Below the pieces are notes generated by a model. That model was given only the letters and a program-made list of their open reading frames with translations, searched no databases and was not told the origin of the DNA. A program made the position numbers and the translations under genes. Of a DNA stretch of 64,000 bases, positions 1-64,000 are shown piece after piece. This DNA is from Bacteroidales bacterium (GTDB lineage: Bacteria; Bacteroidota; Bacteroidia; Bacteroidales; UBA932), in contig JAEEIQ010000087.1 in the NCBI GenBank assembly GCA_016281435.1, forward strand, positions 6,466 through 70,465. Reading direction: 5' to 3'. Position 1 is the stretch's first letter, and each line of letters begins with the position of its first letter.

Positions 1-389
1 TCTCAGGGAAGGGGAGGGTCGGGATACGTCCGGGAGTCGACGCTTCGGCGGATTTCTTCCTCCCGGTGTCGACCTGGCCCAGTTTCGGGCTGGGTGTGAG
101 CGCACGGGCAGGGACACCGGAGCAGTGGATCAATCTGGTCGGGAAGTTGAGGTTTATCTACGGTCCGCGCCTGCAAGGATTCCAGATCCCCCTGATGCTG
201 AATGTGAACCTCCTCAGGGGCGACCGTTTCTCCGGCTACCTGGGCGCCGGATATGAATTCGATTTCATCGGGACCTATTGGGGCTGCACGAAATACCAGA
301 TTGGCCTCGCAGGCCGGCACATCGATGCCCGTCTTTTCTACAAGTCCTACCAGGGTGATTTGGGAATAGGCTTCACTTACTATTTCTAG
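1..389 (+). CDS. C-terminal part of an outer-membrane beta-barrel-like protein (5' end outside window)
   Basis: The frame is open from base 3 to a TAG at 387-389, so only the last ~128 residues are present. The GTG at 66 is inside the gene and not its start. The visible part alternates polar and aromatic residues in short strands and ends in GIGFTYYF; a terminal aromatic preceded by alternating hydrophobics is the usual closing strand of an outer-membrane barrel. Phrases such as FSGYLGAGYEFDF fit barrel strands. No family can be named from the fragment. A TonB receptor is unlikely given the short strands; a small OmpA- or PorT-like barrel is more plausible. This is inference. Confidence 0.6.
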   Translation, partial: SGKGRVGIRPGVDASADFFLPVSTWPSFGLGVSARAGTPEQWINLVGKLRFIYGPRLQGFQIPLMLNVNLLRGDRFSGYLGAGYEFDFIGTYWGCTKYQIGLAGRHIDARLFYKSYQGDLGIGFTYYF

Positions 390-410
390 GCCGGGAAGGC
401 ATGGAAGCGG

Positions 411-509
411 TTATGAAGACGTCCAGCCTGAACTCCCGGTTGTATCTGGGATCGACCTCGAGCCTACCTCGCGGCTGATTGTGATGACAAACGGTTCTTT
501 GGGATCCAT
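411..509 (-). pseudogene. Possible remnant of a cytidylate-kinase-like gene
   Basis: Fifteen bases downstream of the panE stop there is an ATG whose short product begins MDPKEPFVITISREVG. This resembles the N-terminus of the cytidylate-kinase-like (Cytidylate_kin2) family, where a line like FVITIxRxxGSGG leads into the P-loop. The P-loop glycines are missing and the frame stops after 32 residues. A neighbouring frame from about 450 down to 373 reads RLDVFITASMPSR, which resembles a later part of the same family (a VFIxA strand). The simplest reading is a gene that lost its middle and was then frameshifted. The match is from memory of the family pattern, so confidence is modest. Confidence 0.35.
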
Positions 510-524
510 ATCGGGTGACTGTGG

Positions 525-1538
525 CTAGTTTTCTTTCGGGAAGTACTTCAGGTTGTCGAACGAGGGCTTGAGTTCGCCCCTCTCGCAGCGGTGGATGATG
601 TCCACCACGGCATCGTTGCAGGGCGTGGGGCATCCTACCTTGCGCCCGAAAGCGCATACCGAGCCGTTGATGGAGTCCACCTCGGTGAGTTTTCCCTTCT
701 CGAGGTCCTGCAGCATGCTGGCCTTCAGGAGGGCGTGCTTGCGTATGGCTATGGGTATTATGAAGAACGACAGGGCCTTCTTCAGCGGACCGTGGTAGTC
801 CAGGAGCTTGACGATGTCCTTCCCCTGGACGGGCTCTATGCGGATTCCGCCCTTCGAGCAGACGTCGATGCACTCCTTGATGAGGGCCTGGACATATTTG
901 CGGGATGCCTTGTTCCCTGCGGCCTGCCCGAAAGTTGTTCCGAGCACAGCACTCATTCCGGAGAAGGCCGCGTTGATAAGGAGCTTGCTCCAGCGAGTGC
1001 CGAGGAAGTTCTCCTCGACGTCCACCTTTCCCATCAGCTCGAGCAGGGCCTTTACCTCCGGCAGGCGGGGATTGGGCTCCTTCGTTATCCCGCCCAGCGA
1101 AAAGGTAAGGGCGTCCGGGGCGCTGGTCAGTTCGCACACTCCGGGACCCTGCATCGTGGCGCCCCATGCTACTGTGCAGCCGAGCACGCGCCTCTCGCCG
1201 ACGATTCCGGCTATACCAGGCTCGGGGAGTCCGTTCTGCAGGGTCACGATGACGCCGTCTTCGGCGAGGTGGGGCTTGAGGAATTCCACGACCTCCGCGT
1301 TCTGCAGCTGCTTCGTCATGAGGAAGATGACATCGTAAACGCCTTCCATTTCCTCATCCGTGAGGGCGGTGACGGCCTGCACGAAATCGACTGTGCCGAC
1401 GACGTGCGCGCCCTTTTCCTTCAGGGCGGCCACGTGCGCCTTGTTGTGGTTGATAAGGTCTATCTGTCCTCCGTTCTTCGTGATGAACGCGCCGAGGATG
1501 GTTCCGAGCGAACCTGCGCCGTAGATTGCGGATCTCAT
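525..1538 (-). CDS. panE: 2-dehydropantoate 2-reductase (ketopantoate reductase)
   Basis: The protein has 337 residues, close to the usual ~300 for this family. It reduces ketopantoate to pantoate with NADPH in the cytoplasmic pantothenate/CoA pathway. The N-terminus carries the Rossmann dinucleotide motif IYGAGSLGTILGA (residues ~5-17). The family's catalytic lysine is recognisable in RWSKLLINAAFSG (~180-193), and the C-terminal helical half has the typical VDSINGSV segment. The ATG at 1538 directly begins the nucleotide-binding strand, which supports this start. A TAnnTTTG promoter box lies 20 bases upstream. ApbA/PanE paralogues of unknown substrate exist, so the exact ketoacid is inferred. 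Confidence 0.88.
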   Translation of the reverse strand: MRSAIYGAGSLGTILGAFITKNGGQIDLINHNKAHVAALKEKGAHVVGTVDFVQAVTALTDEEMEGVYDVIFLMTKQLQNAEVVEFLKPHLAEDGVIVTLQNGLPEPGIAGIVGERRVLGCTVAWGATMQGPGVCELTSAPDALTFSLGGITKEPNPRLPEVKALLELMGKVDVEENFLGTRWSKLLINAAFSGMSAVLGTTFGQAAGNKASRKYVQALIKECIDVCSKGGIRIEPVQGKDIVKLLDYHGPLKKALSFFIIPIAIRKHALLKASMLQDLEKGKLTEVDSINGSVCAFGRKVGCPTPCNDAVVDIIHRCERGELKPSFDNLKYFPKEN

Positions 1539-1557
1539 ATCATTGAAACTGTTTCGG

Positions 1558-1565
1558 CAAATATA
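1558..1565 (-). promoter_or_regulatory. Bacteroidetes -7 promoter box for panE
   Basis: On the minus strand this reads TATATTTG, an exact match to the TAnnTTTG element of Bacteroidetes primary sigma factor promoters. It is 20 bases upstream of the panE ATG. Confidence 0.5.
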
Positions 1566-1594
1566 GTAAAAAAACGGACAGGCGCCCCTCCATA

Positions 1595-1613
1595 CCGGCA
1601 GGATGCCTGCCGG
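1595..1613. repeat. Inverted repeat between panE and the SusCD locus
   Basis: Two perfect 8-base arms (CCGGCAGG and CCTGCCGG) are separated by ATG. There is no T-run after either arm, so it is not a classic terminator. It sits in the divergent panE / SusCD intergenic region and could be a regulator site or a leader hairpin. Confidence 0.4.
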
Positions 1614-1685
1614 GGCCCGAGCCCGCGGCCGGAAAAAATGTTAAATATCGCCCGATTTGCGTTAATTTATAAATATGGTATGGGT

Positions 1686-1693
1686 TACCTTTG
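1686..1693 (+). promoter_or_regulatory. Bacteroidetes -7 promoter box for the SusCD locus
   Basis: TACCTTTG matches TAnnTTTG exactly and lies 25 bases before the ATG of the first lipoprotein. No clear TTTG -33 box at 19-21 bases was seen, which is common at activator-dependent promoters. Confidence 0.45.
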
Positions 1694-1717
1694 TGATTGG
1701 GTAAGACCCGACCACAG

Positions 1718-2134
1718 ATGAAACATTACGCTTTAACACTCCTGACTTTTGCTGCGATCCTTGCTGCGGCCGTTTCCTGCGAAAAGACGCAGACGACCGA
1801 CACCCGTGAGTTCGCCCTGTACTACATGGGCGTGACGAAAGTCCATCCCGGCGAGGGCGTGGCGGTGACGCCCTCCTACATAGGCCCGCAGCCGACCGCC
1901 TTCCAGATCTATGCCATCTCCCGCAACGGTGTGGCCTACTACAATCCCAAGCTGGACGGTCCCATCGGGGCTGACTATTCCTTCCAGGTGGACGGGACGA
2001 GCGGCACCTTCCGTCTCCAGAAGACAGCTTCCCTGAAGGACGGTACCTATGTCGTCAGCATTTCCTGCGAGGCCGCTGGGAAGAAGTGGGAATACCCGGA
2101 AGCCGTGACCGTGAACATGCTTAAAGCCGACTGA
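1718..2134 (+). CDS. Small lipoprotein at the head of the SusCD locus
   Basis: A 138-residue protein with a lipoprotein signal peptide (hydrophobic MKHYALTLLTFAAILAAAV, then SC at the lipobox, Cys ~22). The mature part has no obvious catalytic motif and looks like one beta-sandwich domain: alternating strands, two DG turns, and a SFQVDGTSGTFRL segment like those in surface glycan-binding accessory proteins. The start at 1718 rather than an upstream in-frame GTG is chosen because it places the basic n-region directly before the hydrophobic stretch. It ends 4 bases before susC, so it is in the same transcript. Role as an accessory glycan-binding lipoprotein is inferred from position only. Confidence 0.7.
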   Translation: MKHYALTLLTFAAILAAAVSCEKTQTTDTREFALYYMGVTKVHPGEGVAVTPSYIGPQPTAFQIYAISRNGVAYYNPKLDGPIGADYSFQVDGTSGTFRLQKTASLKDGTYVVSISCEAAGKKWEYPEAVTVNMLKAD

Positions 2135-2138
2135 TGCC

Positions 2139-5100
2139 ATGAAAAGATTCTTTGCGGCCGTTGTGGCCATACTCGTAGCGGCGTCACTCCTTGCGCAGAA
2201 CCGTGTGACCGTCAAGGGACGCATCACCGACGAAGCCGGCGAGCCCCTCCCGGGTGCCGCCGTCATAGAAAAGGGGACATCCAACGGGGTGCTCTCCGAC
2301 CTGGACGGGCGGTACAGCATCACCGTAGCGGCCGGCTCCTCGCTGGTCTTCAGCAACATGGGCTACAAGGAGGTCTCGGAAGAAGTGGGACGGCGCGGCA
2401 CCGTGGACGTAAGCCTCACCCCCGATACGACCTTTCTCGACGAAGCCGTTGTGGTCGGTTATGGCACGATGAAGCGCAGCGACCTGACCGGCTCGGTCTC
2501 GTCCGTGTCCTCGAAAGCCCTTGAAAACTTCCGCACCGGCGACGTGGCCACGGCACTCGGCGGTCAGCTCGCCGGCGTCAGTGTGACCTCGGCGGACGGA
2601 ACCCCGGGCGGCGGATACCAGATCCTGATACGCGGTGTCGGCACCGTCAACGGGGACGCTTCCCCTCTCTATATCGTGGACGGGTTCGAGGTCAGCAACA
2701 TCGACTACCTTGCCCAGCAGGACATCTTCTCGATCGAGGTCCTCAAGGATGCGTCGGCTTCGGCCATCTACGGGGCGCGCGCCGCCAACGGCGTCGTGCT
2801 CGTCACGACGAAGTCCGGCGCCGAAGGCAAGACCCAGGTGTCCTACAACGGCTCGATGAGCTACCGTGTCCTTTCCAAGCGGCTCGAAGTTCTATCAGCC
2901 TACGAGTACGTGGCCTTGCAGCACGAGCAGAATCCCGGCGACGACTACCGCTACTTCAAGGCGGGGGTCGACGACGACGGCGTTCCGTACAAGTACCAGA
3001 CCATGGATGACTACAAGGCCGTGGGCTACGGCATCAACTGGCAGGACGTATCCTTCAGGAATACATGGTCCCAGAATCACGACATCAGCATCAAGGGCGG
3101 CACGAAGACTTCCAGTTTCACGGCGTCCTTCTCCCATTTCGACGAGAACGGCATCTATGCCAACAGCGGCTACATCAAGGATGCGGGCAGGCTGAAGTTC
3201 CGCCGCCAGCTCACGAAGAACGTGACTGCGGATGCCAACGTGAATTTCACGAAACAGAACAAGTACGGCATGGGGACGAGCGGCTACACGCTCATCAACG
3301 TCCTGCAATACCGTCCCACCGGAGGCCTGAAACTCAGCGACGATCGCCTCCTCGGATCGGCCTTCGACCCCGACGAGGACAACTCCTACAACGACCGCTA
3401 CAATCCCCTGAAGGCCGCTTATACCACCGACGCATCGACCGTTACCTACACATGGATGGCCAACGGATCCCTGACCTGGAATATCATCGAGGGCCTGAGT
3501 TTCAAGGTCTCCGGCAGCTGGAACCAGGCCAACATGCGCCAGGACAGTTTCTACCATTCCGACAGCCAGCAGGCCCTCCGCTCCGGAGGCGCTTACGGCC
3601 AGTCGAAGATGCAGACCGGGCTGCGCTACACCGTCAACAACGTCCTCACCTACGAGAAGAAATTCGGCGGGAAGGGAAACGCGAACAAGATCATCGCCAC
3701 CCTCGGCCACGAGTATTCCTACAACAGCACCGAGTACCTTACAGGGCAGTCCAAGGAATTCCCTATCGACAATCTCGGAGTCCATCAGCTCAGCATGGGC
3801 AACATCGCGAGCCTTGTGGAGACTTCCTTCACCGACAAGAGCCGCCTGTCTTACTTCGCCCGCGGCTTCTACAGCTACAAGAGCCGCTACATGCTGACGG
3901 GCACCATACGCGCCGATGCTTCTTCAGTCTTCTCCGGCGAGAACCGCTGGGGTTTCTTCCCCTCTTTCTCAGCCGCGTGGACCATCTCCAACGAGCCCTG
4001 GATGAAGGGCTGGAGCAAGAAATGGCTCGATTCCCTGAAACTGCGCCTCGGCTGGGGCACCGTTGGCAACGACCGCATCAGCAGCTATCTGTCGAGCGAT
4101 ATCTACACATCCGTAAAGTACGGCCGCGGCAACGGCCAGGTCACGGCTCTGGTACCGCGCCAGCTGGCCAATCCCGACCTCCGCTGGGAAGGCTCGGAGA
4201 CCCTCAATGCCGGAATAGACTTCTCTGTCCTGAAAAACCGTTTCAGCGGGACTGTCGATCTCTTCCGCAAGGACTCCAGGGACCTCCTGCTCAAGCAGAA
4301 CCTGGCCCAGGTCACCGGATGGGACTCGCAGTGGCAGAACATAGGCCAGATACGCAACGAGGGCGTCGAGATCTCCCTCAACAGCATCAATGTCTCGAAG
4401 AAGGATTTCTCCTGGACCACGGCCTTCAACATCTCCTTCATCCGCAACACTCTGGTCTCGCTGCAGGATGGAACCAAGTACATGTACTCCCGCAGCGGCT
4501 TTGATTCGAACAACACCAACAACGACTATATCGCCATAGTCGGGCAGCCGCTCGGCAACATGTACGGCTTCGTCTTCGACGGCATCTACCAGTACTCCGA
4601 CTTCAACATAGCCCCGGACCTGAGCGTCACCCTGAAGCCGGGTGTCGTCGACATGTCATCCCATGCCGGCGTCACGATGACTCCGGGCCATGTCAAGTAC
4701 GTGGACGTCAAGAAGGACGGCAAGATCACGCCGGACGACCGTACCGTTATAGGAAACGGCTATCCCGACTGGTTCGGAGGCCTTACCAACACGGTCTATT
4801 TCAAGGGTGTCGACTTCTCCTTCATGCTGCAGTACAGCTACGGCAACGACATCTACAACGTCACGCGTTTCCGCACCACGAAGTCCAACAGCAAGAGCCG
4901 CAACATGCTCAAGGAGGTCGCCGACCGCTGGACGGTCTATCACGCATCCGACAACGTCCCTTCGCTGAAGGGCTACGTCACGCACGACATCTACTCCCGC
5001 TTCATCGAGGACGGGTCGTTCCTGCGCCTGAAGAACATGACCCTCGGCTACACCTTCCCCGACAAACTCGTCTCGAAGGCCCGCATCAGCAGGCTGAGGC

Positions 5101-5255
5101 TCTACGTCACGGGCAACAACATCTTCTGCCTGAGCCGCTACACGGGCTACGACCCGGAAGTGAGTTCTTCTTCCAACCCGCTCATGCCGGGCCTCGACAA
5201 CAGCAGTTATCCCAAGAGCACGGCCTGGATCTTCGGCGCCGAACTTAAATTCTGA
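2139..5255 (+). CDS. SusC/RagA-family TonB-linked outer-membrane transporter
   Basis: The 1038-residue length and domain order are typical of SusC: signal peptide (1-20), a CarboxypepD_reg-like domain (~24-105, VKGRITDEAGEPLPGAAV), the TonB-box region with the SusC signature EAVVVGYGTMKRSDLTGS (~107-125), a plug (~115-230, LIRGVGTVNGDASPLYIVDG and ending GANGVVLVTTKSG-like text), then the 22-strand barrel ending in ELKF. SusC forms the barrel through which TonB/ExbBD energy drives oligosaccharide import, capped by the SusD lipoprotein. The gene is 4 bases after the preceding lipoprotein and 5 before susD, so all three are co-transcribed. The glycan is not known; the downstream heparinase-type lyase suggests a uronic-acid polysaccharide. 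Confidence 0.95.
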   Translation: MKRFFAAVVAILVAASLLAQNRVTVKGRITDEAGEPLPGAAVIEKGTSNGVLSDLDGRYSITVAAGSSLVFSNMGYKEVSEEVGRRGTVDVSLTPDTTFLDEAVVVGYGTMKRSDLTGSVSSVSSKALENFRTGDVATALGGQLAGVSVTSADGTPGGGYQILIRGVGTVNGDASPLYIVDGFEVSNIDYLAQQDIFSIEVLKDASASAIYGARAANGVVLVTTKSGAEGKTQVSYNGSMSYRVLSKRLEVLSAYEYVALQHEQNPGDDYRYFKAGVDDDGVPYKYQTMDDYKAVGYGINWQDVSFRNTWSQNHDISIKGGTKTSSFTASFSHFDENGIYANSGYIKDAGRLKFRRQLTKNVTADANVNFTKQNKYGMGTSGYTLINVLQYRPTGGLKLSDDRLLGSAFDPDEDNSYNDRYNPLKAAYTTDASTVTYTWMANGSLTWNIIEGLSFKVSGSWNQANMRQDSFYHSDSQQALRSGGAYGQSKMQTGLRYTVNNVLTYEKKFGGKGNANKIIATLGHEYSYNSTEYLTGQSKEFPIDNLGVHQLSMGNIASLVETSFTDKSRLSYFARGFYSYKSRYMLTGTIRADASSVFSGENRWGFFPSFSAAWTISNEPWMKGWSKKWLDSLKLRLGWGTVGNDRISSYLSSDIYTSVKYGRGNGQVTALVPRQLANPDLRWEGSETLNAGIDFSVLKNRFSGTVDLFRKDSRDLLLKQNLAQVTGWDSQWQNIGQIRNEGVEISLNSINVSKKDFSWTTAFNISFIRNTLVSLQDGTKYMYSRSGFDSNNTNNDYIAIVGQPLGNMYGFVFDGIYQYSDFNIAPDLSVTLKPGVVDMSSHAGVTMTPGHVKYVDVKKDGKITPDDRTVIGNGYPDWFGGLTNTVYFKGVDFSFMLQYSYGNDIYNVTRFRTTKSNSKSRNMLKEVADRWTVYHASDNVPSLKGYVTHDIYSRFIEDGSFLRLKNMTLGYTFPDKLVSKARISRLRLYVTGNNIFCLSRYTGYDPEVSSSSNPLMPGLDNSSYPKSTAWIFGAELKF

Positions 5256-5260
5256 GAGGT

Positions 5261-6943
5261 ATGAAAAAGTTTGTGATACTCCTGCTTGCGGTCCTTGCGA
5301 CCGGCTGCAACCTTGACGAGAAGCTTTACAACTACGTCGACGAAGACGGTTTCATCGTCGATGCTGCCTCTGCGAACAACGTCCTCCTGGGGATGTACAG
5401 GCAGTTGGGCACCAATTCGCTGTACGGCTACTACCTGTCAATCATCTACGACCTCCCTACCGACATCGCGAAGGTCGACGGCCACCAGAACGTCAACAAC
5501 CGCGACATCTGCCTTAATGCCCATACTCCTTCCCACGCCTATCTCCTGAGCACATGGGGCGCCGCATACAAGGAAATCTACTATGCCAACGACTTCATGG
5601 AAAGGGTGGCCAAGGCCAGGCCGGGCATGACCGAAGCCGACCAGCAGAAGGTCGATGTCTATGTCGCCGAGGCGAGGACCCTCAGGGCCCTGATGTACTT
5701 CGAGCTGACGCGCCTTTTCGGCGACATAGCCCTGCTGACGACGACGGAAGAGTCTCACCGCCATCCTTCCACCTTCGAGCAGATTCCGTCCGCACAGATT
5801 TACGACTTCGTGGAGACCGAACTCCGGGAAGCCGCCGAAGCCCTTCCCTGGGCCATGCAGGATGCCGTCAGGGATGACAATTCCTTCATGGTCTCCCGCG
5901 AAAGCGCCCTCGGCATTCTCGCCCGGGCCCTTGTCACCCGCGCGGGAGAACCGCTGAAAGACGCGAGCAAGTGGAGGGAGGCCGCGGATGTGTGCCGGCG
6001 GATTATCAAGGAAGGCGGGCACTCCCTGCTGAAGAACTACGAAGACCTCTGGAGGAACGTCTGCAACGGAGTCTGGGATCCCACCGAGAGCCTGTTCCAA
6101 ATCAGCTTCTATTCCCCGACCCTCTCCAGCAATTCCTCGCAGAACAACAGCGGGTACATAGGAAAGTGGAACGGAGTCTATGTCGTGACGAACACTTCGC
6201 CGCTCGTGCGCGTCGACGCACGCTATAGGGCCCTTCCGACCTTCATGGGTTCCTGGAAGGACTACGACAAGGATCTCAGGTGGTCCCTCAGCGCCGCCGA
6301 CTACTACTATGACGGTACGACGAAGAAGAGCATCAGCACCTATTCCAACAAGGACATAAGCTTCGAAAAGGCCATGGCCGACGGCGCCCAGACGGGATAC
6401 CGCCAGCCTTTCAAGGACGGCCTCTACGTGGCTAAATACGACCTCACGAAGTACGTTCCCATGGACAAGCAGATATCCGAGGGCAACTACTCGAACGCCA
6501 ACTGGTATCTCCTGCGTTACGCCGACGTCCTGCTGATGTATGCGGAGGCCCTCAACGAGGCTGACGGTGCCCCTGCCGATTCCGCCTATGCCGCAGTCAA
6601 TGCGGTACGCCGCCGCGGTTTCGGCCTTCCGGAGAACGACGCTTCCGGCGTGGCGGACCTTCCCGCAGGCATGACCCAGGCGCAGTTCCGCCAGGCCATA
6701 CGCGACGAGCGTGCCTACGAGCTCTGCTTCGAGGGGCAGCGCAAACAGGACCTCATCCGCTGGGGTATCTATTATGACAGCGTGATGAACACATACAACA
6801 GTCTGGAAGGATGGAGGGAAGGTTTCGGGGCGTATTACCTTGCCGGAGAATTTACGATCTGCGGCAGGCATGAAATCCAGCCAATCCCGCAGACAGAACT
6901 CGACCTTATGAAAAAATTCAAACAAAACCCCGGATGGGAATAA
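5261..6943 (+). CDS. SusD/RagB-family glycan-binding lipoprotein
   Basis: A 560-residue lipoprotein with signal MKKFVILLLAVLATGC (Cys 16). The N-terminal SusD-like region carries the tetratricopeptide-type helices (for example VAEARTLRALMYFELTRLFGDI at ~130-150), and the C-terminal RagB region has the conserved ending in which a DERAYELCFEGQRKQDLIRWG segment (~480-500) is highly typical. SusD proteins sit as a lid on SusC at the cell surface and capture the glycan. The gene follows susC by 5 bases and is followed 2 bases later by another lipoprotein gene. Substrate cannot be read from sequence. Confidence 0.95.
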   Translation: MKKFVILLLAVLATGCNLDEKLYNYVDEDGFIVDAASANNVLLGMYRQLGTNSLYGYYLSIIYDLPTDIAKVDGHQNVNNRDICLNAHTPSHAYLLSTWGAAYKEIYYANDFMERVAKARPGMTEADQQKVDVYVAEARTLRALMYFELTRLFGDIALLTTTEESHRHPSTFEQIPSAQIYDFVETELREAAEALPWAMQDAVRDDNSFMVSRESALGILARALVTRAGEPLKDASKWREAADVCRRIIKEGGHSLLKNYEDLWRNVCNGVWDPTESLFQISFYSPTLSSNSSQNNSGYIGKWNGVYVVTNTSPLVRVDARYRALPTFMGSWKDYDKDLRWSLSAADYYYDGTTKKSISTYSNKDISFEKAMADGAQTGYRQPFKDGLYVAKYDLTKYVPMDKQISEGNYSNANWYLLRYADVLLMYAEALNEADGAPADSAYAAVNAVRRRGFGLPENDASGVADLPAGMTQAQFRQAIRDERAYELCFEGQRKQDLIRWGIYYDSVMNTYNSLEGWREGFGAYYLAGEFTICGRHEIQPIPQTELDLMKKFKQNPGWE

Positions 6944-6945
6944 TT

Positions 6946-7419
6946 ATGAAAAAGAAGATCTTATTGCTCACGGCGGCGCTTGCTACCTTGTTGCTGCCGT
7001 ACTCATGCGAAAAGCAGCCCAAGACTCCGAAGGAGGACCCTGTGGAGTTCACGGTTGAAATCAGCGACATCGCCATCCAGACCGCTTCTGTCAGCGTCTC
7101 TGCGACTGGAAGCCCCACGCTTGTCAGGATGGTGGATGCAATCCGTCTTTCGGATGTGCAGGCCGCGCTGGGCAGCCTTGAGGACGAAGAGGCCGTCAAG
7201 ACATGGATTACCCGCAACGGCTCGGCCATAGTCCTGCCCTACGATTCGGCTGCAAAGGACCTCGAACCTGAGACCGATTATTTCATCGGCGTAGTGGCCT
7301 TCAACAAGGACATGGATGTCGTGGCGTTCAAGACCGCGACTTTCAAGACCCTCGAAGCCGGATCCATCGTCATCGGCGGTGGAAGCGGTGCCGGTTCCGT
7401 CAATGAAAACACCCTTTAA
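6946..7419 (+). CDS. Small lipoprotein of the SusCD operon (possible fibronectin-III-like domain)
   Basis: A 157-residue lipoprotein: MKKKILLLTAALATLLLPYSC with Cys 21. The mature region (~33-140) has the strand pattern and the LEPETDYFIGVVAF motif typical of fibronectin type III or Ig-like modules (the LxPxTxYxxxVxA pattern), followed by a Gly/Ser-rich tail (VIGGGSGAGS). The start is set 2 bases after the susD stop, at the ATG beginning the n-region; a slightly earlier ATG overlaps susD and adds three residues. Probably a surface spacer or SusE-like glycan-binding accessory, by position. No enzyme motif was seen. Confidence 0.65.
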   Translation: MKKKILLLTAALATLLLPYSCEKQPKTPKEDPVEFTVEISDIAIQTASVSVSATGSPTLVRMVDAIRLSDVQAALGSLEDEEAVKTWITRNGSAIVLPYDSAAKDLEPETDYFIGVVAFNKDMDVVAFKTATFKTLEAGSIVIGGGSGAGSVNENTL

Positions 7420-7431
7420 AGAGACTCCGGT

Positions 7432-9747
7432 ATGAAACGCAATAAACTTATACTCGCAGTCCTGGCCCTCTCTGCGGCCACCCTGCTTTCCTGCTCGAGG
7501 CAGTTCGATGAAAACGGTCCCGCGCCGCAGAAGGCCCCGCGCCTCCTTTTCGAAGGCGGATTCGCTTCGACCCGTACGGCATTCGGCGCCGCCGAAGACG
7601 GTGTCTACCATCTGACCTGGTCCAAGGGCGATGCCATCGGCATCTTCTCTTTCGACCAGACGGAGACCATGAACGAGAACATGAAGGCCGAGCTGCTGGA
7701 AGCCTCGGTGGGTATGTCGAACGGCCTCTTCGCCCCTGTGGACAACATCTATACGGTTCCGGCGGAAGAGGAGGGCGCAGACCCCGTTACCGTGGTCGAG
7801 ACCATCACCTATCCCCAGTACAGCGACGAGCAGTTCTTCATCTACTATCCTTGGGTGAAAGGCACGACCATCGATGTCGAGACCGCTTCCGTCAAGGGAG
7901 AACTTGCCTCCAGGCAGTTCCAGGATGCAGTAGGCGACAAGAAGATCGGCCCCAACGGCTTCTCCACCGCGATGGCCTCCGTCAAGGCGGGCGAGAACAA
8001 GGTATCCTTCACCCTCACGCACCGCATGGCCTACATCTGTTTCAAGGCGACCTCGACAGAGCTTGCAGGATATCAGATCCATTCCGTCCAGCTCTTCGAC
8101 ATGAAGAAGGAAGCCTCGCTGGTGGGCTCCTGGTCATACAATCCCCAGACCGGCGAACTGACTTCGGACGCTTCCGGAAAGTATTCTGCCAGCGTAGAGG
8201 TCTCCAAACATGATTTCAGCGCCGCGCCTTCCGCGAGCGAACTGTATCTTACCGTCCTTCCGGGCGATTATTCCGCGGCCGAGATGTGGGTTTCCGTGAG
8301 CTTCATCCGCGAAGACGGGCAAAGCGTCACGATCCCGAAGCGCTTCGAAAAGGCCTGCAAGTTCCCTGCAGGCACCCTTACGACCATCGATCTCGGGGAC
8401 CTGAAGACCACGGACATCGACTGCCCCTGGTACGAGCCGACCGAGAAGAGGGACCTTGTGGGCTACTATGCCTACGGCCATGCCAACACCTACTACGCCG
8501 TCCGTCCTGTCCGTTCTGAAGAGGACAAGGCCGCCGGTACCTACACTTACACCACCGTCCACATCGACGCGAAGGCGAGGGGAGATTTCAGCCGCGTAGT
8601 CGAGCCGAAGTACTACGCCCTGCTTTCCCCGTCCGAAATGGGCTGCGGCAGCAAGGCCACGGGCGTGCGCCGCTTCCTCTCGCTCGAGCCTGAAGGAGGC
8701 AATACGGCCACGCGCAGGGAAGAGATTCCCACCCATTCTCTGGGCGCCGACTACAGTTTTGACGTCTATGTCCTCGACCAGGGCTATTGCACCGGCCGCT
8801 GGGGCACCGTCGCCATCTACGACAAGGACTACAACATCATCTGGTCATACATGGTCATAGGCTACGTTCCCGACGACGAGCCCCAGGATATAGTCTATCC
8901 CGAGGGATTCACCCTGATGGACCGCTATCTCGGCCAGGCTTACGGCCCGAAGAAGGCTGCGGAGCTCGGCAAATTCGACGACCCGGCCTGCGCCTACTTC
9001 CAGTGGGGAAGGAAGGACCCTCTGACATGGACCAACACGAACGGCCTTGTATACTACACTTTCCAGGATGCCGATGAGAGCGTTTCGATCGAGACGGCCA
9101 TCCATAACCCGACCACCGTCTACGGTTACAACAACGAAGTCGGCCGCAATACCTATGGCGACTGGCAGCAGGCGGACGGACAGAGAAACGATCTCTGGGG
9201 AGGCTACAACAACACGGAGAAAGAGTGGTATGATCCCGATGAGAAGGGCCACAAGACCATCTTCGACCCCTGCCCGGACGGCTACCGCGTGCCGGACAGC
9301 AAGGTCTTCAAGACCATCAGCGAGAAGGCTCTCACCTGGGAGTCCACCAACAAGTCCACTCTCCAGGTGCACGACCCGGAGAGCGAGGGCTACTACCTTA
9401 ATCCCAAGTCCCCCTGGTTCAATACTTCTTCCGGAAAGGGCGAGACCGTCCTCGCGGTTCCCGTGGACGGAGCTCCGTTCGTCTATTCGGAAGATGGCAA
9501 GTCGTACGACATCTGGCCCTGGGCCGGTTTCCTCTACGGAAGCGGCAGCTACACGAAGAGGTCAGGTTCCGTCTGTGACTATAACCTCGAAGCCTGGGCC
9601 AATGCCTTCTGCAACTCCGACCAGAAGCACCACGGGCGCGCAACCTGTCTCGAGTACGGCTACTGGTCCGCGGCCATTTACCGCAGTGACCGCCACTCCG
9701 CCCAGAAGGCCCAGCGTAACAGCATAAGATGCCAGAAAGAAGATTAA
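7432..9747 (+). CDS. Fimbrillin-like lipoprotein with C-terminal Fib_succ-type domain
   Basis: A 771-residue lipoprotein (signal to SCSRQ, Cys ~21). The N-terminal half looks like the fimbrillin/Mfa-like fold: a TRTAF processing-like segment followed by HLTWSKGDAIGIFSF (~57-71) and VSFTLTHRMAYICFK (~190-204). The C-terminal ~300 residues resemble the Fibrobacter succinogenes major paralogous domain: YFQWGRKDP (~522), IFDPCPDGYRVP (~608) and a final NSIRCQKED, where the family often ends RCVRD. Such proteins are surface-exposed or assembled into fimbria-like structures. It has the same architecture as the protein at 9895-11781, so the two are likely paralogues. Adhesion to substrate is inferred. 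Confidence 0.78.
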   Translation: MKRNKLILAVLALSAATLLSCSRQFDENGPAPQKAPRLLFEGGFASTRTAFGAAEDGVYHLTWSKGDAIGIFSFDQTETMNENMKAELLEASVGMSNGLFAPVDNIYTVPAEEEGADPVTVVETITYPQYSDEQFFIYYPWVKGTTIDVETASVKGELASRQFQDAVGDKKIGPNGFSTAMASVKAGENKVSFTLTHRMAYICFKATSTELAGYQIHSVQLFDMKKEASLVGSWSYNPQTGELTSDASGKYSASVEVSKHDFSAAPSASELYLTVLPGDYSAAEMWVSVSFIREDGQSVTIPKRFEKACKFPAGTLTTIDLGDLKTTDIDCPWYEPTEKRDLVGYYAYGHANTYYAVRPVRSEEDKAAGTYTYTTVHIDAKARGDFSRVVEPKYYALLSPSEMGCGSKATGVRRFLSLEPEGGNTATRREEIPTHSLGADYSFDVYVLDQGYCTGRWGTVAIYDKDYNIIWSYMVIGYVPDDEPQDIVYPEGFTLMDRYLGQAYGPKKAAELGKFDDPACAYFQWGRKDPLTWTNTNGLVYYTFQDADESVSIETAIHNPTTVYGYNNEVGRNTYGDWQQADGQRNDLWGGYNNTEKEWYDPDEKGHKTIFDPCPDGYRVPDSKVFKTISEKALTWESTNKSTLQVHDPESEGYYLNPKSPWFNTSSGKGETVLAVPVDGAPFVYSEDGKSYDIWPWAGFLYGSGSYTKRSGSVCDYNLEAWANAFCNSDQKHHGRATCLEYGYWSAAIYRSDRHSAQKAQRNSIRCQKED

Positions 9748-9758
9748 ATCCATATATT

Positions 9759-9878
9759 ATGAAAAAACATGTTTATTACATTGCTCCGCAGATGGAGGAA
9801 TGCAAACTGGATCCGGAGGATATCCTCTGTGAGAGCCTCACGGGAAATCCCGGAGAATTTGAAGAAGAAATCTGGTAG
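9759..9878 (+). CDS. 39-residue acidic microprotein between two adhesin genes
   Basis: This complete small ORF starts with ATG 11 bases after the preceding stop and ends TAG 16 bases before the next gene. Its product begins MKKHVYYIAPQMEE and continues CKLDPEDILCESL, then GNPGEFEEEIW. It has no signal peptide. The pattern MKKxxYxxPxxE...LxxEDILxxS is one I recognise as recurring in very short, usually unannotated Bacteroidales ORFs. Two cysteines (15 and 24) and a strongly acidic tail are visible. It fits snugly in the operon and does not overlap a larger same-strand gene in a plausible frame. Function is unknown; whether it is translated is not proven. Confidence 0.55.
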   Translation: MKKHVYYIAPQMEECKLDPEDILCESLTGNPGEFEEEIW

Positions 9879-9894
9879 TATGGAGGAAAGGAAA

Positions 9895-11781
9895 ATGAAA
9901 AAGTATTCAGCCATTTTCGCTGCCGTCCTTGTTATGGCAGCCTGCGAGAAGGTATCCGAACCTTCAGTGACCACTACCGAGGGAGCCGAAACCCGTTTCG
10001 TCTGCTCCGCCGACACCCGTATTTCCGTAGGGGACAAGGTCGGTTCCACCTGGAATGCCCTCTGGAGCGCCGGAGATGAACTCACCATCGTAAAGGTCGC
10101 CGACAACAGCACCCTCGGGACCGCCACCCTCGTCAGCGGCGAGGGACAGCACAGCGGCATCTTCGCCACCACGGCCGCCATCACCGACGGCACGTCCGTC
10201 AGGCTTGTCTATGGCGCGGCTTCGATCAAATCGGCCCAGGTCCAGGCGGCTCCCGGGGCCAAGGACCTTTCCGACGTCACTTATGCCGAATCCGCGGCTT
10301 TCCCCTTCACGGCCGGCTCGACGATGAACTTCACCCTCAGCCACAGCCCGGCTATCGTGCACGTGACCGTGTCCTCGACCGATTTTGCCGACCTGCAGCT
10401 GACTGACGTCTCGCTCTTCAGCCCGACCGCCGCGCTTGCGGACGACGTGACCGACAGGGTCGGCGTTTCGTTCACCGCTCCCGAGGCCCTTTCCGGATCC
10501 CAGGAGGCATGGTTCACCGCCAAGCCCGTCGATTCCGCTTCGGATTTCTATGCCGTAGCCACTTTGAAGGGCACTTACAACGGCGTCCCCGATGCTACGG
10601 TCCAGATTCCCGTGAAGTTCGAGGGCAAGACCCTCACCGCCGGCAAGGTCCACGGCATTACCATCGCCGCGAATCTCTCCGAGAACGATGTCGACTGGTA
10701 TAACCCCGTCTGCACGAGGTACATCCCTGCTGAAGGCTGGTGCTACGGCAATACCAACTGCATCATGATCAATCCCGCTGCCAGCACGACAATCAGTTTC
10801 GACTTCCGTGCGCAAGGTGATTTCTTCAATGTGATGCGTTATGCCAAGAAACCTGCAAAAGTCAAGTGCTTCATTGCAGACGTCGTGAATACCGGCACCT
10901 GGACTACATGGTCCGTCAACGGAACGCAGTCTTCCAGCAAGGGCATCATTGCCCTTCCTGCTGATATTTCTGCTGTGCAGATTGGCCGCTCCAGTGCTGC
11001 CATAGCCAGCTCGAAAACGTCTGTCGCCGGTTTCTTCGATATTCTGGATTCCTCCGAGAATGTAATATGGAAGTTCAGCATCTGGGGTACGGAACCGCAG
11101 GAGATTACTCTTGAGAATGGTGTCATCATGGACAGGAATCTCGGCGGTTATGATCCTGCTACGGGGACCCAGAACCAGCAAGGCGGTCTCTATTTCCAAT
11201 GGGGCCGGCCGTTCTGTTTCGGTTATGGTTCTTCTATCCGGCCTACTACGACGGCTGCTGTCCATACTCTCGCCGAGTCTGCAGCCCAGGCAGAGAATAT
11301 TGTCCTGAGGGATGATGCTTCTGATTCTGATTTCGATTTCCACTGGCTGAGGACCACTGAGGTCCATGTCGATCTTTGGGGTAATACGGAATCGTACAGT
11401 GCGTCACTCGGCGGAAAGAAATCGATCTTCGACCCTTGCCCGAAAGGATGGAAGGTCATTTCTCCTGCCTTGTTGACTGAGATCAAGGACAAAGCGTCCA
11501 AGGCGACCAGCCCTATCAAGATGCTCACCTTTACCGAAGGGGGTAAGACCGTCGTGATTCCTTTTGCAGGTCAGCAAAAAGGAAACGCTTCAGGGTTTGC
11601 ATACTCTTCCGGAAAGAACTGGTCTGACAGGCTGTCTTATTTCTCGGACAGTGCCTACAAGCGCAGAGGTTATTGGCTGTACGTGGAAAGCATAGCCAAT
11701 GACACTGATGTCCTGATCAACAACAACAGGAGCAGCCATGTTGCTGCCATGCGTTGCATGAAGGATACGGCGAACCGTTAG
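9895..11781 (+). CDS. Second fimbrillin-like lipoprotein with Fib_succ-type C-terminus
   Basis: A 628-residue lipoprotein (MKKYSAIFAAVLVMAAC, Cys 17). The start at 9895 is chosen over an upstream in-frame ATG at 9769 because it has a GGAGGAAAGGAA purine stretch just before it and begins the signal peptide. The N-terminal half is fimbrillin-like (VGSTWNALWSAGDELTIVKV; MNFTLSHSPAIVHVTVSS). The C-terminal half has VIMDRNLGG, YFQWGRPF, SIFDPCPKGWKV and ends AAMRCMKD, as in the Fib_succ-type domain. Codon use changes visibly after about 10800 toward T-ending codons, so the C-terminal half may have a different recent history. Likely a surface adhesin or fimbrial component. Confidence 0.75.
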   Translation: MKKYSAIFAAVLVMAACEKVSEPSVTTTEGAETRFVCSADTRISVGDKVGSTWNALWSAGDELTIVKVADNSTLGTATLVSGEGQHSGIFATTAAITDGTSVRLVYGAASIKSAQVQAAPGAKDLSDVTYAESAAFPFTAGSTMNFTLSHSPAIVHVTVSSTDFADLQLTDVSLFSPTAALADDVTDRVGVSFTAPEALSGSQEAWFTAKPVDSASDFYAVATLKGTYNGVPDATVQIPVKFEGKTLTAGKVHGITIAANLSENDVDWYNPVCTRYIPAEGWCYGNTNCIMINPAASTTISFDFRAQGDFFNVMRYAKKPAKVKCFIADVVNTGTWTTWSVNGTQSSSKGIIALPADISAVQIGRSSAAIASSKTSVAGFFDILDSSENVIWKFSIWGTEPQEITLENGVIMDRNLGGYDPATGTQNQQGGLYFQWGRPFCFGYGSSIRPTTTAAVHTLAESAAQAENIVLRDDASDSDFDFHWLRTTEVHVDLWGNTESYSASLGGKKSIFDPCPKGWKVISPALLTEIKDKASKATSPIKMLTFTEGGKTVVIPFAGQQKGNASGFAYSSGKNWSDRLSYFSDSAYKRRGYWLYVESIANDTDVLINNNRSSHVAAMRCMKDTANR

Positions 11782-11787
11782 TATTAC

Positions 11788-11795
11788 TATCTTTG
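11788..11795 (+). promoter_or_regulatory. Possible internal promoter box before the lyase gene
   Basis: TATCTTTG matches TAnnTTTG exactly but ends only 4 bases before the ATG at 11800. Use of it would give an almost leaderless mRNA, so it may be coincidence. Confidence 0.25.
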
Positions 11796-11799
11796 CGGA

Positions 11800-13911
11800 A
11801 TGGAAAAGCTTTCCCGTCGCATTGCAAGAGCGCTGCTGACGCTGCTCCTCCTCGGGGGAGCGGCGTCGCTGCCGCTCCTTGTGCTGCACTCCTGCAAGCC
11901 CGAGCCTTCAGGGACTGAGACTCCCGGCACGGATTCCGGAGATGACCCCGGCACCGATCCGGGCACGGACCCCGGAGATGACCCAGGGACCAATCCCGGC
12001 ACTGACCCCCACCCGGGCTTTGTCGAGGAAGCGGACGACCCGGCCGCCGACCCGTCCAGGACCTTCGATTATTCGATCCTGGCGAAGGCCGGACACCCCC
12101 GTCTGCTGATGGGGGAGGAGGACTTCGCCACCCTGAAAAAGAAGGTCACCAGTGAACGCTTTTCCAATCCTACCCTTTATAAGATCCATTCCCTTATCGT
12201 TGCCCATGCCGGCGACATCGTCTCCGCGGACGAGGAGCTGACCGACCCGGCTTCGCACGAGAAGGTGGTGGAACATCTCCTGTACCTTGCGTACGCGTGG
12301 CGCCTTACGGCCAAGCCGACTTTCCTTGCGAAGCTCAGGACCGATCTGCGCAAGGTCTCCTCGTGGGGCAACTGGAACTCTTCCAGCGCCCTCAGTTTCG
12401 GGGAAATCAGCCAGGCCGTGGCCATAGCCTACGACTGGGCCTACTACGACCTTTCCCTCGAAGAGAGGGTCAACGCGCACAAGGCCATGGTCCGCAACGG
12501 CATACGTCCCTCCACGGACAACGGTTACCGCCAGTGCATAGGCAACTGGAATCAGGTGGCCAACTCCGGCGTGATGAGCGCATCACTTGCCATCTACGAG
12601 AAGGACAAGGCCCTGGCGGTAAACAACATAGAGGCCGGCCTTGAGGATAACAAGCACGCCATGGGCATAGTCTATGCCGGCGGGGGCGGCTACCCGGAGG
12701 GCAGCAATTACTGGGAGTACGGCACCGGCAACGAAGTCATACTCCTGCAATCCCTCGAGCGCATTTTCGGCAGTACGGGCGGTCTCAGGGAGGTCTCCGG
12801 CTTCATGGACAGCGGCGGATTCGCCGTTTTCACCCATGGTACCCGCGACACGTCATTCTCGTTCAATGACGGCGGAAACACCTACGACAACCCTCTTCTC
12901 GCCTCGTGGTGGTTTGCGGCCCGCAAGGACGACCCTTCCCTGGCATACGGGGAAAAGCATCTGCTGGACAACGGGAAGTACGCTTCGTCGCTGCCCAGGC
13001 GTCTTCCGCTGGTTCCTTGCTACATTTACGATTATGGCATGGACTCCAAGGGGATTACGCCTCCCGCCGCGACGATGTGGCACTGCGGAGGGCAGATCCC
13101 TGTCGGAATGATACGGCATGGCTGGAACTATGACGCCTCAGACGTGTACCTTTGCGTCAAGGGAGGCCACGCCGATACCTGGGCTTCGATGAACACTTCC
13201 CACGGCCACATGGACGCAGGATCCTTCGTCTTCGAGGCCGAAGGACAGAGGTGGTCCGACGATATCATGCGCCCGTCCTACAGCGCCTGGTTCGCGGCCC
13301 TGCAGGCGGCCGGCAGCCGCAGCGGCGACACTTCGCAGAAGGGCCTGCGCTGGGATACTTTCCGCGTGAACAATCTCTGCCACAGCACCATCTCCGCATA
13401 TGCCAACGACGGCTCCGTCGCGAACAAGCTGCATCCCAGCGACCAATGGGTCTCCGGACAGGCGAACATAGTCGCGACAGAGGACACTCCTTCCCGGCAG
13501 AGTTTCACGCTCGATCTCAGCGCCCCTATGAAGGGACAGGTCAAGAGCGCCCGGCGTACGATAGCCCTGGTCGGCGGCAAGGACCTCGAAATTACGGACG
13601 AGATAGAGGCCCTTCCTGGGCTGGATTGTCCCCTCGAGTGGAGGATGCTGTCGGTTTCCAACTGCAGCGTCTCCTCCGGCAAGGTTGTCTTCAAGGCTCT
13701 TGCGGATGCATCGATAACGCGTGAACTCACGGTGAGCAGCTCCCTTTCCGACGTCAAGCCAGTCTATAAGTCCTGGAGCACCGTCCGGCCGTCCTCATGG
13801 ACTTCCCGGAGCTGGGATCCTTCAATCTCCAACCGCGTCATCGCGGGCTGGTCCGTCACCCTCCCCGCGGGGAAGAAGGCCACCTTCACAACAACCCTCA
13901 AAAAGCCCTGA
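11800..13911 (+). CDS. Heparinase II/III-family polysaccharide lyase, lipoprotein
   Basis: A 703-residue protein with a long n-region and hydrophobic stretch ending at a lipobox (LHSC, Cys ~31), then a DPGTDPG-type repeat linker (~45-68) that would hold the enzyme away from the membrane. The alpha/alpha-toroid part (~80-390) contains the family motifs NWNQVANSG, YPEGSNYWEYG and FNDGGNTYDNP. The C-terminal beta-sandwich begins with the characteristic HxHxDxGSF signature, seen as SHGHMDAGSFVFEAEG (~467-482). Such enzymes cleave uronic-acid-containing glycans by beta-elimination; His and Tyr residues in these motifs act as base/acid. It closes the SusCD operon, so it is the likely depolymerase of the locus. 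The specific substrate (heparin-like, alginate or other uronan) is not determinable. Confidence 0.85.
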   Translation: MEKLSRRIARALLTLLLLGGAASLPLLVLHSCKPEPSGTETPGTDSGDDPGTDPGTDPGDDPGTNPGTDPHPGFVEEADDPAADPSRTFDYSILAKAGHPRLLMGEEDFATLKKKVTSERFSNPTLYKIHSLIVAHAGDIVSADEELTDPASHEKVVEHLLYLAYAWRLTAKPTFLAKLRTDLRKVSSWGNWNSSSALSFGEISQAVAIAYDWAYYDLSLEERVNAHKAMVRNGIRPSTDNGYRQCIGNWNQVANSGVMSASLAIYEKDKALAVNNIEAGLEDNKHAMGIVYAGGGGYPEGSNYWEYGTGNEVILLQSLERIFGSTGGLREVSGFMDSGGFAVFTHGTRDTSFSFNDGGNTYDNPLLASWWFAARKDDPSLAYGEKHLLDNGKYASSLPRRLPLVPCYIYDYGMDSKGITPPAATMWHCGGQIPVGMIRHGWNYDASDVYLCVKGGHADTWASMNTSHGHMDAGSFVFEAEGQRWSDDIMRPSYSAWFAALQAAGSRSGDTSQKGLRWDTFRVNNLCHSTISAYANDGSVANKLHPSDQWVSGQANIVATEDTPSRQSFTLDLSAPMKGQVKSARRTIALVGGKDLEITDEIEALPGLDCPLEWRMLSVSNCSVSSGKVVFKALADASITRELTVSSSLSDVKPVYKSWSTVRPSSWTSRSWDPSISNRVIAGWSVTLPAGKKATFTTTLKKP
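11938..12008 (+). repeat. Degenerate tandem repeat coding a Asp-Pro-Gly-Thr linker
   Basis: Six-codon-scale units of the form GA(T/C)CC(C/G/A)GG(C/G/A)A(C/T)... encode DDPGT/DPGTDPG repeats between the lipobox and the catalytic domain of the lyase. Such tracts can change copy number by slippage. Confidence 0.7.
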
Positions 13912-13924
13912 CGGGCTTTTTTTT
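13900..13924 (+). terminator. Rho-independent terminator of the SusCD-lyase operon
   Basis: The arms AAAAGCCC and GGGCTTTT enclose a 4-base loop and run into eight T residues. The hairpin overlaps the lyase TGA and the 3' end of the convergent hybrid sensor gene, so it can act on both strands. Confidence 0.85.
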
Positions 13925-16900
13925 ATTTGGATTTCTTTTCGGGATAATCTTTCGGAAGGATGCCGAACTGCGCCTTGAAGCACTTCGTGAAGTAGGAGAG
14001 GTTGTTGATGCCGACCATGTAGCAGACTTCTCCGACGCGGTATCGTCCCTCGCGGAGCAGCGAAGCCGCCTCCTTGAGCCGTATCAGGCGTATGTAGTCT
14101 ACGGGGGAAGCCCCTGTCAGACCCTTTAGCCGGCGTTGCAGGTTGGACTGGCTTATCGCAAGTTCCGATGCCAGGTTCTCCACTCCGAAACCGTCCGTCG
14201 TCATACGCTCCTTGATCAGGGCGTCCACCTTTTCCAGCCACTCCGTATCCGCATTGGAGAATCCGGCGCTCTTGTGCCTGGATTCCGGGTTGGACAGGAG
14301 ATCCTGCTGGGTGCGCTGACGTTTCTCGATGAGATTCGCGACGGTGGCCTTGAGGAAGTCCAAGGAGAAGGGTTTCTCGACGAAGGCGTCGGCACCTCTT
14401 TCCATTCCGAGGATCTTGTCGTCCAGGGAATCGCGCGCGGAGAGCAGCACGAAGGGGATGTAGTCGGTCATTTCGTCCTCGCGGATCGAGCGGAGCAGCT
14501 CGAAGCCGTCCATCCGGGGCATCATGATGTCGCTGATCACAAGGTCGAAGGGATCCTTTTTCAGCAGTTCGAGAGCCTCCAGGCCGTCTGTCGCCGTGGC
14601 GACATTGTACTGCTCTTCGAAATTCCTCTTGAGGAAGTCCAGCATGTCGGGATTGTCCTCGACGATAAGGATGGATGAGCGGCCCTGCAGGAACGGCCTG
14701 ACGGGGGATGTCCCTATCTTTTCGCTGCCCTCGATGTACGGCAGGGTCACCGTGACCTGTGCTCCGCCGAGAGGTGAGACCCCCGCCTCGATGGTCCCGG
14801 AATGCTTCTCCACGAGCAGACGCACGAGGCTCAGGCCTATCCCTACGCCTCCGCTGGAGTTCTTGTCCACCCTGAAGAACGGCTCGAACACCTTGGCCCT
14901 GAACTCCTTCGGTATGCCTGGGCCGTCGTCGCCGACGGTGATGACCACGTTGTCGGCGTCCCGCGAGAGGGTCAGCTGAACTTTTGACGATGCGTACTTC
15001 ACCGCATTCGAGAGAAGGTTGCTGACGACCTTTGTTATGGCCTCCTCGTCCACGGAACAGACCACGGCCTCGTCCGGCAGTTCGAGACCGACGGACGGGC
15101 CTCCGCCGACAGGGACGAAGCGCTCGGCTATGTCCATCAGCAGGAGGTTGAGGTTGGACGGGCTGAAACTGAGCTTGTAGCCTTCCTGGTCTATCTTGCG
15201 GAAGTCCAGCAGCTGCCGTATGAGCTCCAGCAGGCGGCTGGAATTCTTCGACATGGTCTCAAGGTCGGGCCGTATCGACGGATCCCATTTGCCCTCGGAA
15301 ATGACCTTCTCGAGCGGGGCCTGGATGAGGGACACGGGCGTCTTGATCTCGTGGGCTATCTGGGTGAAGAAACGTATCCTTTCGCTTGCCGCCTCGCGGT
15401 CCCGTTTCATGTTCTCTTCTTCGCGGAGCATGCGTGCCTTCTCCTCCTTGCGCCGTTTCCATGCGCGGTAGAGAAGGATCCCGCCGCCCGTGAGCAGCAG
15501 GGCGTAGATCAGTATGGCTGCCCTGCTGGCGAGGGGATGGGGCCTGACGGTGATGGGCACGGATGCGACGTCGGTGCTCCACACCCCGTCGTTGTTGCAG
15601 GCCTTCAGTTCGAAGTTGTACCTGCCGGCGGGAAGATGCAGCAGGGTGACTTCGGGTACCGCCGTTTCCACCCACTTGTCCTGCCATCCTTTCATCCTCC
15701 ATGAGAAGCGGTTGCTGCTCGGCGCGACATAGCTGTAACAGTCGAATTCTATCCTTATGGCATCGCGCTGCACGTCCATGGACCTGATTGCGGCTACGGG
15801 AGGAACTGTATTTGACTCGATCTGGAATGGGAAGAAGGCGTTCAGGCCGTTCACGCCGCCGAACCAGAATTTGCCGTCGGAAGTCCGGAGGCTGGACCGG
15901 AAGTTGAACTGATTGCTCTGCAGGCCGTCCTCGCCGGTCAGGATGACGCTTGAGCGCCGGGCGTAATCGTACTTGACGATGCCGCGGTGCGAGGATATCC
16001 ATAGTATTCCGTCGCGGTCCTCCAGGATGCGGTAGTAGATGGCCCTAGGCAGGTTCATCTCGGGGCCAATGTGCTCGAGGCTGCCGCCGCGGAGCCGGAA
16101 CAGGCCCTTGTCCTCCGTGGTGAACCACGGGTCGCCATGGCGGTCGACAAAGACGCTCGAGAAGTAGGCGTACGGAGCGTCCAGGCTCTCCCAGTCGCCG
16201 CCCGGCTTCTTGAACCGGATGCCGTAGTGCTTGCAGGCCGCCCACAGGGTGCCGTCTGCGCTTTCGGCCAGGTCTATAGTGAAGGCCTCGCCGGCTTTTT
16301 CCTCCTTGCGGATGCGCTCCCCGTCCCAGCTTGCGATGCCCCTGAACGTGCCTATGTACAGCCGTCCGTCGGAAGCCTTGAGAAGGGAATAGACGTTGTC
16401 ATGCGGAAGGCCGTCAGAAGTGTCGAAACGGCGTACGGACCCTGTCCTTAAATCCATGCAGTCCAAGCCCTTGCTGAAAGTACCGATCCAAAGGCGGCTG
16501 CCGTCGAGGCAGAGGGCATGGAGGTTGTCGTGGGACTTGGAGGTATAGTCGGCAAAACGGCCGGAAGACCGGTCGAAATAGTTCAGTCCGGCGTTCTCCG
16601 TGGCAATCCAGAGGTTTCCGCGGGAGTCTTCGACGAGTTCGCTGACCGCGTTGCCTCGCAGGGTCCCCGCCCTGCCGTCGTCGCGGTACCATTCTATATG
16701 CTTCTGCTTCGGGGACAGGTACTGGATGCCGCAGAAGTATGTACCTATCCACAGGCCGTTCTCACGGTCCCTGAAGATGCGGTAGATGCTCTCGGTGCCT
16801 ATGGAGGATGTATCTTGCGTGAGGATGCGCCGTGCCGCGTCATAGTGGAACAGGCCGTTGTCCGCGCCGATCAGGAAGTGTCCCGGCGATTCCGTGAATA

Positions 16901-17630
16901 TGCAGTGGATGCGGTTGACCCCGAGCCCGGGGTGAGGGATGAAGGATATGGCGCCGGAGCGGAGGTTGAAACTGGCGATCTGGCCGGCGTAGGAACCGCA
17001 CATGACCGTCTCCTCGTCGGCAAGGTACAAGCATGTGACCTCCGCGTCCATGGTCAGCACTTCTTCGAACGAGCCGCTGAAGCTGTCGAAGCGCAGGACC
17101 TTGTTCCCCCTGCCGAGGATGAGCCTGCCGTTTCCGGCCGAAAGGACATTGCCGACAGTCTCTCCGGGAAGATGGACTTTTACCAGGGTGGTGTCGTCAT
17201 ACTCCAGCAGGCCCTCCCATGAGGTGATCATGAGATGCCCGTTCTCGGGATTGTATGTGGCTTCGTGCACGCCCGAGTGCCTGTCTTTGGGACCGATGGT
17301 GCTGAACTGGCCGCTGGAAGGGTCGAAGAGCCGCAGGCTTTCAGTGGTGCTGACCCATATGCGCTTACCGTCGGAGTGCTGCAGCAGGGACCATGCGAAG
17401 ATCGATTCCTTCGAGGTCGAAAAAGAGCCGTAAGCCTGGAAATCCCTGCCGTTGAATTTGTTGAGACCGTCGCGCGTAGCGAACCACATGCACCCGTCGC
17501 GATCCTGCATTATGTCCAGTATGCTGTTCTCCGAAAGGCCGCTGCGCACGTCATAGCGGCGGTACTCGGTCTGGGCCGGGAGAATGGTCCAGGCAAGCAG
17601 GAAGGCCAGGAGGGCGAGTGTCCTTTTCAT
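13923..17630 (-). CDS. Hybrid two-component system (HTCS) sensor/regulator
   Basis: A 1235-residue single-polypeptide sensor and transcription factor. Order: signal peptide (1-19), periplasmic two-component propeller repeats (~20-620, repeated LWIGT/LWIST units), Y_Y_Y domain (~630-695), one membrane helix (~703-722), HisKA with HEIKTP (His ~760), HATPase with GDDGPGIP (~895), receiver domain (SSILIVEDN ~987; phospho-acceptor in VISDIMMPRMDG ~1036), and a C-terminal AraC-type helix-turn-helix (~1140-1235). The start at 17630 is fixed by the signal peptide; longer frames run into the thioesterase gene. HTCS proteins bind a breakdown oligosaccharide in the periplasm and activate the adjacent PUL. 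Here it converges on the SusCD-lyase operon. The start overlaps the upstream stop as ATGA. Confidence 0.95.
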   Translation of the reverse strand: MKRTLALLAFLLAWTILPAQTEYRRYDVRSGLSENSILDIMQDRDGCMWFATRDGLNKFNGRDFQAYGSFSTSKESIFAWSLLQHSDGKRIWVSTTESLRLFDPSSGQFSTIGPKDRHSGVHEATYNPENGHLMITSWEGLLEYDDTTLVKVHLPGETVGNVLSAGNGRLILGRGNKVLRFDSFSGSFEEVLTMDAEVTCLYLADEETVMCGSYAGQIASFNLRSGAISFIPHPGLGVNRIHCIFTESPGHFLIGADNGLFHYDAARRILTQDTSSIGTESIYRIFRDRENGLWIGTYFCGIQYLSPKQKHIEWYRDDGRAGTLRGNAVSELVEDSRGNLWIATENAGLNYFDRSSGRFADYTSKSHDNLHALCLDGSRLWIGTFSKGLDCMDLRTGSVRRFDTSDGLPHDNVYSLLKASDGRLYIGTFRGIASWDGERIRKEEKAGEAFTIDLAESADGTLWAACKHYGIRFKKPGGDWESLDAPYAYFSSVFVDRHGDPWFTTEDKGLFRLRGGSLEHIGPEMNLPRAIYYRILEDRDGILWISSHRGIVKYDYARRSSVILTGEDGLQSNQFNFRSSLRTSDGKFWFGGVNGLNAFFPFQIESNTVPPVAAIRSMDVQRDAIRIEFDCYSYVAPSSNRFSWRMKGWQDKWVETAVPEVTLLHLPAGRYNFELKACNNDGVWSTDVASVPITVRPHPLASRAAILIYALLLTGGGILLYRAWKRRKEEKARMLREEENMKRDREAASERIRFFTQIAHEIKTPVSLIQAPLEKVISEGKWDPSIRPDLETMSKNSSRLLELIRQLLDFRKIDQEGYKLSFSPSNLNLLLMDIAERFVPVGGGPSVGLELPDEAVVCSVDEEAITKVVSNLLSNAVKYASSKVQLTLSRDADNVVITVGDDGPGIPKEFRAKVFEPFFRVDKNSSGGVGIGLSLVRLLVEKHSGTIEAGVSPLGGAQVTVTLPYIEGSEKIGTSPVRPFLQGRSSILIVEDNPDMLDFLKRNFEEQYNVATATDGLEALELLKKDPFDLVISDIMMPRMDGFELLRSIREDEMTDYIPFVLLSARDSLDDKILGMERGADAFVEKPFSLDFLKATVANLIEKRQRTQQDLLSNPESRHKSAGFSNADTEWLEKVDALIKERMTTDGFGVENLASELAISQSNLQRRLKGLTGASPVDYIRLIRLKEAASLLREGRYRVGEVCYMVGINNLSYFTKCFKAQFGILPKDYPEKKSK

Positions 17631-18031
17631 TTGAGGTATTTTTCGAAATGCGGGGCTATCTCGTCCCCGCGCGTAAGGCGGCCGTTTATCACGCATACGG
17701 TCGTCACCTGCGCGCTGACGCAGAGGCGTCCGTCGTCCTTGCGGTAGATGTCCTGGTCGAAGATGAACTTCGGGCCTTCCCTGCGGAGGTTGAGGCACGA
17801 GATGAACTCCTCCTGGCCACGCAGCGGGGTCTTGTACTTTATGTCTATCTCGGAGACCATCACGTCGATGCCATCGTCGTGCCATTTGCGGAAGGAGAAT
17901 CCTTCGGAGAGCAGCCATTCGTGGCGGGTGGCCTCGAGGTAGTGCTGGTAATTCGCATTGTTCACGACCCCCTGGGCGTCACATTCGTAGTCCCGGGTCT
18001 TCATTTCGAGTTTGTAGAGGTATTCTTTCAT
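17627..18031 (-). CDS. Acyl-CoA thioesterase, 4HBT/YbgC hot-dog family
   Basis: A 134-residue single hot-dog domain. The family signature is clear near the N-terminus: DYECDAQGVVNNANYQHYLE (~14-33), with the aspartate and the HVNNA-like VVNNA segment that form the active site and helix. It hydrolyses acyl-CoA (or acyl-ACP) thioesters in the cytoplasm; substrate length is unknown. The gene overlaps both neighbours by ATGA: the phosphoesterase stop at its start and the HTCS start at its stop, so all three are probably translated from one message. The functional link to the HTCS is not obvious and may be only transcriptional. Confidence 0.85.
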   Translation of the reverse strand: MKEYLYKLEMKTRDYECDAQGVVNNANYQHYLEATRHEWLLSEGFSFRKWHDDGIDVMVSEIDIKYKTPLRGQEEFISCLNLRREGPKFIFDQDIYRKDDGRLCVSAQVTTVCVINGRLTRGDEIAPHFEKYLK

Positions 18032-19173
18032 TGCTGCAGTTCCGGTTTGTCGAGTATGAATGTGCGGCTGTCCGATTTCATGGCCCTGTCAGTGTAAATG
18101 ACCCGGACCTCGTCGCCGGTCCGGCCTTCGAAGCCTTCCACCGACCAGATGTGGGGGGAGGACATCCTGCGCATCGGGATGAACTCTTCCTTGTGTTCCT
18201 TGCGGTATTCCCGCGTGTGAGAGCGGGTCCAGTTGATGACCCCGATGCATTCAGGGGCGTATTCATAGCTGTGGCGGGCCTTATATGTCCTGCCGCCGGC
18301 CTTTACGGTGACATCTCCCTCAGGCGAGCCGCCGAAGACGTTTATTATAAGCCTGTTGCCCTCGAGCCAGACGGAGGCCTCGTCAGTGCGGTCCACGGCC
18401 TTGTAGGAGAGGCGGTACCATTTCCCGCTGCCGGGCTGGAAATCCGCGATGAAATAGCCTCTCGGGGCGCCGCAGTTCATAAGCGCCGACGGGATGCCGC
18501 GTTCGTCCTTGAGCCCCCGCCACCAGCTGCCGCAGGTCGCCCCGGCGTTCAGTTCCTCGATGCCGCGCCATGGGACGCTGCGATAGATCTGGTGCAGGTG
18601 GGCGCATGCCAGAAGGACCTTCTCCCGTCCTGCGAGGATGTTCAGCAGGGAGTCACGGCCTCGGATCTCGGTGAAGGGGATATGGGCGCAGAGGACCAGG
18701 GGCATCTTTTCCGGAGTGGCCCGCACCAGTGAGTCGAGCCAGCGCTTCTGGGCCTCGTTGAAGCCGCCTTCATAGCCGCGCTTGCGGACCCTGCGCACGT
18801 CGTCCATGAGGATGAAGCGTATGCCTCCGGCCGTGATGGCCGTGTCCTTGACGGGGTCCGGGCCGTCGTGGTTGCCGTTCACGCGTGCCCAGGGGCAGGG
18901 AAGGGAATCAAGGGAGGCTTCGCTAGGCGCGATCAGTTCCGTCTTTTCGTTGACAAGGTCGCCGAGGACTATGACATGGTCGAGGTCCTTTCTTTCGCGC
19001 AGTTCGCGGTATATGCTCCTTCGGGCATAGGAGAGTTCTTTCTCGCTGTCCACCTGCGGATCTCCGACGAGGGCCACGCGAAGGCGGCCCTTAGCCTGCA
19101 CCTGGAGCGCGCCAGCGAGCAGAAGTCCGGCCGAAAGGGCGGCAAACACTGTTGTCTGTAAGAGTTTTGACAT
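18028..19173 (-). CDS. Secreted calcineurin-like metallophosphoesterase
   Basis: A 381-residue protein with a signal peptide (MSKLLQTTVFAALSAGLLLAGALQVQA). The metal-binding motifs of the superfamily are visible: GDPQVD (~37), VLGDLVNE (~69), NGNHDGPD (~98, GNHD), LCAHIPF (~161) and ACAHLHQIY (~190). The C-terminal ~150 residues resemble the calcineurin-like C-terminal beta domain found in Bacteroidetes homologues. It probably acts in the periplasm on phosphate esters, exact substrate unknown. It is the first gene of a three-gene coupled run ending in the HTCS and has a TAnnTTTG box close upstream. Confidence 0.85.
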   Translation of the reverse strand: MSKLLQTTVFAALSAGLLLAGALQVQAKGRLRVALVGDPQVDSEKELSYARRSIYRELRERKDLDHVIVLGDLVNEKTELIAPSEASLDSLPCPWARVNGNHDGPDPVKDTAITAGGIRFILMDDVRRVRKRGYEGGFNEAQKRWLDSLVRATPEKMPLVLCAHIPFTEIRGRDSLLNILAGREKVLLACAHLHQIYRSVPWRGIEELNAGATCGSWWRGLKDERGIPSALMNCGAPRGYFIADFQPGSGKWYRLSYKAVDRTDEASVWLEGNRLIINVFGGSPEGDVTVKAGGRTYKARHSYEYAPECIGVINWTRSHTREYRKEHKEEFIPMRRMSSPHIWSVEGFEGRTGDEVRVIYTDRAMKSDSRTFILDKPELQQ

Positions 19174-19180
19174 ATTACCT

Positions 19181-19188
19181 CAAATATA
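19181..19188 (-). promoter_or_regulatory. Bacteroidetes -7 box for the phosphoesterase-thioesterase-HTCS run
   Basis: Minus strand reads TATATTTG, an exact TAnnTTTG match, 8 bases upstream of the ATG at 19173. Its closeness to the start implies a very short leader. Confidence 0.4.
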
Positions 19189-19255
19189 CGAAAAACATCG
19201 TTAAGATTGCAGAAAAATATTGTATAACACTATTGGGATGTGTGATATATCTTTC

Positions 19256-19263
19256 TATATTTG
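19256..19263 (+). promoter_or_regulatory. Bacteroidetes promoter of the toxin-antitoxin operon
   Basis: TATATTTG matches TAnnTTTG exactly, with a TTG 20 bases upstream at the -33 position, and lies 16 bases before the antitoxin ATG. The surrounding 100 bases are much more AT-rich than the flanking genes. Confidence 0.6.
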
Positions 19264-19279
19264 CAAAAAATGACCGATT

Positions 19280-19579
19280 ATGCAGACATCTACCAGAATC
19301 CAGACGGCCTTCCGTCTCGACAGCAACCTGGTTTCGCGCCTCAAGTTGAAGGCCCGCCGGGAGAACAAAAGCCTCAACAAGCTGGTTGAGGAGGCTCTTT
19401 TGAAAACCGCCCCGGCCGAACTTGAATGGCCGAAGGTGGAGTTTCCTCTCAAACCGAGCCTTGTCGTGGAGAGCTTGAGAATCGATAATTCCCTTGGCTG
19501 GACGAAAGAAGAAATCGAGGCGGATCCGAAGTTGGAGTATTTGTTGACTAAACATGCCGGCTATGAGAATCTTCCTTGA
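19280..19579 (+). CDS. Ribbon-helix-helix antitoxin
   Basis: A 99-residue protein. The first ~45 residues form a classic RHH/Arc-type DNA-binding fold: a short strand (RIQTAFRLDSNLV), then a helix and basic turn (KLKARRENKSLNKLVEEALL), in which the SLNKLVEEAL phrase is typical of this class. The remaining C-terminal part (ESLRIDNSLGWTKEEIEADPKL) is the probable toxin-binding tail. It should repress its own promoter, with the toxin as co-repressor, as in VapBC-like systems. The 3' end overlaps the toxin gene by 17 bases, so translation is coupled. Confidence 0.82.
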   Translation: MQTSTRIQTAFRLDSNLVSRLKLKARRENKSLNKLVEEALLKTAPAELEWPKVEFPLKPSLVVESLRIDNSLGWTKEEIEADPKLEYLLTKHAGYENLP

Positions 19580-19994
19580 CACCAATGTGGTTTTGGATAC
19601 TATCCTTCCCGAAAGGAAGTTCCGGCAGGCTTCCACGCAGGTAATGGATCTGGTGGATGATCCCGACAACCGTCTTTGCATATCTTCCCTGAGCGTAGCC
19701 AATATCTGGTATATTGCGAGAAAGTACATCGGGAAAGAGGGACTTACTGTGCGTGTAAAAACCTTTCTCGACAAATGGAAGATCCTCTCCGTCGGGGACA
19801 TGGACGTCTGGCGCGCGGTGCGTTCGTCGTGCTCCGATTTTGAGGATGCCCTGCAGATTTCCTGCGCGGAAGGCTACTGCGACGTGATAGTCACTGCCGA
19901 CAAGAAGCATTTCGAATCCTGCACCGCCCTCCCGGTGTTCACCCCGGAAGAGTTCATGGAACAACTACGCATCCACAACGGGCAGGAAGTTTAA
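19563..19994 (+). CDS. PIN-domain toxin (PIN_3 type RNase)
   Basis: A 143-residue PIN protein. Mg-binding acidic residues are visible in MRIFLDTNVVLDTILP (Asp 6), DFEDALQISCA (~97) and DVIVTADKKHF (~114). The segment SSLSVANIWYIARK matches the PF13470-like subgroup, which lacks the usual Glu there. Such toxins cleave tRNA or other RNA and are neutralised by the adjacent antitoxin. The ATG at 19563 is preferred because it starts directly at the first catalytic strand; an ATG at 19554 would add three residues. The stop shares a TTTAAA palindrome with the stop of the convergent aldo-keto reductase gene. Confidence 0.85.
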   Translation: MRIFLDTNVVLDTILPERKFRQASTQVMDLVDDPDNRLCISSLSVANIWYIARKYIGKEGLTVRVKTFLDKWKILSVGDMDVWRAVRSSCSDFEDALQISCAEGYCDVIVTADKKHFESCTALPVFTPEEFMEQLRIHNGQEV

Positions 19995-21328
19995 ACCGTG
20001 TTTGTCTTGAGCCCCTCGACGTATTTGTCGATCTTGCGGAGTTCCTTCGGGATGTCGATGCCCTGGGGGCAGTGAGGGTTGCACTGGCCGCAGCCGATGC
20101 AGTGGTCGGCCTGGCGGAAGCGTTCCACCGTGCGGCCGTAGCTGCTGAGGTAGGCGCGGCGTGCCTTGCGGAAGGAACTGTCGTCGGGGGAAGAGACCAT
20201 GAGGCCCTCTTCGACCATCTTGTCGTAGTGCCTCAGGATTCCCGGAATATCGATGCCGTACGGGCAGGGCATGCAATAGTCGCACGCATTGCACGGGATC
20301 AGCGGGTATTCCATCAGCGAGGTTGCCACATCCAGGAGCATCTCGATTTCCTTTTCCGAGCAGGGCTCCAGAGGGGAGAAAGTGCGGATGTTCTCTTCCA
20401 GGTGCTCCATGACCTTCATTCCGCTGAGCTCGGTCAGCACGCCGGGGAAGGTGCCGTTGAAGCGGAATGACCATGAGGCTATGCTGCTCTCGGGACGGCG
20501 GGCTTTCAGCCTGGCGGCGAGGTGGTCTGGCAGGGACGCGAGCCTTCCGCCGAGCAGGGGCTCCATGATAACGGCGGGAATCCCGCGCTTCTCAAGCTCC
20601 CCGTAGAGGTATTCGGCTTCGACGTTCCTTCTCCCGGGGTGGGTCCAGTCGGCATAATTCATCTGTATCTGCACGAAGTCCCAGTGCACCCGGTCGTGGA
20701 TGGAGAGGAGGTAGTCGAACACCTTCACATCCCCGTGGAAGGAGAATCCGAGATGCCTGATCCGGCCGGCTTCGCGTTCCGCGAGGAAGTAGTCCAGCAG
20801 GCCTATGTCCAGAAAGCGCTTGTGCAGCCGCTCGAGCCCGCCTCCGCCGACGGCGTGGATGAGGTAGTAGTCGATATGGTCGGTCTGCAGCAGGCGCAGG
20901 GAGTTGTGGTACATCTTCAGGCTCTCCTCGTACTGCTTCTCGCCGAAGTCGTGGCCGAAGGTGGACATCTTGGTGGCGATGAGCCATTTGTCGCGAGGGT
21001 GCCGGGCCAGGGCCTTCCCGGTGATTTCTTCCGAGAGGCCGCGGCAATAGACGGGCGCCGTGTCGAAGTAGTTGACGCCGTGCGCTATCGCGTAGTCGAC
21101 GAGTTCGTCTATCTTGTCCTGGTCGGGGATTTCGGTGCCGTCAGGACCCTTCTTGAACGGCCACCTCATGCAGCCGTAGCCGAGAAGTGAAACCTTGTCG
21201 GTGCCGCAGGAGCGGTAGCTCATCCCTCCTGTCCCGGCGTCTTTTTTCGCTGCGGGAACGCATCCGGCGGGGAGGGCAGCGGCAGCTCCGGCGGCTATGC
21301 CTGTCTTTATGAATTCTCTTCTTTCCAT
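19991..21328 (-). CDS. Exported aldo/keto reductase with two C-terminal 4Fe-4S motifs
   Basis: A 445-residue protein. The N-terminus MERREFIKTGIAAGAAAALPAGC has a twin-arginine motif (RREFIK) and a lipobox-like PAGC, so it may be a Tat-exported lipoprotein. The AKR barrel (~35-300) shows catalytic Asp/Tyr in NYFDTAPVY (~84), Lys in IATKM and His in YLIHAV. After the barrel there are two cysteine sets: CNACDYCMPCP (~345) and CIGCGQCNPHCP (~420), typical ferredoxin-type motifs. It should reduce a carbonyl or related group using NAD(P)H, with Fe-S clusters passing electrons. It is the last gene of the seven-gene run from 29783, 4 bases after the NapH/NapG-like gene. Confidence 0.85.
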   Translation of the reverse strand: MERREFIKTGIAAGAAAALPAGCVPAAKKDAGTGGMSYRSCGTDKVSLLGYGCMRWPFKKGPDGTEIPDQDKIDELVDYAIAHGVNYFDTAPVYCRGLSEEITGKALARHPRDKWLIATKMSTFGHDFGEKQYEESLKMYHNSLRLLQTDHIDYYLIHAVGGGGLERLHKRFLDIGLLDYFLAEREAGRIRHLGFSFHGDVKVFDYLLSIHDRVHWDFVQIQMNYADWTHPGRRNVEAEYLYGELEKRGIPAVIMEPLLGGRLASLPDHLAARLKARRPESSIASWSFRFNGTFPGVLTELSGMKVMEHLEENIRTFSPLEPCSEKEIEMLLDVATSLMEYPLIPCNACDYCMPCPYGIDIPGILRHYDKMVEEGLMVSSPDDSSFRKARRAYLSSYGRTVERFRQADHCIGCGQCNPHCPQGIDIPKELRKIDKYVEGLKTNTV

Positions 21329-21332
21329 GGCT

Positions 21333-22832
21333 CTACCGGATTATATGGGTTTCATAGCCTTCCACGCGGATGGCGCTGACCGGCCTTGAGGGGCATACGT
21401 ATTCGCATGCGCCGCAGCCTATGCACTTTTCTTCGAGGACAGCGGGTATCTTGACGGAATCCGGATCGTCCGGGTCCGAAGGGACCATCACTATGGCTCC
21501 GGACGGGCAGTGGCGTGCGCAGTTGCCGCATTCCACCCCGTCCCGCCAGGGTAGGCAATGGCCCCGGTGCCATACGGCCTTCCCGACGCTGACCGCTGTA
21601 CGCTCTTCGGGCGTGACGGGAAGGATGGCGCCGGCGGGGCACACGTCGGAGCATGTGGTGCATTCCGGGCGGCACCAGCCCCTTTCGTAGGACGCGAAGG
21701 GCTGCATCAGGTGCTCCAGGTCGGAGGAAGGGCGCAGCACGTCATTGGGACAGGCTGCCACGCAGAGCTGGCAGGCGGTGCATTTCGAGTAGAAGTTCTT
21801 CGCGCTGCCCGAGCCCGGGGGCGTGATGCGGGTATGACGGCGGGGAACATGCTTCTTCTCGATTTCGGCGAGGCCTCCGTCCAGTTTCTGGACCTGCTTC
21901 TCTTGGGCGTCGAGGACGGCGCTTCCGGCGGCGAGGGCGCTGACCGCGAGAAAGGAACGGCGGGCGGTGTCAGTGGTTGCCTCCGGCTTTGCGGCCGCCT
22001 TGCGGCCCCAGGCGAAACGGTACTTGAGCGCGCCGAACTTGCAGTCCTCGATGCAGTTGAAGCAGTCCACGCAGCGGCTGTAGTCTATCTTGTGCGCGGC
22101 TATGTCTATGCAGGAAGCCTTGCATTTGTGCTCGCAGACCTTGCAGTTCCTGCATTTTTCCGTGTCGATCACGGGGCGGAATGCGGCGAAGCGCGAAAGG
22201 AATCCGAGTACCGTGCCGACGGGGCAGACCGTGTTGCACCAGGTCCTGCCGCCACTGAATGCGAGGAAACCGACCAGAAGGAAGGTAAGGACGGCCACTG
22301 CGAAGGTCGGGACGCTGCGCAGCCATACCTCCTTGCTGTAGATGTTATAGGCTCCGATCCTGTCTTCGATCAGGCCGAGCAGGTTGTTTCCCCAGATATA
22401 TACGGGCTGGAACAGGTTCTGCGTGATGCGGCCCCAGGCGCTGTAGGGCGCGAGGATGGCCACGAACCACTGCACCCCGGCGATGAGGGCTATGATGAAG
22501 ATAGCGAGGAAGCCGTAGCGCAGCCAGTTGTTGGCGGGCCTGAATCCGCCCGGGGCTTTCCTGACGTGCCTGCGGACGGCGTTGCCGGCCAGTCCGGCAG
22601 CGTCCTGGAACACTCCCAAAGGGCAGATTACCGAGCAGTAGATGCGTCCGAAAAGGAGGGTCAGGAGCACCAGGACGGCGATTACGCCGAAGTTAAGGGC
22701 AAGGACCGCCGGCAGGAACTGGACCTTGGCCATCCAGCCGAGCCACCCGTGCAGGGCGCCCGAGATGTCGAGCAGGAGGAGCGTGATGCCGGCCCAGAAG
22801 ATGCAGGCCAGGGAAATTCTCAATGTTTTCAT
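21333..22832 (-). CDS. Polyferredoxin membrane protein, NapH-like with fused NapG-like domain
   Basis: A 499-residue protein. The first half has about five membrane helices (for example SLACIFWAGITLLLLDISGAL at ~6-26) and the NapH/NosR-type motifs YCSVICPLG and WCNTVCPVG on each side, followed by CRNCKVCEHKCKASC and CVDCFNCIEDCKF. At ~295 an internal stretch RRSFLAVSALAAGSAVL looks like a Tat signal, after which a ferredoxin region has four more clusters (CTACQLCVAACP, CTTCSDVCP, CGNCARHCP, CIGCGACEYVCP). This is the layout expected from NapH joined to NapG. It likely takes electrons from quinol to an exported reductase. Start chosen at the ATG overlapping the SDR stop (ATGA); longer frames run through the SDR. 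Confidence 0.82.
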   Translation of the reverse strand: MKTLRISLACIFWAGITLLLLDISGALHGWLGWMAKVQFLPAVLALNFGVIAVLVLLTLLFGRIYCSVICPLGVFQDAAGLAGNAVRRHVRKAPGGFRPANNWLRYGFLAIFIIALIAGVQWFVAILAPYSAWGRITQNLFQPVYIWGNNLLGLIEDRIGAYNIYSKEVWLRSVPTFAVAVLTFLLVGFLAFSGGRTWCNTVCPVGTVLGFLSRFAAFRPVIDTEKCRNCKVCEHKCKASCIDIAAHKIDYSRCVDCFNCIEDCKFGALKYRFAWGRKAAAKPEATTDTARRSFLAVSALAAGSAVLDAQEKQVQKLDGGLAEIEKKHVPRRHTRITPPGSGSAKNFYSKCTACQLCVAACPNDVLRPSSDLEHLMQPFASYERGWCRPECTTCSDVCPAGAILPVTPEERTAVSVGKAVWHRGHCLPWRDGVECGNCARHCPSGAIVMVPSDPDDPDSVKIPAVLEEKCIGCGACEYVCPSRPVSAIRVEGYETHIIR

Positions 22833-23668
22833 ATTCCGGAGGTCAGGAAATTTCTCATCTGGGCGTCCCACCAGCGGGTCGGAAGCAGCCAGTGCAAAAA
22901 TATGAGGCTGCCGGCTCCGAAACCGAGACGGTAGCGGGTGCTGGGACGTTTGGAAAGGGCAGCCCGGCAGATCGCTGCCGCGACCCTGTCGGGGTTGGTG
23001 AAGGCTTTTGAAGAATACCATTTGTGCATCGTGGCGGCTTCCTTCGCGGCATCCTTTTCGTATTCGGTGCCGCGGGACGACTCCGCTAGGTGTCTGGCCG
23101 CTATGATGCCCCAGTCGGTGCGTATGGCTCCGGGTTCGATTATGGATACGTCGATCCCGAACGGCTTGACCTCCATCCTGAGTGCGTCGCTGAGCGCCTC
23201 GACGGAGTACTTGGAGACATGATACCATCCTCCGAAGTACATCACGCTGCGTCCGGCCACGGATGCGATGTTGACGATGCGTCCGCAGCGGCGTTCCCGC
23301 ATCGAAGGAAGGACGAGCCGGCAGAGCTCCGCAAGGCCGAAGACGTTCACTTCCAGTTGCCTGCGCGCATCTTCAAGCGGGACGGTTTCAATGGCTCCGA
23401 AATAGCCGTAGCCGGCGTTGTTGACCAGGACGTCGATGTGCCCCTGCTCCGCTATTATGCGGTCCACGCCGCTTTTCATGGAGGCTGTGTCGGTGACGTC
23501 CATCTTCAGGGGAATGACGCCTTCCGAGGAGAGCTCTTCGATTTTCTCCACCCTTCTTGCCGCTCCATAAACCTTGTGGCCCTTCCGGGCGAGGAGGCGT
23601 GCCGCCTCGTAGCCGATACCGCTGCTTGCGCCGGTAATCAGGATGATCTTGGGTTCCATATCTGTCAT
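22829..23668 (-). CDS. Short-chain dehydrogenase/reductase
   Basis: A 279-residue classical SDR. The cofactor motif ITGASSGIGYEAARL is at ~10-24, NNAGYGYFG at ~87-95, the catalytic Ser in IASVAGRSV (~138) and the Tyr-x-x-x-Lys in YHVSKYSVE (~152). The DV(T/K) after the second strand is consistent with NADP use. It is a cytoplasmic oxidoreductase of unknown substrate. Its start overlaps the TolC stop and its stop overlaps the ferredoxin start, both as ATGA, so it is embedded in the efflux/redox run. The first ATG (MTDMEPK) is used; MEPK three residues later is possible. Confidence 0.88.
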   Translation of the reverse strand: MTDMEPKIILITGASSGIGYEAARLLARKGHKVYGAARRVEKIEELSSEGVIPLKMDVTDTASMKSGVDRIIAEQGHIDVLVNNAGYGYFGAIETVPLEDARRQLEVNVFGLAELCRLVLPSMRERRCGRIVNIASVAGRSVMYFGGWYHVSKYSVEALSDALRMEVKPFGIDVSIIEPGAIRTDWGIIAARHLAESSRGTEYEKDAAKEAATMHKWYSSKAFTNPDRVAAAICRAALSKRPSTRYRLGFGAGSLIFLHWLLPTRWWDAQMRNFLTSGI

Positions 23669-25032
23669 TGTTGTGTTTCAGGGAAGCGGGAAAGGTAGGC
23701 GCGTACTGCATTCCTGTATCTGATCTGTTGCCCGCACAGGTTTTCGGCCGCCTGCACCTGCTGCAAGGAAACCTGCATCAGTTCGGCCGCGGTGGCCATT
23801 CCCGCATCGTATTTGGCCTTCGTCGTGCGGAGCGTCTCGTCCGCGAAGCGGAGAGCCTCCTCCTTTACCCTGAGGTCCTCCCATGCCGTCTCCATGCCGA
23901 GACGCAGGAGGCGGATCTGCAGAAGGAGCTTCCTGCCCAGGTTGTCCCTCTCAATTTCGGCTTTCCGTACCGAGTAGTCCAGCCTTCTGGAGCGTATGGT
24001 CCCTTTCCAGATATCCGTGACGGGAATCTGGACCGTTGCGAACAGAAGGCCGTTGAAGCTGCCTTCCTTGCCGTCGGTCATCGCACCGTAGCCATAACCC
24101 GCTCCGAGGGCGACCTGCGGAAGGAGTTCCCCAGTTTCCATGCGCTTTTTGAGTTTTTCCGCCTCGACCTTCATGCCGAGCAGCCGGGCTTCGTCCGTGA
24201 CCACTTCGTCCTCGTTCTCCCTTACAATTTCGGAAGGGGAGGGAAGCTCCTCAAGTGAATCCGAGAAGCGTATCCCGGAAAGGGAGGAGTATCCGTATTC
24301 GAACCCGATGTCGTCGAGAAGGTCCATCTTGAGCAGGGCGATTCCGCCGCGCAGCCGTATCTGTCCGGATGCGAGTTCGCTCCTGCGCATGTTCAGTTCC
24401 AGCAGGGTGCTTCCGGTCAGCAGTCCGGCGCTGCGGGCGCTTTCCGCGTCTTTCTGAAGCTCATCCAGCAGTTTGAGGGCCTCTGCCAGCGTCTTTTCTT
24501 TCTCCTGGAGCGCGACTATCTTCCAGTATTTGCTCTCGACGGAGTCCCTGACGGCCTTCATGGCCATTCCTTCCTGGATTGCCGCTGCGTCGGCCGCTAT
24601 GCCGGCAAGCTTGTTCCCGCTGCGTATGCGTCCTCCGGCATAGACCGGCTGCATGGCCGTCATCGAGATGCCGTAGCCGTCACCCATCATCGTGAAATAT
24701 GGTTTTATCCCATAATTCCTGGCCGTCTCGGAAATGGTGTTGTTGAGCTCCCAGGCGTCGTCGCCCGTTCCCAGCACATCCTTGAGGGTAATCTTCAGTA
24801 AGGGGTCGAAAGCGTGGTATCCGAGGGCGGTCAGGCTGATTTTCGGAAGATACTCCAGCCTCGCCTCGCTGACCTGCGCCTTTGCCGCGAGTGCGTCAAG
24901 ATGCGCGCTGCGGACCGCCGGGGCGTTCTCCGCCGCCATTTCAAGACACTCGGCGAGGCTGACGTTGCGGGGTTCCTGCGCCGCCAGCATCAAGGGCAGC
25001 ATCAATGCCGATATGGAGAGAAGGCGTTTCAT
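23665..25032 (-). CDS. TolC-family outer-membrane efflux protein
   Basis: A 455-residue protein with signal peptide MKRLLSISALMLPLMLAAQ. The mature part shows the two repeated coiled-coil/strand halves of TolC: NVSLAECLEMAAENAPAVRSAHL (~22-44) and, in the second half, RRLDYSVRKAEIERDNLGRKL and KYDAGMATAAELMQVSLQQVQAAENL (~405-430). TolC trimers form the outer-membrane channel of RND pumps. Start is fixed by the signal peptide and by the ATGA overlap with the RND pump gene; a longer frame would lie inside that gene. Confidence 0.9.
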   Translation of the reverse strand: MKRLLSISALMLPLMLAAQEPRNVSLAECLEMAAENAPAVRSAHLDALAAKAQVSEARLEYLPKISLTALGYHAFDPLLKITLKDVLGTGDDAWELNNTISETARNYGIKPYFTMMGDGYGISMTAMQPVYAGGRIRSGNKLAGIAADAAAIQEGMAMKAVRDSVESKYWKIVALQEKEKTLAEALKLLDELQKDAESARSAGLLTGSTLLELNMRRSELASGQIRLRGGIALLKMDLLDDIGFEYGYSSLSGIRFSDSLEELPSPSEIVRENEDEVVTDEARLLGMKVEAEKLKKRMETGELLPQVALGAGYGYGAMTDGKEGSFNGLLFATVQIPVTDIWKGTIRSRRLDYSVRKAEIERDNLGRKLLLQIRLLRLGMETAWEDLRVKEEALRFADETLRTTKAKYDAGMATAAELMQVSLQQVQAAENLCGQQIRYRNAVRAYLSRFPETQQ

Positions 25033-28000
25033 TTCTTCTTGTCCGCGCGTTTGAAAAGCTGCCAGTAACTGACAGGCATGATAAGGGTTATGAGGAAGAT
25101 GCTGAGAAGCGTTCCGAAGCATATCACGACTCCCATGGGCATCCACAGGAGGTCGCCGCTGATGATCATGGGAAGCACTCCCAGAGCCGTCGTGCACGAA
25201 GTCAGGAAGATGGGCCTCATGCGCCTCTGACCGGCCTGGAAGGCAGCATCGCGCACTGTCTGCCCGCCGTTGAAACGGGCGTCTTCGGCATATTCGAACA
25301 TGAGGATGCCGTTGCGGACTATGATGCCGACGAGCGAAATCAGCCCGAGTACGGCGGTGATGCTGAAATCGAGCTTGAACAGCCACAGCCCGAATGACGC
25401 GCCGAACAGGCACAATGCGCTGAGGGCCATGGTCAGCAGGGCTATGTTGCTTTTCTTGAAGTGGATGAGTAGGAACAGGAAGAGCACGGCGCAGGCTGCG
25501 ATGAAGGACCACATTATCTCCGGAAGTACCGCCGAGTTCATCCCGGTGAGTCCGGAGTAGCTGACGCTGACTCCTTCCGGAAGCTCCACTTCGTCCTTGA
25601 TGAATTCCCTGACCTTCTTCTCCACGGCCGGCTGGCTGATTCCGGTCTTCAGGTCGCATCCTATGCTGACCGTCGGCGTACCGGCTTCGCGTACGAGTTC
25701 CGACGGTCCCCATTCCGGGGTTATGGAAGCGACTTGCCTCAGGGGGATGCTCACGCCGGGCACGGTGGTGCTTACGAGCTGGTCCCCGATGACCGAGTAA
25801 CCGTCGGCGCCGTCACTGCCCTCGCTGTAGATGTTGACAGGGATCCTGTTCGCCCCTTCCCAGATGGTCGCCACGCTTTCCCCGTTGAAAGTTCCTGCCA
25901 GGGCGAGGGACAGGATGCCCTTGCTGACGCCCAGCCGTGCCGCCTCATCGGGATCGAGACTGATGCCGACCGCCGGGCGCTGGTCCTCGATATCGCTGTG
26001 CACCCATTTCGTTTCGGTGTCCAGCGACGCCATGTAAGCCTGGATCTTTTCGGCGGCTGCGGTCATGTCCTCCCTCCTTTCGCCCTTCAGTTTGATGCAT
26101 ACGGGGGATTCGACGACCTGGTAATCCATCTGCTTGAAGTGGAGCCGGGCTTCAGGGAAGATATGCTCGTACTTGTTCTCATACTCGCGCAGGACTTCCA
26201 CGGTGGTGTTTTCCGACAATGTCCTCACGATGATCTGCGAGCGCTGTGGCCCCGGCAGGATAGGTGTATAGGTCGCGGCGAAACGGGGCGCGCCCGTTCC
26301 GGCGAAGCAGGTCGCGGACTTGATCCTGGGGTCGGCGAGGAACAGCCTCACGAGGGAATCCGAAACTTCTTTCGTCCTTTTCAGCCCGCATCCCGGCTCG
26401 AGATAGGCTTCTACGATGAAATAGTCCCTGGCAGCTTTCGGCATCATCTGCACGTTCAGCTGGAGGAACATCCATATACCTATCCCTACGGCGGCGAGGC
26501 CGCCCAGGATGGTCAGGCCGGGAACCTTGAAGCAGATGCGCAGGAACCATTCATATATCTTCTGGAGGAGGTCGAAGAACCACTCCTGGGCTTTCCGCAC
26601 GATGCTTTTCCTGCGCCCCGGTTCTTCGGGCGTGATGAACTTCACTTCTAGCGAGGGGACCACGGTCACCGCATAGAACAAGGAAGCCATCAGGGCGAAC
26701 AGTATGACCCACGGAAAGAGGCTGACGAAGTCTCCGAGGTAGCCTTTGATGATCTTCGTCATCGGGAAGAACATCAGGCAGATGGCCAGCGTCGCCACGA
26801 ATGTCGGCATGAACAGCTCCTTGGCGCTGGCTGCCGCGGCAGCCGCTCCGATGCGGCCCCTGCGGACCTGGTTCATGTAGCCGTCCATTGTGATGATGGA
26901 GTCGTCCACTATCATTCCGAGGCAGGTGATGAGGGCTGCGAGCGTCACCGTGTTCAGGGGTATCTTCGTCACGAACATCGCGGCGATGGCTATGGCCGTG
27001 CACACCGGCACGCCGGAACTGGCGATGAGGGCCGAGCGCATGGGGAAAAGCATCAGCATGACCATGATGACCACGATCATGGATATTATGAGGTCCCTGA
27101 GGAAGTTCCATACGCTGGTCTTCACGACCGCAGGCTGGTCGGTGACGTTGTCAATCGTGACGCTTTCCGGCAGTTCGGTCCTGAACTCGTCCACGACCGC
27201 GTTTACCTCGCGGCCGAAGGCTACGATGTTGTTGTCCGGCCGCATCTCGACGTTGACGATGAGGCAGGAATTGCCGTTGTACGACACGAACTGGGTGGGG
27301 GTCTTGAAACGGCGTTCTATCGACGCCACGTCCTTCAGGCGCACCACGTTACCCGCCGGGTCCGAGTATATTATCCTTTCCGAAACCTCCTGCTCGCTCC
27401 CCACGGGGGCTTTCACGATTATCGGGGATTCAGTGTAGGGGGTGCTGAAACTTCCGGCGGGAATGGCCAGGGACGAACTCCGGTAATTGATCATCAAGCC
27501 TACCGGGTCTATGCCGTAGGACGACAGTTTTTCCCGGTCGAGGATCACCGCGATCTCCTCGGTCTGGCCCCCGAGTATCTCCGCCTTGGCAAGGTCCGGC
27601 AGTTTCCTCAGGCGGGCGCAGAGGTCTTCTGCGTACTCCCCGAGCTCGCTGTGGCTCTTGTCGTCCGAGCCTATGGCCAGCAGCATCGAGGATACGTTGC
27701 CGAAGTCGTCCAGCACGGCGATGGCAAGCACCTCCGGCGGGAGCGTGAGTTTCCGCGTCTGCAGCCCCAGCTTGATCTTGGACCATATTTCGTCCTTGCG
27801 GTTCTGCGGGATGTCGGCCCTCAGATCGGCGTAGATGTAGCAGATCCCGTCCTTGCTTACCGTCTTGAGGGTGCTCCGGTCCACTTCCTTGAAAGTGAAG
27901 AGGTACTGCTCGAGCGGCTTAGCGAGCTGCTCTTCGACTTCGGTGGCCGTGGCTCCGGGATAGATTCCCGCGATGAGTCCCTGCTTGATCTCGAAGGTGG

Positions 28001-28166
28001 GGAATTCGTCCTTGTTCATCCTGGAGATGCCGAACCCTCCGACCGCAATCATGGCCGCGATCAGGAGATAGACCCAGAACTTTTCGCGTATGGCCCACTG
28101 CACCCATGCGGCTATGCCGCGGGCGCTGCCGCTCCTGATGCTGTTCTTCAGATCTCCCAGTTCCAT
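25029..28166 (-). CDS. RND efflux permease (AcrB/MexB type)
   Basis: A 1045-residue protein, full length for the family. It has two halves of six helices with large periplasmic loops: first helix at ~28-47 (FWVYLLIAAMIAVGGFGI), the PGATATEVEEQLAKPLE segment (~70-86) and the proton-relay aspartates in GMIVDDSIITMDGY (~410, equivalent to AcrB D407/D408). It exports compounds using the proton gradient, with the membrane fusion protein and TolC-like channel encoded on either side. It overlaps the fusion protein gene by one base (TGATG) and TolC by ATGA. The substrate is unknown; the linked redox genes suggest an oxidisable small molecule or metabolite. Confidence 0.94.
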   Translation of the reverse strand: MELGDLKNSIRSGSARGIAAWVQWAIREKFWVYLLIAAMIAVGGFGISRMNKDEFPTFEIKQGLIAGIYPGATATEVEEQLAKPLEQYLFTFKEVDRSTLKTVSKDGICYIYADLRADIPQNRKDEIWSKIKLGLQTRKLTLPPEVLAIAVLDDFGNVSSMLLAIGSDDKSHSELGEYAEDLCARLRKLPDLAKAEILGGQTEEIAVILDREKLSSYGIDPVGLMINYRSSSLAIPAGSFSTPYTESPIIVKAPVGSEQEVSERIIYSDPAGNVVRLKDVASIERRFKTPTQFVSYNGNSCLIVNVEMRPDNNIVAFGREVNAVVDEFRTELPESVTIDNVTDQPAVVKTSVWNFLRDLIISMIVVIMVMLMLFPMRSALIASSGVPVCTAIAIAAMFVTKIPLNTVTLAALITCLGMIVDDSIITMDGYMNQVRRGRIGAAAAAASAKELFMPTFVATLAICLMFFPMTKIIKGYLGDFVSLFPWVILFALMASLFYAVTVVPSLEVKFITPEEPGRRKSIVRKAQEWFFDLLQKIYEWFLRICFKVPGLTILGGLAAVGIGIWMFLQLNVQMMPKAARDYFIVEAYLEPGCGLKRTKEVSDSLVRLFLADPRIKSATCFAGTGAPRFAATYTPILPGPQRSQIIVRTLSENTTVEVLREYENKYEHIFPEARLHFKQMDYQVVESPVCIKLKGERREDMTAAAEKIQAYMASLDTETKWVHSDIEDQRPAVGISLDPDEAARLGVSKGILSLALAGTFNGESVATIWEGANRIPVNIYSEGSDGADGYSVIGDQLVSTTVPGVSIPLRQVASITPEWGPSELVREAGTPTVSIGCDLKTGISQPAVEKKVREFIKDEVELPEGVSVSYSGLTGMNSAVLPEIMWSFIAACAVLFLFLLIHFKKSNIALLTMALSALCLFGASFGLWLFKLDFSITAVLGLISLVGIIVRNGILMFEYAEDARFNGGQTVRDAAFQAGQRRMRPIFLTSCTTALGVLPMIISGDLLWMPMGVVICFGTLLSIFLITLIMPVSYWQLFKRADKKK

Positions 28167-29197
28167 CAGAAGACGGTTTTGACTTTCATGCCGGTAGATA
28201 CCTTGCGGCTTCCTTCGACGATGACCAGGTCTTCCGCGCCCAGCCCTGCGGATACTATGATGCCGTTTCCGGCATATCCGCCGACCGTGATGTATTTTTT
28301 CGAGACGGTGCCGTCAGTCGCAGTCCAGACGTAGCGGCCCTGCATGTCGGTGCGCACTGCGGAAACGGGAATGACCGCGAGGTCCTTCTCCCCGGGGGTG
28401 TCCAGCCTGACCTTGCAGACCATGCCCGGCATTATCCCGGCGACATCCCCCTTGAGGTCCAGGATGCAGTCGTAGCTGTGCGACAGGGGAGAGGCGACCA
28501 CTCCCTTCGTGCGTATCGTCCCTTCCACGACGCGGTCCAGGGCGGATATGGTGATGACGGCCTTGTCCCCGGTGCTGAATTTTGCAAATTCATTTTCAGG
28601 GAGCGGGAAATGCACTTCGGGCTTGGAAAGATCGACTATGCCCAGAAGCGGCTCGGCCAGTTTGGCTTCCATCCCGCGGCTGACATAGACCTTGTCCACC
28701 GTGCCGTCGAACGGAGCCCTGAGCGTGCAGTGCCAAAGGGCCTTACGGGCGGCCAGTTCGGTCGCGCGGGCCTGCTCGACCTGGGTGCGGACCTTTACGT
28801 ATTCCAGTTCCGTCACCGATCCGCTTTCGTAAACCTTCTGTATCCTTGCCCATCCGTCCTCGGCCTGGTCCAACTGCGCCTTCGCGGCGTCGTAGGCGCT
28901 GCGTATCGATTGGGATTCGACCTGTGCCACGAGCTGGTCCTTGCGTACCTTCTGGCCCTCCCTGACGGGCAGGGCGGAAACGGTGCCGGAGTTGTTGGCG
29001 GAAATGATGACGCTGCGGGATGCTTCCACCGTGCCGACATAGCCTGCGGATGCGGCCGCGTTTTCTCCGGATGCCTTCATGACCTTGACCGTGACTTCGC
29101 AGGGCTCGGGAGCGGGGGTCTGGCGGATGATGCTTCCTACGTGGTTGCAGGAACTGAGAATGAGCAGCAGGGCCGCTGCATGTACGGTCTTATTCAT
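28166..29197 (-). CDS. RND membrane fusion protein (periplasmic adaptor), lipoprotein
   Basis: A 343-residue lipoprotein (MNKTVHAAALLLILSSC, Cys 17). The AcrA-like order is visible: a biotinyl-lipoyl half-motif (SAGYVGTVEASRSVIISANNSGTVSALPVREGQKVRKDQLVAQVE), a helical hairpin (~100-150), the second lipoyl half (LRAPFDGTVDKVYVSRGM ~160), a beta-barrel and a membrane-proximal domain. It bridges the RND pump to TolC. The start is moved from the longest frame to the ATG that begins the signal peptide; it then overlaps the upstream lipoprotein gene by 8 bases. Confidence 0.9.
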   Translation of the reverse strand: MNKTVHAAALLLILSSCNHVGSIIRQTPAPEPCEVTVKVMKASGENAAASAGYVGTVEASRSVIISANNSGTVSALPVREGQKVRKDQLVAQVESQSIRSAYDAAKAQLDQAEDGWARIQKVYESGSVTELEYVKVRTQVEQARATELAARKALWHCTLRAPFDGTVDKVYVSRGMEAKLAEPLLGIVDLSKPEVHFPLPENEFAKFSTGDKAVITISALDRVVEGTIRTKGVVASPLSHSYDCILDLKGDVAGIMPGMVCKVRLDTPGEKDLAVIPVSAVRTDMQGRYVWTATDGTVSKKYITVGGYAGNGIIVSAGLGAEDLVIVEGSRKVSTGMKVKTVF

Positions 29198-29783
29198 TTT
29201 CAGTCGCGACGCAGTTGATACGGGAAGATGTGATCCGGCCTTCGAATCCGTTGAGCTTGTAATCACCGGCATAGTCCATCCGCAGGATGACCACGTTCTC
29301 GTAGCGGCGGCCCTTGCCGGACGCGGAAACTTCCAGCTTGTCCACGGATAGCAGGCGCTCCGTTTCGAGGCGGGCGGTTCTCGGCGCGGGGAGAAGGGTA
29401 AGGACGCTCCCTTCGGCGGCGCCGCGGAAAACGAGTGGATCGCCTCCGGTTATGTTCATCGTGACCATCACGGAATCGGTCCCGTTTTCCACGATGCGCA
29501 TCTGGCCTTTTTCAGGGACGAGATTGCGCACGAAGCTTGTGTCGTGGCTCCCGACGGTGTCGCTGACAACGTGGTAGCGGTAGGTGGTATCCTTGAAAAT
29601 GAATCCGGTCACGATGGTGTCAACCTTGACCGTGTCCCTCAGGATGTCGAGTACCTCGCCGCTGATTTCCATGGAGCCGCCGGTCTTGAACGAGTATGAG
29701 CCCCGGAACAGGGTCTTGCCCTGCCTGCTGCATGAGCTCATCACGCAGCATAGGGAGAAAAGTATTGCGATGTATTTTTTCAT
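29190..29783 (-). CDS. Lipoprotein of unknown function heading the efflux/redox run
   Basis: A 197-residue lipoprotein (MKKYIAILFSLCCVMSSC, Cys 18). The mature protein is all-beta by appearance, with repeated Val/Thr strands (ILRDTVKVDTIVTGFIF, DTTYRYHVVSDTVG), like a lipocalin-type or small beta-barrel fold. I do not recognise a family. It starts the run of overlapping genes that continues with the membrane fusion protein (8-base overlap), so it probably serves the pump, for example as a periplasmic carrier. That role is inference from position. Confidence 0.65.
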   Translation of the reverse strand: MKKYIAILFSLCCVMSSCSRQGKTLFRGSYSFKTGGSMEISGEVLDILRDTVKVDTIVTGFIFKDTTYRYHVVSDTVGSHDTSFVRNLVPEKGQMRIVENGTDSVMVTMNITGGDPLVFRGAAEGSVLTLLPAPRTARLETERLLSVDKLEVSASGKGRRYENVVILRMDYAGDYKLNGFEGRITSSRINCVATENE

Positions 29784-29824
29784 TGTTCTTTCAGAAACCG
29801 CGTTTCTTCTGCAAAAACCATGCC

Positions 29825-31705
29825 CTAGGGCATTCTAGCCGCACTTTCGGCAGGGCGGAAGTCTCCTTCGTTGAAGTGCTGGTTGTCGGGAAGCGGTTCC
29901 GGCTTTCCGGTCCCTTTCTTCATGAGTTCTTTCAGTTCCGGGAGATGGTGCTGGTAGATGTCCCTCGGGCACGTCCCGTGCTTGATGCACAGGCTTGCCG
30001 CCATTCCGACGACCTCGCCCATCATCGCGATGTTCCGCATCAGACGGGTGGATCCGAGGGTCACATGCGTGACGCTGATGTTGCGTCCGGCCATGAACAG
30101 GTTCCCTATATTCCTGCTGTACAGGCAGCGGTAGGGGACCGCATAAGTCGGAATCGGGTTGTGCTTCGTGACGGCCTTGAACGGTTCTCCCTTGAAGTAC
30201 CTGGTGTTGAGGCTGTCCGGGAAGTGGAGGTCGAAATGCCAGTTGATCGTGAAGGAGGCGTCTTCGTGGAAGACCTGCTTCGTCACGTCGTCCTGCTTGA
30301 GGATGTAGTCTCCGATCAGGCGGCGCGATTCCCTTTTGCCTGCGACATAGGCGACCCAGGAAAGTTCACGATCTTCGACGTTCGCCTTTCCGGACCATCT
30401 GTTCTTGAGGAAACTCCAGTTGGAATAGACCACGAGCAGCCCGTAGTCCCTGATTCGCTCGGCCTCCGCGATCTGGTCCCTGTCCATCCCCGTTTCCCAG
30501 GTCCATTCGCCCATCCAAACTTTCTCGCAGCTGTCTTCGCTGAATCCGGCTCCATAGCTGAACTCCGGGAAGGGGCACTTACTGCCGACCGCGCGGGAAT
30601 ACCATTGGACGGAGGCGCCCATGGTGAGGCTGTCCGGCCGTTCCGGGGCCAGGGATTCCCCGAATTCATCGCGGCCCTCGCGTCCCATTCTCCAGTCCGC
30701 TCCGGCCATGAACCCGAGGTTGCCGTCCCCGGTGCAGTCGCAGAACAGGGGTGCTTCCAGGCGCAGTTCCTTTCCGGTGAGCGTGCTTCGGACGATGACC
30801 GACCCTATGATCCCCGGGCCGTCCATTTCCACGGCGACCGCCCTGTAGCAGGAGAACAGATGCACGTTCGGTTCGGCTGCGATGAAGGCCTCTTTCTTCT
30901 CGTCTTCATAGTATTCGGCCGGCCTGGCGTTGCCTCCGCGGCTGTGCCCGAATTCGCGGACCATCCTTCCGAGGGCCGGATAGGGGGCCATCTCGATTTT
31001 TCCTCCGAGGTGGACCCTGACTTCGGAGCTGTTGTTGCCGCCCAGTTTCGGGCGGTCCGAAACCAGCGCGACATTCAGTCCGAGTCGGGCGGCGGATACT
31101 GCCGTGCACATGCCGCCGATCCCGGCGCCGACTACCACCAGATCGAACTTTCCTCCGTCCTCAGGGGTGGCGGAAACGGCTCCGGCGCTGCGGCGGAAAG
31201 CATCAAGCTCCTTTCCTCCCTGCGGAGGCGTGACTCCTTCCCGCCTGGTGATCCATACCGCGTCGCAGCGTCCGTCGAATCCTTTCAGGTCATGCAGGGA
31301 GAGGGTATGGGTCCCGCTTTTCAGTTTCGCCTTCCCTGCAGGCTGCCATTCCCATGCGTCGCCGGCCGCCCCGGCCGTGCCGCCGGTTTTCCGGCCGTCA
31401 ATCCGCACCTGGAATCCTCCGGGGCCTTCTCCGCGACTCCATGGGGAGGTCCAGTTGTATGTGCGCACGTAAATATGGTATGTCCCCGCTTCGGCGATGC
31501 GGAAACTCGTGGATGCGTCTTCGACGGGTTTCCCCATGCCGTGGGCGATCAGGTACGGGGATCCCATGATGTCCATGAACTGCTGGTCGACGGACCAGCC
31601 GCCGTGGTTTTCGAAACTTTCCGCTTCCAGGAATATTCCCTGGGCCCGGGCCGTCGTCGTGCCGGCCGCCAGGGCCAGGACTGCAAGAAGTATCTTTGCG
31701 TTCAT
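29825..31705 (-). CDS. Exported FAD-dependent oxidoreductase with N-terminal beta domain
   Basis: A 626-residue protein with signal peptide MNAKILLAVLALAAGTTTARAQ. Residues ~25-155 form a beta-sandwich that resembles carbohydrate-binding or golvesin-like modules (FLEAESFENHGGW; HIYVRTYNWTSPW). The FAD domain (PF12831-like) starts with FDLVVVGAGIGGMCTAVSAARLG (~187-209) and has CDCTGDGNLGFMAGA (~310). Close relatives act on sugars or polyols, or are annotated only as FAD-dependent oxidoreductases. A perfect 12-base palindrome (TGCCCTAGGGCA) covers the stop codon. Whether it is transcribed with the pump genes 41 bases downstream is unclear. Confidence 0.8.
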   Translation of the reverse strand: MNAKILLAVLALAAGTTTARAQGIFLEAESFENHGGWSVDQQFMDIMGSPYLIAHGMGKPVEDASTSFRIAEAGTYHIYVRTYNWTSPWSRGEGPGGFQVRIDGRKTGGTAGAAGDAWEWQPAGKAKLKSGTHTLSLHDLKGFDGRCDAVWITRREGVTPPQGGKELDAFRRSAGAVSATPEDGGKFDLVVVGAGIGGMCTAVSAARLGLNVALVSDRPKLGGNNSSEVRVHLGGKIEMAPYPALGRMVREFGHSRGGNARPAEYYEDEKKEAFIAAEPNVHLFSCYRAVAVEMDGPGIIGSVIVRSTLTGKELRLEAPLFCDCTGDGNLGFMAGADWRMGREGRDEFGESLAPERPDSLTMGASVQWYSRAVGSKCPFPEFSYGAGFSEDSCEKVWMGEWTWETGMDRDQIAEAERIRDYGLLVVYSNWSFLKNRWSGKANVEDRELSWVAYVAGKRESRRLIGDYILKQDDVTKQVFHEDASFTINWHFDLHFPDSLNTRYFKGEPFKAVTKHNPIPTYAVPYRCLYSRNIGNLFMAGRNISVTHVTLGSTRLMRNIAMMGEVVGMAASLCIKHGTCPRDIYQHHLPELKELMKKGTGKPEPLPDNQHFNEGDFRPAESAARMP

Positions 31706-31722
31706 AGCTTTGTAATTATTCT

Positions 31723-31730
31723 CAAATATA
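31723..31730 (-). promoter_or_regulatory. -7 promoter box of the FAD oxidoreductase gene
   Basis: Minus strand TATATTTG is an exact TAnnTTTG match 18 bases before the ATG. It is only two bases from the -7 box of the divergent M14 gene, so the two promoters overlap. Confidence 0.5.
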
Positions 31731-31732
31731 AT

Positions 31733-31740
31733 TATTTTTG
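31733..31740 (+). promoter_or_regulatory. -7 promoter box of the M14 peptidase gene
   Basis: TATTTTTG is an exact TAnnTTTG match ending 5 bases before the ATG at 31745, implying a nearly leaderless transcript. Overlaps the divergent promoter on the other strand. Confidence 0.45.
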
Positions 31741-31744
31741 GAAT

Positions 31745-32914
31745 ATGAAACGCAGATTCTTACTTCTTGTTGCGGCCCTTGTCCCGGTCTTTTGTCCGGT
31801 CGAGGGACGCTCCCGCCTCAGGGTCGACGACCGCCTGCCGGCGGGAAACGTCGTCGTGGACAAGGTCTCGGCAGACACCGTGTATCTCCGGCCCGACCTC
31901 CGGGATACCGGCCGGGACTGGTTCTACTGGGCCTTCCGCGTCCGCGGAGCGCAGGGACGCACGGTCGTGTTCAAGTTCAACGGCAAATGGGTCGGGGCCC
32001 GCGGCCCCGTAGTCTCCACGGACAGGGGGAAGAGCTTCCGCTACAGCGGGGGAGAGGCGTCCGACTCTTTCACCTATACCTTCGGCCCGCGTGAAAGGAG
32101 GGTCGATTTCTATGAATGCCATCCTTACCTGCCACGCGACTGGAGGCGTTTCCTGCGGGGCCTGGACCGCCGGACATTCCGGGCGGGGGAGCTCTGCCGC
32201 AGCCGCAGCGGCAAGAAAGTGCCCTTCGCGACCTTCGGACGTCTTGACGGGCAGGCCCGCCACCGTGTGGTCATCACGGCTCGTCACCACTGCTCGGAAA
32301 GCATTGCCAGCTTCGTTCTGGAAGGGATCGTGTCAGTTTTTGCCGGAGATTCGGAAGCCGGAAAGTGGCTGAGGGAGAATGTCGGGCTCTCGGTCGTGCC
32401 GTTCGTGGATTACGACGGCGTGGTCGCCGGAGACCAGGGGAAGGCGCGGCTGCCGCATGACCATAACCGTGACTATGTCGAATTCCTGTATCCCGAGACC
32501 CGGGCCGTGGCCGACCTGTACGCCGCCAAGAGCCCGGAGATCATACTGGACTTGCACTGCCCGTGGATTTCCGGAAAGACGGAGGAACTGGTTTACTGTC
32601 CCATGAGCAACCCCGAAGTCGTACCTGACGGGGCGGCGGAGGAGAGGTTTACCGAAATCGTGGCCCGCAACGCGAAGGGCCTGCCGTACTCCGCGGAGAA
32701 CAACCTGCCTTTCGGCGTGCGCTGGAACACGGGGAAGAACTACGACGGCGGCCTTTCCTGCCGCATGTGGGCGATGCAGAACCTCAAGGGCCTGCGCATA
32801 TGCCGCTGCTTCGAAACTCCCTTCGCCAATGCCCAGGGAGTGGAGGTGAACCCCGTCTCCGCGAGGGAATTCGGCGAATCCATAGCGGAGTCGATAGTGG
32901 ATTTCCTTAAGTAA
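31745..32914 (+). CDS. M14-type zinc carboxypeptidase, AGBL-like, with signal peptide
   Basis: A 389-residue protein with a signal peptide (MKRRFLLLVAALVPVF). Residues ~40-150 form a beta domain with WFYWAFRVRG like the N-terminal domain of cytosolic-carboxypeptidase (AGBL) proteins. The M14 zinc site is visible: HHCSES (~182, HxxE), a NRDY segment (~238), DLHCPW (~264) and the catalytic Glu in CFETPFA (~358). It would remove C-terminal residues from peptides, or deacylate an amino acid, in the periplasm. Start is fixed by the signal peptide; the long frame upstream lies antisense over the FAD gene. A terminator-like hairpin follows. Confidence 0.82.
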   Translation: MKRRFLLLVAALVPVFCPVEGRSRLRVDDRLPAGNVVVDKVSADTVYLRPDLRDTGRDWFYWAFRVRGAQGRTVVFKFNGKWVGARGPVVSTDRGKSFRYSGGEASDSFTYTFGPRERRVDFYECHPYLPRDWRRFLRGLDRRTFRAGELCRSRSGKKVPFATFGRLDGQARHRVVITARHHCSESIASFVLEGIVSVFAGDSEAGKWLRENVGLSVVPFVDYDGVVAGDQGKARLPHDHNRDYVEFLYPETRAVADLYAAKSPEIILDLHCPWISGKTEELVYCPMSNPEVVPDGAAEERFTEIVARNAKGLPYSAENNLPFGVRWNTGKNYDGGLSCRMWAMQNLKGLRICRCFETPFANAQGVEVNPVSAREFGESIAESIVDFLK

Positions 32915-32928
32915 TAATGACTTTTTGT

Positions 32929-32940
32929 CAGTTATAACTG
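32929..32940. promoter_or_regulatory. Perfect 12-base palindrome upstream of hsp20
   Basis: CAGTTATAACTG is a perfect palindrome flanked by further GTCA/TGAC and GTCAGT half-sites (TGAC at 32918, GTCA at 32927, GTCAGT at 32948) in an AT-rich stretch. It is in the 192-base gap before hsp20 and could be an operator for a heat-shock regulator. This is inference. Confidence 0.35.
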
Positions 32941-32999
32941 CCATATAGTCAGTGGTTTAGCGACAAATTGGCAATTTTTGCGACTATTTATCGCATTTG

Positions 33000-33028
33000 C
33001 CCCGGTTTTCTTCGGAAGGCCGGGATTT
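33000..33028 (+). terminator. Hairpin downstream of the M14 gene
   Basis: CCCGG and CCGGG form outer arms with an inner CTTC/GAAG pair, then ATTTTG. The T-run is short (4), so termination may be weak. It is about 85 bases after the M14 stop. Confidence 0.45.
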
Positions 33029-33047
33029 TGTATTATCCATAAGCGAA

Positions 33048-33064
33048 CCCGCCAGGGTGGCGGG
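33048..33064 (+). promoter_or_regulatory. GC hairpin in the hsp20 leader
   Basis: Perfect 7-base arms CCCGCCA / TGGCGGG with a GGG loop lie 43 bases before the hsp20 ATG. No T-run follows, so this is more likely an RNA leader structure (possible thermosensor) than a terminator. Confidence 0.3.
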
Positions 33065-33106
33065 CCCGGAAATAAAGTTAAACTTAAATTATAGGAGATT
33101 TTAATT

Positions 33107-33547
33107 ATGTTACCGACAGCAGCAAGAAGGAATCAGGATTGGTTGCCCAGCATTCTCAACGGATTCTTCGATGACGACTTCATGGGGTTCACCCCTGCGA
33201 AACAGTTTGCTTCGCCTGCGGTAAACGTCCTTGAGGACGACAAGGAGTATCAGATCGAGCTCGCAGCCCCCGGAATGACCAAGGACGACTTCAAGGTCCG
33301 CCTTGAGAACAACGACGAGCTTGTGATTTCCCTCGAGAAGAAGGAAGAGCACAAGGAAGGCAAGAAAAAGAACTATCTCCGCAGGGAGTTCTCCTACGCC
33401 TCCTACCGCCAGAGTTTCATTGTGCCTGACGAGGTCGACATGCAGAAGATCGGAGCGAAGATGGAGGACGGTGTCCTCAGGATCACCCTCCCGAAGAAGG
33501 AAGAGGTCGTGAAGGTCCCCGCATCCCGCCAGATCGAGATCGGTTAA
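33107..33547 (+). CDS. Hsp20/alpha-crystallin small heat-shock protein
   Basis: A 146-residue ATP-independent holdase chaperone in the cytoplasm. The N-terminal arm includes LPSILNGFFDDDF. The alpha-crystallin domain covers ~38-135: PAVNVLEDDKEYQIELAAPGM starts it and a conserved GVLRITLPK motif (~123) ends it, with the IEIG tail acting as the C-terminal IxI-type motif. A well-spaced AGGAGA lies before the ATG. The 192-base upstream region is AT-rich with a palindrome and leader hairpin, consistent with stress control. Its stop overlaps the stop of the convergent symporter gene by 4 bases (GTTAAC). Confidence 0.92.
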   Translation: MLPTAARRNQDWLPSILNGFFDDDFMGFTPAKQFASPAVNVLEDDKEYQIELAAPGMTKDDFKVRLENNDELVISLEKKEEHKEGKKKNYLRREFSYASYRQSFIVPDEVDMQKIGAKMEDGVLRITLPKKEEVVKVPASRQIEIG

Positions 33548-34950
33548 CGGTTTTCGAGGTCCTTCAGGGCCTTGATGGCTTGGGGACACAGTATGAGGAT
33601 CGCTATCACGTTGATCCAAGTGGTCAAGCCAACCCCTATGTCACCTATCTGCCATATGAGGTTGGCTTCTTTCGTCGCGCCGAAGATGACGGCCGACAGC
33701 AGCAGTATCCTGTAGATCCAGAGCACCGCCTTTTCCTTTGCCTGGTTGCTTCCCGGCTTGAGGTTGAAGAGGTAGATTATGCTGGACTCCGCGTAGAAGT
33801 AATAGGCCATGATGGTAGTGAAGACGAAGAAGAAGAGAGCCACGGTGATGAATCCGCTGCCGAAGCCGCTGAACACCGAATCTATGGCTGCCTGGGTGAA
33901 ACCGACATAGTTGTTGCCGAGCTCGGGAGCGCCGCTGTAGAGCATCTCTCCCGAAGCCCCGAACACGTTGAACGAACCGGCGGAAAGAATCATGAGGGCG
34001 GTGGCGGTACACACGAGGAGCGTGTCCACATAGACGGAAAACGCCTGCACCAGGCCCTGTTTCGCAGGATGCGACACCTCGGCGCTGGCGGATACGATCG
34101 CCCCGCCGCCCTGTCCGGCCTCGTTCGAGAAGAGTCCGCGCTTTACTCCCATTGCGATGGTACTGCCCAGGATCCCGCCGCAAAGGGGATTGATCCCCAG
34201 TGCGTTGGTGACGATGCTGCCGAAGATGCCGGGAACGGCCTGCCAGTTCATGGCGATGATGACAAGGGAGATGATGATGTAGCCGAGAGCCATGAACGGG
34301 GTGACGACGGAGGCCACCCTCGCGATGCTCTTCAGGCCGCCGATGATGACGAGCGCAAGGACGCCGGCAAGGATAAGGCCGCCGGCCAGGGGAGATATGT
34401 TTAGGGAGTTATGTATCGCCGAGGCGGCTCCGTTGGACTGGACCGTGACCAGCAGGAATCCGTAGCCTATTATCGTGAAGACGGCGAAAACGATGCCGAA
34501 GGCCTTGCTGCGGAGGCCGTCCGTGATGTAGCTTGCCGGACCGCCCCTCCATCCGCTGTGGTGCGGGAACTTGTAGATCTGCGCGAGCGTGGATTCGACG
34601 AATGCTGTCGAAGCGCCTAGGAAGGCTATGATCCACATCCAGAACACCGCCCCCGGGCCGCCCATCGCGATTGCGGTCGCGACGCCTACGATGTTGCCGG
34701 TGCCCACGCGTCCCGAAAGCGCGACGCAGAATGCCTGGAAGGAAGAAATGCCTATGGTCCGGCCGTCTCCCGGAGCAGGATCTTCTTTTTTCTTGTCGAG
34801 CCCGAAAAGGAGCCTTACCATGAGGCCGAAGCGGCGTACCTGTACGAAGCGGGTGCGTATGGAAAAGTAGAGACCGGCGCCTATGAGCAGTATGATCAGG
34901 GCTGGGCTCCAGACTATGGAATTGACGGTGGAGACTATTTTTTCGAGCAT
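33544..34950 (-). CDS. Alanine/glycine:cation symporter (AgcS family)
   Basis: A 468-residue membrane protein with about eleven helices. Family signatures are seen: GRVGTGNIVGVATAIAMGGPGAVFWMW (~75-100) and NEAGQGGGAIVSASA (~275-290). It imports alanine or glycine with Na+ or H+. The ATG at 34950 is chosen; a TTG 3 codons upstream is possible. A TAACTTTG -7-like sequence overlaps that TTG on the minus strand (34957-34964). It is divergent from the MATE gene. Confidence 0.9.
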   Translation of the reverse strand: MLEKIVSTVNSIVWSPALIILLIGAGLYFSIRTRFVQVRRFGLMVRLLFGLDKKKEDPAPGDGRTIGISSFQAFCVALSGRVGTGNIVGVATAIAMGGPGAVFWMWIIAFLGASTAFVESTLAQIYKFPHHSGWRGGPASYITDGLRSKAFGIVFAVFTIIGYGFLLVTVQSNGAASAIHNSLNISPLAGGLILAGVLALVIIGGLKSIARVASVVTPFMALGYIIISLVIIAMNWQAVPGIFGSIVTNALGINPLCGGILGSTIAMGVKRGLFSNEAGQGGGAIVSASAEVSHPAKQGLVQAFSVYVDTLLVCTATALMILSAGSFNVFGASGEMLYSGAPELGNNYVGFTQAAIDSVFSGFGSGFITVALFFFVFTTIMAYYFYAESSIIYLFNLKPGSNQAKEKAVLWIYRILLLSAVIFGATKEANLIWQIGDIGVGLTTWINVIAILILCPQAIKALKDLENR

Positions 34951-34998
34951 AACTTTCAAAGTTAATAATTGAATCGCCGCTTTCCAAGCAAAAAAGCG

Positions 34999-35006
34999 TA
35001 AATTTG
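34999..35006 (+). promoter_or_regulatory. -7 promoter box of the MATE gene
   Basis: TAAATTTG matches TAnnTTTG exactly, 22 bases before the ATG at 35029. Confidence 0.5.
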
Positions 35007-35028
35007 CGTCCCATAACGTGATCGCAGG

Positions 35029-36417
35029 ATGGCAGGAACTAAGGAATTGTTGCTCGGAAAGCTCCGCTCGGGCGCCCCGCTGGGCGGCTGGGAACAGTTG
35101 CGCCTGACCTTCCTCCTGGCCCTTCCTGCCATCCTGGCGCAGCTGTCGATGTGCCTTCTGAGCTATATCGACGCGGCCATGGTGGGGCGTCTGGGCAGCG
35201 AGCAGGCGGCGGCCGTCGGGCTCGTGAGCAGCACCACCTGGATATTCGGCAGTTTCTGCTACGCCAATTCATCCGGCTTCAGCGTGCAGATAGCGCATCG
35301 CTGCGGGGCGGGGGATTATGAAGGCGCCAGGGGCATCTTCCGGCAGGGAATGCTCAGCACTCTCGTCTTCAGCGCAGGCCTGCTGCTTCTTGCCGTGGCC
35401 ATCAGCGGCCCCCTGCCGCACTGGCTCGGTGGCGGCCCGGAAATATGCGCGGACGCATCGGCTTATTTCCTGATTTACGCGCTCTTCCTTCCGTTCTTCC
35501 AGCTGGCCATCTTCTGCGAGTCGGCGCTGATTGCGAGCGGCAACCTCAAGGTCCCGAGCATCACGAGCGTGGTGATGTGCGTGCTGGACGCAGGATTCAA
35601 CTACATCTTCATCTTCCTTCTGGGGTTGGGGGTGAAGGGTGCCGCGATTGGGACGGGCCTGGCCACGCTCTGCGCCGGCGCTTTCCTGCTTTTCTATGCG
35701 ACAAGGTTCAGCAAGGAACTGCGTACGGTAAAGGAGGACCGCCCGCGGGAGCCCAAGGTGCGCCAGGTGGTGCTCCGGCAGGCATTCGGCATCAGCTGGC
35801 CGCTCTGGATCCAGAATCTGGCAGTCCGCGGAGCCTATATCGCAGCGACCGTGATAATAGCCCCGCTGGGGACCATAGCCATAGCGGCCAACTCCTTTGC
35901 GATAATCGCGGAAGGCTTCTGCTACCTCCCCGGCTACGGGATGCAGGATGCTGCCACGACCCTCGTGGGGCAGAGCCTCGGCGCAGGGCGCAAGGACCTT
36001 GCGAAGCGTTTCGCGTGGATCACGATAGGCAGCGGTTCGACCATGATGCTGCTCCTGGCAGTGTTGATGTGGGTGTTCGCGCCGCAGATGATGGGGCTCC
36101 TGAGCCAGGATCCCGAGGTGGTCTCGCTTGGGGCCGCGTGCCTTCGAATCGAGGCCTGGGCCGAGCTTTTCTTCGGTATCAGCATCGTAGCTTACGGGTG
36201 CTGCGTCGGCGCCGGCGACACCCTCGTTCCATCCGCGGTCAACCTTGTGAGCATGTGGATAATACGCATAGGCATGGCGCTGTTGCTGATCCCTTCCCTC
36301 GGACTCAGGGGCTATTGGTATGCAATGGCCGCGGAGCTGACGGTCAAAGGGATAATCTTTGCCATCCGCATCCGCGGCAACCGGTGGATGAAGAAAACGC
36401 TGATCGCTTCTTCTTAG
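35029..36417 (+). CDS. MATE-family multidrug/metabolite efflux transporter
   Basis: A 462-residue protein with twelve predicted helices in two MatE halves. The first half starts FLLALPAILAQLSMCLLSYIDAAMVGRLG (~27-56), with the typical DxxxVGxLG-type run; the second half starts at FGISWPLWIQNLAVRGAY (~252). It exports cationic compounds using Na+ or H+. It stands alone with its own promoter. Its stop overlaps the stop of the convergent isomerase gene by 4 bases. Confidence 0.9.
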   Translation: MAGTKELLLGKLRSGAPLGGWEQLRLTFLLALPAILAQLSMCLLSYIDAAMVGRLGSEQAAAVGLVSSTTWIFGSFCYANSSGFSVQIAHRCGAGDYEGARGIFRQGMLSTLVFSAGLLLLAVAISGPLPHWLGGGPEICADASAYFLIYALFLPFFQLAIFCESALIASGNLKVPSITSVVMCVLDAGFNYIFIFLLGLGVKGAAIGTGLATLCAGAFLLFYATRFSKELRTVKEDRPREPKVRQVVLRQAFGISWPLWIQNLAVRGAYIAATVIIAPLGTIAIAANSFAIIAEGFCYLPGYGMQDAATTLVGQSLGAGRKDLAKRFAWITIGSGSTMMLLLAVLMWVFAPQMMGLLSQDPEVVSLGAACLRIEAWAELFFGISIVAYGCCVGAGDTLVPSAVNLVSMWIIRIGMALLLIPSLGLRGYWYAMAAELTVKGIIFAIRIRGNRWMKKTLIASS

Positions 36418-37235
36418 ATGCTGTCGCAAACTCCGCGCAGGTAACCGATGGATTCGGCCACGCCCGGGTGCGGGTTATTGGCGTTCTTCTCGAATTCGAC
36501 GGAAATCACGCCCTGATACTTGATCTTCTTGAGAGCCTTGATGATGGCGGGTATGTCCATCTTGCCGCGTCCCATCTCCCAGGTCTTGCCGGACTTTGAG
36601 GAGTCGGTCTCATCCTTGATGTGGATGTCATAGATCCAGTCCTTGTACTTGACGATGTCCTTGGCGGGGTTCTTGCCGTAGCGGAATGAATGGCCGAGGT
36701 CCATGCAGCAGCCGATTCCGATTGAAGGGTCCTTCACCATCTCGACTATCTTGCGCACATCGGGGAAAGCGGCCTTGTCGGGTCCGTGGGTGTGGATGGC
36801 AACCTTGATCCCGGTGGATTTGACCTTGGCGATTACATAGTCCAGAAGCTCATAGTTGGGAACGCCCATGAACATCTTGGCGCCGAAACGGGCGGCATAG
36901 TCGAAAGCGCGGTCGACATCCTCCTGGCTCCTCATGTAGATGGGACCGAGGATGTAGGGATCGACGTTGCACTCCGCGCACTTTGCCTTGAAAGCGTCCA
37001 TCTCGTCTTTAGTGGAGTTCAGGGGAAGGTGGAAGTCCTTCACCGACATGTAGTGCACGTCCATGCTCTGGAGAAATTCCAGGGCCTGGTCGATGGTGAA
37101 CTTGCGGTAGGTGTACCCGGCGACTCCGATCTTGAAGTTGTCGGATCCGTGGGCGGGCTTGCCTGCGAAGGCTTCCTGCGGGACGGTGCTGACAAGCAGG
37201 GCTGCGGCCAGCGCGATTTTGAAGAACTTGTTCAT
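36414..37235 (-). CDS. Exported sugar phosphate isomerase/epimerase-like TIM-barrel protein
   Basis: A 273-residue AP-endonuclease-2/xylose-isomerase-like TIM barrel with a signal peptide (MNKFFKIALAAALLVSTVPQEAFA). Likely metal ligands lie in AIHTHGPD (~146), MDLGHSFRYG (~175) and a C-terminal VEFEKNA (~250); DIHIKD (~196) is typical. In Bacteroidetes such exported members are annotated as sugar isomerases or epimerases, but the substrate is unknown. The start overlaps the tilS stop as ATGA; the longer frame is antisense-like sequence within tilS. Confidence 0.8.
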   Translation of the reverse strand: MNKFFKIALAAALLVSTVPQEAFAGKPAHGSDNFKIGVAGYTYRKFTIDQALEFLQSMDVHYMSVKDFHLPLNSTKDEMDAFKAKCAECNVDPYILGPIYMRSQEDVDRAFDYAARFGAKMFMGVPNYELLDYVIAKVKSTGIKVAIHTHGPDKAAFPDVRKIVEMVKDPSIGIGCCMDLGHSFRYGKNPAKDIVKYKDWIYDIHIKDETDSSKSGKTWEMGRGKMDIPAIIKALKKIKYQGVISVEFEKNANNPHPGVAESIGYLRGVCDSI

Positions 37236-38542
37236 ACTGTTGGTGTTATTGTGATTTTTATGATTTCTTTCGTGTCCGGCGTTACGCGGAGATCCCTGTC
37301 TATCCTTTCTCCGGCAAGGGCGCCTGCGTGGCCCTTTTCCCACCCCTCGGGGACAAGGATAAGGGCGGATTCCTTGCGCCCGAGATCCCATTTGAGATCC
37401 GCGAAAAGGTCGCTCATTTTTTTCTTGCCGCGCATGCCGAGCGGGCGGAGCCAGTCTCCTTCCTCCCACGGGCGTACGGTGAACGGGAAGCGGAGAAGGG
37501 CAGCATCGAAGACTTGGGTGCCGTTTTCCTGCCGGAGCTGCTCCGGGACCGGTCCGATGCCGACTTCCAGGCAACTGCCGCCGATGACATGTACCCCGGG
37601 GCCTTCTATGGATACGGGCCCGGGCCTGGGGTCGGCGGAGCGCATCACCCTGAGGCTGCCGGAAGTGCTCACGAGCCTCCATCCGCCGGCTTCGAAGACC
37701 TTGCCCGAGACGGTTGAATTGCCGTCCAGGAGACGGAGCACGGAATCGAGCATGGCTTCCGGGAAACCGTAGGGCTCGAGAAAGCGGTAGAGAAGGTAGC
37801 GGCGGTGGGTGAACTGCCTGAGGACGCCGATGTTCAGGGTACTTTCGTCCGTCGGCGGCACGAGGCCGGATTCGACGGCCGCATCCCAGTAATCGTCGGC
37901 TATTGCATCGGCTTCCCGCAGATGTTCCATGTCCTTTTCGAGGGTCCTGAGCCATGAAGGATTGATCCTGGCGAAAGCCGGCAGGACCTCGGACCTCAGG
38001 AGGTTGCGCCGTATGGTGGTGTCCCCGTTGGTGCTGTCTTCCCTCCATGGCCTGCCGCCGGCCAGCATCCATTCCCGGATGTCGTCCCGACTGATGCCGA
38101 GAATGGGCCTGAGTATCCTGAGACCGTTGATATGGGTGTCGGCGGACATGCCGCTGAGACCCTTCGTGCCCGTGCCCCGGAGGAGGTTCAGGAGGAAGGT
38201 CTCCGCGTTGTCGCAGGCGTTGTGGGCCACGGCCACGGCGTCGTACCCTTGCTCGTCGCACAGTTTGCCGAACCAGGCGTAGCGCAGCCTGCGGGCTGCC
38301 ATTTCGATGCTCTCTCCGGTCCTTGCGGCTTCCGCGGCCGTGTCGAAACGGACGGTGTGCAGGGGGTATCCTTTCCCTTCGGCCCAGCGGCGGACGAAGT
38401 CCTCGTCCCCGTCAGATTCGGGCCCGCGGAGGGAAAAGTTGCAGTGGGCAACGGCAAAAGAGGCTCCCGGGAACAACTCGGAAGCCCTTTCGGCCATGTA
38501 CATCGAATCGATGCCGCCGCTTACTGCAAGCAGGATCGTCAC
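37232..38542 (-). CDS. tilS: tRNA(Ile)-lysidine synthase
   Basis: A 436-residue enzyme that attaches lysine to C34 of tRNA-Ile(CAU) using ATP, so that it reads AUA. The N-type PP-loop ATP motif SGGIDS is at ~8-13, right after the start MTILLAV. AHCNFSLRG (~32-40) and the substrate-binding RxLRYAWF-type segment (~84) are typical of TilS, as is the long C-terminal domain. It overlaps the DUF3078 gene by one base and the isomerase by ATGA, so it is in the proS-DUF3078-tilS-isomerase run. Confidence 0.92.
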   Translation of the reverse strand: MTILLAVSGGIDSMYMAERASELFPGASFAVAHCNFSLRGPESDGDEDFVRRWAEGKGYPLHTVRFDTAAEAARTGESIEMAARRLRYAWFGKLCDEQGYDAVAVAHNACDNAETFLLNLLRGTGTKGLSGMSADTHINGLRILRPILGISRDDIREWMLAGGRPWREDSTNGDTTIRRNLLRSEVLPAFARINPSWLRTLEKDMEHLREADAIADDYWDAAVESGLVPPTDESTLNIGVLRQFTHRRYLLYRFLEPYGFPEAMLDSVLRLLDGNSTVSGKVFEAGGWRLVSTSGSLRVMRSADPRPGPVSIEGPGVHVIGGSCLEVGIGPVPEQLRQENGTQVFDAALLRFPFTVRPWEEGDWLRPLGMRGKKKMSDLFADLKWDLGRKESALILVPEGWEKGHAGALAGERIDRDLRVTPDTKEIIKITITPTV

Positions 38543-39624
38543 TATTTCTTGCGCGGCTGGAAGGTGTATGCGAAGTTGAAGGAGAGGAACTCCTTGAACT
38601 GGATCCTCTGGGCGAGGGCGCCGTCTTCATCGGCGATCATGACGATAGGATCGTAGATCAGCCAGGTGTTGAAGGCCACGCTGAAGTACTTGGCGAGCTT
38701 GAAGCTGATCTTGTTGTCCCAGTTCACGCGGGTCCATTCGAAGGGATGGTCGAGGTAATCGGTGAAGAGGACCACCTGGGTCTCGTATTTGATGTTCTCG
38801 TTGATGCTGAATTTCATGTCAGCCTTGACCTGGGCACCGAACTGGAACTTGGCGCTGCGGAAATAGGGTCCGTACTGGACGGGGTCGTTGGTCGCGAGGG
38901 CTGCGGCATATGCCGGATCGTCCTCGGCGCATCCCAGTTCCATACCGTAGTTCTTGCGGAGCTGGGCGATGTCCACGATGGTGAAACCTCCGGTCAGGGG
39001 AGCCATGTTGATGTCCAGCCAGTTGTTGGGCTTCCACTCGAGACCGAGGGCGAGGTTTGTGTACGCTGGGGAGATGAATCCGGACTTCAGGCCGTCGCCC
39101 TTCCACTTGTCGGGATCCCCGATGCTGCCGTCGTTGTTGCTGTCGTACTGGACGTACTTCGCGGGGGTGTCGGTGAACTGGGAGCGGAAGTCGAAGGCTG
39201 CGGAATAGTTCCACTTGGAATCCTTGGCGGTCTGGTATGCCCATTTGCTCTCAAGGTAGATGCGGTCGTTGCTCTTCTGCAGCAGGCCCTCCTTATCGGA
39301 AGAGTGCAGGAAGGCATAGTTGAGCTGGAGGCGGTTGTTCCAAGACATGAGGTCCTTCTTGTAGTTGGCCTTTGCGTCGAGTCCGGCGCTGAGGGTCATC
39401 GTATTGTAACCGCCTGCCGCCCAGTTCGTCAGTCCGGTCTGGTTGAACCCTATGCTGAGGTCTGCGGATTCGGTCCAGTACACGGGCTTGGGCTTGGCGG
39501 GCTCTTCCTGGGGAGCGTTCGCTATCGCTTCGGCCGCATCCGATGCGGCCTGCTGTACGTTGTTCTGCGCGAAGCAGAAGAAAGAGATGGCCGCGAGGGC
39601 CACGGTCGTGATTATCCTTTTCAT
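38542..39624 (-). CDS. DUF3078-family outer-membrane-associated protein
   Basis: A 360-residue protein with signal peptide MKRIITTVALAAISFFCFAQ. The Bacteroidetes DUF3078 signature is clear: FNQTGLTNWAAGG (~64-76), then barrel-like strands (MSWNNRLQLNYAFLHS) to a terminal FAYTF-type strand. It is thought to be a surface or outer-membrane protein; the function is not established. It starts one base after the proS stop; the longer frame overlapping proS is rejected because it places the signal peptide inside. Confidence 0.85.
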   Translation of the reverse strand: MKRIITTVALAAISFFCFAQNNVQQAASDAAEAIANAPQEEPAKPKPVYWTESADLSIGFNQTGLTNWAAGGYNTMTLSAGLDAKANYKKDLMSWNNRLQLNYAFLHSSDKEGLLQKSNDRIYLESKWAYQTAKDSKWNYSAAFDFRSQFTDTPAKYVQYDSNNDGSIGDPDKWKGDGLKSGFISPAYTNLALGLEWKPNNWLDINMAPLTGGFTIVDIAQLRKNYGMELGCAEDDPAYAAALATNDPVQYGPYFRSAKFQFGAQVKADMKFSINENIKYETQVVLFTDYLDHPFEWTRVNWDNKISFKLAKYFSVAFNTWLIYDPIVMIADEDGALAQRIQFKEFLSFNFAYTFQPRKK

Positions 39625-39625
39625 C

Positions 39626-41104
39626 TTAGTATGATATTGCAAATACAACTCTTCTCTCCGACGGCTTGCCGGAATAGATGTCCCTGCCGGGCTCTTCACA
39701 GACGAAACTGTCCACGGGGATGCACCTGATCGTGGCCTTGGTCTCGTCCTTGATCTTCTGTTCGGTCTCCGCTGTTCCGTCCCAGTGGCAGAGGAGGAAC
39801 TTGCCGGTCTGGATCTTCTCCTTGAATTCGTTCCAGTCGTCGCACTTCTCGACGTTGGCTCCGCGGAAGGTTTCGGCTTTCTTGTAGATATTGTCCTGGA
39901 TGTCGGAGAGGAGGCCGTCGATATGGGCGGCTATGCCTTCGAGGGCCATGGTTTCCTTGGTCAGGGTGTCGCGGCGGGCCACTTCGACCGTGCCTGCGGC
40001 GAGGTCGCGGGCGCCCATCGCCAGGCGTACGGGCACTCCCTTCAGCTCCCACTCAGCGAACTTGAAACCGGGACGCAGGGTGTCGCGGTCATCGATCTTG
40101 ACGCTGTGCCCGAGGGCTTCGAGGTCCTTCTTGACGGCCTCCATCTTTTCGAGCACGGCTTCCCTTTCTTCCTGGGCCTTGTAGATAGGCACCATCACGA
40201 CCTGGATGGGGGCGAGGGCGGGAGGCAGGACCAGTCCGTTGTCGTCGCCGTGGGCCATGATGAGGGCGCCCATGAGGCGGGTGCTGACGCCCCAGGAAGT
40301 CGCCCAGACGTACTGGAGCTTGCCTTCCTTGTCGGCGAACTGGACGTCGAAGGACTTGGCGAAGTTCTGCCCGAGGAAGTGTGAGGTCCCGGCCTGCAGG
40401 GCCTTCCCGTCCTGCATCATCGCCTCGATGGTCAGGGTGTCGAGGGCTCCTGCGAAGCGCTCGTTGGGGCTCTTGTGGCCCACGATCACGGGCAGGGCCA
40501 TGTACTTGCGTGCGAAGTCGGCATACACGCCGACCATGGTTTCGGCCTCCTTCTGCGCCTCTTCGGCTGTGGCGTGGGCGGTGTGGCCCTCCTGCCAGAG
40601 GAATTCGGCGGTGCGCAGGAACAGCCTGGTGCGCATCTCCCAGCGGACCACGTTGCACCATTGGTTGCACATGATAGGGAGGTCCCTCCAGGAGGTGATC
40701 CAGTTCTTGTACGTGCTCCAGATGATGGTTTCAGATGTCGGGCGTACGATGAGCTCTTCTTCGAGTTTCGCCTCAGGGTCCACGACCACGCCCTTGCCGT
40801 CAGGGTCGTTCATCAGCCTGTGGTGGGTCACCACGGCGCATTCCTTCGCGAATCCGGCCACGTGTTCGGCCTCCTTGCTGAAGAACGATTTCGGGATGAA
40901 GAGAGGGAAATATGCGTTCTGGACGCCGGTTTTCTTGAACATCCCGTCGAGCACGGACTGCATCTTTTCCCATATCGCGTAACCATAGGGCTTGATCACC
41001 ATGCAACCCCTCACGGGTGACTGCTCTGCAAGGTCGGCCTTAACTACCAGGTCATTATACCACTGTGAATAATTCTCCGAACGTTTTGTTACTTCTTTTG
41101 CCAT
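39626..41104 (-). CDS. proS: Prolyl-tRNA synthetase (archaeal/eukaryote-like type)
   Basis: A 492-residue class II synthetase charging tRNA-Pro. Class II motif 2 is seen as [26 protein letters not shown] (~153-178) and motif 3 as [21 protein letters not shown] (~275-295). It lacks the large insertion domain of bacterial-type ProRS and keeps the extra C-terminal domain ending in an aromatic (ISY), as in the archaeal/eukaryote-like class common in this phylum. A TATCTTTG box lies 75 bases upstream on the minus strand. Confidence 0.95.
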
Positions 41105-41178
41105 AATTTTCTTTAAAAAAACCTGCGGTTTTCCACGATTTTTGCATCTATATTGAGAACGACAGGAAATAGTCGTAG

Positions 41179-41186
41179 CAAAGATA
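41179..41186 (-). promoter_or_regulatory. -7 promoter box of proS
   Basis: Minus strand TATCTTTG is an exact TAnnTTTG match, 75 bases before the proS ATG, leaving a ~65-base leader. Confidence 0.5.
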
Positions 41187-41208
41187 CGAATTTATTGGTT
41201 AAAGTAAT

Positions 41209-41216
41209 AAGGAGGT
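41209..41216 (+). promoter_or_regulatory. Strong Shine-Dalgarno fixing the start at 41222
   Basis: AAGGAGGT is a full anti-SD match 5 bases before the ATG at 41222. Such a site is unusual here, where most genes have no SD, and it decides between this ATG and an in-frame upstream one at 41153. Confidence 0.7.
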
Positions 41217-41221
41217 CCGTG

Positions 41222-42445
41222 ATGAAACTCAAGATTGCATTGATGCTGATACCGCTGCTGGCAGCGGCGTCATGCGGCACTCTCGGCAAGGCAGATTCCG
41301 GGCAGCGGTTTACCGACGGAGTCTATTACCGCCCGTCCGGCGAGCTGCAGAAGGTGCAGAAGGAGAACGACAACCGCTTCTCGCAGCTCGTCGAGCGCAC
41401 GCGGGAGGGCAGGATATATCTCCGCGGGAACAAGGTAGATACCCTTTACATCCCCGAGAACATGAAGGCTTCCGTCAGCTTCAAGGATTCGCTGACGGTA
41501 GTCGAACTCGAGCCGACCCGGCCATGGAACGATCCGTGGTACGGGTGGAATTCCACCTGGTACTGGGACTGGTACAGGCCCTACGGGTGGTACAGTCCTT
41601 ACAGCTGGTACGGCCCCTACAGCTGGCGCTACTCCTGGTATCATGATCCCTGGTACTACAGTTCGTGGCATTACGATCCGTGGTACTATGATTCCTGGTA
41701 CTGGAGCCCCTGGTATTACGATTCCTGGTACTACGGCGGATGGTACGGCTACGGCCGCTATTACGGTTACTACGGGTATCCGTACCACTACCATCACCAC
41801 CATCACCACCACGGCTGGGGCCGCGACTACAGTTTCGGTCCGAGGAACGTCAATTCCGGATCTTATGCCGTCAACGGCCACGGGGTCGGTGCGACGGTAA
41901 GGCGTGGAACTCCCGGAGCCGGCAAGCCCCGCGTTTCCACCGCTCCTGCGACAAAGACCGTGTCCGGTGTGAGGACCGCTTCCTCGCCGGCAGTGCGGAG
42001 CGCATCCTCTTCGCCGGCAGTACGCAGCGCATCGGCCGCAACAAGGAGCGTTTCTTCCGGAACGTCCGGCTCTTCAAGGATCTCATCCGTGAGCCGTTCC
42101 TCCTCTTCGGCTTCGACCGGCGGAAGTTCCGTCTCCAGGAGCTCATATGGCAGGACCACCTCGTCGTCGTCCTCCTCCTCGGAAGGATACAGCCGCAGCA
42201 GGACTTCCTCGTCCTCCTCTTCATCTTCCTCCTCGTCGTATTCCAGCGGATACAGCCGCAGCAGTTCGTCATCCTCGTCGTACTCCGGCGGATACAGCCG
42301 CAGCAGCTCTTCTTCATCTTCCGGATCTTACGGCGGCAGCAGAAGCAGCGGCGGTTCGTCCTACAGCGGCGGCTCGTCATACAGCGGCGGCTCGTCCCAT
42401 AGCGGAGGCGGTTCGTCGCACAGCGGCGGGGGAAGCCGCAGGTAA
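41222..42445 (+). CDS. Trp/Tyr-, His- and Ser-rich low-complexity lipoprotein
   Basis: A 407-residue lipoprotein (MKLKIALMLIPLLAAASC, Cys 18). A short ordered region (~20-100: GKADSGQRFTDGVYYRPSG...) is followed by ~95 residues in which Trp and Tyr are about half of all residues, in units such as DPWYYDSWYW and YSPYSWYGPYSW (~101-193). A His run (HYHHHHHHHGWG, ~193-205) follows. The last ~170 residues are Ser/Gly/Arg-rich repeats such as GYSRSSSSSSS and GGSSYSGGSS. It is probably a secreted, intrinsically disordered surface or cell-envelope protein; the His run could bind metal. No family recognised. It precedes the FadL-like gene by 25 bases. Confidence 0.8.
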   Translation: MKLKIALMLIPLLAAASCGTLGKADSGQRFTDGVYYRPSGELQKVQKENDNRFSQLVERTREGRIYLRGNKVDTLYIPENMKASVSFKDSLTVVELEPTRPWNDPWYGWNSTWYWDWYRPYGWYSPYSWYGPYSWRYSWYHDPWYYSSWHYDPWYYDSWYWSPWYYDSWYYGGWYGYGRYYGYYGYPYHYHHHHHHHGWGRDYSFGPRNVNSGSYAVNGHGVGATVRRGTPGAGKPRVSTAPATKTVSGVRTASSPAVRSASSSPAVRSASAATRSVSSGTSGSSRISSVSRSSSSASTGGSSVSRSSYGRTTSSSSSSSEGYSRSRTSSSSSSSSSSSYSSGYSRSSSSSSSYSGGYSRSSSSSSSGSYGGSRSSGGSSYSGGSSYSGGSSHSGGGSSHSGGGSRR

Positions 42446-42469
42446 TCACAAACGATAAAAAACAAGACA

Positions 42470-44173
42470 ATGCGCAAGATATTCTCAACCATCCTGATCT
42501 CGCTCGCGGCAGCGCTATGCGCCGGCGCCCAGACGATGTATGACGCCATCACGTTTAGCGAGACCTCCTACTACGGCACGGCCCGTTCGCTGGCCATGGG
42601 CAACGCCATGACCGCGGTGGGGTCCGACCTCGGATCCGTCGGCATCAATCCTGCCGGCTCCGCCGTGACGCCCTATACCGTGTTCACGATGACCCCCGGA
42701 GTCAGCATCTCCGCTACAAACTCGTCGTGGTCCACTCTCGACGACGGAAACTACGGCTGGACGGGGAACGATTCGAAGAGCAAGTTCATCTTCCCCAACC
42801 TCGGCATGACGATGAACTTCGACACCGGCAACCGCCACGGCGTGAAGCGCTACTCCTTCGGTTTCCTCGTGAACAGCACGGCGAACCATCTCGAGCAGGT
42901 CTCCGCGAGCTGCGGGTCCAACGACAGGACTTCCATGCTGGCTTCGTTCGCCGCGAATGCGTCCGGCGTCCCGTTCGCCGACATCAATGTCAGCGACCCT
43001 TACAACAACACGACATACCCCTGGAATACGGTCATGGCGATCAAGTCGGACATGATCTCTACCTATGACACCTACACCGACCAATATCTCGGCGCCACCG
43101 AGAAGATCGATGCGGCGAACGTCATTTCCGTTGCCGGTCCGCTTTCGCAGCGCGCCGTCACGAGGAAGCAGGGGGCCCGTTCCGACCTTCTGATGAATTT
43201 CGGGATGGACATTGCGGATAATCTGTTCATCGGAGTAAACATCGGCATGCCGATGCTGCGCTACCGCTACTCCGAGGCATTCTACGAGAACGCCCTCGAT
43301 CCGGCTGATTTCCTGATCGAGTACGAAGGCGGCGCGTCCACCTGCTTCAAGGCTGCGCGCTACCTGTACGACTACAGGGCTGACGTCGACGGCGTCTATG
43401 CGAAGTTCGGCGCCATCTGGGTGCCCGTACCCGGAGTCCGTCTCGGCGCTGCGATAAAGACCCCCACATCCCTCAGCGTGGAGGAAGAATGGCTGGTGGA
43501 CGGCGTGGTCAACTACACCACCGCCCCCGCTTCCTCATCCACTTCCCCCGACGGCAGCTGGGCGTACAACCTCCGCTCGCCCTGGGAAGCCAACTTCGGC
43601 GCGGCCATTACCTTCGGGGACTACGGCCTGCTGAGCGTGGATTACGAGATGACCGACTACAGCGTGATGAAGTTCAGCGAAATGCACGAGGACGGATTCT
43701 ACGACAGCGACACCTATAACGTGGTGAATAGGCTGAACAAGCTCTTCTGCGGCACTCAGCACTCGCTCCGCCTCGGTGCGGAATTCAAGCCGCTCTCCGG
43801 CCTGGCCGTCCGCGCAGGCTGGTCGATGACCAGCTCGCCCGAGAAGTACTATACGGACAACCTCGGCCTGACCGTCACCGCCACCGAATATGAGAACTAT
43901 TTCGACGATTTCGAAAACGGAGTTTACACCCTTTCGGACGGAAAGTATTATGACGACAAGGTCACTACCTTCTCCGCCGGCATCGGTTATTCCAGCCCCG
44001 GCTCCTTCTTCATGGACCTCGGCGCACGTGTATCCAAATATCCTGTAACCTATCGCAAACCGTATGCGGATTATATTTTCACCGACAGCGGCGACCTGGA
44101 TGTCGCTTCTCCGGTTATCCGCTCGAGCAAGACCCTCGTGGACATCCTGCTTACCCTCGGTTGGAGATTCTGA
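42470..44173 (+). CDS. FadL/OMPP1-like outer-membrane transport protein
   Basis: A 567-residue outer-membrane barrel with signal peptide [21 protein letters not shown]. The N-terminal motif [24 protein letters not shown] (~40-63) is the FadL/TodX/OMPP1-like hatch segment found in Bacteroidetes. The barrel ends with ILLTLGWRF. It may take up hydrophobic compounds such as fatty acids. It lies 7 bases before lpxD, so it may be transcribed with the lipid A genes. Confidence 0.82.
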
Positions 44174-44180
44174 TAAAACC

Positions 44181-45170
44181 ATGAAATATACTGCAAAACA
44201 ACTTGCGTCGATTCTCGGAGGGACCGTCGATGGCAATCCGGATGAAGCGGTAACCTCGTTCGCGAGGATAGAAAACGGAAAGAGCGGGCAGCTCTGTTTC
44301 TTCGCGAACCCCAAATATGAGCATTATGTGTACACCAGCAAGGCCTCGGTCCTGCTGGTGAACGCGGATTTTGAGCCCAAGTCTCCCGTGGGTCCGACCA
44401 TGATACGCGTGGAGAATGCCTATTCGGCCGTGGCCCAGCTGCTCAAATATGTCTCCGACCAGAACAAGCGCTATCGCCGGCACCGCGGGCGCAGCTGCCA
44501 CATCGCCTGCTCGGCGAAGATCGGCTCCCGCGTGTGGATAGGGGACTGCACCGTGATCGGCAGGAAGTGCAAGATAGGGGAGAGGACCATCATCCATGAC
44601 AATGTCAGCATCGGCGAAGGCACCACGATCGGCACGGGCTGCATCATCTATCCCGGCGTCCGCATTTATCCCGGCATGGTCATCGGGAACAACGTGATCC
44701 TGCACGCCAACTGCGTGATCGGCAGCGACGGGTTCGGCAACGCTCCCCAGCCGGACGGCAGCTGGAGCAAGATAGAGCACCTGGGCAACGTCATCATCGG
44801 CGACGACGTCGAGATCGGGGCCAATACGACGGTCGACCGCGCCGAGATGGAATCCACCATCATCGGCAACGGCGTCAAGATCGACAATCTCTGCCAGATA
44901 GCCCACAACGTCGTCCTCGGGGACAACACGGCGATGGCCGCCCTCTGCGGCATAGCCGGTTCCGCCAAGCTCGGACGCAACTGCATCATAGGCGGCCAGA
45001 GCGGCATCAACGGCCACATCTCTCTTGCCGACGGCACCACGGTCGGCGCGCATTCGGCGGTCATCGGGAATGTCCGCAAGAGCGGGGAGATCCTTCTCGG
45101 ATTCCCTGCGATAGACCATAAACTTTACATGCGCGCGTACGCTAAATTCAAGGCCGCGGCACAGGAGTAG
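44181..45170 (+). CDS. lpxD: UDP-3-O-(3-hydroxyacyl)glucosamine N-acyltransferase
   Basis: A 329-residue left-handed beta-helix acyltransferase of lipid A biosynthesis; it adds the second 3-hydroxyacyl chain to UDP-3-O-acyl-GlcN. Hexapeptide repeats run from ~105 to 290 (for example [22 protein letters not shown]). The LpxD N-terminal uridine-binding domain is seen at 1-100 and the catalytic His in [16 protein letters not shown] (~240). Start chosen after the FadL-like stop. It is followed 2 bases later by lpxC. Confidence 0.93.
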
Positions 45171-45172
45171 AG

Positions 45173-46081
45173 ATGAGACAGCGTACACTTACAAGGGAAT
45201 ACACATTCGAGGGCAAGGGCCTTCATTCCGGGCGTTATGCCCATGTCACGGTCAAGCCTGCGCCGGTCGATACCGGCATCGTTTTCAGGCGTACGGACCT
45301 TCCCGGCAGCGATCCGGTTCCCGCACTCGGGGAGAACGTGTCCAGCACGGCGCGCAGCACGACCATATCCTGCGGCAAGGCCTCAGTCGGCACGATCGAG
45401 CATCTGATGTCCGCCCTGACCGGCCTCGGAGTCGACAATGCAATAGTCGAGGTCGACAACAAGGAGATGCCCATCCTGGACGGCAGCGCCCGCTTCTACG
45501 TCGAAGCAATCCTGCCAGACGGCCTGCAGGAGCAGGATGCGGAACGCCGCTACGTCGAGATAAAGGAGGAAATCACCGTTTCCAACCCCAAGACCGGGTC
45601 CTACATCCGCATGATACCGGCTGACGAGCCTTCTTTCGAGGTCACGATAGACTTCAATTCGAAGGTGCTCGGAGTCCAGACCGTCCATTGGGACGGCAAA
45701 CCGGAGAACTATACCGAAGGGATAGCCCCGTGCAGGACTTTCTGTTTCCTGCATGAAATACAGCTTCTCGCAACCCTGGGCCTAGTCAAGGGCGGGGATG
45801 TCGAGAATGCGATAGTCATAGTGGAAAAGCCCGTCGGGAAAGCGGCCCTGAAGCGTCTTGCAACCCGGTTCGGACAGCCTCTCCTGTCAGTCACTCCGGA
45901 AGGGTACCTGAGCAATCTCACCCTGCGTTTCCCGGATGAATGCGGACGGCATAAACTCCTGGATCTCATAGGCGACCTGCGCCTTGCCGGAGGCTGGCTC
46001 CGCGCGAAAGTCATAGCTTACAAACCGGGCCACAAGCTCAATACCGAAGCGGCCCGCCAAATCAGAAACAAAACTTTTTGA
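45173..46081 (+). CDS. lpxC: UDP-3-O-acyl-N-acetylglucosamine deacetylase, not fused to FabZ
   Basis: A 302-residue zinc deacetylase, the committed step of lipid A synthesis. Zinc and catalytic residues are all visible: TIEHLMSAL (Glu/His ~73-75), the catalytic Thr in CRTFCFL (~186), the metal-binding RHKLLDLIGDLRLAG (Lys, Asp, Asp ~263-271) and the His of KPGHKLNTEAAR (~289). In most Bacteroidetes LpxC is the N-terminal half of a ~460-residue LpxC-FabZ fusion; here it ends at residue 302 with no dehydratase domain and lpxA follows one base later. Confidence 0.93.
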   Translation: MRQRTLTREYTFEGKGLHSGRYAHVTVKPAPVDTGIVFRRTDLPGSDPVPALGENVSSTARSTTISCGKASVGTIEHLMSALTGLGVDNAIVEVDNKEMPILDGSARFYVEAILPDGLQEQDAERRYVEIKEEITVSNPKTGSYIRMIPADEPSFEVTIDFNSKVLGVQTVHWDGKPENYTEGIAPCRTFCFLHEIQLLATLGLVKGGDVENAIVIVEKPVGKAALKRLATRFGQPLLSVTPEGYLSNLTLRFPDECGRHKLLDLIGDLRLAGGWLRAKVIAYKPGHKLNTEAARQIRNKTF

Positions 46082-46082
46082 C

Positions 46083-46898
46083 ATGCAGAACATACACCCT
46101 CTCGCAACAGTGCATCCCGGCGCAAAGCTGGGCGAAAACGTGGAAGTCGGGCCTTACGCCTTCATAGACGACAATGTGGAGATTGGGGACGGATGCAAGA
46201 TCCTGCCCCACGCGACCATTTTCTCATACGTTAAGATGGGACGAGACTGCACCGTTTTTCCCGGCGCGGTCGTAGGAGCCATACCCCAGGACCTAAAATT
46301 CGACGGCGAGATCACTTACGTCGAGATAGGGGACAGGGTCAACATCCGCGAGTGCGCGACCATAAACCGCGGCACGAAGGCCAGCGGCAAGGGCGTGACG
46401 AAGATCGGCAGCGACACCCTTATCATGTCCTATGTCCATGTCGCCCATGACTGCCGTGTCGGCAACCACTGCATCCTCGTGAGCTATGTCGGCATAGCCG
46501 GCGAGACCGACGTCGACGACTGGGCCATCCTCGGAGGCAGCACCGTCGTGCACCAGTTCTCCCATATCGGCAAGCATGCTATGGTCGGAGGCGGCTCGAA
46601 GGTCAACAAGGACATTCCGCCTTATGCCCTCTGCGGCCGCGATCCCATCACCTATGCCGGAGTCAACATCGTCGGCCTGCGCCGCCGCGGTTTCGATTCC
46701 GATACCATCCGCAACATCAAGGACATCTACGACACCCTCTATTACCAGGGCTACAATTTCTCGGATGCCTGCTCCCGTATCGAGGCCGGATTCCCCGACT
46801 CCGTCGAGAAGACCGAGATACTGGACTTCATCCGCAATTCGAAGCGCGGCATCGTCCGCGGATTCGAATCATCCCGCGAGAAAGGCATCATCGAGTAG
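46083..46898 (+). CDS. lpxA: UDP-N-acetylglucosamine O-acyltransferase
   Basis: A 271-residue left-handed beta-helix acyltransferase that transfers a 3-hydroxyacyl group from ACP to the 3-position of UDP-GlcNAc, the first lipid A step. Hexapeptide repeats cover ~1-185 and the LpxA hallmark catalytic His lies in YVHVAHDCRVGNHC (~119-132). The C-terminal helical domain is typical (NIVGLRRRGF). It starts one base after lpxC and its stop overlaps the wbqC start (TAGTG). Confidence 0.95.
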   Translation: MQNIHPLATVHPGAKLGENVEVGPYAFIDDNVEIGDGCKILPHATIFSYVKMGRDCTVFPGAVVGAIPQDLKFDGEITYVEIGDRVNIRECATINRGTKASGKGVTKIGSDTLIMSYVHVAHDCRVGNHCILVSYVGIAGETDVDDWAILGGSTVVHQFSHIGKHAMVGGGSKVNKDIPPYALCGRDPITYAGVNIVGLRRRGFDSDTIRNIKDIYDTLYYQGYNFSDACSRIEAGFPDSVEKTEILDFIRNSKRGIVRGFESSREKGIIE

Positions 46899-47488
46899 TG
46901 CTGCTTTCGGTAGCATACCTGCCTCCTGTCGAATACTTCGCCCTGCTGGCGAAGTATTCGTCCGTTAATGTGGAGGCGTGCGAGAATTACCGCCGCCAGA
47001 CCTGGCGGAACCGCTGCCGCATCCTGACCGCGTCCGGTCCCGAGGACCTGCGCTTTCCCGTCGTGCACGACGGGGAAAGGCTCATTACCCGCGTCAGGGT
47101 GGATTATGAGACTCCGTGGGTGGCGAAGACCGAGCAGGCCCTGGATTCGGCCTATTACAGTTCCCCTTTCTTCGAGTATTACAGGGATGGCCTGTATGAG
47201 ATCCTTGATTCGAAGCCTGAGACGCTTTGGGAACTGGATATGGCGCTGACCCGCTGGCTGCTTCTGAAGCTCGGGCTCGGCACGGAGGTAGTTCCGACGC
47301 TGGAGTTCGTTCCGCCCCGGCCGGAAGACCCGTCGGACATGAGATATGCTCTCAGCCCCAAGGTCCCGTCGTCTTACAAGGGCCGTCCCTACTGGCAGGT
47401 GTTCAGGGAGAAATACGGGTTCACTGGTGGCCTGTCCGTCGTGGACCTGCTCTTCAACGAAGGCCCCGAAGCGGCGTCCTACCTATAA
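46898..47488 (+). CDS. WbqC-like family protein
   Basis: A 196-residue protein of the WbqC family (PF08889-like), recognised by the N-terminal VAYLPPVEYFALLAKY (~5-20), ENYRRQTWRNRCRI (~29-42) and the YxxSPFFxYY segment (~87-95). The family is often found in surface-polysaccharide or lipid A loci; its biochemistry is not settled. The start is GTG at 46898, overlapping the lpxA stop by one base, so translation is coupled. It ends the lpx operon just before a terminator. Confidence 0.85.
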   Translation: MLLSVAYLPPVEYFALLAKYSSVNVEACENYRRQTWRNRCRILTASGPEDLRFPVVHDGERLITRVRVDYETPWVAKTEQALDSAYYSSPFFEYYRDGLYEILDSKPETLWELDMALTRWLLLKLGLGTEVVPTLEFVPPRPEDPSDMRYALSPKVPSSYKGRPYWQVFREKYGFTGGLSVVDLLFNEGPEAASYL

Positions 47489-47515
47489 AAAAACTCCGGT
47501 CCATCGGGCCGGAGT
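47487..47515 (-). terminator. Terminator of rpmH; also hairpin for the lpx operon
   Basis: Ten-base arms ACTCCGGTCC / GGGCCGGAGT (one G-T pair) enclose ATC. On the minus strand a run of seven T follows, the classic intrinsic terminator for rpmH. On the plus strand the hairpin is followed only by TTCATTG. Its T-run overlaps the wbqC stop. Confidence 0.8.
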
Positions 47516-47537
47516 TCATTGTCTTTTCAGTCAGAGA

Positions 47538-47690
47538 CTACCACCTGTCCTCGGAGGAGACGGTGAGTTTCTTGCGGCCGTGACGGCGGCGGGATGCAAG
47601 GACCCTGCGTCCGTTGGGCGTGCTCATTCTCTCGCGGAAGCCGTGCTTGTTGACTCTCTTGCGGGTGGAGGGTTGGAATGTTCTTTTCAT
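47538..47690 (-). CDS. rpmH: 50S ribosomal protein L34
   Basis: A complete 50-residue L34, missed by long-ORF filters. It begins [20 protein letters not shown] and has the invariant [20 protein letters not shown] segment, followed by the tail [10 protein letters not shown]. It binds 23S rRNA in the large subunit. The gene has its own TACCTTTG promoter box and terminator. In many bacteria it lies near dnaA/oriC, but no dnaA is seen here. Confidence 0.97.
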
Positions 47691-47725
47691 ATCTTGCTTT
47701 TCTTTATATTTCCGTTAAGGGAGTG

Positions 47726-47733
47726 CAAAGGTA
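47726..47733 (-). promoter_or_regulatory. -7 promoter box of rpmH
   Basis: Minus strand TACCTTTG is an exact TAnnTTTG match, 36 bases before the rpmH ATG. Confidence 0.55.
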
Positions 47734-47783
47734 TCATTTTTCATTTTGATTCCCAAATTTTTCCGCAGAAAATGTTGCCCGGT

Positions 47784-48797
47784 CTATTTCTTGGCGGGCT
47801 TGAAGGAGCCGGGGTTCTCTCCGGGGTAGCTCCCGTCGGATACCATCTTCTTCACCTTGTCGAGGAATCCTTTCACCCGGGCCTTGTAGGTAGCCGGATC
47901 CTTCGCGTATGAATTTGCGTGGACCGCCCCTTCGCAGACATAGTATTCCTTGTAGCCCGTTGTCTTGGCATTGTAGTTCTTCCAGATGTTGTCGAAGGGT
48001 ACGAAGTCATCGGCGTCGCCGTGGATGAACATCATTGGAACTGTGCTCTTCTCCAGCTGCTTGACCGAAGAAGCTTCCCAGAAACCCCATCCGTGCTGCC
48101 TCTTGGTCACGAGACTGGCGCTCTGGAGCACATCGGGCGGGATGAATCCGAAGCTTTGCTTGCGGTTGTTGTTGAATTGGACCACGACGGAGGCGTAGCC
48201 GCAGTCCTCGACGACGCAGCGGACGTAGTCGGGAAGCTGGTCTCCGCTGGCCATCATGACAGTAGCGGCGCCCATCGAGACGCCGTGCAGGACCATGAAG
48301 TCATCCTTGAAGATGCCGTGGGCCACCTTTATCCACCTTTCTACATCCAGGCGGTCGAACCATCCCATCTGGACATGGTCACCCTCGGAATAGCCGTGGT
48401 ACTGGAGATCGGGGAATAGGACGTTGTAGTTGAATTCATCACGGTACATGCGTACCAGATACAGGAAAACGAAGTGGTTGTCGCCGTAACCGTGGACAAC
48501 GATCGCGGTACCGTTGGCCTTTGCCGGGTTGACTGCAGGCACATAGCATGCGTGGATGTTGAAATCCCTGTAGCCCTGGATGACGGTATCCCTGAGGATG
48601 CCCCTGGCCTTCAGGCCGTCGTACCATGCGGTGCTTCCGGGGAGGAGGGAATCAGCCTTGTGACGGCATCTTTCAATGTCTTCAACCCCATGAGGGGTCG
48701 GCTGGAGGGCGAATTTGGACATGAACTTCCCGGCAAGGCAGCCGGACAGGGAAGTGGCAGCAATGAGCAGGATTGCTATGTTGAGAAACTTTTTCAT
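47784..48797 (-). CDS. Alpha/beta hydrolase lipoprotein
   Basis: A 337-residue lipoprotein (MKKFLNIAILLIAATSLSGC, Cys 20). The fold is alpha/beta hydrolase: oxyanion region VVHGYGDNH (~100), nucleophile in HGVSMGAAT (~171, GxSxG), acid in GDADDFVPF (~263) and His in EGAVHANSY (~293). Homologues in Bacteroides are annotated as hydrolases or dienelactone-hydrolase-like esterases. It has its own TATATTTG box 31 bases upstream and is divergent from rubredoxin. Confidence 0.85.
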   Translation of the reverse strand: MKKFLNIAILLIAATSLSGCLAGKFMSKFALQPTPHGVEDIERCRHKADSLLPGSTAWYDGLKARGILRDTVIQGYRDFNIHACYVPAVNPAKANGTAIVVHGYGDNHFVFLYLVRMYRDEFNYNVLFPDLQYHGYSEGDHVQMGWFDRLDVERWIKVAHGIFKDDFMVLHGVSMGAATVMMASGDQLPDYVRCVVEDCGYASVVVQFNNNRKQSFGFIPPDVLQSASLVTKRQHGWGFWEASSVKQLEKSTVPMMFIHGDADDFVPFDNIWKNYNAKTTGYKEYYVCEGAVHANSYAKDPATYKARVKGFLDKVKKMVSDGSYPGENPGSFKPAKK

Positions 48798-48827
48798 TAG
48801 TGTTGGTATTGGTTCGTTTTAGCTTTG

Positions 48828-48835
48828 CAAATATA
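48828..48835 (-). promoter_or_regulatory. -7 promoter box of the hydrolase gene
   Basis: Minus strand TATATTTG is an exact TAnnTTTG match, 31 bases upstream of the ATG. Confidence 0.5.
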
Positions 48836-48884
48836 GGCAAAATGCAGGATATTTCTTAAATTGCCGTCGTTAAATCGAACTGTT

Positions 48885-49046
48885 ATGAAGAAATACGTAT
48901 GCAGCATCTGCGGGTACGAGTATGACCCCGCTATCGGCGATCCCGACAACGGCATAGCCCCCGGAACTCCTTTCGAAGAACTCCCTGACGACTGGGCCTG
49001 CCCCCTGTGCGGCGTCGGCAAGGAAGACTTCGCCCCGGCGGAGTAG
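48885..49046 (+). CDS. Rubredoxin
   Basis: A 53-residue rubredoxin with both iron-ligand pairs: [10 protein letters not shown] (~6-15) and [11 protein letters not shown] (~39-49), and the family PxxWxCPxCG core ([11 protein letters not shown]). It carries one electron on a single Fe(SCys)4 centre, often to oxidative-stress proteins in anaerobes. The ATG at 48885 is chosen; an in-frame ATG 8 codons upstream adds non-conserved residues. A strong terminator follows. Confidence 0.96.
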
Positions 49047-49063
49047 CCGACCTTCAAGTTTGA

Positions 49064-49097
49064 GCGCCGCGTCCCGGGAATGGGGCGCGGCGCTTTT
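49064..49097 (+). terminator. Terminator of rubredoxin
   Basis: Twelve-base arms GCGCCGCGTCCC / GGGGCGCGGCGC (one G-T pair) enclose a 6-base loop and are followed by TTTT. Confidence 0.8.
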
Positions 49098-49149
49098 CCG
49101 TAATCCGCAGAAGCCTGGATTGTCACCTGTCCGTTGTGCAAGTCTTTTT

Positions 49150-49734
49150 TCATTCAGCGCTGAATCGTCGCAATGTGGCTCTTACCATGGAAGTCACGTA
49201 CTGACTGCTTGCGTAATCGTAAGCACGGCATTCATACTGGCAATCCAGAATGTCGTCTCGGAGACTAAGTATTTCCAATTCTCCGGCTCCGGTTGCCAAG
49301 TGGAAACCTCCTTGTGACATTGTCTCCTTTATACTTTGACCTTTTCGAAAAGAGAGGGCTCCTGTCTTGGAATCAATGGATATATATGCCGTCAGGGATA
49401 CACCGATTTGATCATTATGATCTCGTGAATTTCCATATTCTTCAGTCTCTATATACTGTATCGGTACAGTCAGGAAAAGATAGTTCTCTCTTATCCCGAT
49501 GGCAAAGATATCGATATGAGCTTTGAACAATCTGGCGCTCAGGTCAAATTCTTTGAACAAGTCCTTGTTAGCCGATCCGTCATCGTTCAAGTCCACTGGT
49601 TCTCCCATCCATTCGAGATTCAAATATTCATAGCGTCCTTTGTACTCCTGAATGGCCCTATCCAATATCATCTGCCTGTCCGGCGTGCAGGACAGGCAGA
49701 TGAGGGCGATGAAAAACAATAAGCGTATTTTCAT
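49150..49734 (-). CDS. Unrecognised lipoprotein, second gene of the AT-rich pair
   Basis: A 194-residue lipoprotein (MKIRLLFFIALICLSC, Cys 16). The mature part has a DLNDDGSANKDLF segment (~49-61) that looks like a calcium-binding dockerin/EF-like loop, then beta strands. I do not recognise the family. Base composition is clearly lower in GC than its neighbours. The ATG overlaps the upstream gene's stop as ATGA, so both are one transcript, probably driven by the ECF-type promoter at 51451-51483. Confidence 0.65.
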   Translation of the reverse strand: MKIRLLFFIALICLSCTPDRQMILDRAIQEYKGRYEYLNLEWMGEPVDLNDDGSANKDLFKEFDLSARLFKAHIDIFAIGIRENYLFLTVPIQYIETEEYGNSRDHNDQIGVSLTAYISIDSKTGALSFRKGQSIKETMSQGGFHLATGAGELEILSLRDDILDCQYECRAYDYASSQYVTSMVRATLRRFSAE

Positions 49735-51419
49735 TTCTTATTTTTTCTTTGCATCAAAGTAGATTTAATTATATCCTGATTTCTTCCGTCTATGGGGAGA
49801 AAAGAGATATTTATAGCGCCAAGTGAAAGGCAGTTTAAATTGTGTCCATACCCAACTCCATCTTTTAATGTTCTATTGAAGACTACACAGTTATCATATT
49901 TTAGACTCATTGAGCCCAAATCATCAGAGGCTTGGCTGTATGTATAAGAATAGGTCGAACCAGTGGTATGGCCGCCATTGATCCCTAACGAGCCTTTGAA
50001 CAGGTTATTATCGTTACCCATCTGGATATTACCTGAAAAACGGAAATCATGAGATTTGTTTTCTGTAATCGTAGTTGTTGAGGCATCATCTATTTCTTTG
50101 GCCGATATCCAAATGTCACATGAGCCAGAGGATAAATCCCAGGGCGTGCTTATTAGGATCATATTACCTTTATCAGATGGATAATACCATTTAGGTTCGA
50201 TGTAATCTTCTTTAATTGTGTATTCATGCCAATTTTTATTTCCTAAGAATGTCCAACCGAAAACCACATGTACTTTTGAAATATACATTATGTCTCCTGC
50301 ATCTATAGTCAGCGATGGTGAGCCCAAGCTGCTTGTCGTTCCATCTTTGTTCGCTTTCACGAAATCGAATTTAATCTCATATTTTCCCGTGCTCCATAAT
50401 TTTGATAGGAATTCGTCAAAAGCTAGTGTTTTGTCTCGTCCTGTTTTAATTGTGCCTTGAAGATCAGGATCTTCTGAAGAGTCGGCATAATTCCATAATT
50501 CTGAGTTGCTGACAAAAGAAAAGCGGTAGAGTAATTCCTTTTTGTGTTTACAGTAGATGCCATTGTTTATATTAGATTTCGTCATGCCATAATATATAAA
50601 GTCACGTTGTACTCCATCTCCCCATCCGGTTCCAAACTCATCGTACGCTTGTAACGTTTCAGGGCTGATGCTTCTAAGGTCCGTTTCTGAGATGAAATCT
50701 CCAACTCGTCTGACCCAATCTACTGAAGATGTATCCGGATTATCGTTCACATAATCTGTCCACCCTCTTGTTTTTTCTATTTTACTACCGTCAAATTCCG
50801 GAGCAATGAAATCATAGCTAGCTTCATTGGCTCGGGTAGCCGGAGTCTTGACTATCATCCTCTCATTGCTTTTGACAATCAATACAGGGAAATCAGGGAA
50901 AGCCCCCAAAGGTAATTCACCTTTTATTTCACCATTACTGAAAACCGGGTGTGAGGCGTTTTGATCAGCATAACCTACTCCTACTTCTTCAATGGAAGTA
51001 TCCCATTTCTTCACGCTGAAACAGCGAGGGTCGATCCATGAAAAATCAGGGACGAGTATAGTAAGTTTAGGGAGACTCCGTTCGATCAGTTCAAGATTGG
51101 AAGGTGTTTCAGAAAAGTTGAGCAGAAGTTCACGGAATGTCATCCCATCATGGACTACTTCATTTTTCACATATGGGTAAAACACGTCAAAATCCCGGTC
51201 AAACTCTTTAAGAGCCTCCTGCTTCAGAAAGACTCTGAGTTCCTTGTCTGAAGAAACAGCTTTTGAAAGGATTGCTGCGAAATTCCTCATCGCCGTTTGT
51301 TCGTCAATTGTTAACAGTTCTTCGTAGGACGAGATTGGAGCATCCGGATTGATTTGTTTGCTACATGAAACCATGAGCGCGGCCGTCAAAAGGGCCGTTA
51401 AAGTTAGTGCTTTTTTCAT
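49731..51419 (-). CDS. Large unrecognised lipoprotein, first gene of the AT-rich pair
   Basis: A 562-residue lipoprotein (MKKALTLTALLTAALMVSC, Cys 19). Near the N-terminus a helical block EQTAMRNFAAILSKAVSSDKE is followed by LKEFDRDFDVFYPYVKNEVV; the rest is beta-rich with Trp and Asp/Asn turns (GWTDYVNDNPDTSSVDWV, GSCDIWISAKEIDD). It does not match a family I know. The start at 51419 is set by the signal peptide; a longer frame would run through the promoter. GC is low compared with the flanks. The ECF-type promoter copy begins 32 bases upstream. Confidence 0.68.
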   Translation of the reverse strand: MKKALTLTALLTAALMVSCSKQINPDAPISSYEELLTIDEQTAMRNFAAILSKAVSSDKELRVFLKQEALKEFDRDFDVFYPYVKNEVVHDGMTFRELLLNFSETPSNLELIERSLPKLTILVPDFSWIDPRCFSVKKWDTSIEEVGVGYADQNASHPVFSNGEIKGELPLGAFPDFPVLIVKSNERMIVKTPATRANEASYDFIAPEFDGSKIEKTRGWTDYVNDNPDTSSVDWVRRVGDFISETDLRSISPETLQAYDEFGTGWGDGVQRDFIYYGMTKSNINNGIYCKHKKELLYRFSFVSNSELWNYADSSEDPDLQGTIKTGRDKTLAFDEFLSKLWSTGKYEIKFDFVKANKDGTTSSLGSPSLTIDAGDIMYISKVHVVFGWTFLGNKNWHEYTIKEDYIEPKWYYPSDKGNMILISTPWDLSSGSCDIWISAKEIDDASTTTITENKSHDFRFSGNIQMGNDNNLFKGSLGINGGHTTGSTYSYTYSQASDDLGSMSLKYDNCVVFNRTLKDGVGYGHNLNCLSLGAINISFLPIDGRNQDIIKSTLMQRKNKK

Positions 51420-51450
51420 AAATAATTCGTTGTATATCGTTGTATCACAT

Positions 51451-51483
51451 ATGAGACAACGAACCATTGAAAAAGTACCACTC
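51451..51483 (-). promoter_or_regulatory. ECF-type promoter copy 1, for the lipoprotein pair
   Basis: On the minus strand a GGTACTT -35-like box and a GTC(T)-type -10 box are separated by 15 bases, as in ECF-sigma promoters (GGAACTT / GTCTAA type). It matches the element at 56226-56258 at 25 of 33 positions, including the 13-base GAGTGGTACTTTT and the CGTTGTC run. It lies 32 bases upstream of the lipoprotein ATG. Confidence 0.7.
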
Positions 51484-51592
51484 GAAAACAAGTATTTTTT
51501 TGTCGTGTTACATACCACGAGTAATGATGCCTCCGACAAGCGGCGACCGAATGCATATAAGGGTTGTGTTATAGTCCTGGTTTTCTGACTGG

Positions 51593-52105
51593 TCAGGCAA
51601 AGAACAGCAGGACGAAGCGGAACTGGGAGGCGTCAAGGCTGCCGCGCAGCGAGGCCATGGCGCGGGACAGATGGTTCTTTACGGTCTGCTCGGCGATCCC
51701 GAGGTCTTCGGCGATCTCTTTTATCGTCAGGCCGTCGCGTTTCGCCATCAGCAGGACCTTGCGACGGACAGGTGGCAGAGCCTCGATCCCGGTCCAGAGG
51801 GCGGCCTCTCCTGCGGAGCGGTCCCTCGCCTCTTCATCGCTTATCACCCCGTCAGGATCAAGGGGCTCAAGAGTGTTTCGGCCTGCTTTTTTCAGACGGT
51901 TGATGCAGTCATTCCTTACCGCTGTGTACATCCATGGGCGGGGCGCCATTATGGATGATCCTGACGAGACGGATTCCCAGAACCGGAGAAAACTATCCTG
52001 GACAGCATCTTCGGCGTCTGACAAGTTGCCGAGATAATGCAGTGCATATAGGCATAACTGTCTGTATAGGCTCCTGTAGAGCCTGTGCATTTCTTCCTGT
52101 CTCAT
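51593..52105 (-). CDS. ECF-family RNA polymerase sigma factor
   Basis: A 170-residue sigma-70-like factor with only regions 2 and 4. Region 2 is in YALHYLGNLSDAEDAVQDSFLRFWE (~18-42) with the RPWMYTAVRNDCINRLK segment (~56-72); region 4 is LPPVRRKVLLMAKRDGLTIKEIAEDLGIAEQTVKNHLSRAM (~110-150). It directs transcription of promoters such as the two copies nearby, by inference. It is the last gene of the FecR-TonB receptor-DUF4249 run and its start overlaps the DUF4249 stop by 4 bases (ATGA). The usual order puts the sigma gene first. Confidence 0.9.
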   Translation of the reverse strand: MRQEEMHRLYRSLYRQLCLYALHYLGNLSDAEDAVQDSFLRFWESVSSGSSIMAPRPWMYTAVRNDCINRLKKAGRNTLEPLDPDGVISDEEARDRSAGEAALWTGIEALPPVRRKVLLMAKRDGLTIKEIAEDLGIAEQTVKNHLSRAMASLRGSLDASQFRFVLLFFA

Positions 52106-53121
52106 AGCTGCATGTCCGGAAGGTCGATTATGTAGTCAAACGAACTCATTACAGTGACGAATCCGGCACCGCCTGAGACGTTCTGCTTGAAAATCAAGGG
52201 GGCATCTACGGAGAATTCGGTCAGGGTCGAGCTATAGTACTGGACGGCGTTGAGGTAGGAGTATGCGTCCTTATCCATGGTGTTCAGCCGTACGATTGCC
52301 CTCGCCCTGCAAATATATGATGAACCGCCCATGTATCCCCCTGACCGGTTGTAAAAGCGGTCTTCGCAAGCCAGGTTCAAGGTGTATGCCGATCCGCTGA
52401 AGCGGGAATCGCGGAAGATATTGAAGGCATTCTCAAAATAATCCGGCTCGTAAACGGTTGTTCTGTCATCCTCCCTGGGAATCCTTATCCCGTTGTTCAG
52501 CGACGGCTCCAATGTATTTATGACCGCAAGTTCCTTCCTTCCGTAGTAAGCGAGCGTGTCACCCGGCTCATGCCGTTCGTATTCTCCCTTCACGGCAAGG
52601 ACCAGTGCCGCTTCCGAGAAAATCTGGACCCGGTAAAAATTATCTTCTCCTGTCCGGTCTTCCATGGTCGCCAGAAACTGTCTGCATGTCTGCGGATATC
52701 TGTCTGTCTGCCGGAGCATGGTGACTAAAGCAGTATCCACACTGGAGATCACGGCGGGGAGCGGGGCCTGTACTTCCGCGGCGGCGAGGTTTCCGTCCGG
52801 CGTCTCCAGTTCGAGCCGCACCATGTCGCCGGGCCTGGCGCGGCACTTGAAACGTATCGACTGCGGTGCTTCGTGCCCTGTGAGATCGGATGTCTCTGAC
52901 TGCAGGATACCGTTGACATAGCAGCGGAGGCTGGCGTCCTCAATCATATAACAGTTGTCAAACGAGCTCCATGCAACGAAAGCCGTGTGCAGGCTGTCCC
53001 CTGTGCAGATGATTGAATTGAGGGTAAGTATCCTTTCAGAGGGGTCTCCGGGCAGATTCACGGTTCTTTCGCAGGCAAGGACCAGCGGCAGGAATATGAA
53101 ACAGGTGAGTATCTTTTTCAT
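52102..53121 (-). CDS. DUF4249-family lipoprotein
   Basis: A 339-residue lipoprotein (MKKILTCFIFLPLVLAC, Cys 17). The family (DUF4249) is found next to TonB receptors in Bacteroidetes and is thought to act as a SusD-like partner. The match rests on the CERTVNL start of the mature protein, an early beta-sandwich (LTLNSIICTGDSLHTAFVAWSS) and a long tyrosine-rich tail (AYSYLNAVQYYSSTLTEF), and on the gene context. It is 5 bases after the receptor stop and overlaps the sigma factor by 4. Confidence 0.72.
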   Translation of the reverse strand: MKKILTCFIFLPLVLACERTVNLPGDPSERILTLNSIICTGDSLHTAFVAWSSFDNCYMIEDASLRCYVNGILQSETSDLTGHEAPQSIRFKCRARPGDMVRLELETPDGNLAAAEVQAPLPAVISSVDTALVTMLRQTDRYPQTCRQFLATMEDRTGEDNFYRVQIFSEAALVLAVKGEYERHEPGDTLAYYGRKELAVINTLEPSLNNGIRIPREDDRTTVYEPDYFENAFNIFRDSRFSGSAYTLNLACEDRFYNRSGGYMGGSSYICRARAIVRLNTMDKDAYSYLNAVQYYSSTLTEFSVDAPLIFKQNVSGGAGFVTVMSSFDYIIDLPDMQL

Positions 53122-53126
53122 TTCGT

Positions 53127-55475
53127 TCAGAAGTTGAAAGTGTAGCTGAAATTCGGCATCACGGTGAAGAAAGTGATGATTTTCAGGGCCGGCCTGCGCT
53201 TTTCCGGATCCGGGTTGCCCGGATCGCTCCAAAACCACACAAGGTTGGGATTCATGGCGTCATATAGGTTGTAAACACCCAGCGTCCAGGTCCGTTCCCC
53301 TCTCTTTTTCTGTTTATGGAAGCTTACGCCTACGTCCAGGCGGTGTGTCGGCGGGAGGCGGTAATTGTTGATCGAGCCGATGTACTCCATGCTGGTCCAT
53401 GCGTTATAGCCGTATTCATTCCCGGAATCAGGGGAAATCAGGAAGGACTGATACTCCGGAACGGTGAACCATGCACCTGACATGATGATCCACAGGGCGC
53501 TGAGTTCCACCTTCTCGCTGAAACGGTGGCTGATGTTGACGTTGAAGTTGTGCCTGCGGTCGTATTTGAACGGGAACCAGCGCCCGTCGTTCACGCTCCC
53601 GTCAGGAAAGACCCGCTCGCTCCATGAAAGGGTGTATGAAAGGGATCCGGTTGTCCTGCCGGCGCTTTTCCGCGCATGCAGTTCCGCTCCCCATGAACGG
53701 CCTTTCCCGGATGCGACGTTGTACTGCCAGGAATCCGGCTCGGCGAGGGCCTGGGGGATATCCCTGTACTCTATGACTCCGTCCATCCGTTTCCACCATC
53801 CTTCCACTGAGAATTCCCATCCTTGAAGTCCGGTATGGAAAGCACCTGCAGAAAAAATGTCCGAAGTTTCGGGCCGTATGTCTTTTGTGATCGGTACCCA
53901 CAGGTCCGTAGGCATGCTTAGGGAGCCCGTTGTCAGGAGATGGACATACTGTGTCATCCGGGCGTAAGCCGCTTTTGCGGACCAGCTGCCGTCAAAGGCG
54001 TATCGTCCGGAAACCCGGGGCTGCATTGACAGGTAGCGGCGTCCCTGAACATCGAACAGGGTAGCCCTGAAGCCCGCATTGAGGGTAAAATGTCCTCCCG
54101 CAAGGATGTCATCGTCCGCATACAGGGAGATTTCCCTTCCTATGACCCTGTCCGGGGTGGATGAGGTTATCTGAGGATTGTAGCGGTGCAGCACGGCGTC
54201 AGCGCCGAAGGTCAGAAGATGATTCTCCACCGGTGTCCAGTCGAAATCGATCCTTGCTCCTGCATCGAGTATTCCGGTACCCTGTCGGAAAGGTGTCGAA
54301 TAGGATTCCTCGGTTTCGCCTCTCTTGAGGTATCCCTGCGAAAGGTTGTCCAGGGCCATGTCGTAAGAACTGCCGTAGAGGCAGGCCTCCCACCGGAGGG
54401 TCTCCGTGGCGATATGGTTCCACCTGACTGCGGCCACGGTGTTCCCGTAGCGTATGTCCATCCGCAGCCTGTCAGTGCTTTCGTACGTTTCTCCGTCGTA
54501 TGTCCCTGTCCGGGTGGTAGTCTTGTCATAATTGAAGAGATCCCGTCCATGGTACAGGCTTGCGGTGAGGCGGTCATCCGTGCCAAAGCGGTGCGTAATC
54601 TTTCCTCCGAGGTCGTAGAAGCTGTAGTTCAAGGGACTTCCGAGCCACCTTATGGGCTTGTCCAGCAGAAGTGTATGCATGCCCCTGGCGCTCAGGGAGA
54701 AACTCGTGCCTCCGTCGAAGAGCGGACCTTCGAGATAGAGCTTTTCTGCCAGCAGTCCCGCGCTTATGCTTCCGCGCAGGCGGTCTCCGTTCCCTTCCGA
54801 GGTCCTCACGTCGATTATGCTTGAGACCCGTCCCCCGTATCTTGCCGGGAAAGCTCCCTTGTACATTGTCACTTTCCTTACCGCCTCCGGAGTGAAGGCT
54901 GAAAACAGGCCCAGGGCGTGGTTTACATTGTACATCGGCACTCCGTCAAGCAGGAAAAGATTCTCGTCGGCCCCGCCGCCGCGGACAAATATGCCGGTGA
55001 ATCCTTCCATCCCGGGGTTGACTCCGGGCATCAGCTGCAGGGTCTTCAGGACATCAGATTCACCGAAAAGGACCGGAGTGTTACGGATCATTGTTTGTGG
55101 CACTTCCAGCGATCCTGCAAAGGTCGATCCCGCCCCGGCGTCGCGCCTCGAGACAATCTTCGACGGATTCAGCAGATTAGGGATCTTTCGTGCCAGGAGG
55201 GCATCCTGATCTTCATTCGTAGAATCATGCTTTCGGAGAATTATATATTTCCCTATGCGTGTCCATCCGAGTCCGCTTCCTTCGAGGACGGCATCCAGCT
55301 GCCCTTCGAGCGACACGGCCGGTACGGCAGGAGACGGCGAAGCAAGAGTTTGGGTTATTGCTCCGTCATAAACCAGCCTCAGTCCATGCTCCCGGCTGAT
55401 CTTTCCGAGAGACTGGAGAAGGTCCGGCTGCTGGACTGCCAGGGCCAGAAACAAAATAATAGAAGGCAGTCTCAT
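53127..55475 (-). CDS. TonB-dependent receptor with STN signalling domain
   Basis: A 782-residue outer-membrane receptor. After a signal peptide (~1-15) a secretin/TonB N-terminal (STN) domain (~17-82: LLQSLGKISREHGLRLVYDG... WTRIGKYIILRKH) is followed by a plug (~125-235: TLQLMPGVNPGMEGFTGIFVRGGG, FLLDGVPMYNV) and a barrel ending NFSYTFNF. The STN domain in FecA-type receptors contacts the anti-sigma factor when ligand is bound. It lacks the CarboxypepD_reg domain that usually precedes the plug in this phylum. It overlaps the FecR gene by ATGA and is followed by DUF4249. The ligand is unknown. Confidence 0.9.
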   Translation of the reverse strand: MRLPSIILFLALAVQQPDLLQSLGKISREHGLRLVYDGAITQTLASPSPAVPAVSLEGQLDAVLEGSGLGWTRIGKYIILRKHDSTNEDQDALLARKIPNLLNPSKIVSRRDAGAGSTFAGSLEVPQTMIRNTPVLFGESDVLKTLQLMPGVNPGMEGFTGIFVRGGGADENLFLLDGVPMYNVNHALGLFSAFTPEAVRKVTMYKGAFPARYGGRVSSIIDVRTSEGNGDRLRGSISAGLLAEKLYLEGPLFDGGTSFSLSARGMHTLLLDKPIRWLGSPLNYSFYDLGGKITHRFGTDDRLTASLYHGRDLFNYDKTTTRTGTYDGETYESTDRLRMDIRYGNTVAAVRWNHIATETLRWEACLYGSSYDMALDNLSQGYLKRGETEESYSTPFRQGTGILDAGARIDFDWTPVENHLLTFGADAVLHRYNPQITSSTPDRVIGREISLYADDDILAGGHFTLNAGFRATLFDVQGRRYLSMQPRVSGRYAFDGSWSAKAAYARMTQYVHLLTTGSLSMPTDLWVPITKDIRPETSDIFSAGAFHTGLQGWEFSVEGWWKRMDGVIEYRDIPQALAEPDSWQYNVASGKGRSWGAELHARKSAGRTTGSLSYTLSWSERVFPDGSVNDGRWFPFKYDRRHNFNVNISHRFSEKVELSALWIIMSGAWFTVPEYQSFLISPDSGNEYGYNAWTSMEYIGSINNYRLPPTHRLDVGVSFHKQKKRGERTWTLGVYNLYDAMNPNLVWFWSDPGNPDPEKRRPALKIITFFTVMPNFSYTFNF

Positions 55476-56212
55476 CGCTCGATCTTTATGTCAAGGGCGC
55501 TCTCTATCAGGGACAGGATTTCGTCGGGGGAGGTCGCTTCGAATTCACCGGTCAGCCGCCTGCCGCTCTCCGGCGCTTTAAGTGAAATACCGAACCAGGC
55601 TCCTATCTCCGAGAGGACATCTTCCAGCGGGGCGTCTTCAAAACGGAACACTTTGGCCTCACGGCTGAGTTCGGCATGCATGCCCCCGGTGAGTTCCATC
55701 GCATCCGGTGCATCCGCGGTGCGCCCGAGCAGGACCCTGCCGGAAAATACATCTATGCTGGCAAGGGAGTCCGTGACATTAATGAAAAAACTCGTCCCGA
55801 GCACCCGCACGAGGCCATACCCGAATTCTACATCGAAAGGGATGCCGTTTGCGCCGGCTATCTGGCAGAACGCCTTTCCTGTCAGAGCGATCTTCCTCTG
55901 CCTGCGGAACCCCCTGCTCTTGAACGAAAGGCTCGCTTCGGGAGAGAGATCTATCTTCGAGCCGTCGGGAAGGACCACGGTCCTGGCGCTGTCTGCAAGG
56001 ATGTATTCCGTCCTGTCTCGGTTCAAGTAAAAGAATGTCCCGACGGTGATAACCAGCGCCGCAATGGCCGCGGCAGCAATATAAAGGCCGTTATTTCTGC
56101 GTGTTTCAGCGAGTCCCGTCCTTTCAATGAACCTGCGCCAAGCTCTTTCCGGATCGAGGGACCCGGATGCGAAATGCCGCGCAACGAATTTTAGCTTCTG
56201 TTCCATTGTCAT
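55472..56212 (-). CDS. FecR-family anti-sigma factor
   Basis: A 246-residue inner-membrane protein: a short cytoplasmic N-terminus (~1-42), one helix (YIAAAAIAALVITVGTFFYL ~44-63) and a periplasmic FecR domain (~75-175: RTVVLPDGSKIDLSPEASLSF, VRVLGTSFFINV) plus a C-terminal DUF4974-like domain (FEDAPLEDVLSEIGAWFGISL). It should hold or modulate the ECF sigma factor until the receptor signals. It heads the operon and the ECF-type promoter copy lies directly upstream. An ATG two codons later is an alternative start. Confidence 0.92.
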   Translation of the reverse strand: MTMEQKLKFVARHFASGSLDPERAWRRFIERTGLAETRRNNGLYIAAAAIAALVITVGTFFYLNRDRTEYILADSARTVVLPDGSKIDLSPEASLSFKSRGFRRQRKIALTGKAFCQIAGANGIPFDVEFGYGLVRVLGTSFFINVTDSLASIDVFSGRVLLGRTADAPDAMELTGGMHAELSREAKVFRFEDAPLEDVLSEIGAWFGISLKAPESGRRLTGEFEATSPDEILSLIESALDIKIER

Positions 56213-56225
56213 TCAGTTTACATCA

Positions 56226-56258
56226 ATATGACAACGGAATACCGGAAAAGTACCACTC
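56226..56258 (-). promoter_or_regulatory. ECF-type promoter copy 2, for the FecR-receptor-sigma operon
   Basis: Minus strand GGTACTT and GTC boxes spaced 15 bases apart, near-identical to the element at 51451-51483. It lies 14 bases before the FecR ATG and overlaps the last bases of rsmG. Presence before the sigma factor's own operon implies autoregulation. Confidence 0.7.
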
Positions 56259-56862
56259 ACTTTTCGACTTTCACGACAAATTTTCCGTCAAACCAGGGGG
56301 ACTCGATTTTGTCCGAGATCTTCCAGGTGCTGACGGGTAGTTTGTATCGTCCCTGGAAGCGGCTGATTTCTTCATTGATGTCCCCGCCTTTCAGGCAGAG
56401 CAGTCCCGAGCGGTATTTGCCCTTGACCCAGGAGTAAAGGTCCGACAGATCGGCGACGGCCCTTGAAACCACCCAGTCGAAGGTGTCCGGAAGGCTTTCC
56501 GCCCGCGCATTGACGCAGCGGACATTGCCCAGGCCCAGTTCTTCGGCCACTCCGGAAGCGACCTTGATCTTTTTCCCTATCGAATCGCAGAGCACGAATT
56601 CCGTCTTCGGGAACACGCTCGCAAGCGGAATCCCGGGAAAGCCCCCGCCCGTACCGAGGTCGAGCACCTTCACCCCTCCTTCCTGCCAGCGGGCAAACTC
56701 GCCGGGCAAGCACTCTTCAAGGTACATCGCAATGGCCAGGGAGTGCAGGATGTGATGCTCCCAGAGGTTGTCGATGTCCTTGCGCGAGACGACGTTGATC
56801 TTCGCGTTCCATTCCTTATATAGTTCGCACATGCGTGCGAAGTAGTGCTCAGTTATCTGCAT
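56257..56862 (-). CDS. rsmG: 16S rRNA (guanine527-N7)-methyltransferase
   Basis: A 201-residue SAM-dependent methyltransferase (GidB family) that makes m7G527 in 16S rRNA. The SAM motif is KVLDLGTGGGFPGIPLAS (~64-81) and the conserved SRAVADL (~132) and LCLKGGD (~155) segments are present. Its 5' end overlaps the sigma factor gene by 14 bases and its 3' end overlaps the ECF-type promoter. Confidence 0.94.
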   Translation of the reverse strand: MQITEHYFARMCELYKEWNAKINVVSRKDIDNLWEHHILHSLAIAMYLEECLPGEFARWQEGGVKVLDLGTGGGFPGIPLASVFPKTEFVLCDSIGKKIKVASGVAEELGLGNVRCVNARAESLPDTFDWVVSRAVADLSDLYSWVKGKYRSGLLCLKGGDINEEISRFQGRYKLPVSTWKISDKIESPWFDGKFVVKVEK

Positions 56863-57448
56863 TTTCCTTCATTTCATCTATCAGGGCCTTGGCGCGGCGG
56901 ATGCGGGTGCGGACCGTGTTGAGTTCCATGCCGAGCTCCTCGGCTATTTCCTTGTATTGCAGGTTGTCCAGCAGGCGCTTGCGGGCGACCTCCCGGTAGA
57001 GTTCGGGGAGGGCGTCTATGTACTTCTGGCTCTGCTCCTCGTCCTCGGTCCGGATGATGAAGTCCAGGGGCGTGTCGATCTTGTCCGGAAGCGCTTCGGC
57101 CACAGCCGAAGGGTGCGCGTCGTCGTCCAGATAGACAAGCTGGTATTTCTTCTGGTCGCGGTTTATCTGCTCCACGGTGTCCAGGGCCGTGTTGCGGGCG
57201 ATCCTTTTCAGCCAGGTGGAGAACTGGCTGATCGACGGGTCGTACGAACTTATCTGCCGGAAGGCCTTCTCGAAACTCCGGGAGCAGATATCGTCCACGT
57301 AGAAATCGTCCAGGGACTTGATGATGCCCCTGATGTACGTGCGCAGGCCTTCGATGTGGGTGTCCCAGAGCGACGTGAACGCCGCGCCGTCGCCTATCAT
57401 CGCGAGGCGTACCAGTTCGTCAATGGGCTTCGAGCCAGGTTTTTCCAT
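56849..57448 (-). CDS. Second sigma-70-family (ECF-type) RNA polymerase sigma factor
   Basis: A 199-residue factor with regions 2 (~26-95: FTSLWDTHIEGLRTYIRGII... FSTWLKRIARNTALDTVEQ) and 4 (~145-195: ALPELYREVARKRLLDNLQYKEIAEELGMELNTVRTRIRRAK). It has no adjacent anti-sigma gene. It overlaps polA by 29 bases and rsmG by 14, so it is in a housekeeping operon and is likely a general-stress or envelope sigma factor. It is distinct from the sigma factor at 51593. Confidence 0.88.
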   Translation of the reverse strand: MEKPGSKPIDELVRLAMIGDGAAFTSLWDTHIEGLRTYIRGIIKSLDDFYVDDICSRSFEKAFRQISSYDPSISQFSTWLKRIARNTALDTVEQINRDQKKYQLVYLDDDAHPSAVAEALPDKIDTPLDFIIRTEDEEQSQKYIDALPELYREVARKRLLDNLQYKEIAEELGMELNTVRTRIRRAKALIDEMKENADN

Positions 57449-60110
57449 AATTGCACTCTACTGTAAGGGGAACGGACAGTTTGACGACGTTTTCCATCTC
57501 GGAGACCACGATGTCCCGGACCTTTTCAATCTCTGCGGAAGGCACCTCGAGCAGCAGTTCGTCGTGGATCTGGAGGACAAGGCGGGTCCTGAGGGCCTCC
57601 TGCCGCAGGCGCCTGTCCACGCCGATCATGGCGAGCTTTAAAATGTCGGCGGAGCTGCCCTGGATCGGGGCGTTCACGGCATTGCGCTCGGCGAGGGCGC
57701 GGACGTTGCCATTGTGGGAATTGACGTCGGGGATGTAGCGCCGCCTTCCGAATATGGTCTCGACGTAGCCGGTCTCCCGCGCCGAGGCGAGGGTGTCGGC
57801 AATGAAGAATTTGATCGAGGGGAAGGAGGCGAAGTAGTCGTCTATGATCTTCTTGGCCTCGGCGCGGGAACAGCGCAGACGCTGTGCAAGGCCGAAGGAC
57901 GAGATGCCGTACATGATGCCGAAATTGGCCGTCTTGGCTACGCGGCGCTGGTCCGCGGTGACTTCCCCGACAGGCACCCCGAAGATCTTCGAAGCCGTCG
58001 CGGCGTGCACGTCGATGCCTTCGCGGAATGCGGAAACGAGGTGCTGGTCGCAGCTGAGATGGGCCATAATCCTCAGTTCGATCTGGGAATAGTCGGCGGA
58101 CATCATGACAGCGTCCGGGCTGCCGGGGACGAAGGCCTTGCGGATTTCGCGGCCTTCTTCGGTGCGGATCGGGATGTTCTGGAGGTTGGGATTCGACGAG
58201 GACAGCCGCCCGGTGCTGGTCAGGGCCTGGTTGAACGTGGTATGGACACGGCCGTCGGCGGGAGAGATGTAGCCCGGGAACGGCTCGATGTAGGTGGAAA
58301 GGAGTTTCCTCGTGCCACGGTAGTCCAGGATGGCGTCGATGACCGGGCTCTTGTCGGCCAGGCCCAGCAGCGTCTCTTCATCCGTGGGCCAGCTGCCGCG
58401 GGCGCTCTTTTTTTCCTTCGGATCGAGATTCATCTTCTCGAAGAGGAGTTCGCCTATCTGCTTGGGCGAGCCGACGTTGAGGTTCGGATCCCCGGCGATG
58501 TCCCGTACTTCGGCTTCCTTCTCCAGCATCCTGCGGCGCAAAGAAGCCGCAAACTCCTGCAGGGAAGCCACATCGACCTTCACTCCGGCAGTTTCCATGC
58601 GCGAGAGTACGCCGATGAGCGGCTCTTCAATCCTTGTGTACAGGTCCGCCAGGCCGGCCGTTTCCATCTCCCCGCGCACCATCTTGCCGAGGCTGAGAAG
58701 GACAGCCGCCGTCAGGGCATAATCCTTTTGGGGCGCGCTTTCGTCCGACTCATCCCCGAAAAGCGATCCTGTCGTGGCCGGCTTTTCCTGTTCCGGCTCG
58801 AGGCTGACGCCGAGGTAGGTTTCAGCAAGGTTCCCGAGAGCATGGCTGCGTTCCGGATTGAGCAGGTAGTGCATTATCTCAATGTCCCAGAGCCGCCCTT
58901 CGAGTTTCAGGCCGAGGGCGGACAGGGTGTTCATCTGCTTTTTCAGGGCGTGGCCGTATTTTTCTATCGAAGGATCCGACAGGAGGTCCCTGAAATTTTC
59001 AGCCGGTCCGGCGGCCGTTACGGTCCCTTCCGGCGTCCCGGCCGCGGCGGTGAGGATGCCGTCTTCAAGGAGAAGAGCGAGTGTCTTGCTGCTTTGCGCG
59101 GCTGCTGCAAGCTCGCCGGGGGAGACGGTCCTGTGTGCGGGGGCGGCGGTTCTTGCTGCCTGGGCAGCAGACTCTGCGCCTGGGACGGCTGCCGCGTCGG
59201 AGACGGGTTTGGCAGGGGCGGCCCCCTCACGGGCTGCCGCAGCCGGCATGTCTCCGAGGAGCCGTTTCAGGGAGCGGAACTCATAGAGGGAGAATAGGGC
59301 TTCCACATCCGGGTTCCATCCGGCTTTCAGGACCATGTCGTCAGCCGTTGTCTCCAGCGGGATGTCGGTCTTGATCGTGACGAGCTCGCGGCTCAGCGCA
59401 ATATGGCCGGAAGCTTCTTCGAACTGGGCTTTCTGGCGCGGGGTGAGCTCGTCAAGATGGGCGTAGATGCCGTCTATGTCACCGTACTTTGCAAGAAGTT
59501 TCGCAGCGCCGACCGGCCCCACGCCGTTGACCCCGGGGACATTGTCCGAGGAGTCGCCGCAGATTGCGAGTATGTCGATGACCTGGGAGGGACGTGAGAT
59601 ATTCCATTTCGCGCAGACCTCTGCGGGGCCGAGCATCTCGTTGTCGGAGCCGTTCTTGCCCGGACGGTATTGTATGATATGGTCTTCGACGAGTTGGCCG
59701 TAGTCCTTGTCCGGAGTGACCATATACACGTCGAACCCTTCCCTGGCTGATCTTTTCGCCATCGAGCCTATCACGTCGTCCGCTTCGTAGTCCGGGATCA
59801 TCAGCACCGGAATCCGCAGGGCCCTGCAGATGGATGTCAGCGGCTCGAGGGCATCTATGACCAGTTGCGGGGTCTCTCCGCGGTTGGCCTTGTATTCCGG
59901 GTACATGCGGTTGCGGAAGGTTCCTCCGGGAGGATCGAACGAAACCGCCAGGTGCGTGGGCTTCTCCCTCGAAATCATCTCCAGCAGGTACTTCGTGAAG
60001 CCGAAGAGAATCGAAGTATCTACGCCCTTGCCGTTTATCATGGGGCGTCCTAGGAACGCGTAGTACATCTTGAAGATCAGCGCGTGGCCGTCAATGAGAA
60101 AAAGTTTCAT
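57420..60110 (-). CDS. polA: DNA polymerase I with an apparently inactive 3'-5' exonuclease domain
   Basis: An 896-residue Pol I. The 5' nuclease domain (~1-290) starts MKLFLIDGHALIFKMYYAFLG and has PDYEADDVIGSMAKR and GDSSDNVPGVNGVG. The polymerase domain (~500-896) has motif A SADYSQIELRIMAHLS (~670), the O-helix RRVAKTANFGIMYG (~723) and motif C QIHDELLLEVP (~846). The central domain (~335-480) lacks the proofreading carboxylates: the expected DxE strand reads LALLLEDG, the ExoII NxxxD and ExoIII YxxxD positions are not matched. Start chosen at the ATG beginning the nuclease domain. Confidence 0.95.
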   Translation of the reverse strand: MKLFLIDGHALIFKMYYAFLGRPMINGKGVDTSILFGFTKYLLEMISREKPTHLAVSFDPPGGTFRNRMYPEYKANRGETPQLVIDALEPLTSICRALRIPVLMIPDYEADDVIGSMAKRSAREGFDVYMVTPDKDYGQLVEDHIIQYRPGKNGSDNEMLGPAEVCAKWNISRPSQVIDILAICGDSSDNVPGVNGVGPVGAAKLLAKYGDIDGIYAHLDELTPRQKAQFEEASGHIALSRELVTIKTDIPLETTADDMVLKAGWNPDVEALFSLYEFRSLKRLLGDMPAAAAREGAAPAKPVSDAAAVPGAESAAQAARTAAPAHRTVSPGELAAAAQSSKTLALLLEDGILTAAAGTPEGTVTAAGPAENFRDLLSDPSIEKYGHALKKQMNTLSALGLKLEGRLWDIEIMHYLLNPERSHALGNLAETYLGVSLEPEQEKPATTGSLFGDESDESAPQKDYALTAAVLLSLGKMVRGEMETAGLADLYTRIEEPLIGVLSRMETAGVKVDVASLQEFAASLRRRMLEKEAEVRDIAGDPNLNVGSPKQIGELLFEKMNLDPKEKKSARGSWPTDEETLLGLADKSPVIDAILDYRGTRKLLSTYIEPFPGYISPADGRVHTTFNQALTSTGRLSSSNPNLQNIPIRTEEGREIRKAFVPGSPDAVMMSADYSQIELRIMAHLSCDQHLVSAFREGIDVHAATASKIFGVPVGEVTADQRRVAKTANFGIMYGISSFGLAQRLRCSRAEAKKIIDDYFASFPSIKFFIADTLASARETGYVETIFGRRRYIPDVNSHNGNVRALAERNAVNAPIQGSSADILKLAMIGVDRRLRQEALRTRLVLQIHDELLLEVPSAEIEKVRDIVVSEMENVVKLSVPLTVECNYGKTWLEAH

Positions 60111-60123
60111 ACTGGATGCAAAT

Positions 60124-60146
60124 TTGAAACTTTTTTTGAAACTTTC
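60124..60146. repeat. Direct repeat in the polA upstream region
   Basis: Two copies of TTGAAACTTT are spaced 13 bases apart in a 142-base gap between polA and the C1 peptidase gene. It could be a regulator site for polA or simple AT-rich noise. Confidence 0.25.
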
Positions 60147-60162
60147 CAATATAATTGCAGTT

Positions 60163-60180
60163 GCCGGAAATGCTTCCGGC
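60163..60180. repeat. Inverted repeat between the C1 peptidase operon and polA
   Basis: Seven-base arms GCCGGAA / TTCCGGC enclose ATGC. No T-run follows, so it is only a weak candidate terminator for the operon ending at 60252. Confidence 0.3.
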
Positions 60181-60251
60181 ACCCCACGCCCGCGCCTTCT
60201 CACGCCCGAACCTTCCTTTCGCGCGTACGCCCTTTTTGTCCGCTCGCAGGG

Positions 60252-61661
60252 TCAGTCTTCGGGGGCGAACATAGGGTCCCAGGGCGGGAGGACGACGGGG
60301 CGCTGGTTCAGCATGGCCTGGACATCAGCGGGGATGTATTTCTTCTCGGCCACGAGACGGAACATGTACTCGTCGAACCATTCGTCAGTCATGACGAGGC
60401 AGCCCTTGTAGCCGTTGTCGGGGCCCCAGCTGTTCTCGACCATCCACTTGACGCTCTTGCCGTCCTTGATGTCCACGGCGATAAGGGTCATCGCATGCGA
60501 AGAGCCGCTGGCGTGGGTCATGACCCTGTCCTTCTTGTCCATAGTGGCAGCGGCACCGAGCAGGGAAGCGTAGTCGAAGTTGGCGAGGTCGAGAACGCCC
60601 TTGCCGCGGTCGAGGAACTTGGCCACGTCGCAGGAGAAGTACATCGCGTCGCCGCCCTTGATCGAAGCTATGGCGATTTCCTTGATCTTCTCGATGGGCA
60701 GGTTGACGTAGAGCCAGTTCTTTCCGTCATAGACGTGGCGGTCGTAGGAAATCTCATATACCTTGCCGTACTCGCGGGTCGGGTCGTTCATCAGCATGAC
60801 GTAGCCGTCGGAAAGGTCGCGGCCCACATATTTGTCGTAGAAGGACTTCGGGGTGTAGGTTTCGGTCGAGACGACCTCGCCCTTGCCGTTGCAGCGGGTC
60901 CACTCGAACTCGGTCGGGGGCACTCCGAGGCATAAGCAGAGGATGTGGTAAACTTCAGTCAGCATCCTTGTCTTGGCCGCTTCGAAGTCGGGCTCTTTCC
61001 TCATGCGGCCTTTCTGCGCGGCGGCTTCTTCGCCCATGCGGCGGAGCTCAAGCCCGTCCTGCCGCAGGAGGTTCGAAAGCTGCTGGCGCATGACGGAAGT
61101 GTTGTTGGAACTGAAGGTTTCAGGCATTGCCGACGCCGGGACGAGGCCGTATTTGCCGACCAGGTCGCTCACTCCGGTGAACTGGCCGCCGTCGGAAAGG
61201 GGATTCTGGAAGAGCCAGTCGACCCTGCGGTCGTCGAAGGGAAGGGCCCTGGTGTCGATAACGCCCTGCAGGAAGAGGTTGGCCTTCTCGAGCTGGTCCC
61301 AGAAGAAGACATAATTCTGCGAGAACTGGAAGTTGCCGAGGTCATACTTTTCGATGGCCTTGGCACGCAGGACGTTAAGCCCGGTGAAGAGCCAGCAGCG
61401 GCCCGAGGACTTCTGGTTCGTGATACCGACGGTCTTCACGCGGTCTGAAAAATGCGTGTCGATCATCGCCGCGTTCTCGGCGTTGGCCGCGAGGACGGAG
61501 ATTGAATTGCCGGCGAGGGCATTGCGGAGAGCCTTTTCAGAAGGGGTGCCGGTGTAGCCACGGCTGATGCTGGAGAGCATTTCGGGGCTGATCCCGCCCT
61601 GGGCGGACAGGGACGCTGCGGCAGCCATGACGGCTATGCAGAATGCAGTTATCTTTTTCAT
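60252..61661 (-). CDS. Exported C1-family (bleomycin hydrolase-like) cysteine peptidase
   Basis: A 469-residue protein of the bleomycin hydrolase/aminopeptidase C family but with a signal peptide (MKKITAFCIAVMAAAASLSAQ), so it acts in the periplasm or outside. The active site is seen as NQKSSGRCWLFTGLNVLR (Gln and Cys ~83-90), the His in SGSSHAMTLIAVD (~394) and the Asn in MVENSWGPD (~415). It removes residues from peptides or acts as an aminopeptidase. It is the last gene of the tyrS-rbfA-lolE-like run and overlaps it by ATGA; the longer frame is antisense. Confidence 0.9.
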   Translation of the reverse strand: MKKITAFCIAVMAAAASLSAQGGISPEMLSSISRGYTGTPSEKALRNALAGNSISVLAANAENAAMIDTHFSDRVKTVGITNQKSSGRCWLFTGLNVLRAKAIEKYDLGNFQFSQNYVFFWDQLEKANLFLQGVIDTRALPFDDRRVDWLFQNPLSDGGQFTGVSDLVGKYGLVPASAMPETFSSNNTSVMRQQLSNLLRQDGLELRRMGEEAAAQKGRMRKEPDFEAAKTRMLTEVYHILCLCLGVPPTEFEWTRCNGKGEVVSTETYTPKSFYDKYVGRDLSDGYVMLMNDPTREYGKVYEISYDRHVYDGKNWLYVNLPIEKIKEIAIASIKGGDAMYFSCDVAKFLDRGKGVLDLANFDYASLLGAAATMDKKDRVMTHASGSSHAMTLIAVDIKDGKSVKWMVENSWGPDNGYKGCLVMTDEWFDEYMFRLVAEKKYIPADVQAMLNQRPVVLPPWDPMFAPED

Positions 61662-62857
61662 ATCTTGTTGAATTTTACTGACAAAAGTGCGATCAGCCAG
61701 CCCGTGATCCCGACTCCGGCTGCGGTCAGCAGGATGTCCGGAGCGCGGACGATGACGGGATAGGCGCTGACGAGGAAGTTGCCGGGCATCTTGACGAAGC
61801 CGAAGTGCTGCTGGAGCAGCGCCAGGCCCAGGCCCAGGATCAGTCCGGCGGCAAGGCCGATAAGGGAGATGAGCCATCCTTCGAGGACGAAAATCCTGCT
61901 GATGGTCCTCTCGTCGGCACCGAGGGCCCGCAGGGTGCCGATGTCCTCACGCTTCTCGATCAGGAGCATCGACAGGGCGCCGAAGATGTTGAATGCTATG
62001 ATTATGACCACGAACAGCAGGATCAGGAAAATGGCCGCCTTTTCGTAGCGCATCATCTTGTATAGGACGGGATTCTGGTGGTAGCGGTCGAGCGCTTCGA
62101 ATCCGGGCCCCAAGGCTTCGGCGGTCCTGCGCAGGACTTTCGCGGCGTCCGCGCCGGGGGAGAGCCGCAGCTCGAGCGAGCTGACTTCGCGGTCGTAGCG
62201 GAGCAACTTGCGCATGGTCTCGATGGGCAGGAAGACCAGCTTGCCGTCGATGTCGTTGTTGACTGCGAAGATGCTCCCGGGGCGGACTTCCACCTGCTGC
62301 AGGGATGCGGCGGGGTTCGAAAGGGAAATGTTGCTCTCCCTGTCAGGGAACCATATGGTCATCCTGTTGAGGAAGCGCGGGTGCATGCCCATGCGGTACG
62401 CAAGTCCGGCGCCGACGCTGGCAAGGGGCAGTTCGCCGCGGTGCAGCGAGAACTCTCCTTCCACCATGTGCCGGTCCATGCGGGATTCCTCCTCGTAGGC
62501 GGCGTCCACGCCCTTCGCGAAAGCGAGTTCCTGGTGCGAGGCGTAGCTGAGAAAGACGTTCTCGGAGACAACGCTGCTGATCGAAGCGATATCGGGATCG
62601 TCGTACATCGCGTCGAAGGCCTTGCCTTCCGGGATGAAACTTTTGCCCTCGGCCGGACGTATCAGGATGTCGGGGTCGAGATCCGAGAGGTTGTCCTTGA
62701 TTATGCCGTCGAAGCCGTTGTACACGGAAAGGATCAGGATCAGTGCCGCCGTTCCCACGGCCATCCCGGCCGCGCTGATGGCGGAGATGAGATGTATGAC
62801 GCCCAGCGACTTGCGGGCGGAAAGATAGCGCCTGGATATGAAGAAGGGGAGATTCAC
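61658..62857 (-). CDS. LolE/MacB-type ABC transporter permease
   Basis: A 399-residue inner-membrane permease with one N-terminal helix (~19-45), a periplasmic domain and three C-terminal helices (~270-395), as in LolC/LolE. The FtsX-like domain contains the family segment LIEKREDIGTLRALGADERTISRIF (~305-330). It helps release lipoproteins for transport to the outer membrane, with an ATPase not encoded in the window. Overlaps rbfA and the C1 peptidase by ATGA. Confidence 0.85.
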   Translation of the reverse strand: MNLPFFISRRYLSARKSLGVIHLISAISAAGMAVGTAALILILSVYNGFDGIIKDNLSDLDPDILIRPAEGKSFIPEGKAFDAMYDDPDIASISSVVSENVFLSYASHQELAFAKGVDAAYEEESRMDRHMVEGEFSLHRGELPLASVGAGLAYRMGMHPRFLNRMTIWFPDRESNISLSNPAASLQQVEVRPGSIFAVNNDIDGKLVFLPIETMRKLLRYDREVSSLELRLSPGADAAKVLRRTAEALGPGFEALDRYHQNPVLYKMMRYEKAAIFLILLFVVIIIAFNIFGALSMLLIEKREDIGTLRALGADERTISRIFVLEGWLISLIGLAAGLILGLGLALLQQHFGFVKMPGNFLVSAYPVIVRAPDILLTAAGVGITGWLIALLSVKFNKI

Positions 62858-63201
62858 TTCTTCAGCAGTTCATCGATGTGGGCGGCGTAATCAAGACTGG
62901 TGTCCAGGTAGAGGACGAGTTCGGGGACTATCCTCAGCTGGCTGGCTACCTTGCGGCCGAGTTCCCCGCGGTAGGTCTTCAGATTGTCGTTCAGGATGCC
63001 CATGACGGCCTCCGCCTTCTCCGAAGGGAAGATGCTGACATAGACCTTCGCGACGGACAGGTCGGGGCTGATCCGGACCTCGCTGACGGTGACCATGGCC
63101 CCGCCGAAGGCCGCCATGCCCTTGCTGCGGATAATCTCCGCCAGGTCGCGCTGGAGCTCCCGCGAGACCTTGAGCTGACGTGTGGAAGGTGCCTTATCCA
63201 T
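62854..63201 (-). CDS. rbfA: Ribosome-binding factor A
   Basis: A 115-residue KH-domain protein for late 16S rRNA/30S maturation. The family strand-helix pattern is clear: [22 protein letters not shown] near the N-terminus, [22 protein letters not shown] (~38-59) and [24 protein letters not shown] (~90-113). It overlaps tyrS by 8 bases and the LolE-like gene by ATGA. Confidence 0.93.
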
Positions 63202-64000
63202 TGATCTTTATGATGTAATAGTCCTTTTTGCCCTTCTGGGCGAGTATATACTTCCCGTCGATGATGTCGGCTTCGGTGAGCTGGCCGTTCGGGTCCGTAC
63301 GCTTTTCCTTGTTGATGGAGAAGCCGTTCCCCTGGACCATCTTGCGGGCCTCTCCCTTGGATGGGAAGATGGCGGTGTTGACTGCAAGGGCGTCGAGCAG
63401 GCCGAGCGGCAGGTCGGCGCGGTTGATCTCGAAGCTGGGCACCCCGTCGAATACGGCGAGGAAGGTCTTCTCGTCGAGGCTGCGGAGATCCTCCGCCGTG
63501 GCCTTGCCGAACAGGATCTGGGAGGCCTTGAGGGCGTTCTCGTATTCCTTTTCCCCATGGACCATGATGGTGATCTCACGGGCGAGGACCTTCTGCAGGC
63601 GGCGCTGGCCGGGGTCCTCGCGGTGCTCTTCGATGAGGCCCTCGATCGTCGGGCGGTCGAGCATCGTGAAGATCTTTATGTACCTTTCGGCGTCTTCGTC
63701 GCTGACGTTCAGCCAGAACTGGTAGAACTCGTAAGGGGAGGTGCGCTCAGGGTCGAGCCAGATGTTGCCCTTCTCCGTCTTTCCGAACTTCGTGCCGTCG
63801 GCCTTGCGGATGAGCGGGCAGGTCAGGGCGAACGCCTCGCCCCCGTCCATGCGGCGGATGAGCTCCGTGCCCGTAGTGATGTTGCCCCACTGGTCGGAGC
63901 CGCCGAGCTGCAGGATGCAGCCCTTGTGTTTCCAGAGCCAGTAGAAGTCGTAGCCCTGCATGAGCTGGTAGCTGAACTCGGTGAAGGACATGCCCTCGGA
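63194..64000 (-). CDS. tyrS: Tyrosyl-tRNA synthetase, 3' part (5' end outside window)
   Basis: The frame is open at the window edge; about 268 C-terminal residues are visible. They include [18 protein letters not shown], the KMSKS-equivalent KFGKTEKGN, and the C-terminal S4-like domain ending in [10 protein letters not shown]. The enzyme charges tRNA-Tyr. It is the first visible gene of the tyrS-rbfA-lolE-like-C1 peptidase run. Confidence 0.93.

Follow-up and report, generated by a model that had tools for sequence, protein, structure and literature searches.

The window, by which the whole 64,000-nucleotide stretch of Bacteroidales DNA analysed here is meant, probably encodes a surface-signalling unit resembling FecI/FecR/FecA, whose regulon consists of two operons, the second of which supplies accessory lipoproteins. 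The evidence for this reading is drawn from the sequence, namely from the class of promoter found before both operons, the conservation of that class at FecR/receptor operons, the order of the genes, and the linkage of the two lipoproteins, named lipoL and lipoS, to DUF4249-type receptors. The analysis provides a full -35/-10 motif for a Bacteroidales FecI-type sigma class and identifies two lipoprotein families, both undescribed, that are repeatedly found next to DUF4249 receptors.

Organization of the locus

On the minus strand the genes follow one another in the order FecR, TonB receptor, DUF4249 protein, ECF sigma factor, and then lipoL and lipoS (Table 1). The first four genes lie close together, and two of their three junctions are 4-base overlaps, one of which joins the DUF4249 gene to the sigma gene. 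The locus features a sigma factor with regions 2 and 4 and a co-encoded FecR, as in FecI/FecR/FecA-type systems. The sigma factor scores above the cut-off of the NCBIfam superfamily model sigma70-ECF and below that of Sig70_bacteroi1. The receptor has full-length relatives in FecR loci. Its STN domain is a weak Pfam match only (E 0.0056, 16.9 bits, cut-off 28.4), and among four receptors from the FecR loci of relatives, two match weakly (E 0.0016 and 0.00021) and two have no match at E 0.05. A search for SusD at E 0.1 gave no match in the DUF4249 protein, lipoL or lipoS; the neighbour of the receptor is the DUF4249 protein, in contrast to the SusD-family lipoprotein of a SusC/SusD uptake system. 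A second sigma-70-like gene (56849-57448) adjoins rsmG upstream of the FecR operon and has no FecR neighbour.

Table 1. Features of the signalling locus and the adjoining lipoprotein operon, with positions in the window.
Feature	Position	Strand	Remarks
P1, ECF-type promoter	56226..56258	-	GGTACTTTT-N12-TGTC; before FecR operon, overlaps last bases of rsmG
FecR-type sigma regulator	55472..56212	-	Pfam FecR and FecR_C above cut-off
TonB-dependent receptor, N-terminal STN-like signalling domain	53127..55475	-	Plug above cut-off, STN below cut-off
DUF4249 lipoprotein, receptor partner	52102..53121	-	PF14054, E 3.8e-25
ECF sigma factor, 170 aa, last gene of operon	51593..52105	-	Sigma70_r2 and Sigma70_r4_2 above cut-off
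P2, ECF-type promoter	51451..51483	-	before lipoL-lipoS; matrix score 20.4
lipoL, 562-aa lipoprotein, undescribed family	49731..51419	-	154 homologs (protein search)
lipoS, 194-aa lipoprotein, second undescribed family	49150..49734	-	diverged relatives by profile, at other loci

The two promoter elements

P1 and P2 are identical at 25 of 33 bases, a recount that returns the figure given in the preliminary description, and no other 33-mer of the window, on either strand, matches the second element at more than 22 bases. The window contains three copies of the simple pattern GGTACTT-N15-GTC, compared with 0.01 on average in shuffled sequences. The third copy (2973-2997, minus strand) lies inside long ORFs and is absent from the eight window sites that reach a matrix score of at least 6. 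The matrix was built from the FecR/receptor upstream sites of 16 relatives with the window left out, and its consensus is RGTACTTTT-N12-CGTC. When the 64 kb are ranked with this matrix, P1 comes first (22.8) and P2 second (20.4), and the next site scores 11.8. The best sites of 100 Markov windows have a mean score of 8.5, and one of them has a site (21.4) that outscores P2. The score of P2 alone leaves doubt because of this one simulated window, and it is the position of P2 and its pairing with P1 that make the case. Both elements score below every training site (27.0-43.5), partly because TGTC replaces CGTC; the TGTC variant is also found at FecR in loci L176 and L178. P1 and P2 additionally have in common two features that are rare in the class, an AGTGG before the -35 box, seen also in L172, and a GTTGTC at -10, seen also in L176. 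The two elements are assigned to a conserved ECF-type promoter class of FecR/receptor operons.

The promoter class in related Bacteroidales

Relatives among the Bacteroidales have closely similar sequences ahead of their FecR or receptor genes. Of 32 relative loci that contain both ECF and FecR, 30 have a site scoring at least 16 between these two genes (between ECF and receptor in L184). The loci were selected among the top hits for receptor and FecR and not at random; three further loci cut by contig ends (L084, L175 and L181) stand outside the 32. When the training loci are removed together with L018 and L068, which are near-copies, the site is present in 18 of 20 loci, some of which, L187 for example, still resemble a training site. 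The two misses are L174, which carries the motif with an 11-base spacer (one base shorter), and L070, which has a degenerate form. Control loci contained 5 sites in 1,225,246 strand-bases.

A strict form of the motif, RGTACTWTT-N12-CGTCWTA, was searched in 40 chosen relative genomes with the reversed pattern as a control. It gave 27 sites in 20 of the 40 genomes, 7 of which are training sites, and the reversed pattern gave none. These 27 sites are divided among ECF/FecR/receptor loci (17), STN-like receptors with no sigma gene in the flank examined (4), and other genes that look exported as judged by reading (6). The preliminary description held that its reading would fail if the element were common at unrelated genes; such commonness was not seen in these 40 relatives, where 21 of the 27 sites stand ahead of FecR or STN-like receptors and the remaining six ahead of the exported-looking genes. 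Since strict sites occur at such genes too, the window is probably not alone in having a regulon that combines a receptor operon with separate genes of the envelope. Unlinked genes of this kind (L207 1500-3028, L223, L224, L227, L228 and L229) include a lipoprotein of 128 aa with a CotH gene behind it, as well as CarboxypepD-type proteins and others.

Position of the sigma gene and proposed autoregulation

In each of the 32 relative loci that contain the two genes, an ECF gene is located 5' of FecR on the same strand. The promoter comes after that ECF gene in 30 of them, so that this promoter does not drive that sigma factor. The window is unlike these 32 loci: the operon behind its promoter ends with the sigma gene of this class, an arrangement from which positive feedback is predicted. 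In L067 and L082 a second, more distant ECF-like gene is found downstream. The gene order, with the sigma factor last behind the element, thus supports autoregulation of the window sigma factor, as the preliminary description had proposed. Its further proposal that one sigma factor reads both copies is supported at the level of the sigma class: the element is the conserved promoter of that class, and the reading of P1 and P2 by one sigma class is well supported by these comparisons. The particular reader would probably be the sigma factor encoded at 51593 itself rather than a paralogue elsewhere in the genome.

The lipoproteins lipoL and lipoS

Neither lipoL nor lipoS matches a family in Pfam, NCBIfam, PADLOC or PHROGs, in agreement with the earlier statement that the two lipoproteins were unrecognised. 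The AF2 model of lipoL has a pLDDT of 87.9 and a pTM of 0.63, and no strong structural match was found for it; the lipoS model is of low confidence. Scanning all 48 aligned lipoL members turned up nothing beyond stray weak matches, each confined to one or two of them. A search with lipoS alone recovers only two near homologs and a profile recovers a wider, diverged family, 13 members of which were scanned with three stray weak matches, each in one member. The G+C content is 40.0% for lipoL, 44.4% for lipoS and 39.3% for the gap before lipoL, compared with 58.2% for the window. The distribution of lipoL is patchy, and with weak hits included it is found in 14 of 393 genomes of the order, 15 of 388 of the family and 11 of 200 of the genus. 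Base composition and distribution together suggest a horizontal origin of the lipoprotein cassette.

The neighbours of lipoL were counted in 26 loci outside the window, which were fetched wide; weaker hits and hits at contig ends (G269, G284, G175, G109, G304, G369, G233, G768, G511, G577:C56 and G693:C8) were left out. By profile mapping, lipoS lies within 600 bp of lipoL on the same strand in 16 of these 26 loci, 8 of the 16 lipoS genes being rows of the lipoS profile itself. A receptor-DUF4249 pair is found downstream of lipoL in 7 of the 26 (L125, L130, L136, L139, L141, L200 and L202). The receptors of six of the seven, all but that of L139, have the Plug domain and show no STN at E 0.05, a weak form of evidence given that receptors from the ECF-FecR loci L173 and L176 show none either. 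Independently of this, FecR and the receptor are separated by a gene of the lipoS family in L067, L068, L070, L174, L175, L176 and L178, and such a gene follows DUF4249 in L078 and L185; five of these nine loci (L174, L175, L176, L178 and L185) are outside the lipoS profile. The lipoS family thus occurs with receptor operons of two kinds, which come together in the window. Among the loci examined, the window is the only one in which lipoL is found beside both ECF and FecR; the fetched stretches of the lipoL loci L124, L128 and L141 contain ECF-like genes without FecR. No convincing promoter site was found ahead of lipoL in the 26 other lipoL loci. In L123 a site scoring 19.0 lies upstream of lipoL in an AT-rich stretch and has no GTC.

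The preliminary description regarded the two lipoproteins as outputs of the receptor. The element before lipoL-lipoS agrees with this, and the term probably understates their role: because both families recur beside DUF4249-type receptors in other genomes, they are more likely accessory components than mere outputs.

Proposed mechanism and alternative explanations

In the proposed mechanism, a ligand would bind the STN-like TonB receptor with its partner, the DUF4249 lipoprotein, and the receptor signal would pass through FecR, which would free or activate the ECF sigma factor. The sigma factor would transcribe the FecR-receptor-DUF4249-sigma operon from P1, giving positive feedback, and lipoL-lipoS from P2. 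The lipoL-lipoS pair would most likely be an accessory part of the uptake or sensing complex of the receptor, and it may have arrived as an AT-rich cassette that came under the control of the receptor's own sigma factor. The ligand, the activation, the binding of the sigma factor and the formation of the complex are predicted steps of this model. A more far-reaching version is put forward tentatively, with the balance leaning against it: lipoL and lipoS would be accessory subunits of DUF4249-type TonB transporters in a four-protein outer-membrane machine (receptor, DUF4249, lipoL and lipoS), and the signalling version in this lineage would itself produce these subunits when needed, by way of a rewired sigma circuit that amplifies itself.

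The main rival to the reading of P2 by the sigma factor at 51593 is that a different sigma factor reads it, since systems within one genome share the motif. The promoter class would then be common to several ECF-FecR systems of the genome, and another sigma factor, or several with cross-talk, would act on P2. Similar motifs are indeed present at different systems of one genome in G824 (L177 and L178) and G698 (L072 and L176), the motif stands at STN-like receptors in G787 and G833 with no sigma gene in the flank examined, and the second sigma-70-like gene of the window could be the reader. However, P1 and P2 share seldom-seen features and adjoin the 51593 sigma gene, and the second gene is just 27% identical (rounded down) to the 51593 sigma factor compared with 39-50% for most sigma factors from the FecR loci of relatives, which makes this explanation unlikely.

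It is also rather unlikely that lipoL-lipoS is an unrelated AT-rich cassette that landed beside the operon, borrowed or duplicated a promoter, and does no work with the receptor. The AT-richness, the patchy distribution of lipoL and the 19 of 26 lipoL loci that have no adjoining receptor-DUF4249 pair would fit such an event, but the pair stands in tandem with lipoL in the other seven, lipoS-family genes lie within FecR-receptor operons in nine loci, and there is no match to a defence or phage family, a viral-contig scan confirming no relative. That P1 and P2 are chance similarities with no regulatory meaning is very improbable; the one Markov window with a site scoring 21.4 speaks for it, whereas the two sites are both upstream of operons and next to a matching sigma gene, and the motif is kept at the same place in nearly all of the relative loci. 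The preferred reading is still that of a two-operon regulon under the sigma factor of the unit.

Comparison with known systems

According to the excerpts of PMC9249621, E. coli FecI acts on one promoter only, and there is no autoregulation of fecIR. The locus of the window is similar to E. coli FecI-FecR-FecA in its ECF sigma factor, FecR-type regulator, TonB receptor, here with a putative signalling domain, and predicted sigma-dependent promoter before the receptor genes. It differs from the system described in those excerpts in that the sigma gene lies behind its own promoter, a second operon carries the element, and the receptor is accompanied by a DUF4249 protein and lipoproteins. BT2172-BT2173 of Bacteroides thetaiotaomicron is a TonB transporter-DUF4249 pair whose operon is reported to be conserved across dozens of genera, and as in the window its TonB receptor directly adjoins the DUF4249 protein; the excerpted text makes no mention of a sigma/FecR pair or of lipoL-lipoS (PMC11003636). 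A literature search for DUF4249 gave this single paper.

A CGT-type -10 box for ECF sigma factors of this phylum has already been published from a flavobacterium: the excerpts of PMC9723704 describe SM6, an ECF-type promoter motif of Flavobacterium psychrophilum whose genes include components of type IX secretion. They name no FecR-receptor operon for SM6, and the likeness to the present motif covers the -10 side. ECF sigma and anti-sigma factors are tied to outer-membrane uptake loci in B. thetaiotaomicron, where SigW-1 acts on a distant locus and a TGTT box near -10 was noted in a motif that was not significant (PMC12596196 and PMC3878776, in excerpt). As described in those excerpts, the sigma group differs from that of the window and no FecR/STN/DUF4249 layout is given. 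Promoter prediction for ECF sigma factors in the phylum is called challenging for lack of start-site data (excerpt of PMC3878776). The preliminary description knew of no described system with this layout; likewise, none was seen in the titles and abstract beginnings among the matches listed from the literature on ECF, FecR, TonB and lipoproteins in Bacteroides or Bacteroidetes.

Additional observations in related genomes

Among 35 relatives tested with full-length PolA, the closest are G717, G694, G791 and G756 (66-67% identity); G717 belongs to the genus of G694 and to the order of a Bacteroidales record. Genome G783 carries the motif both at an ECF-FecR-receptor-DUF4249 operon (L071 10059) and at a separate receptor-DUF4249 pair (L119 2373), which has no sigma gene within the fetched stretch. 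In L067, L068, L069, L071 and L119 the GTC box is only 10-11 bases ahead of the next ATG, and the transcripts of these loci may be nearly leaderless. In L124 (9790-12937 and 7012-9811), lipoL is split around a transposase-like ORF and is followed by three tandem copies of the lipoS family.
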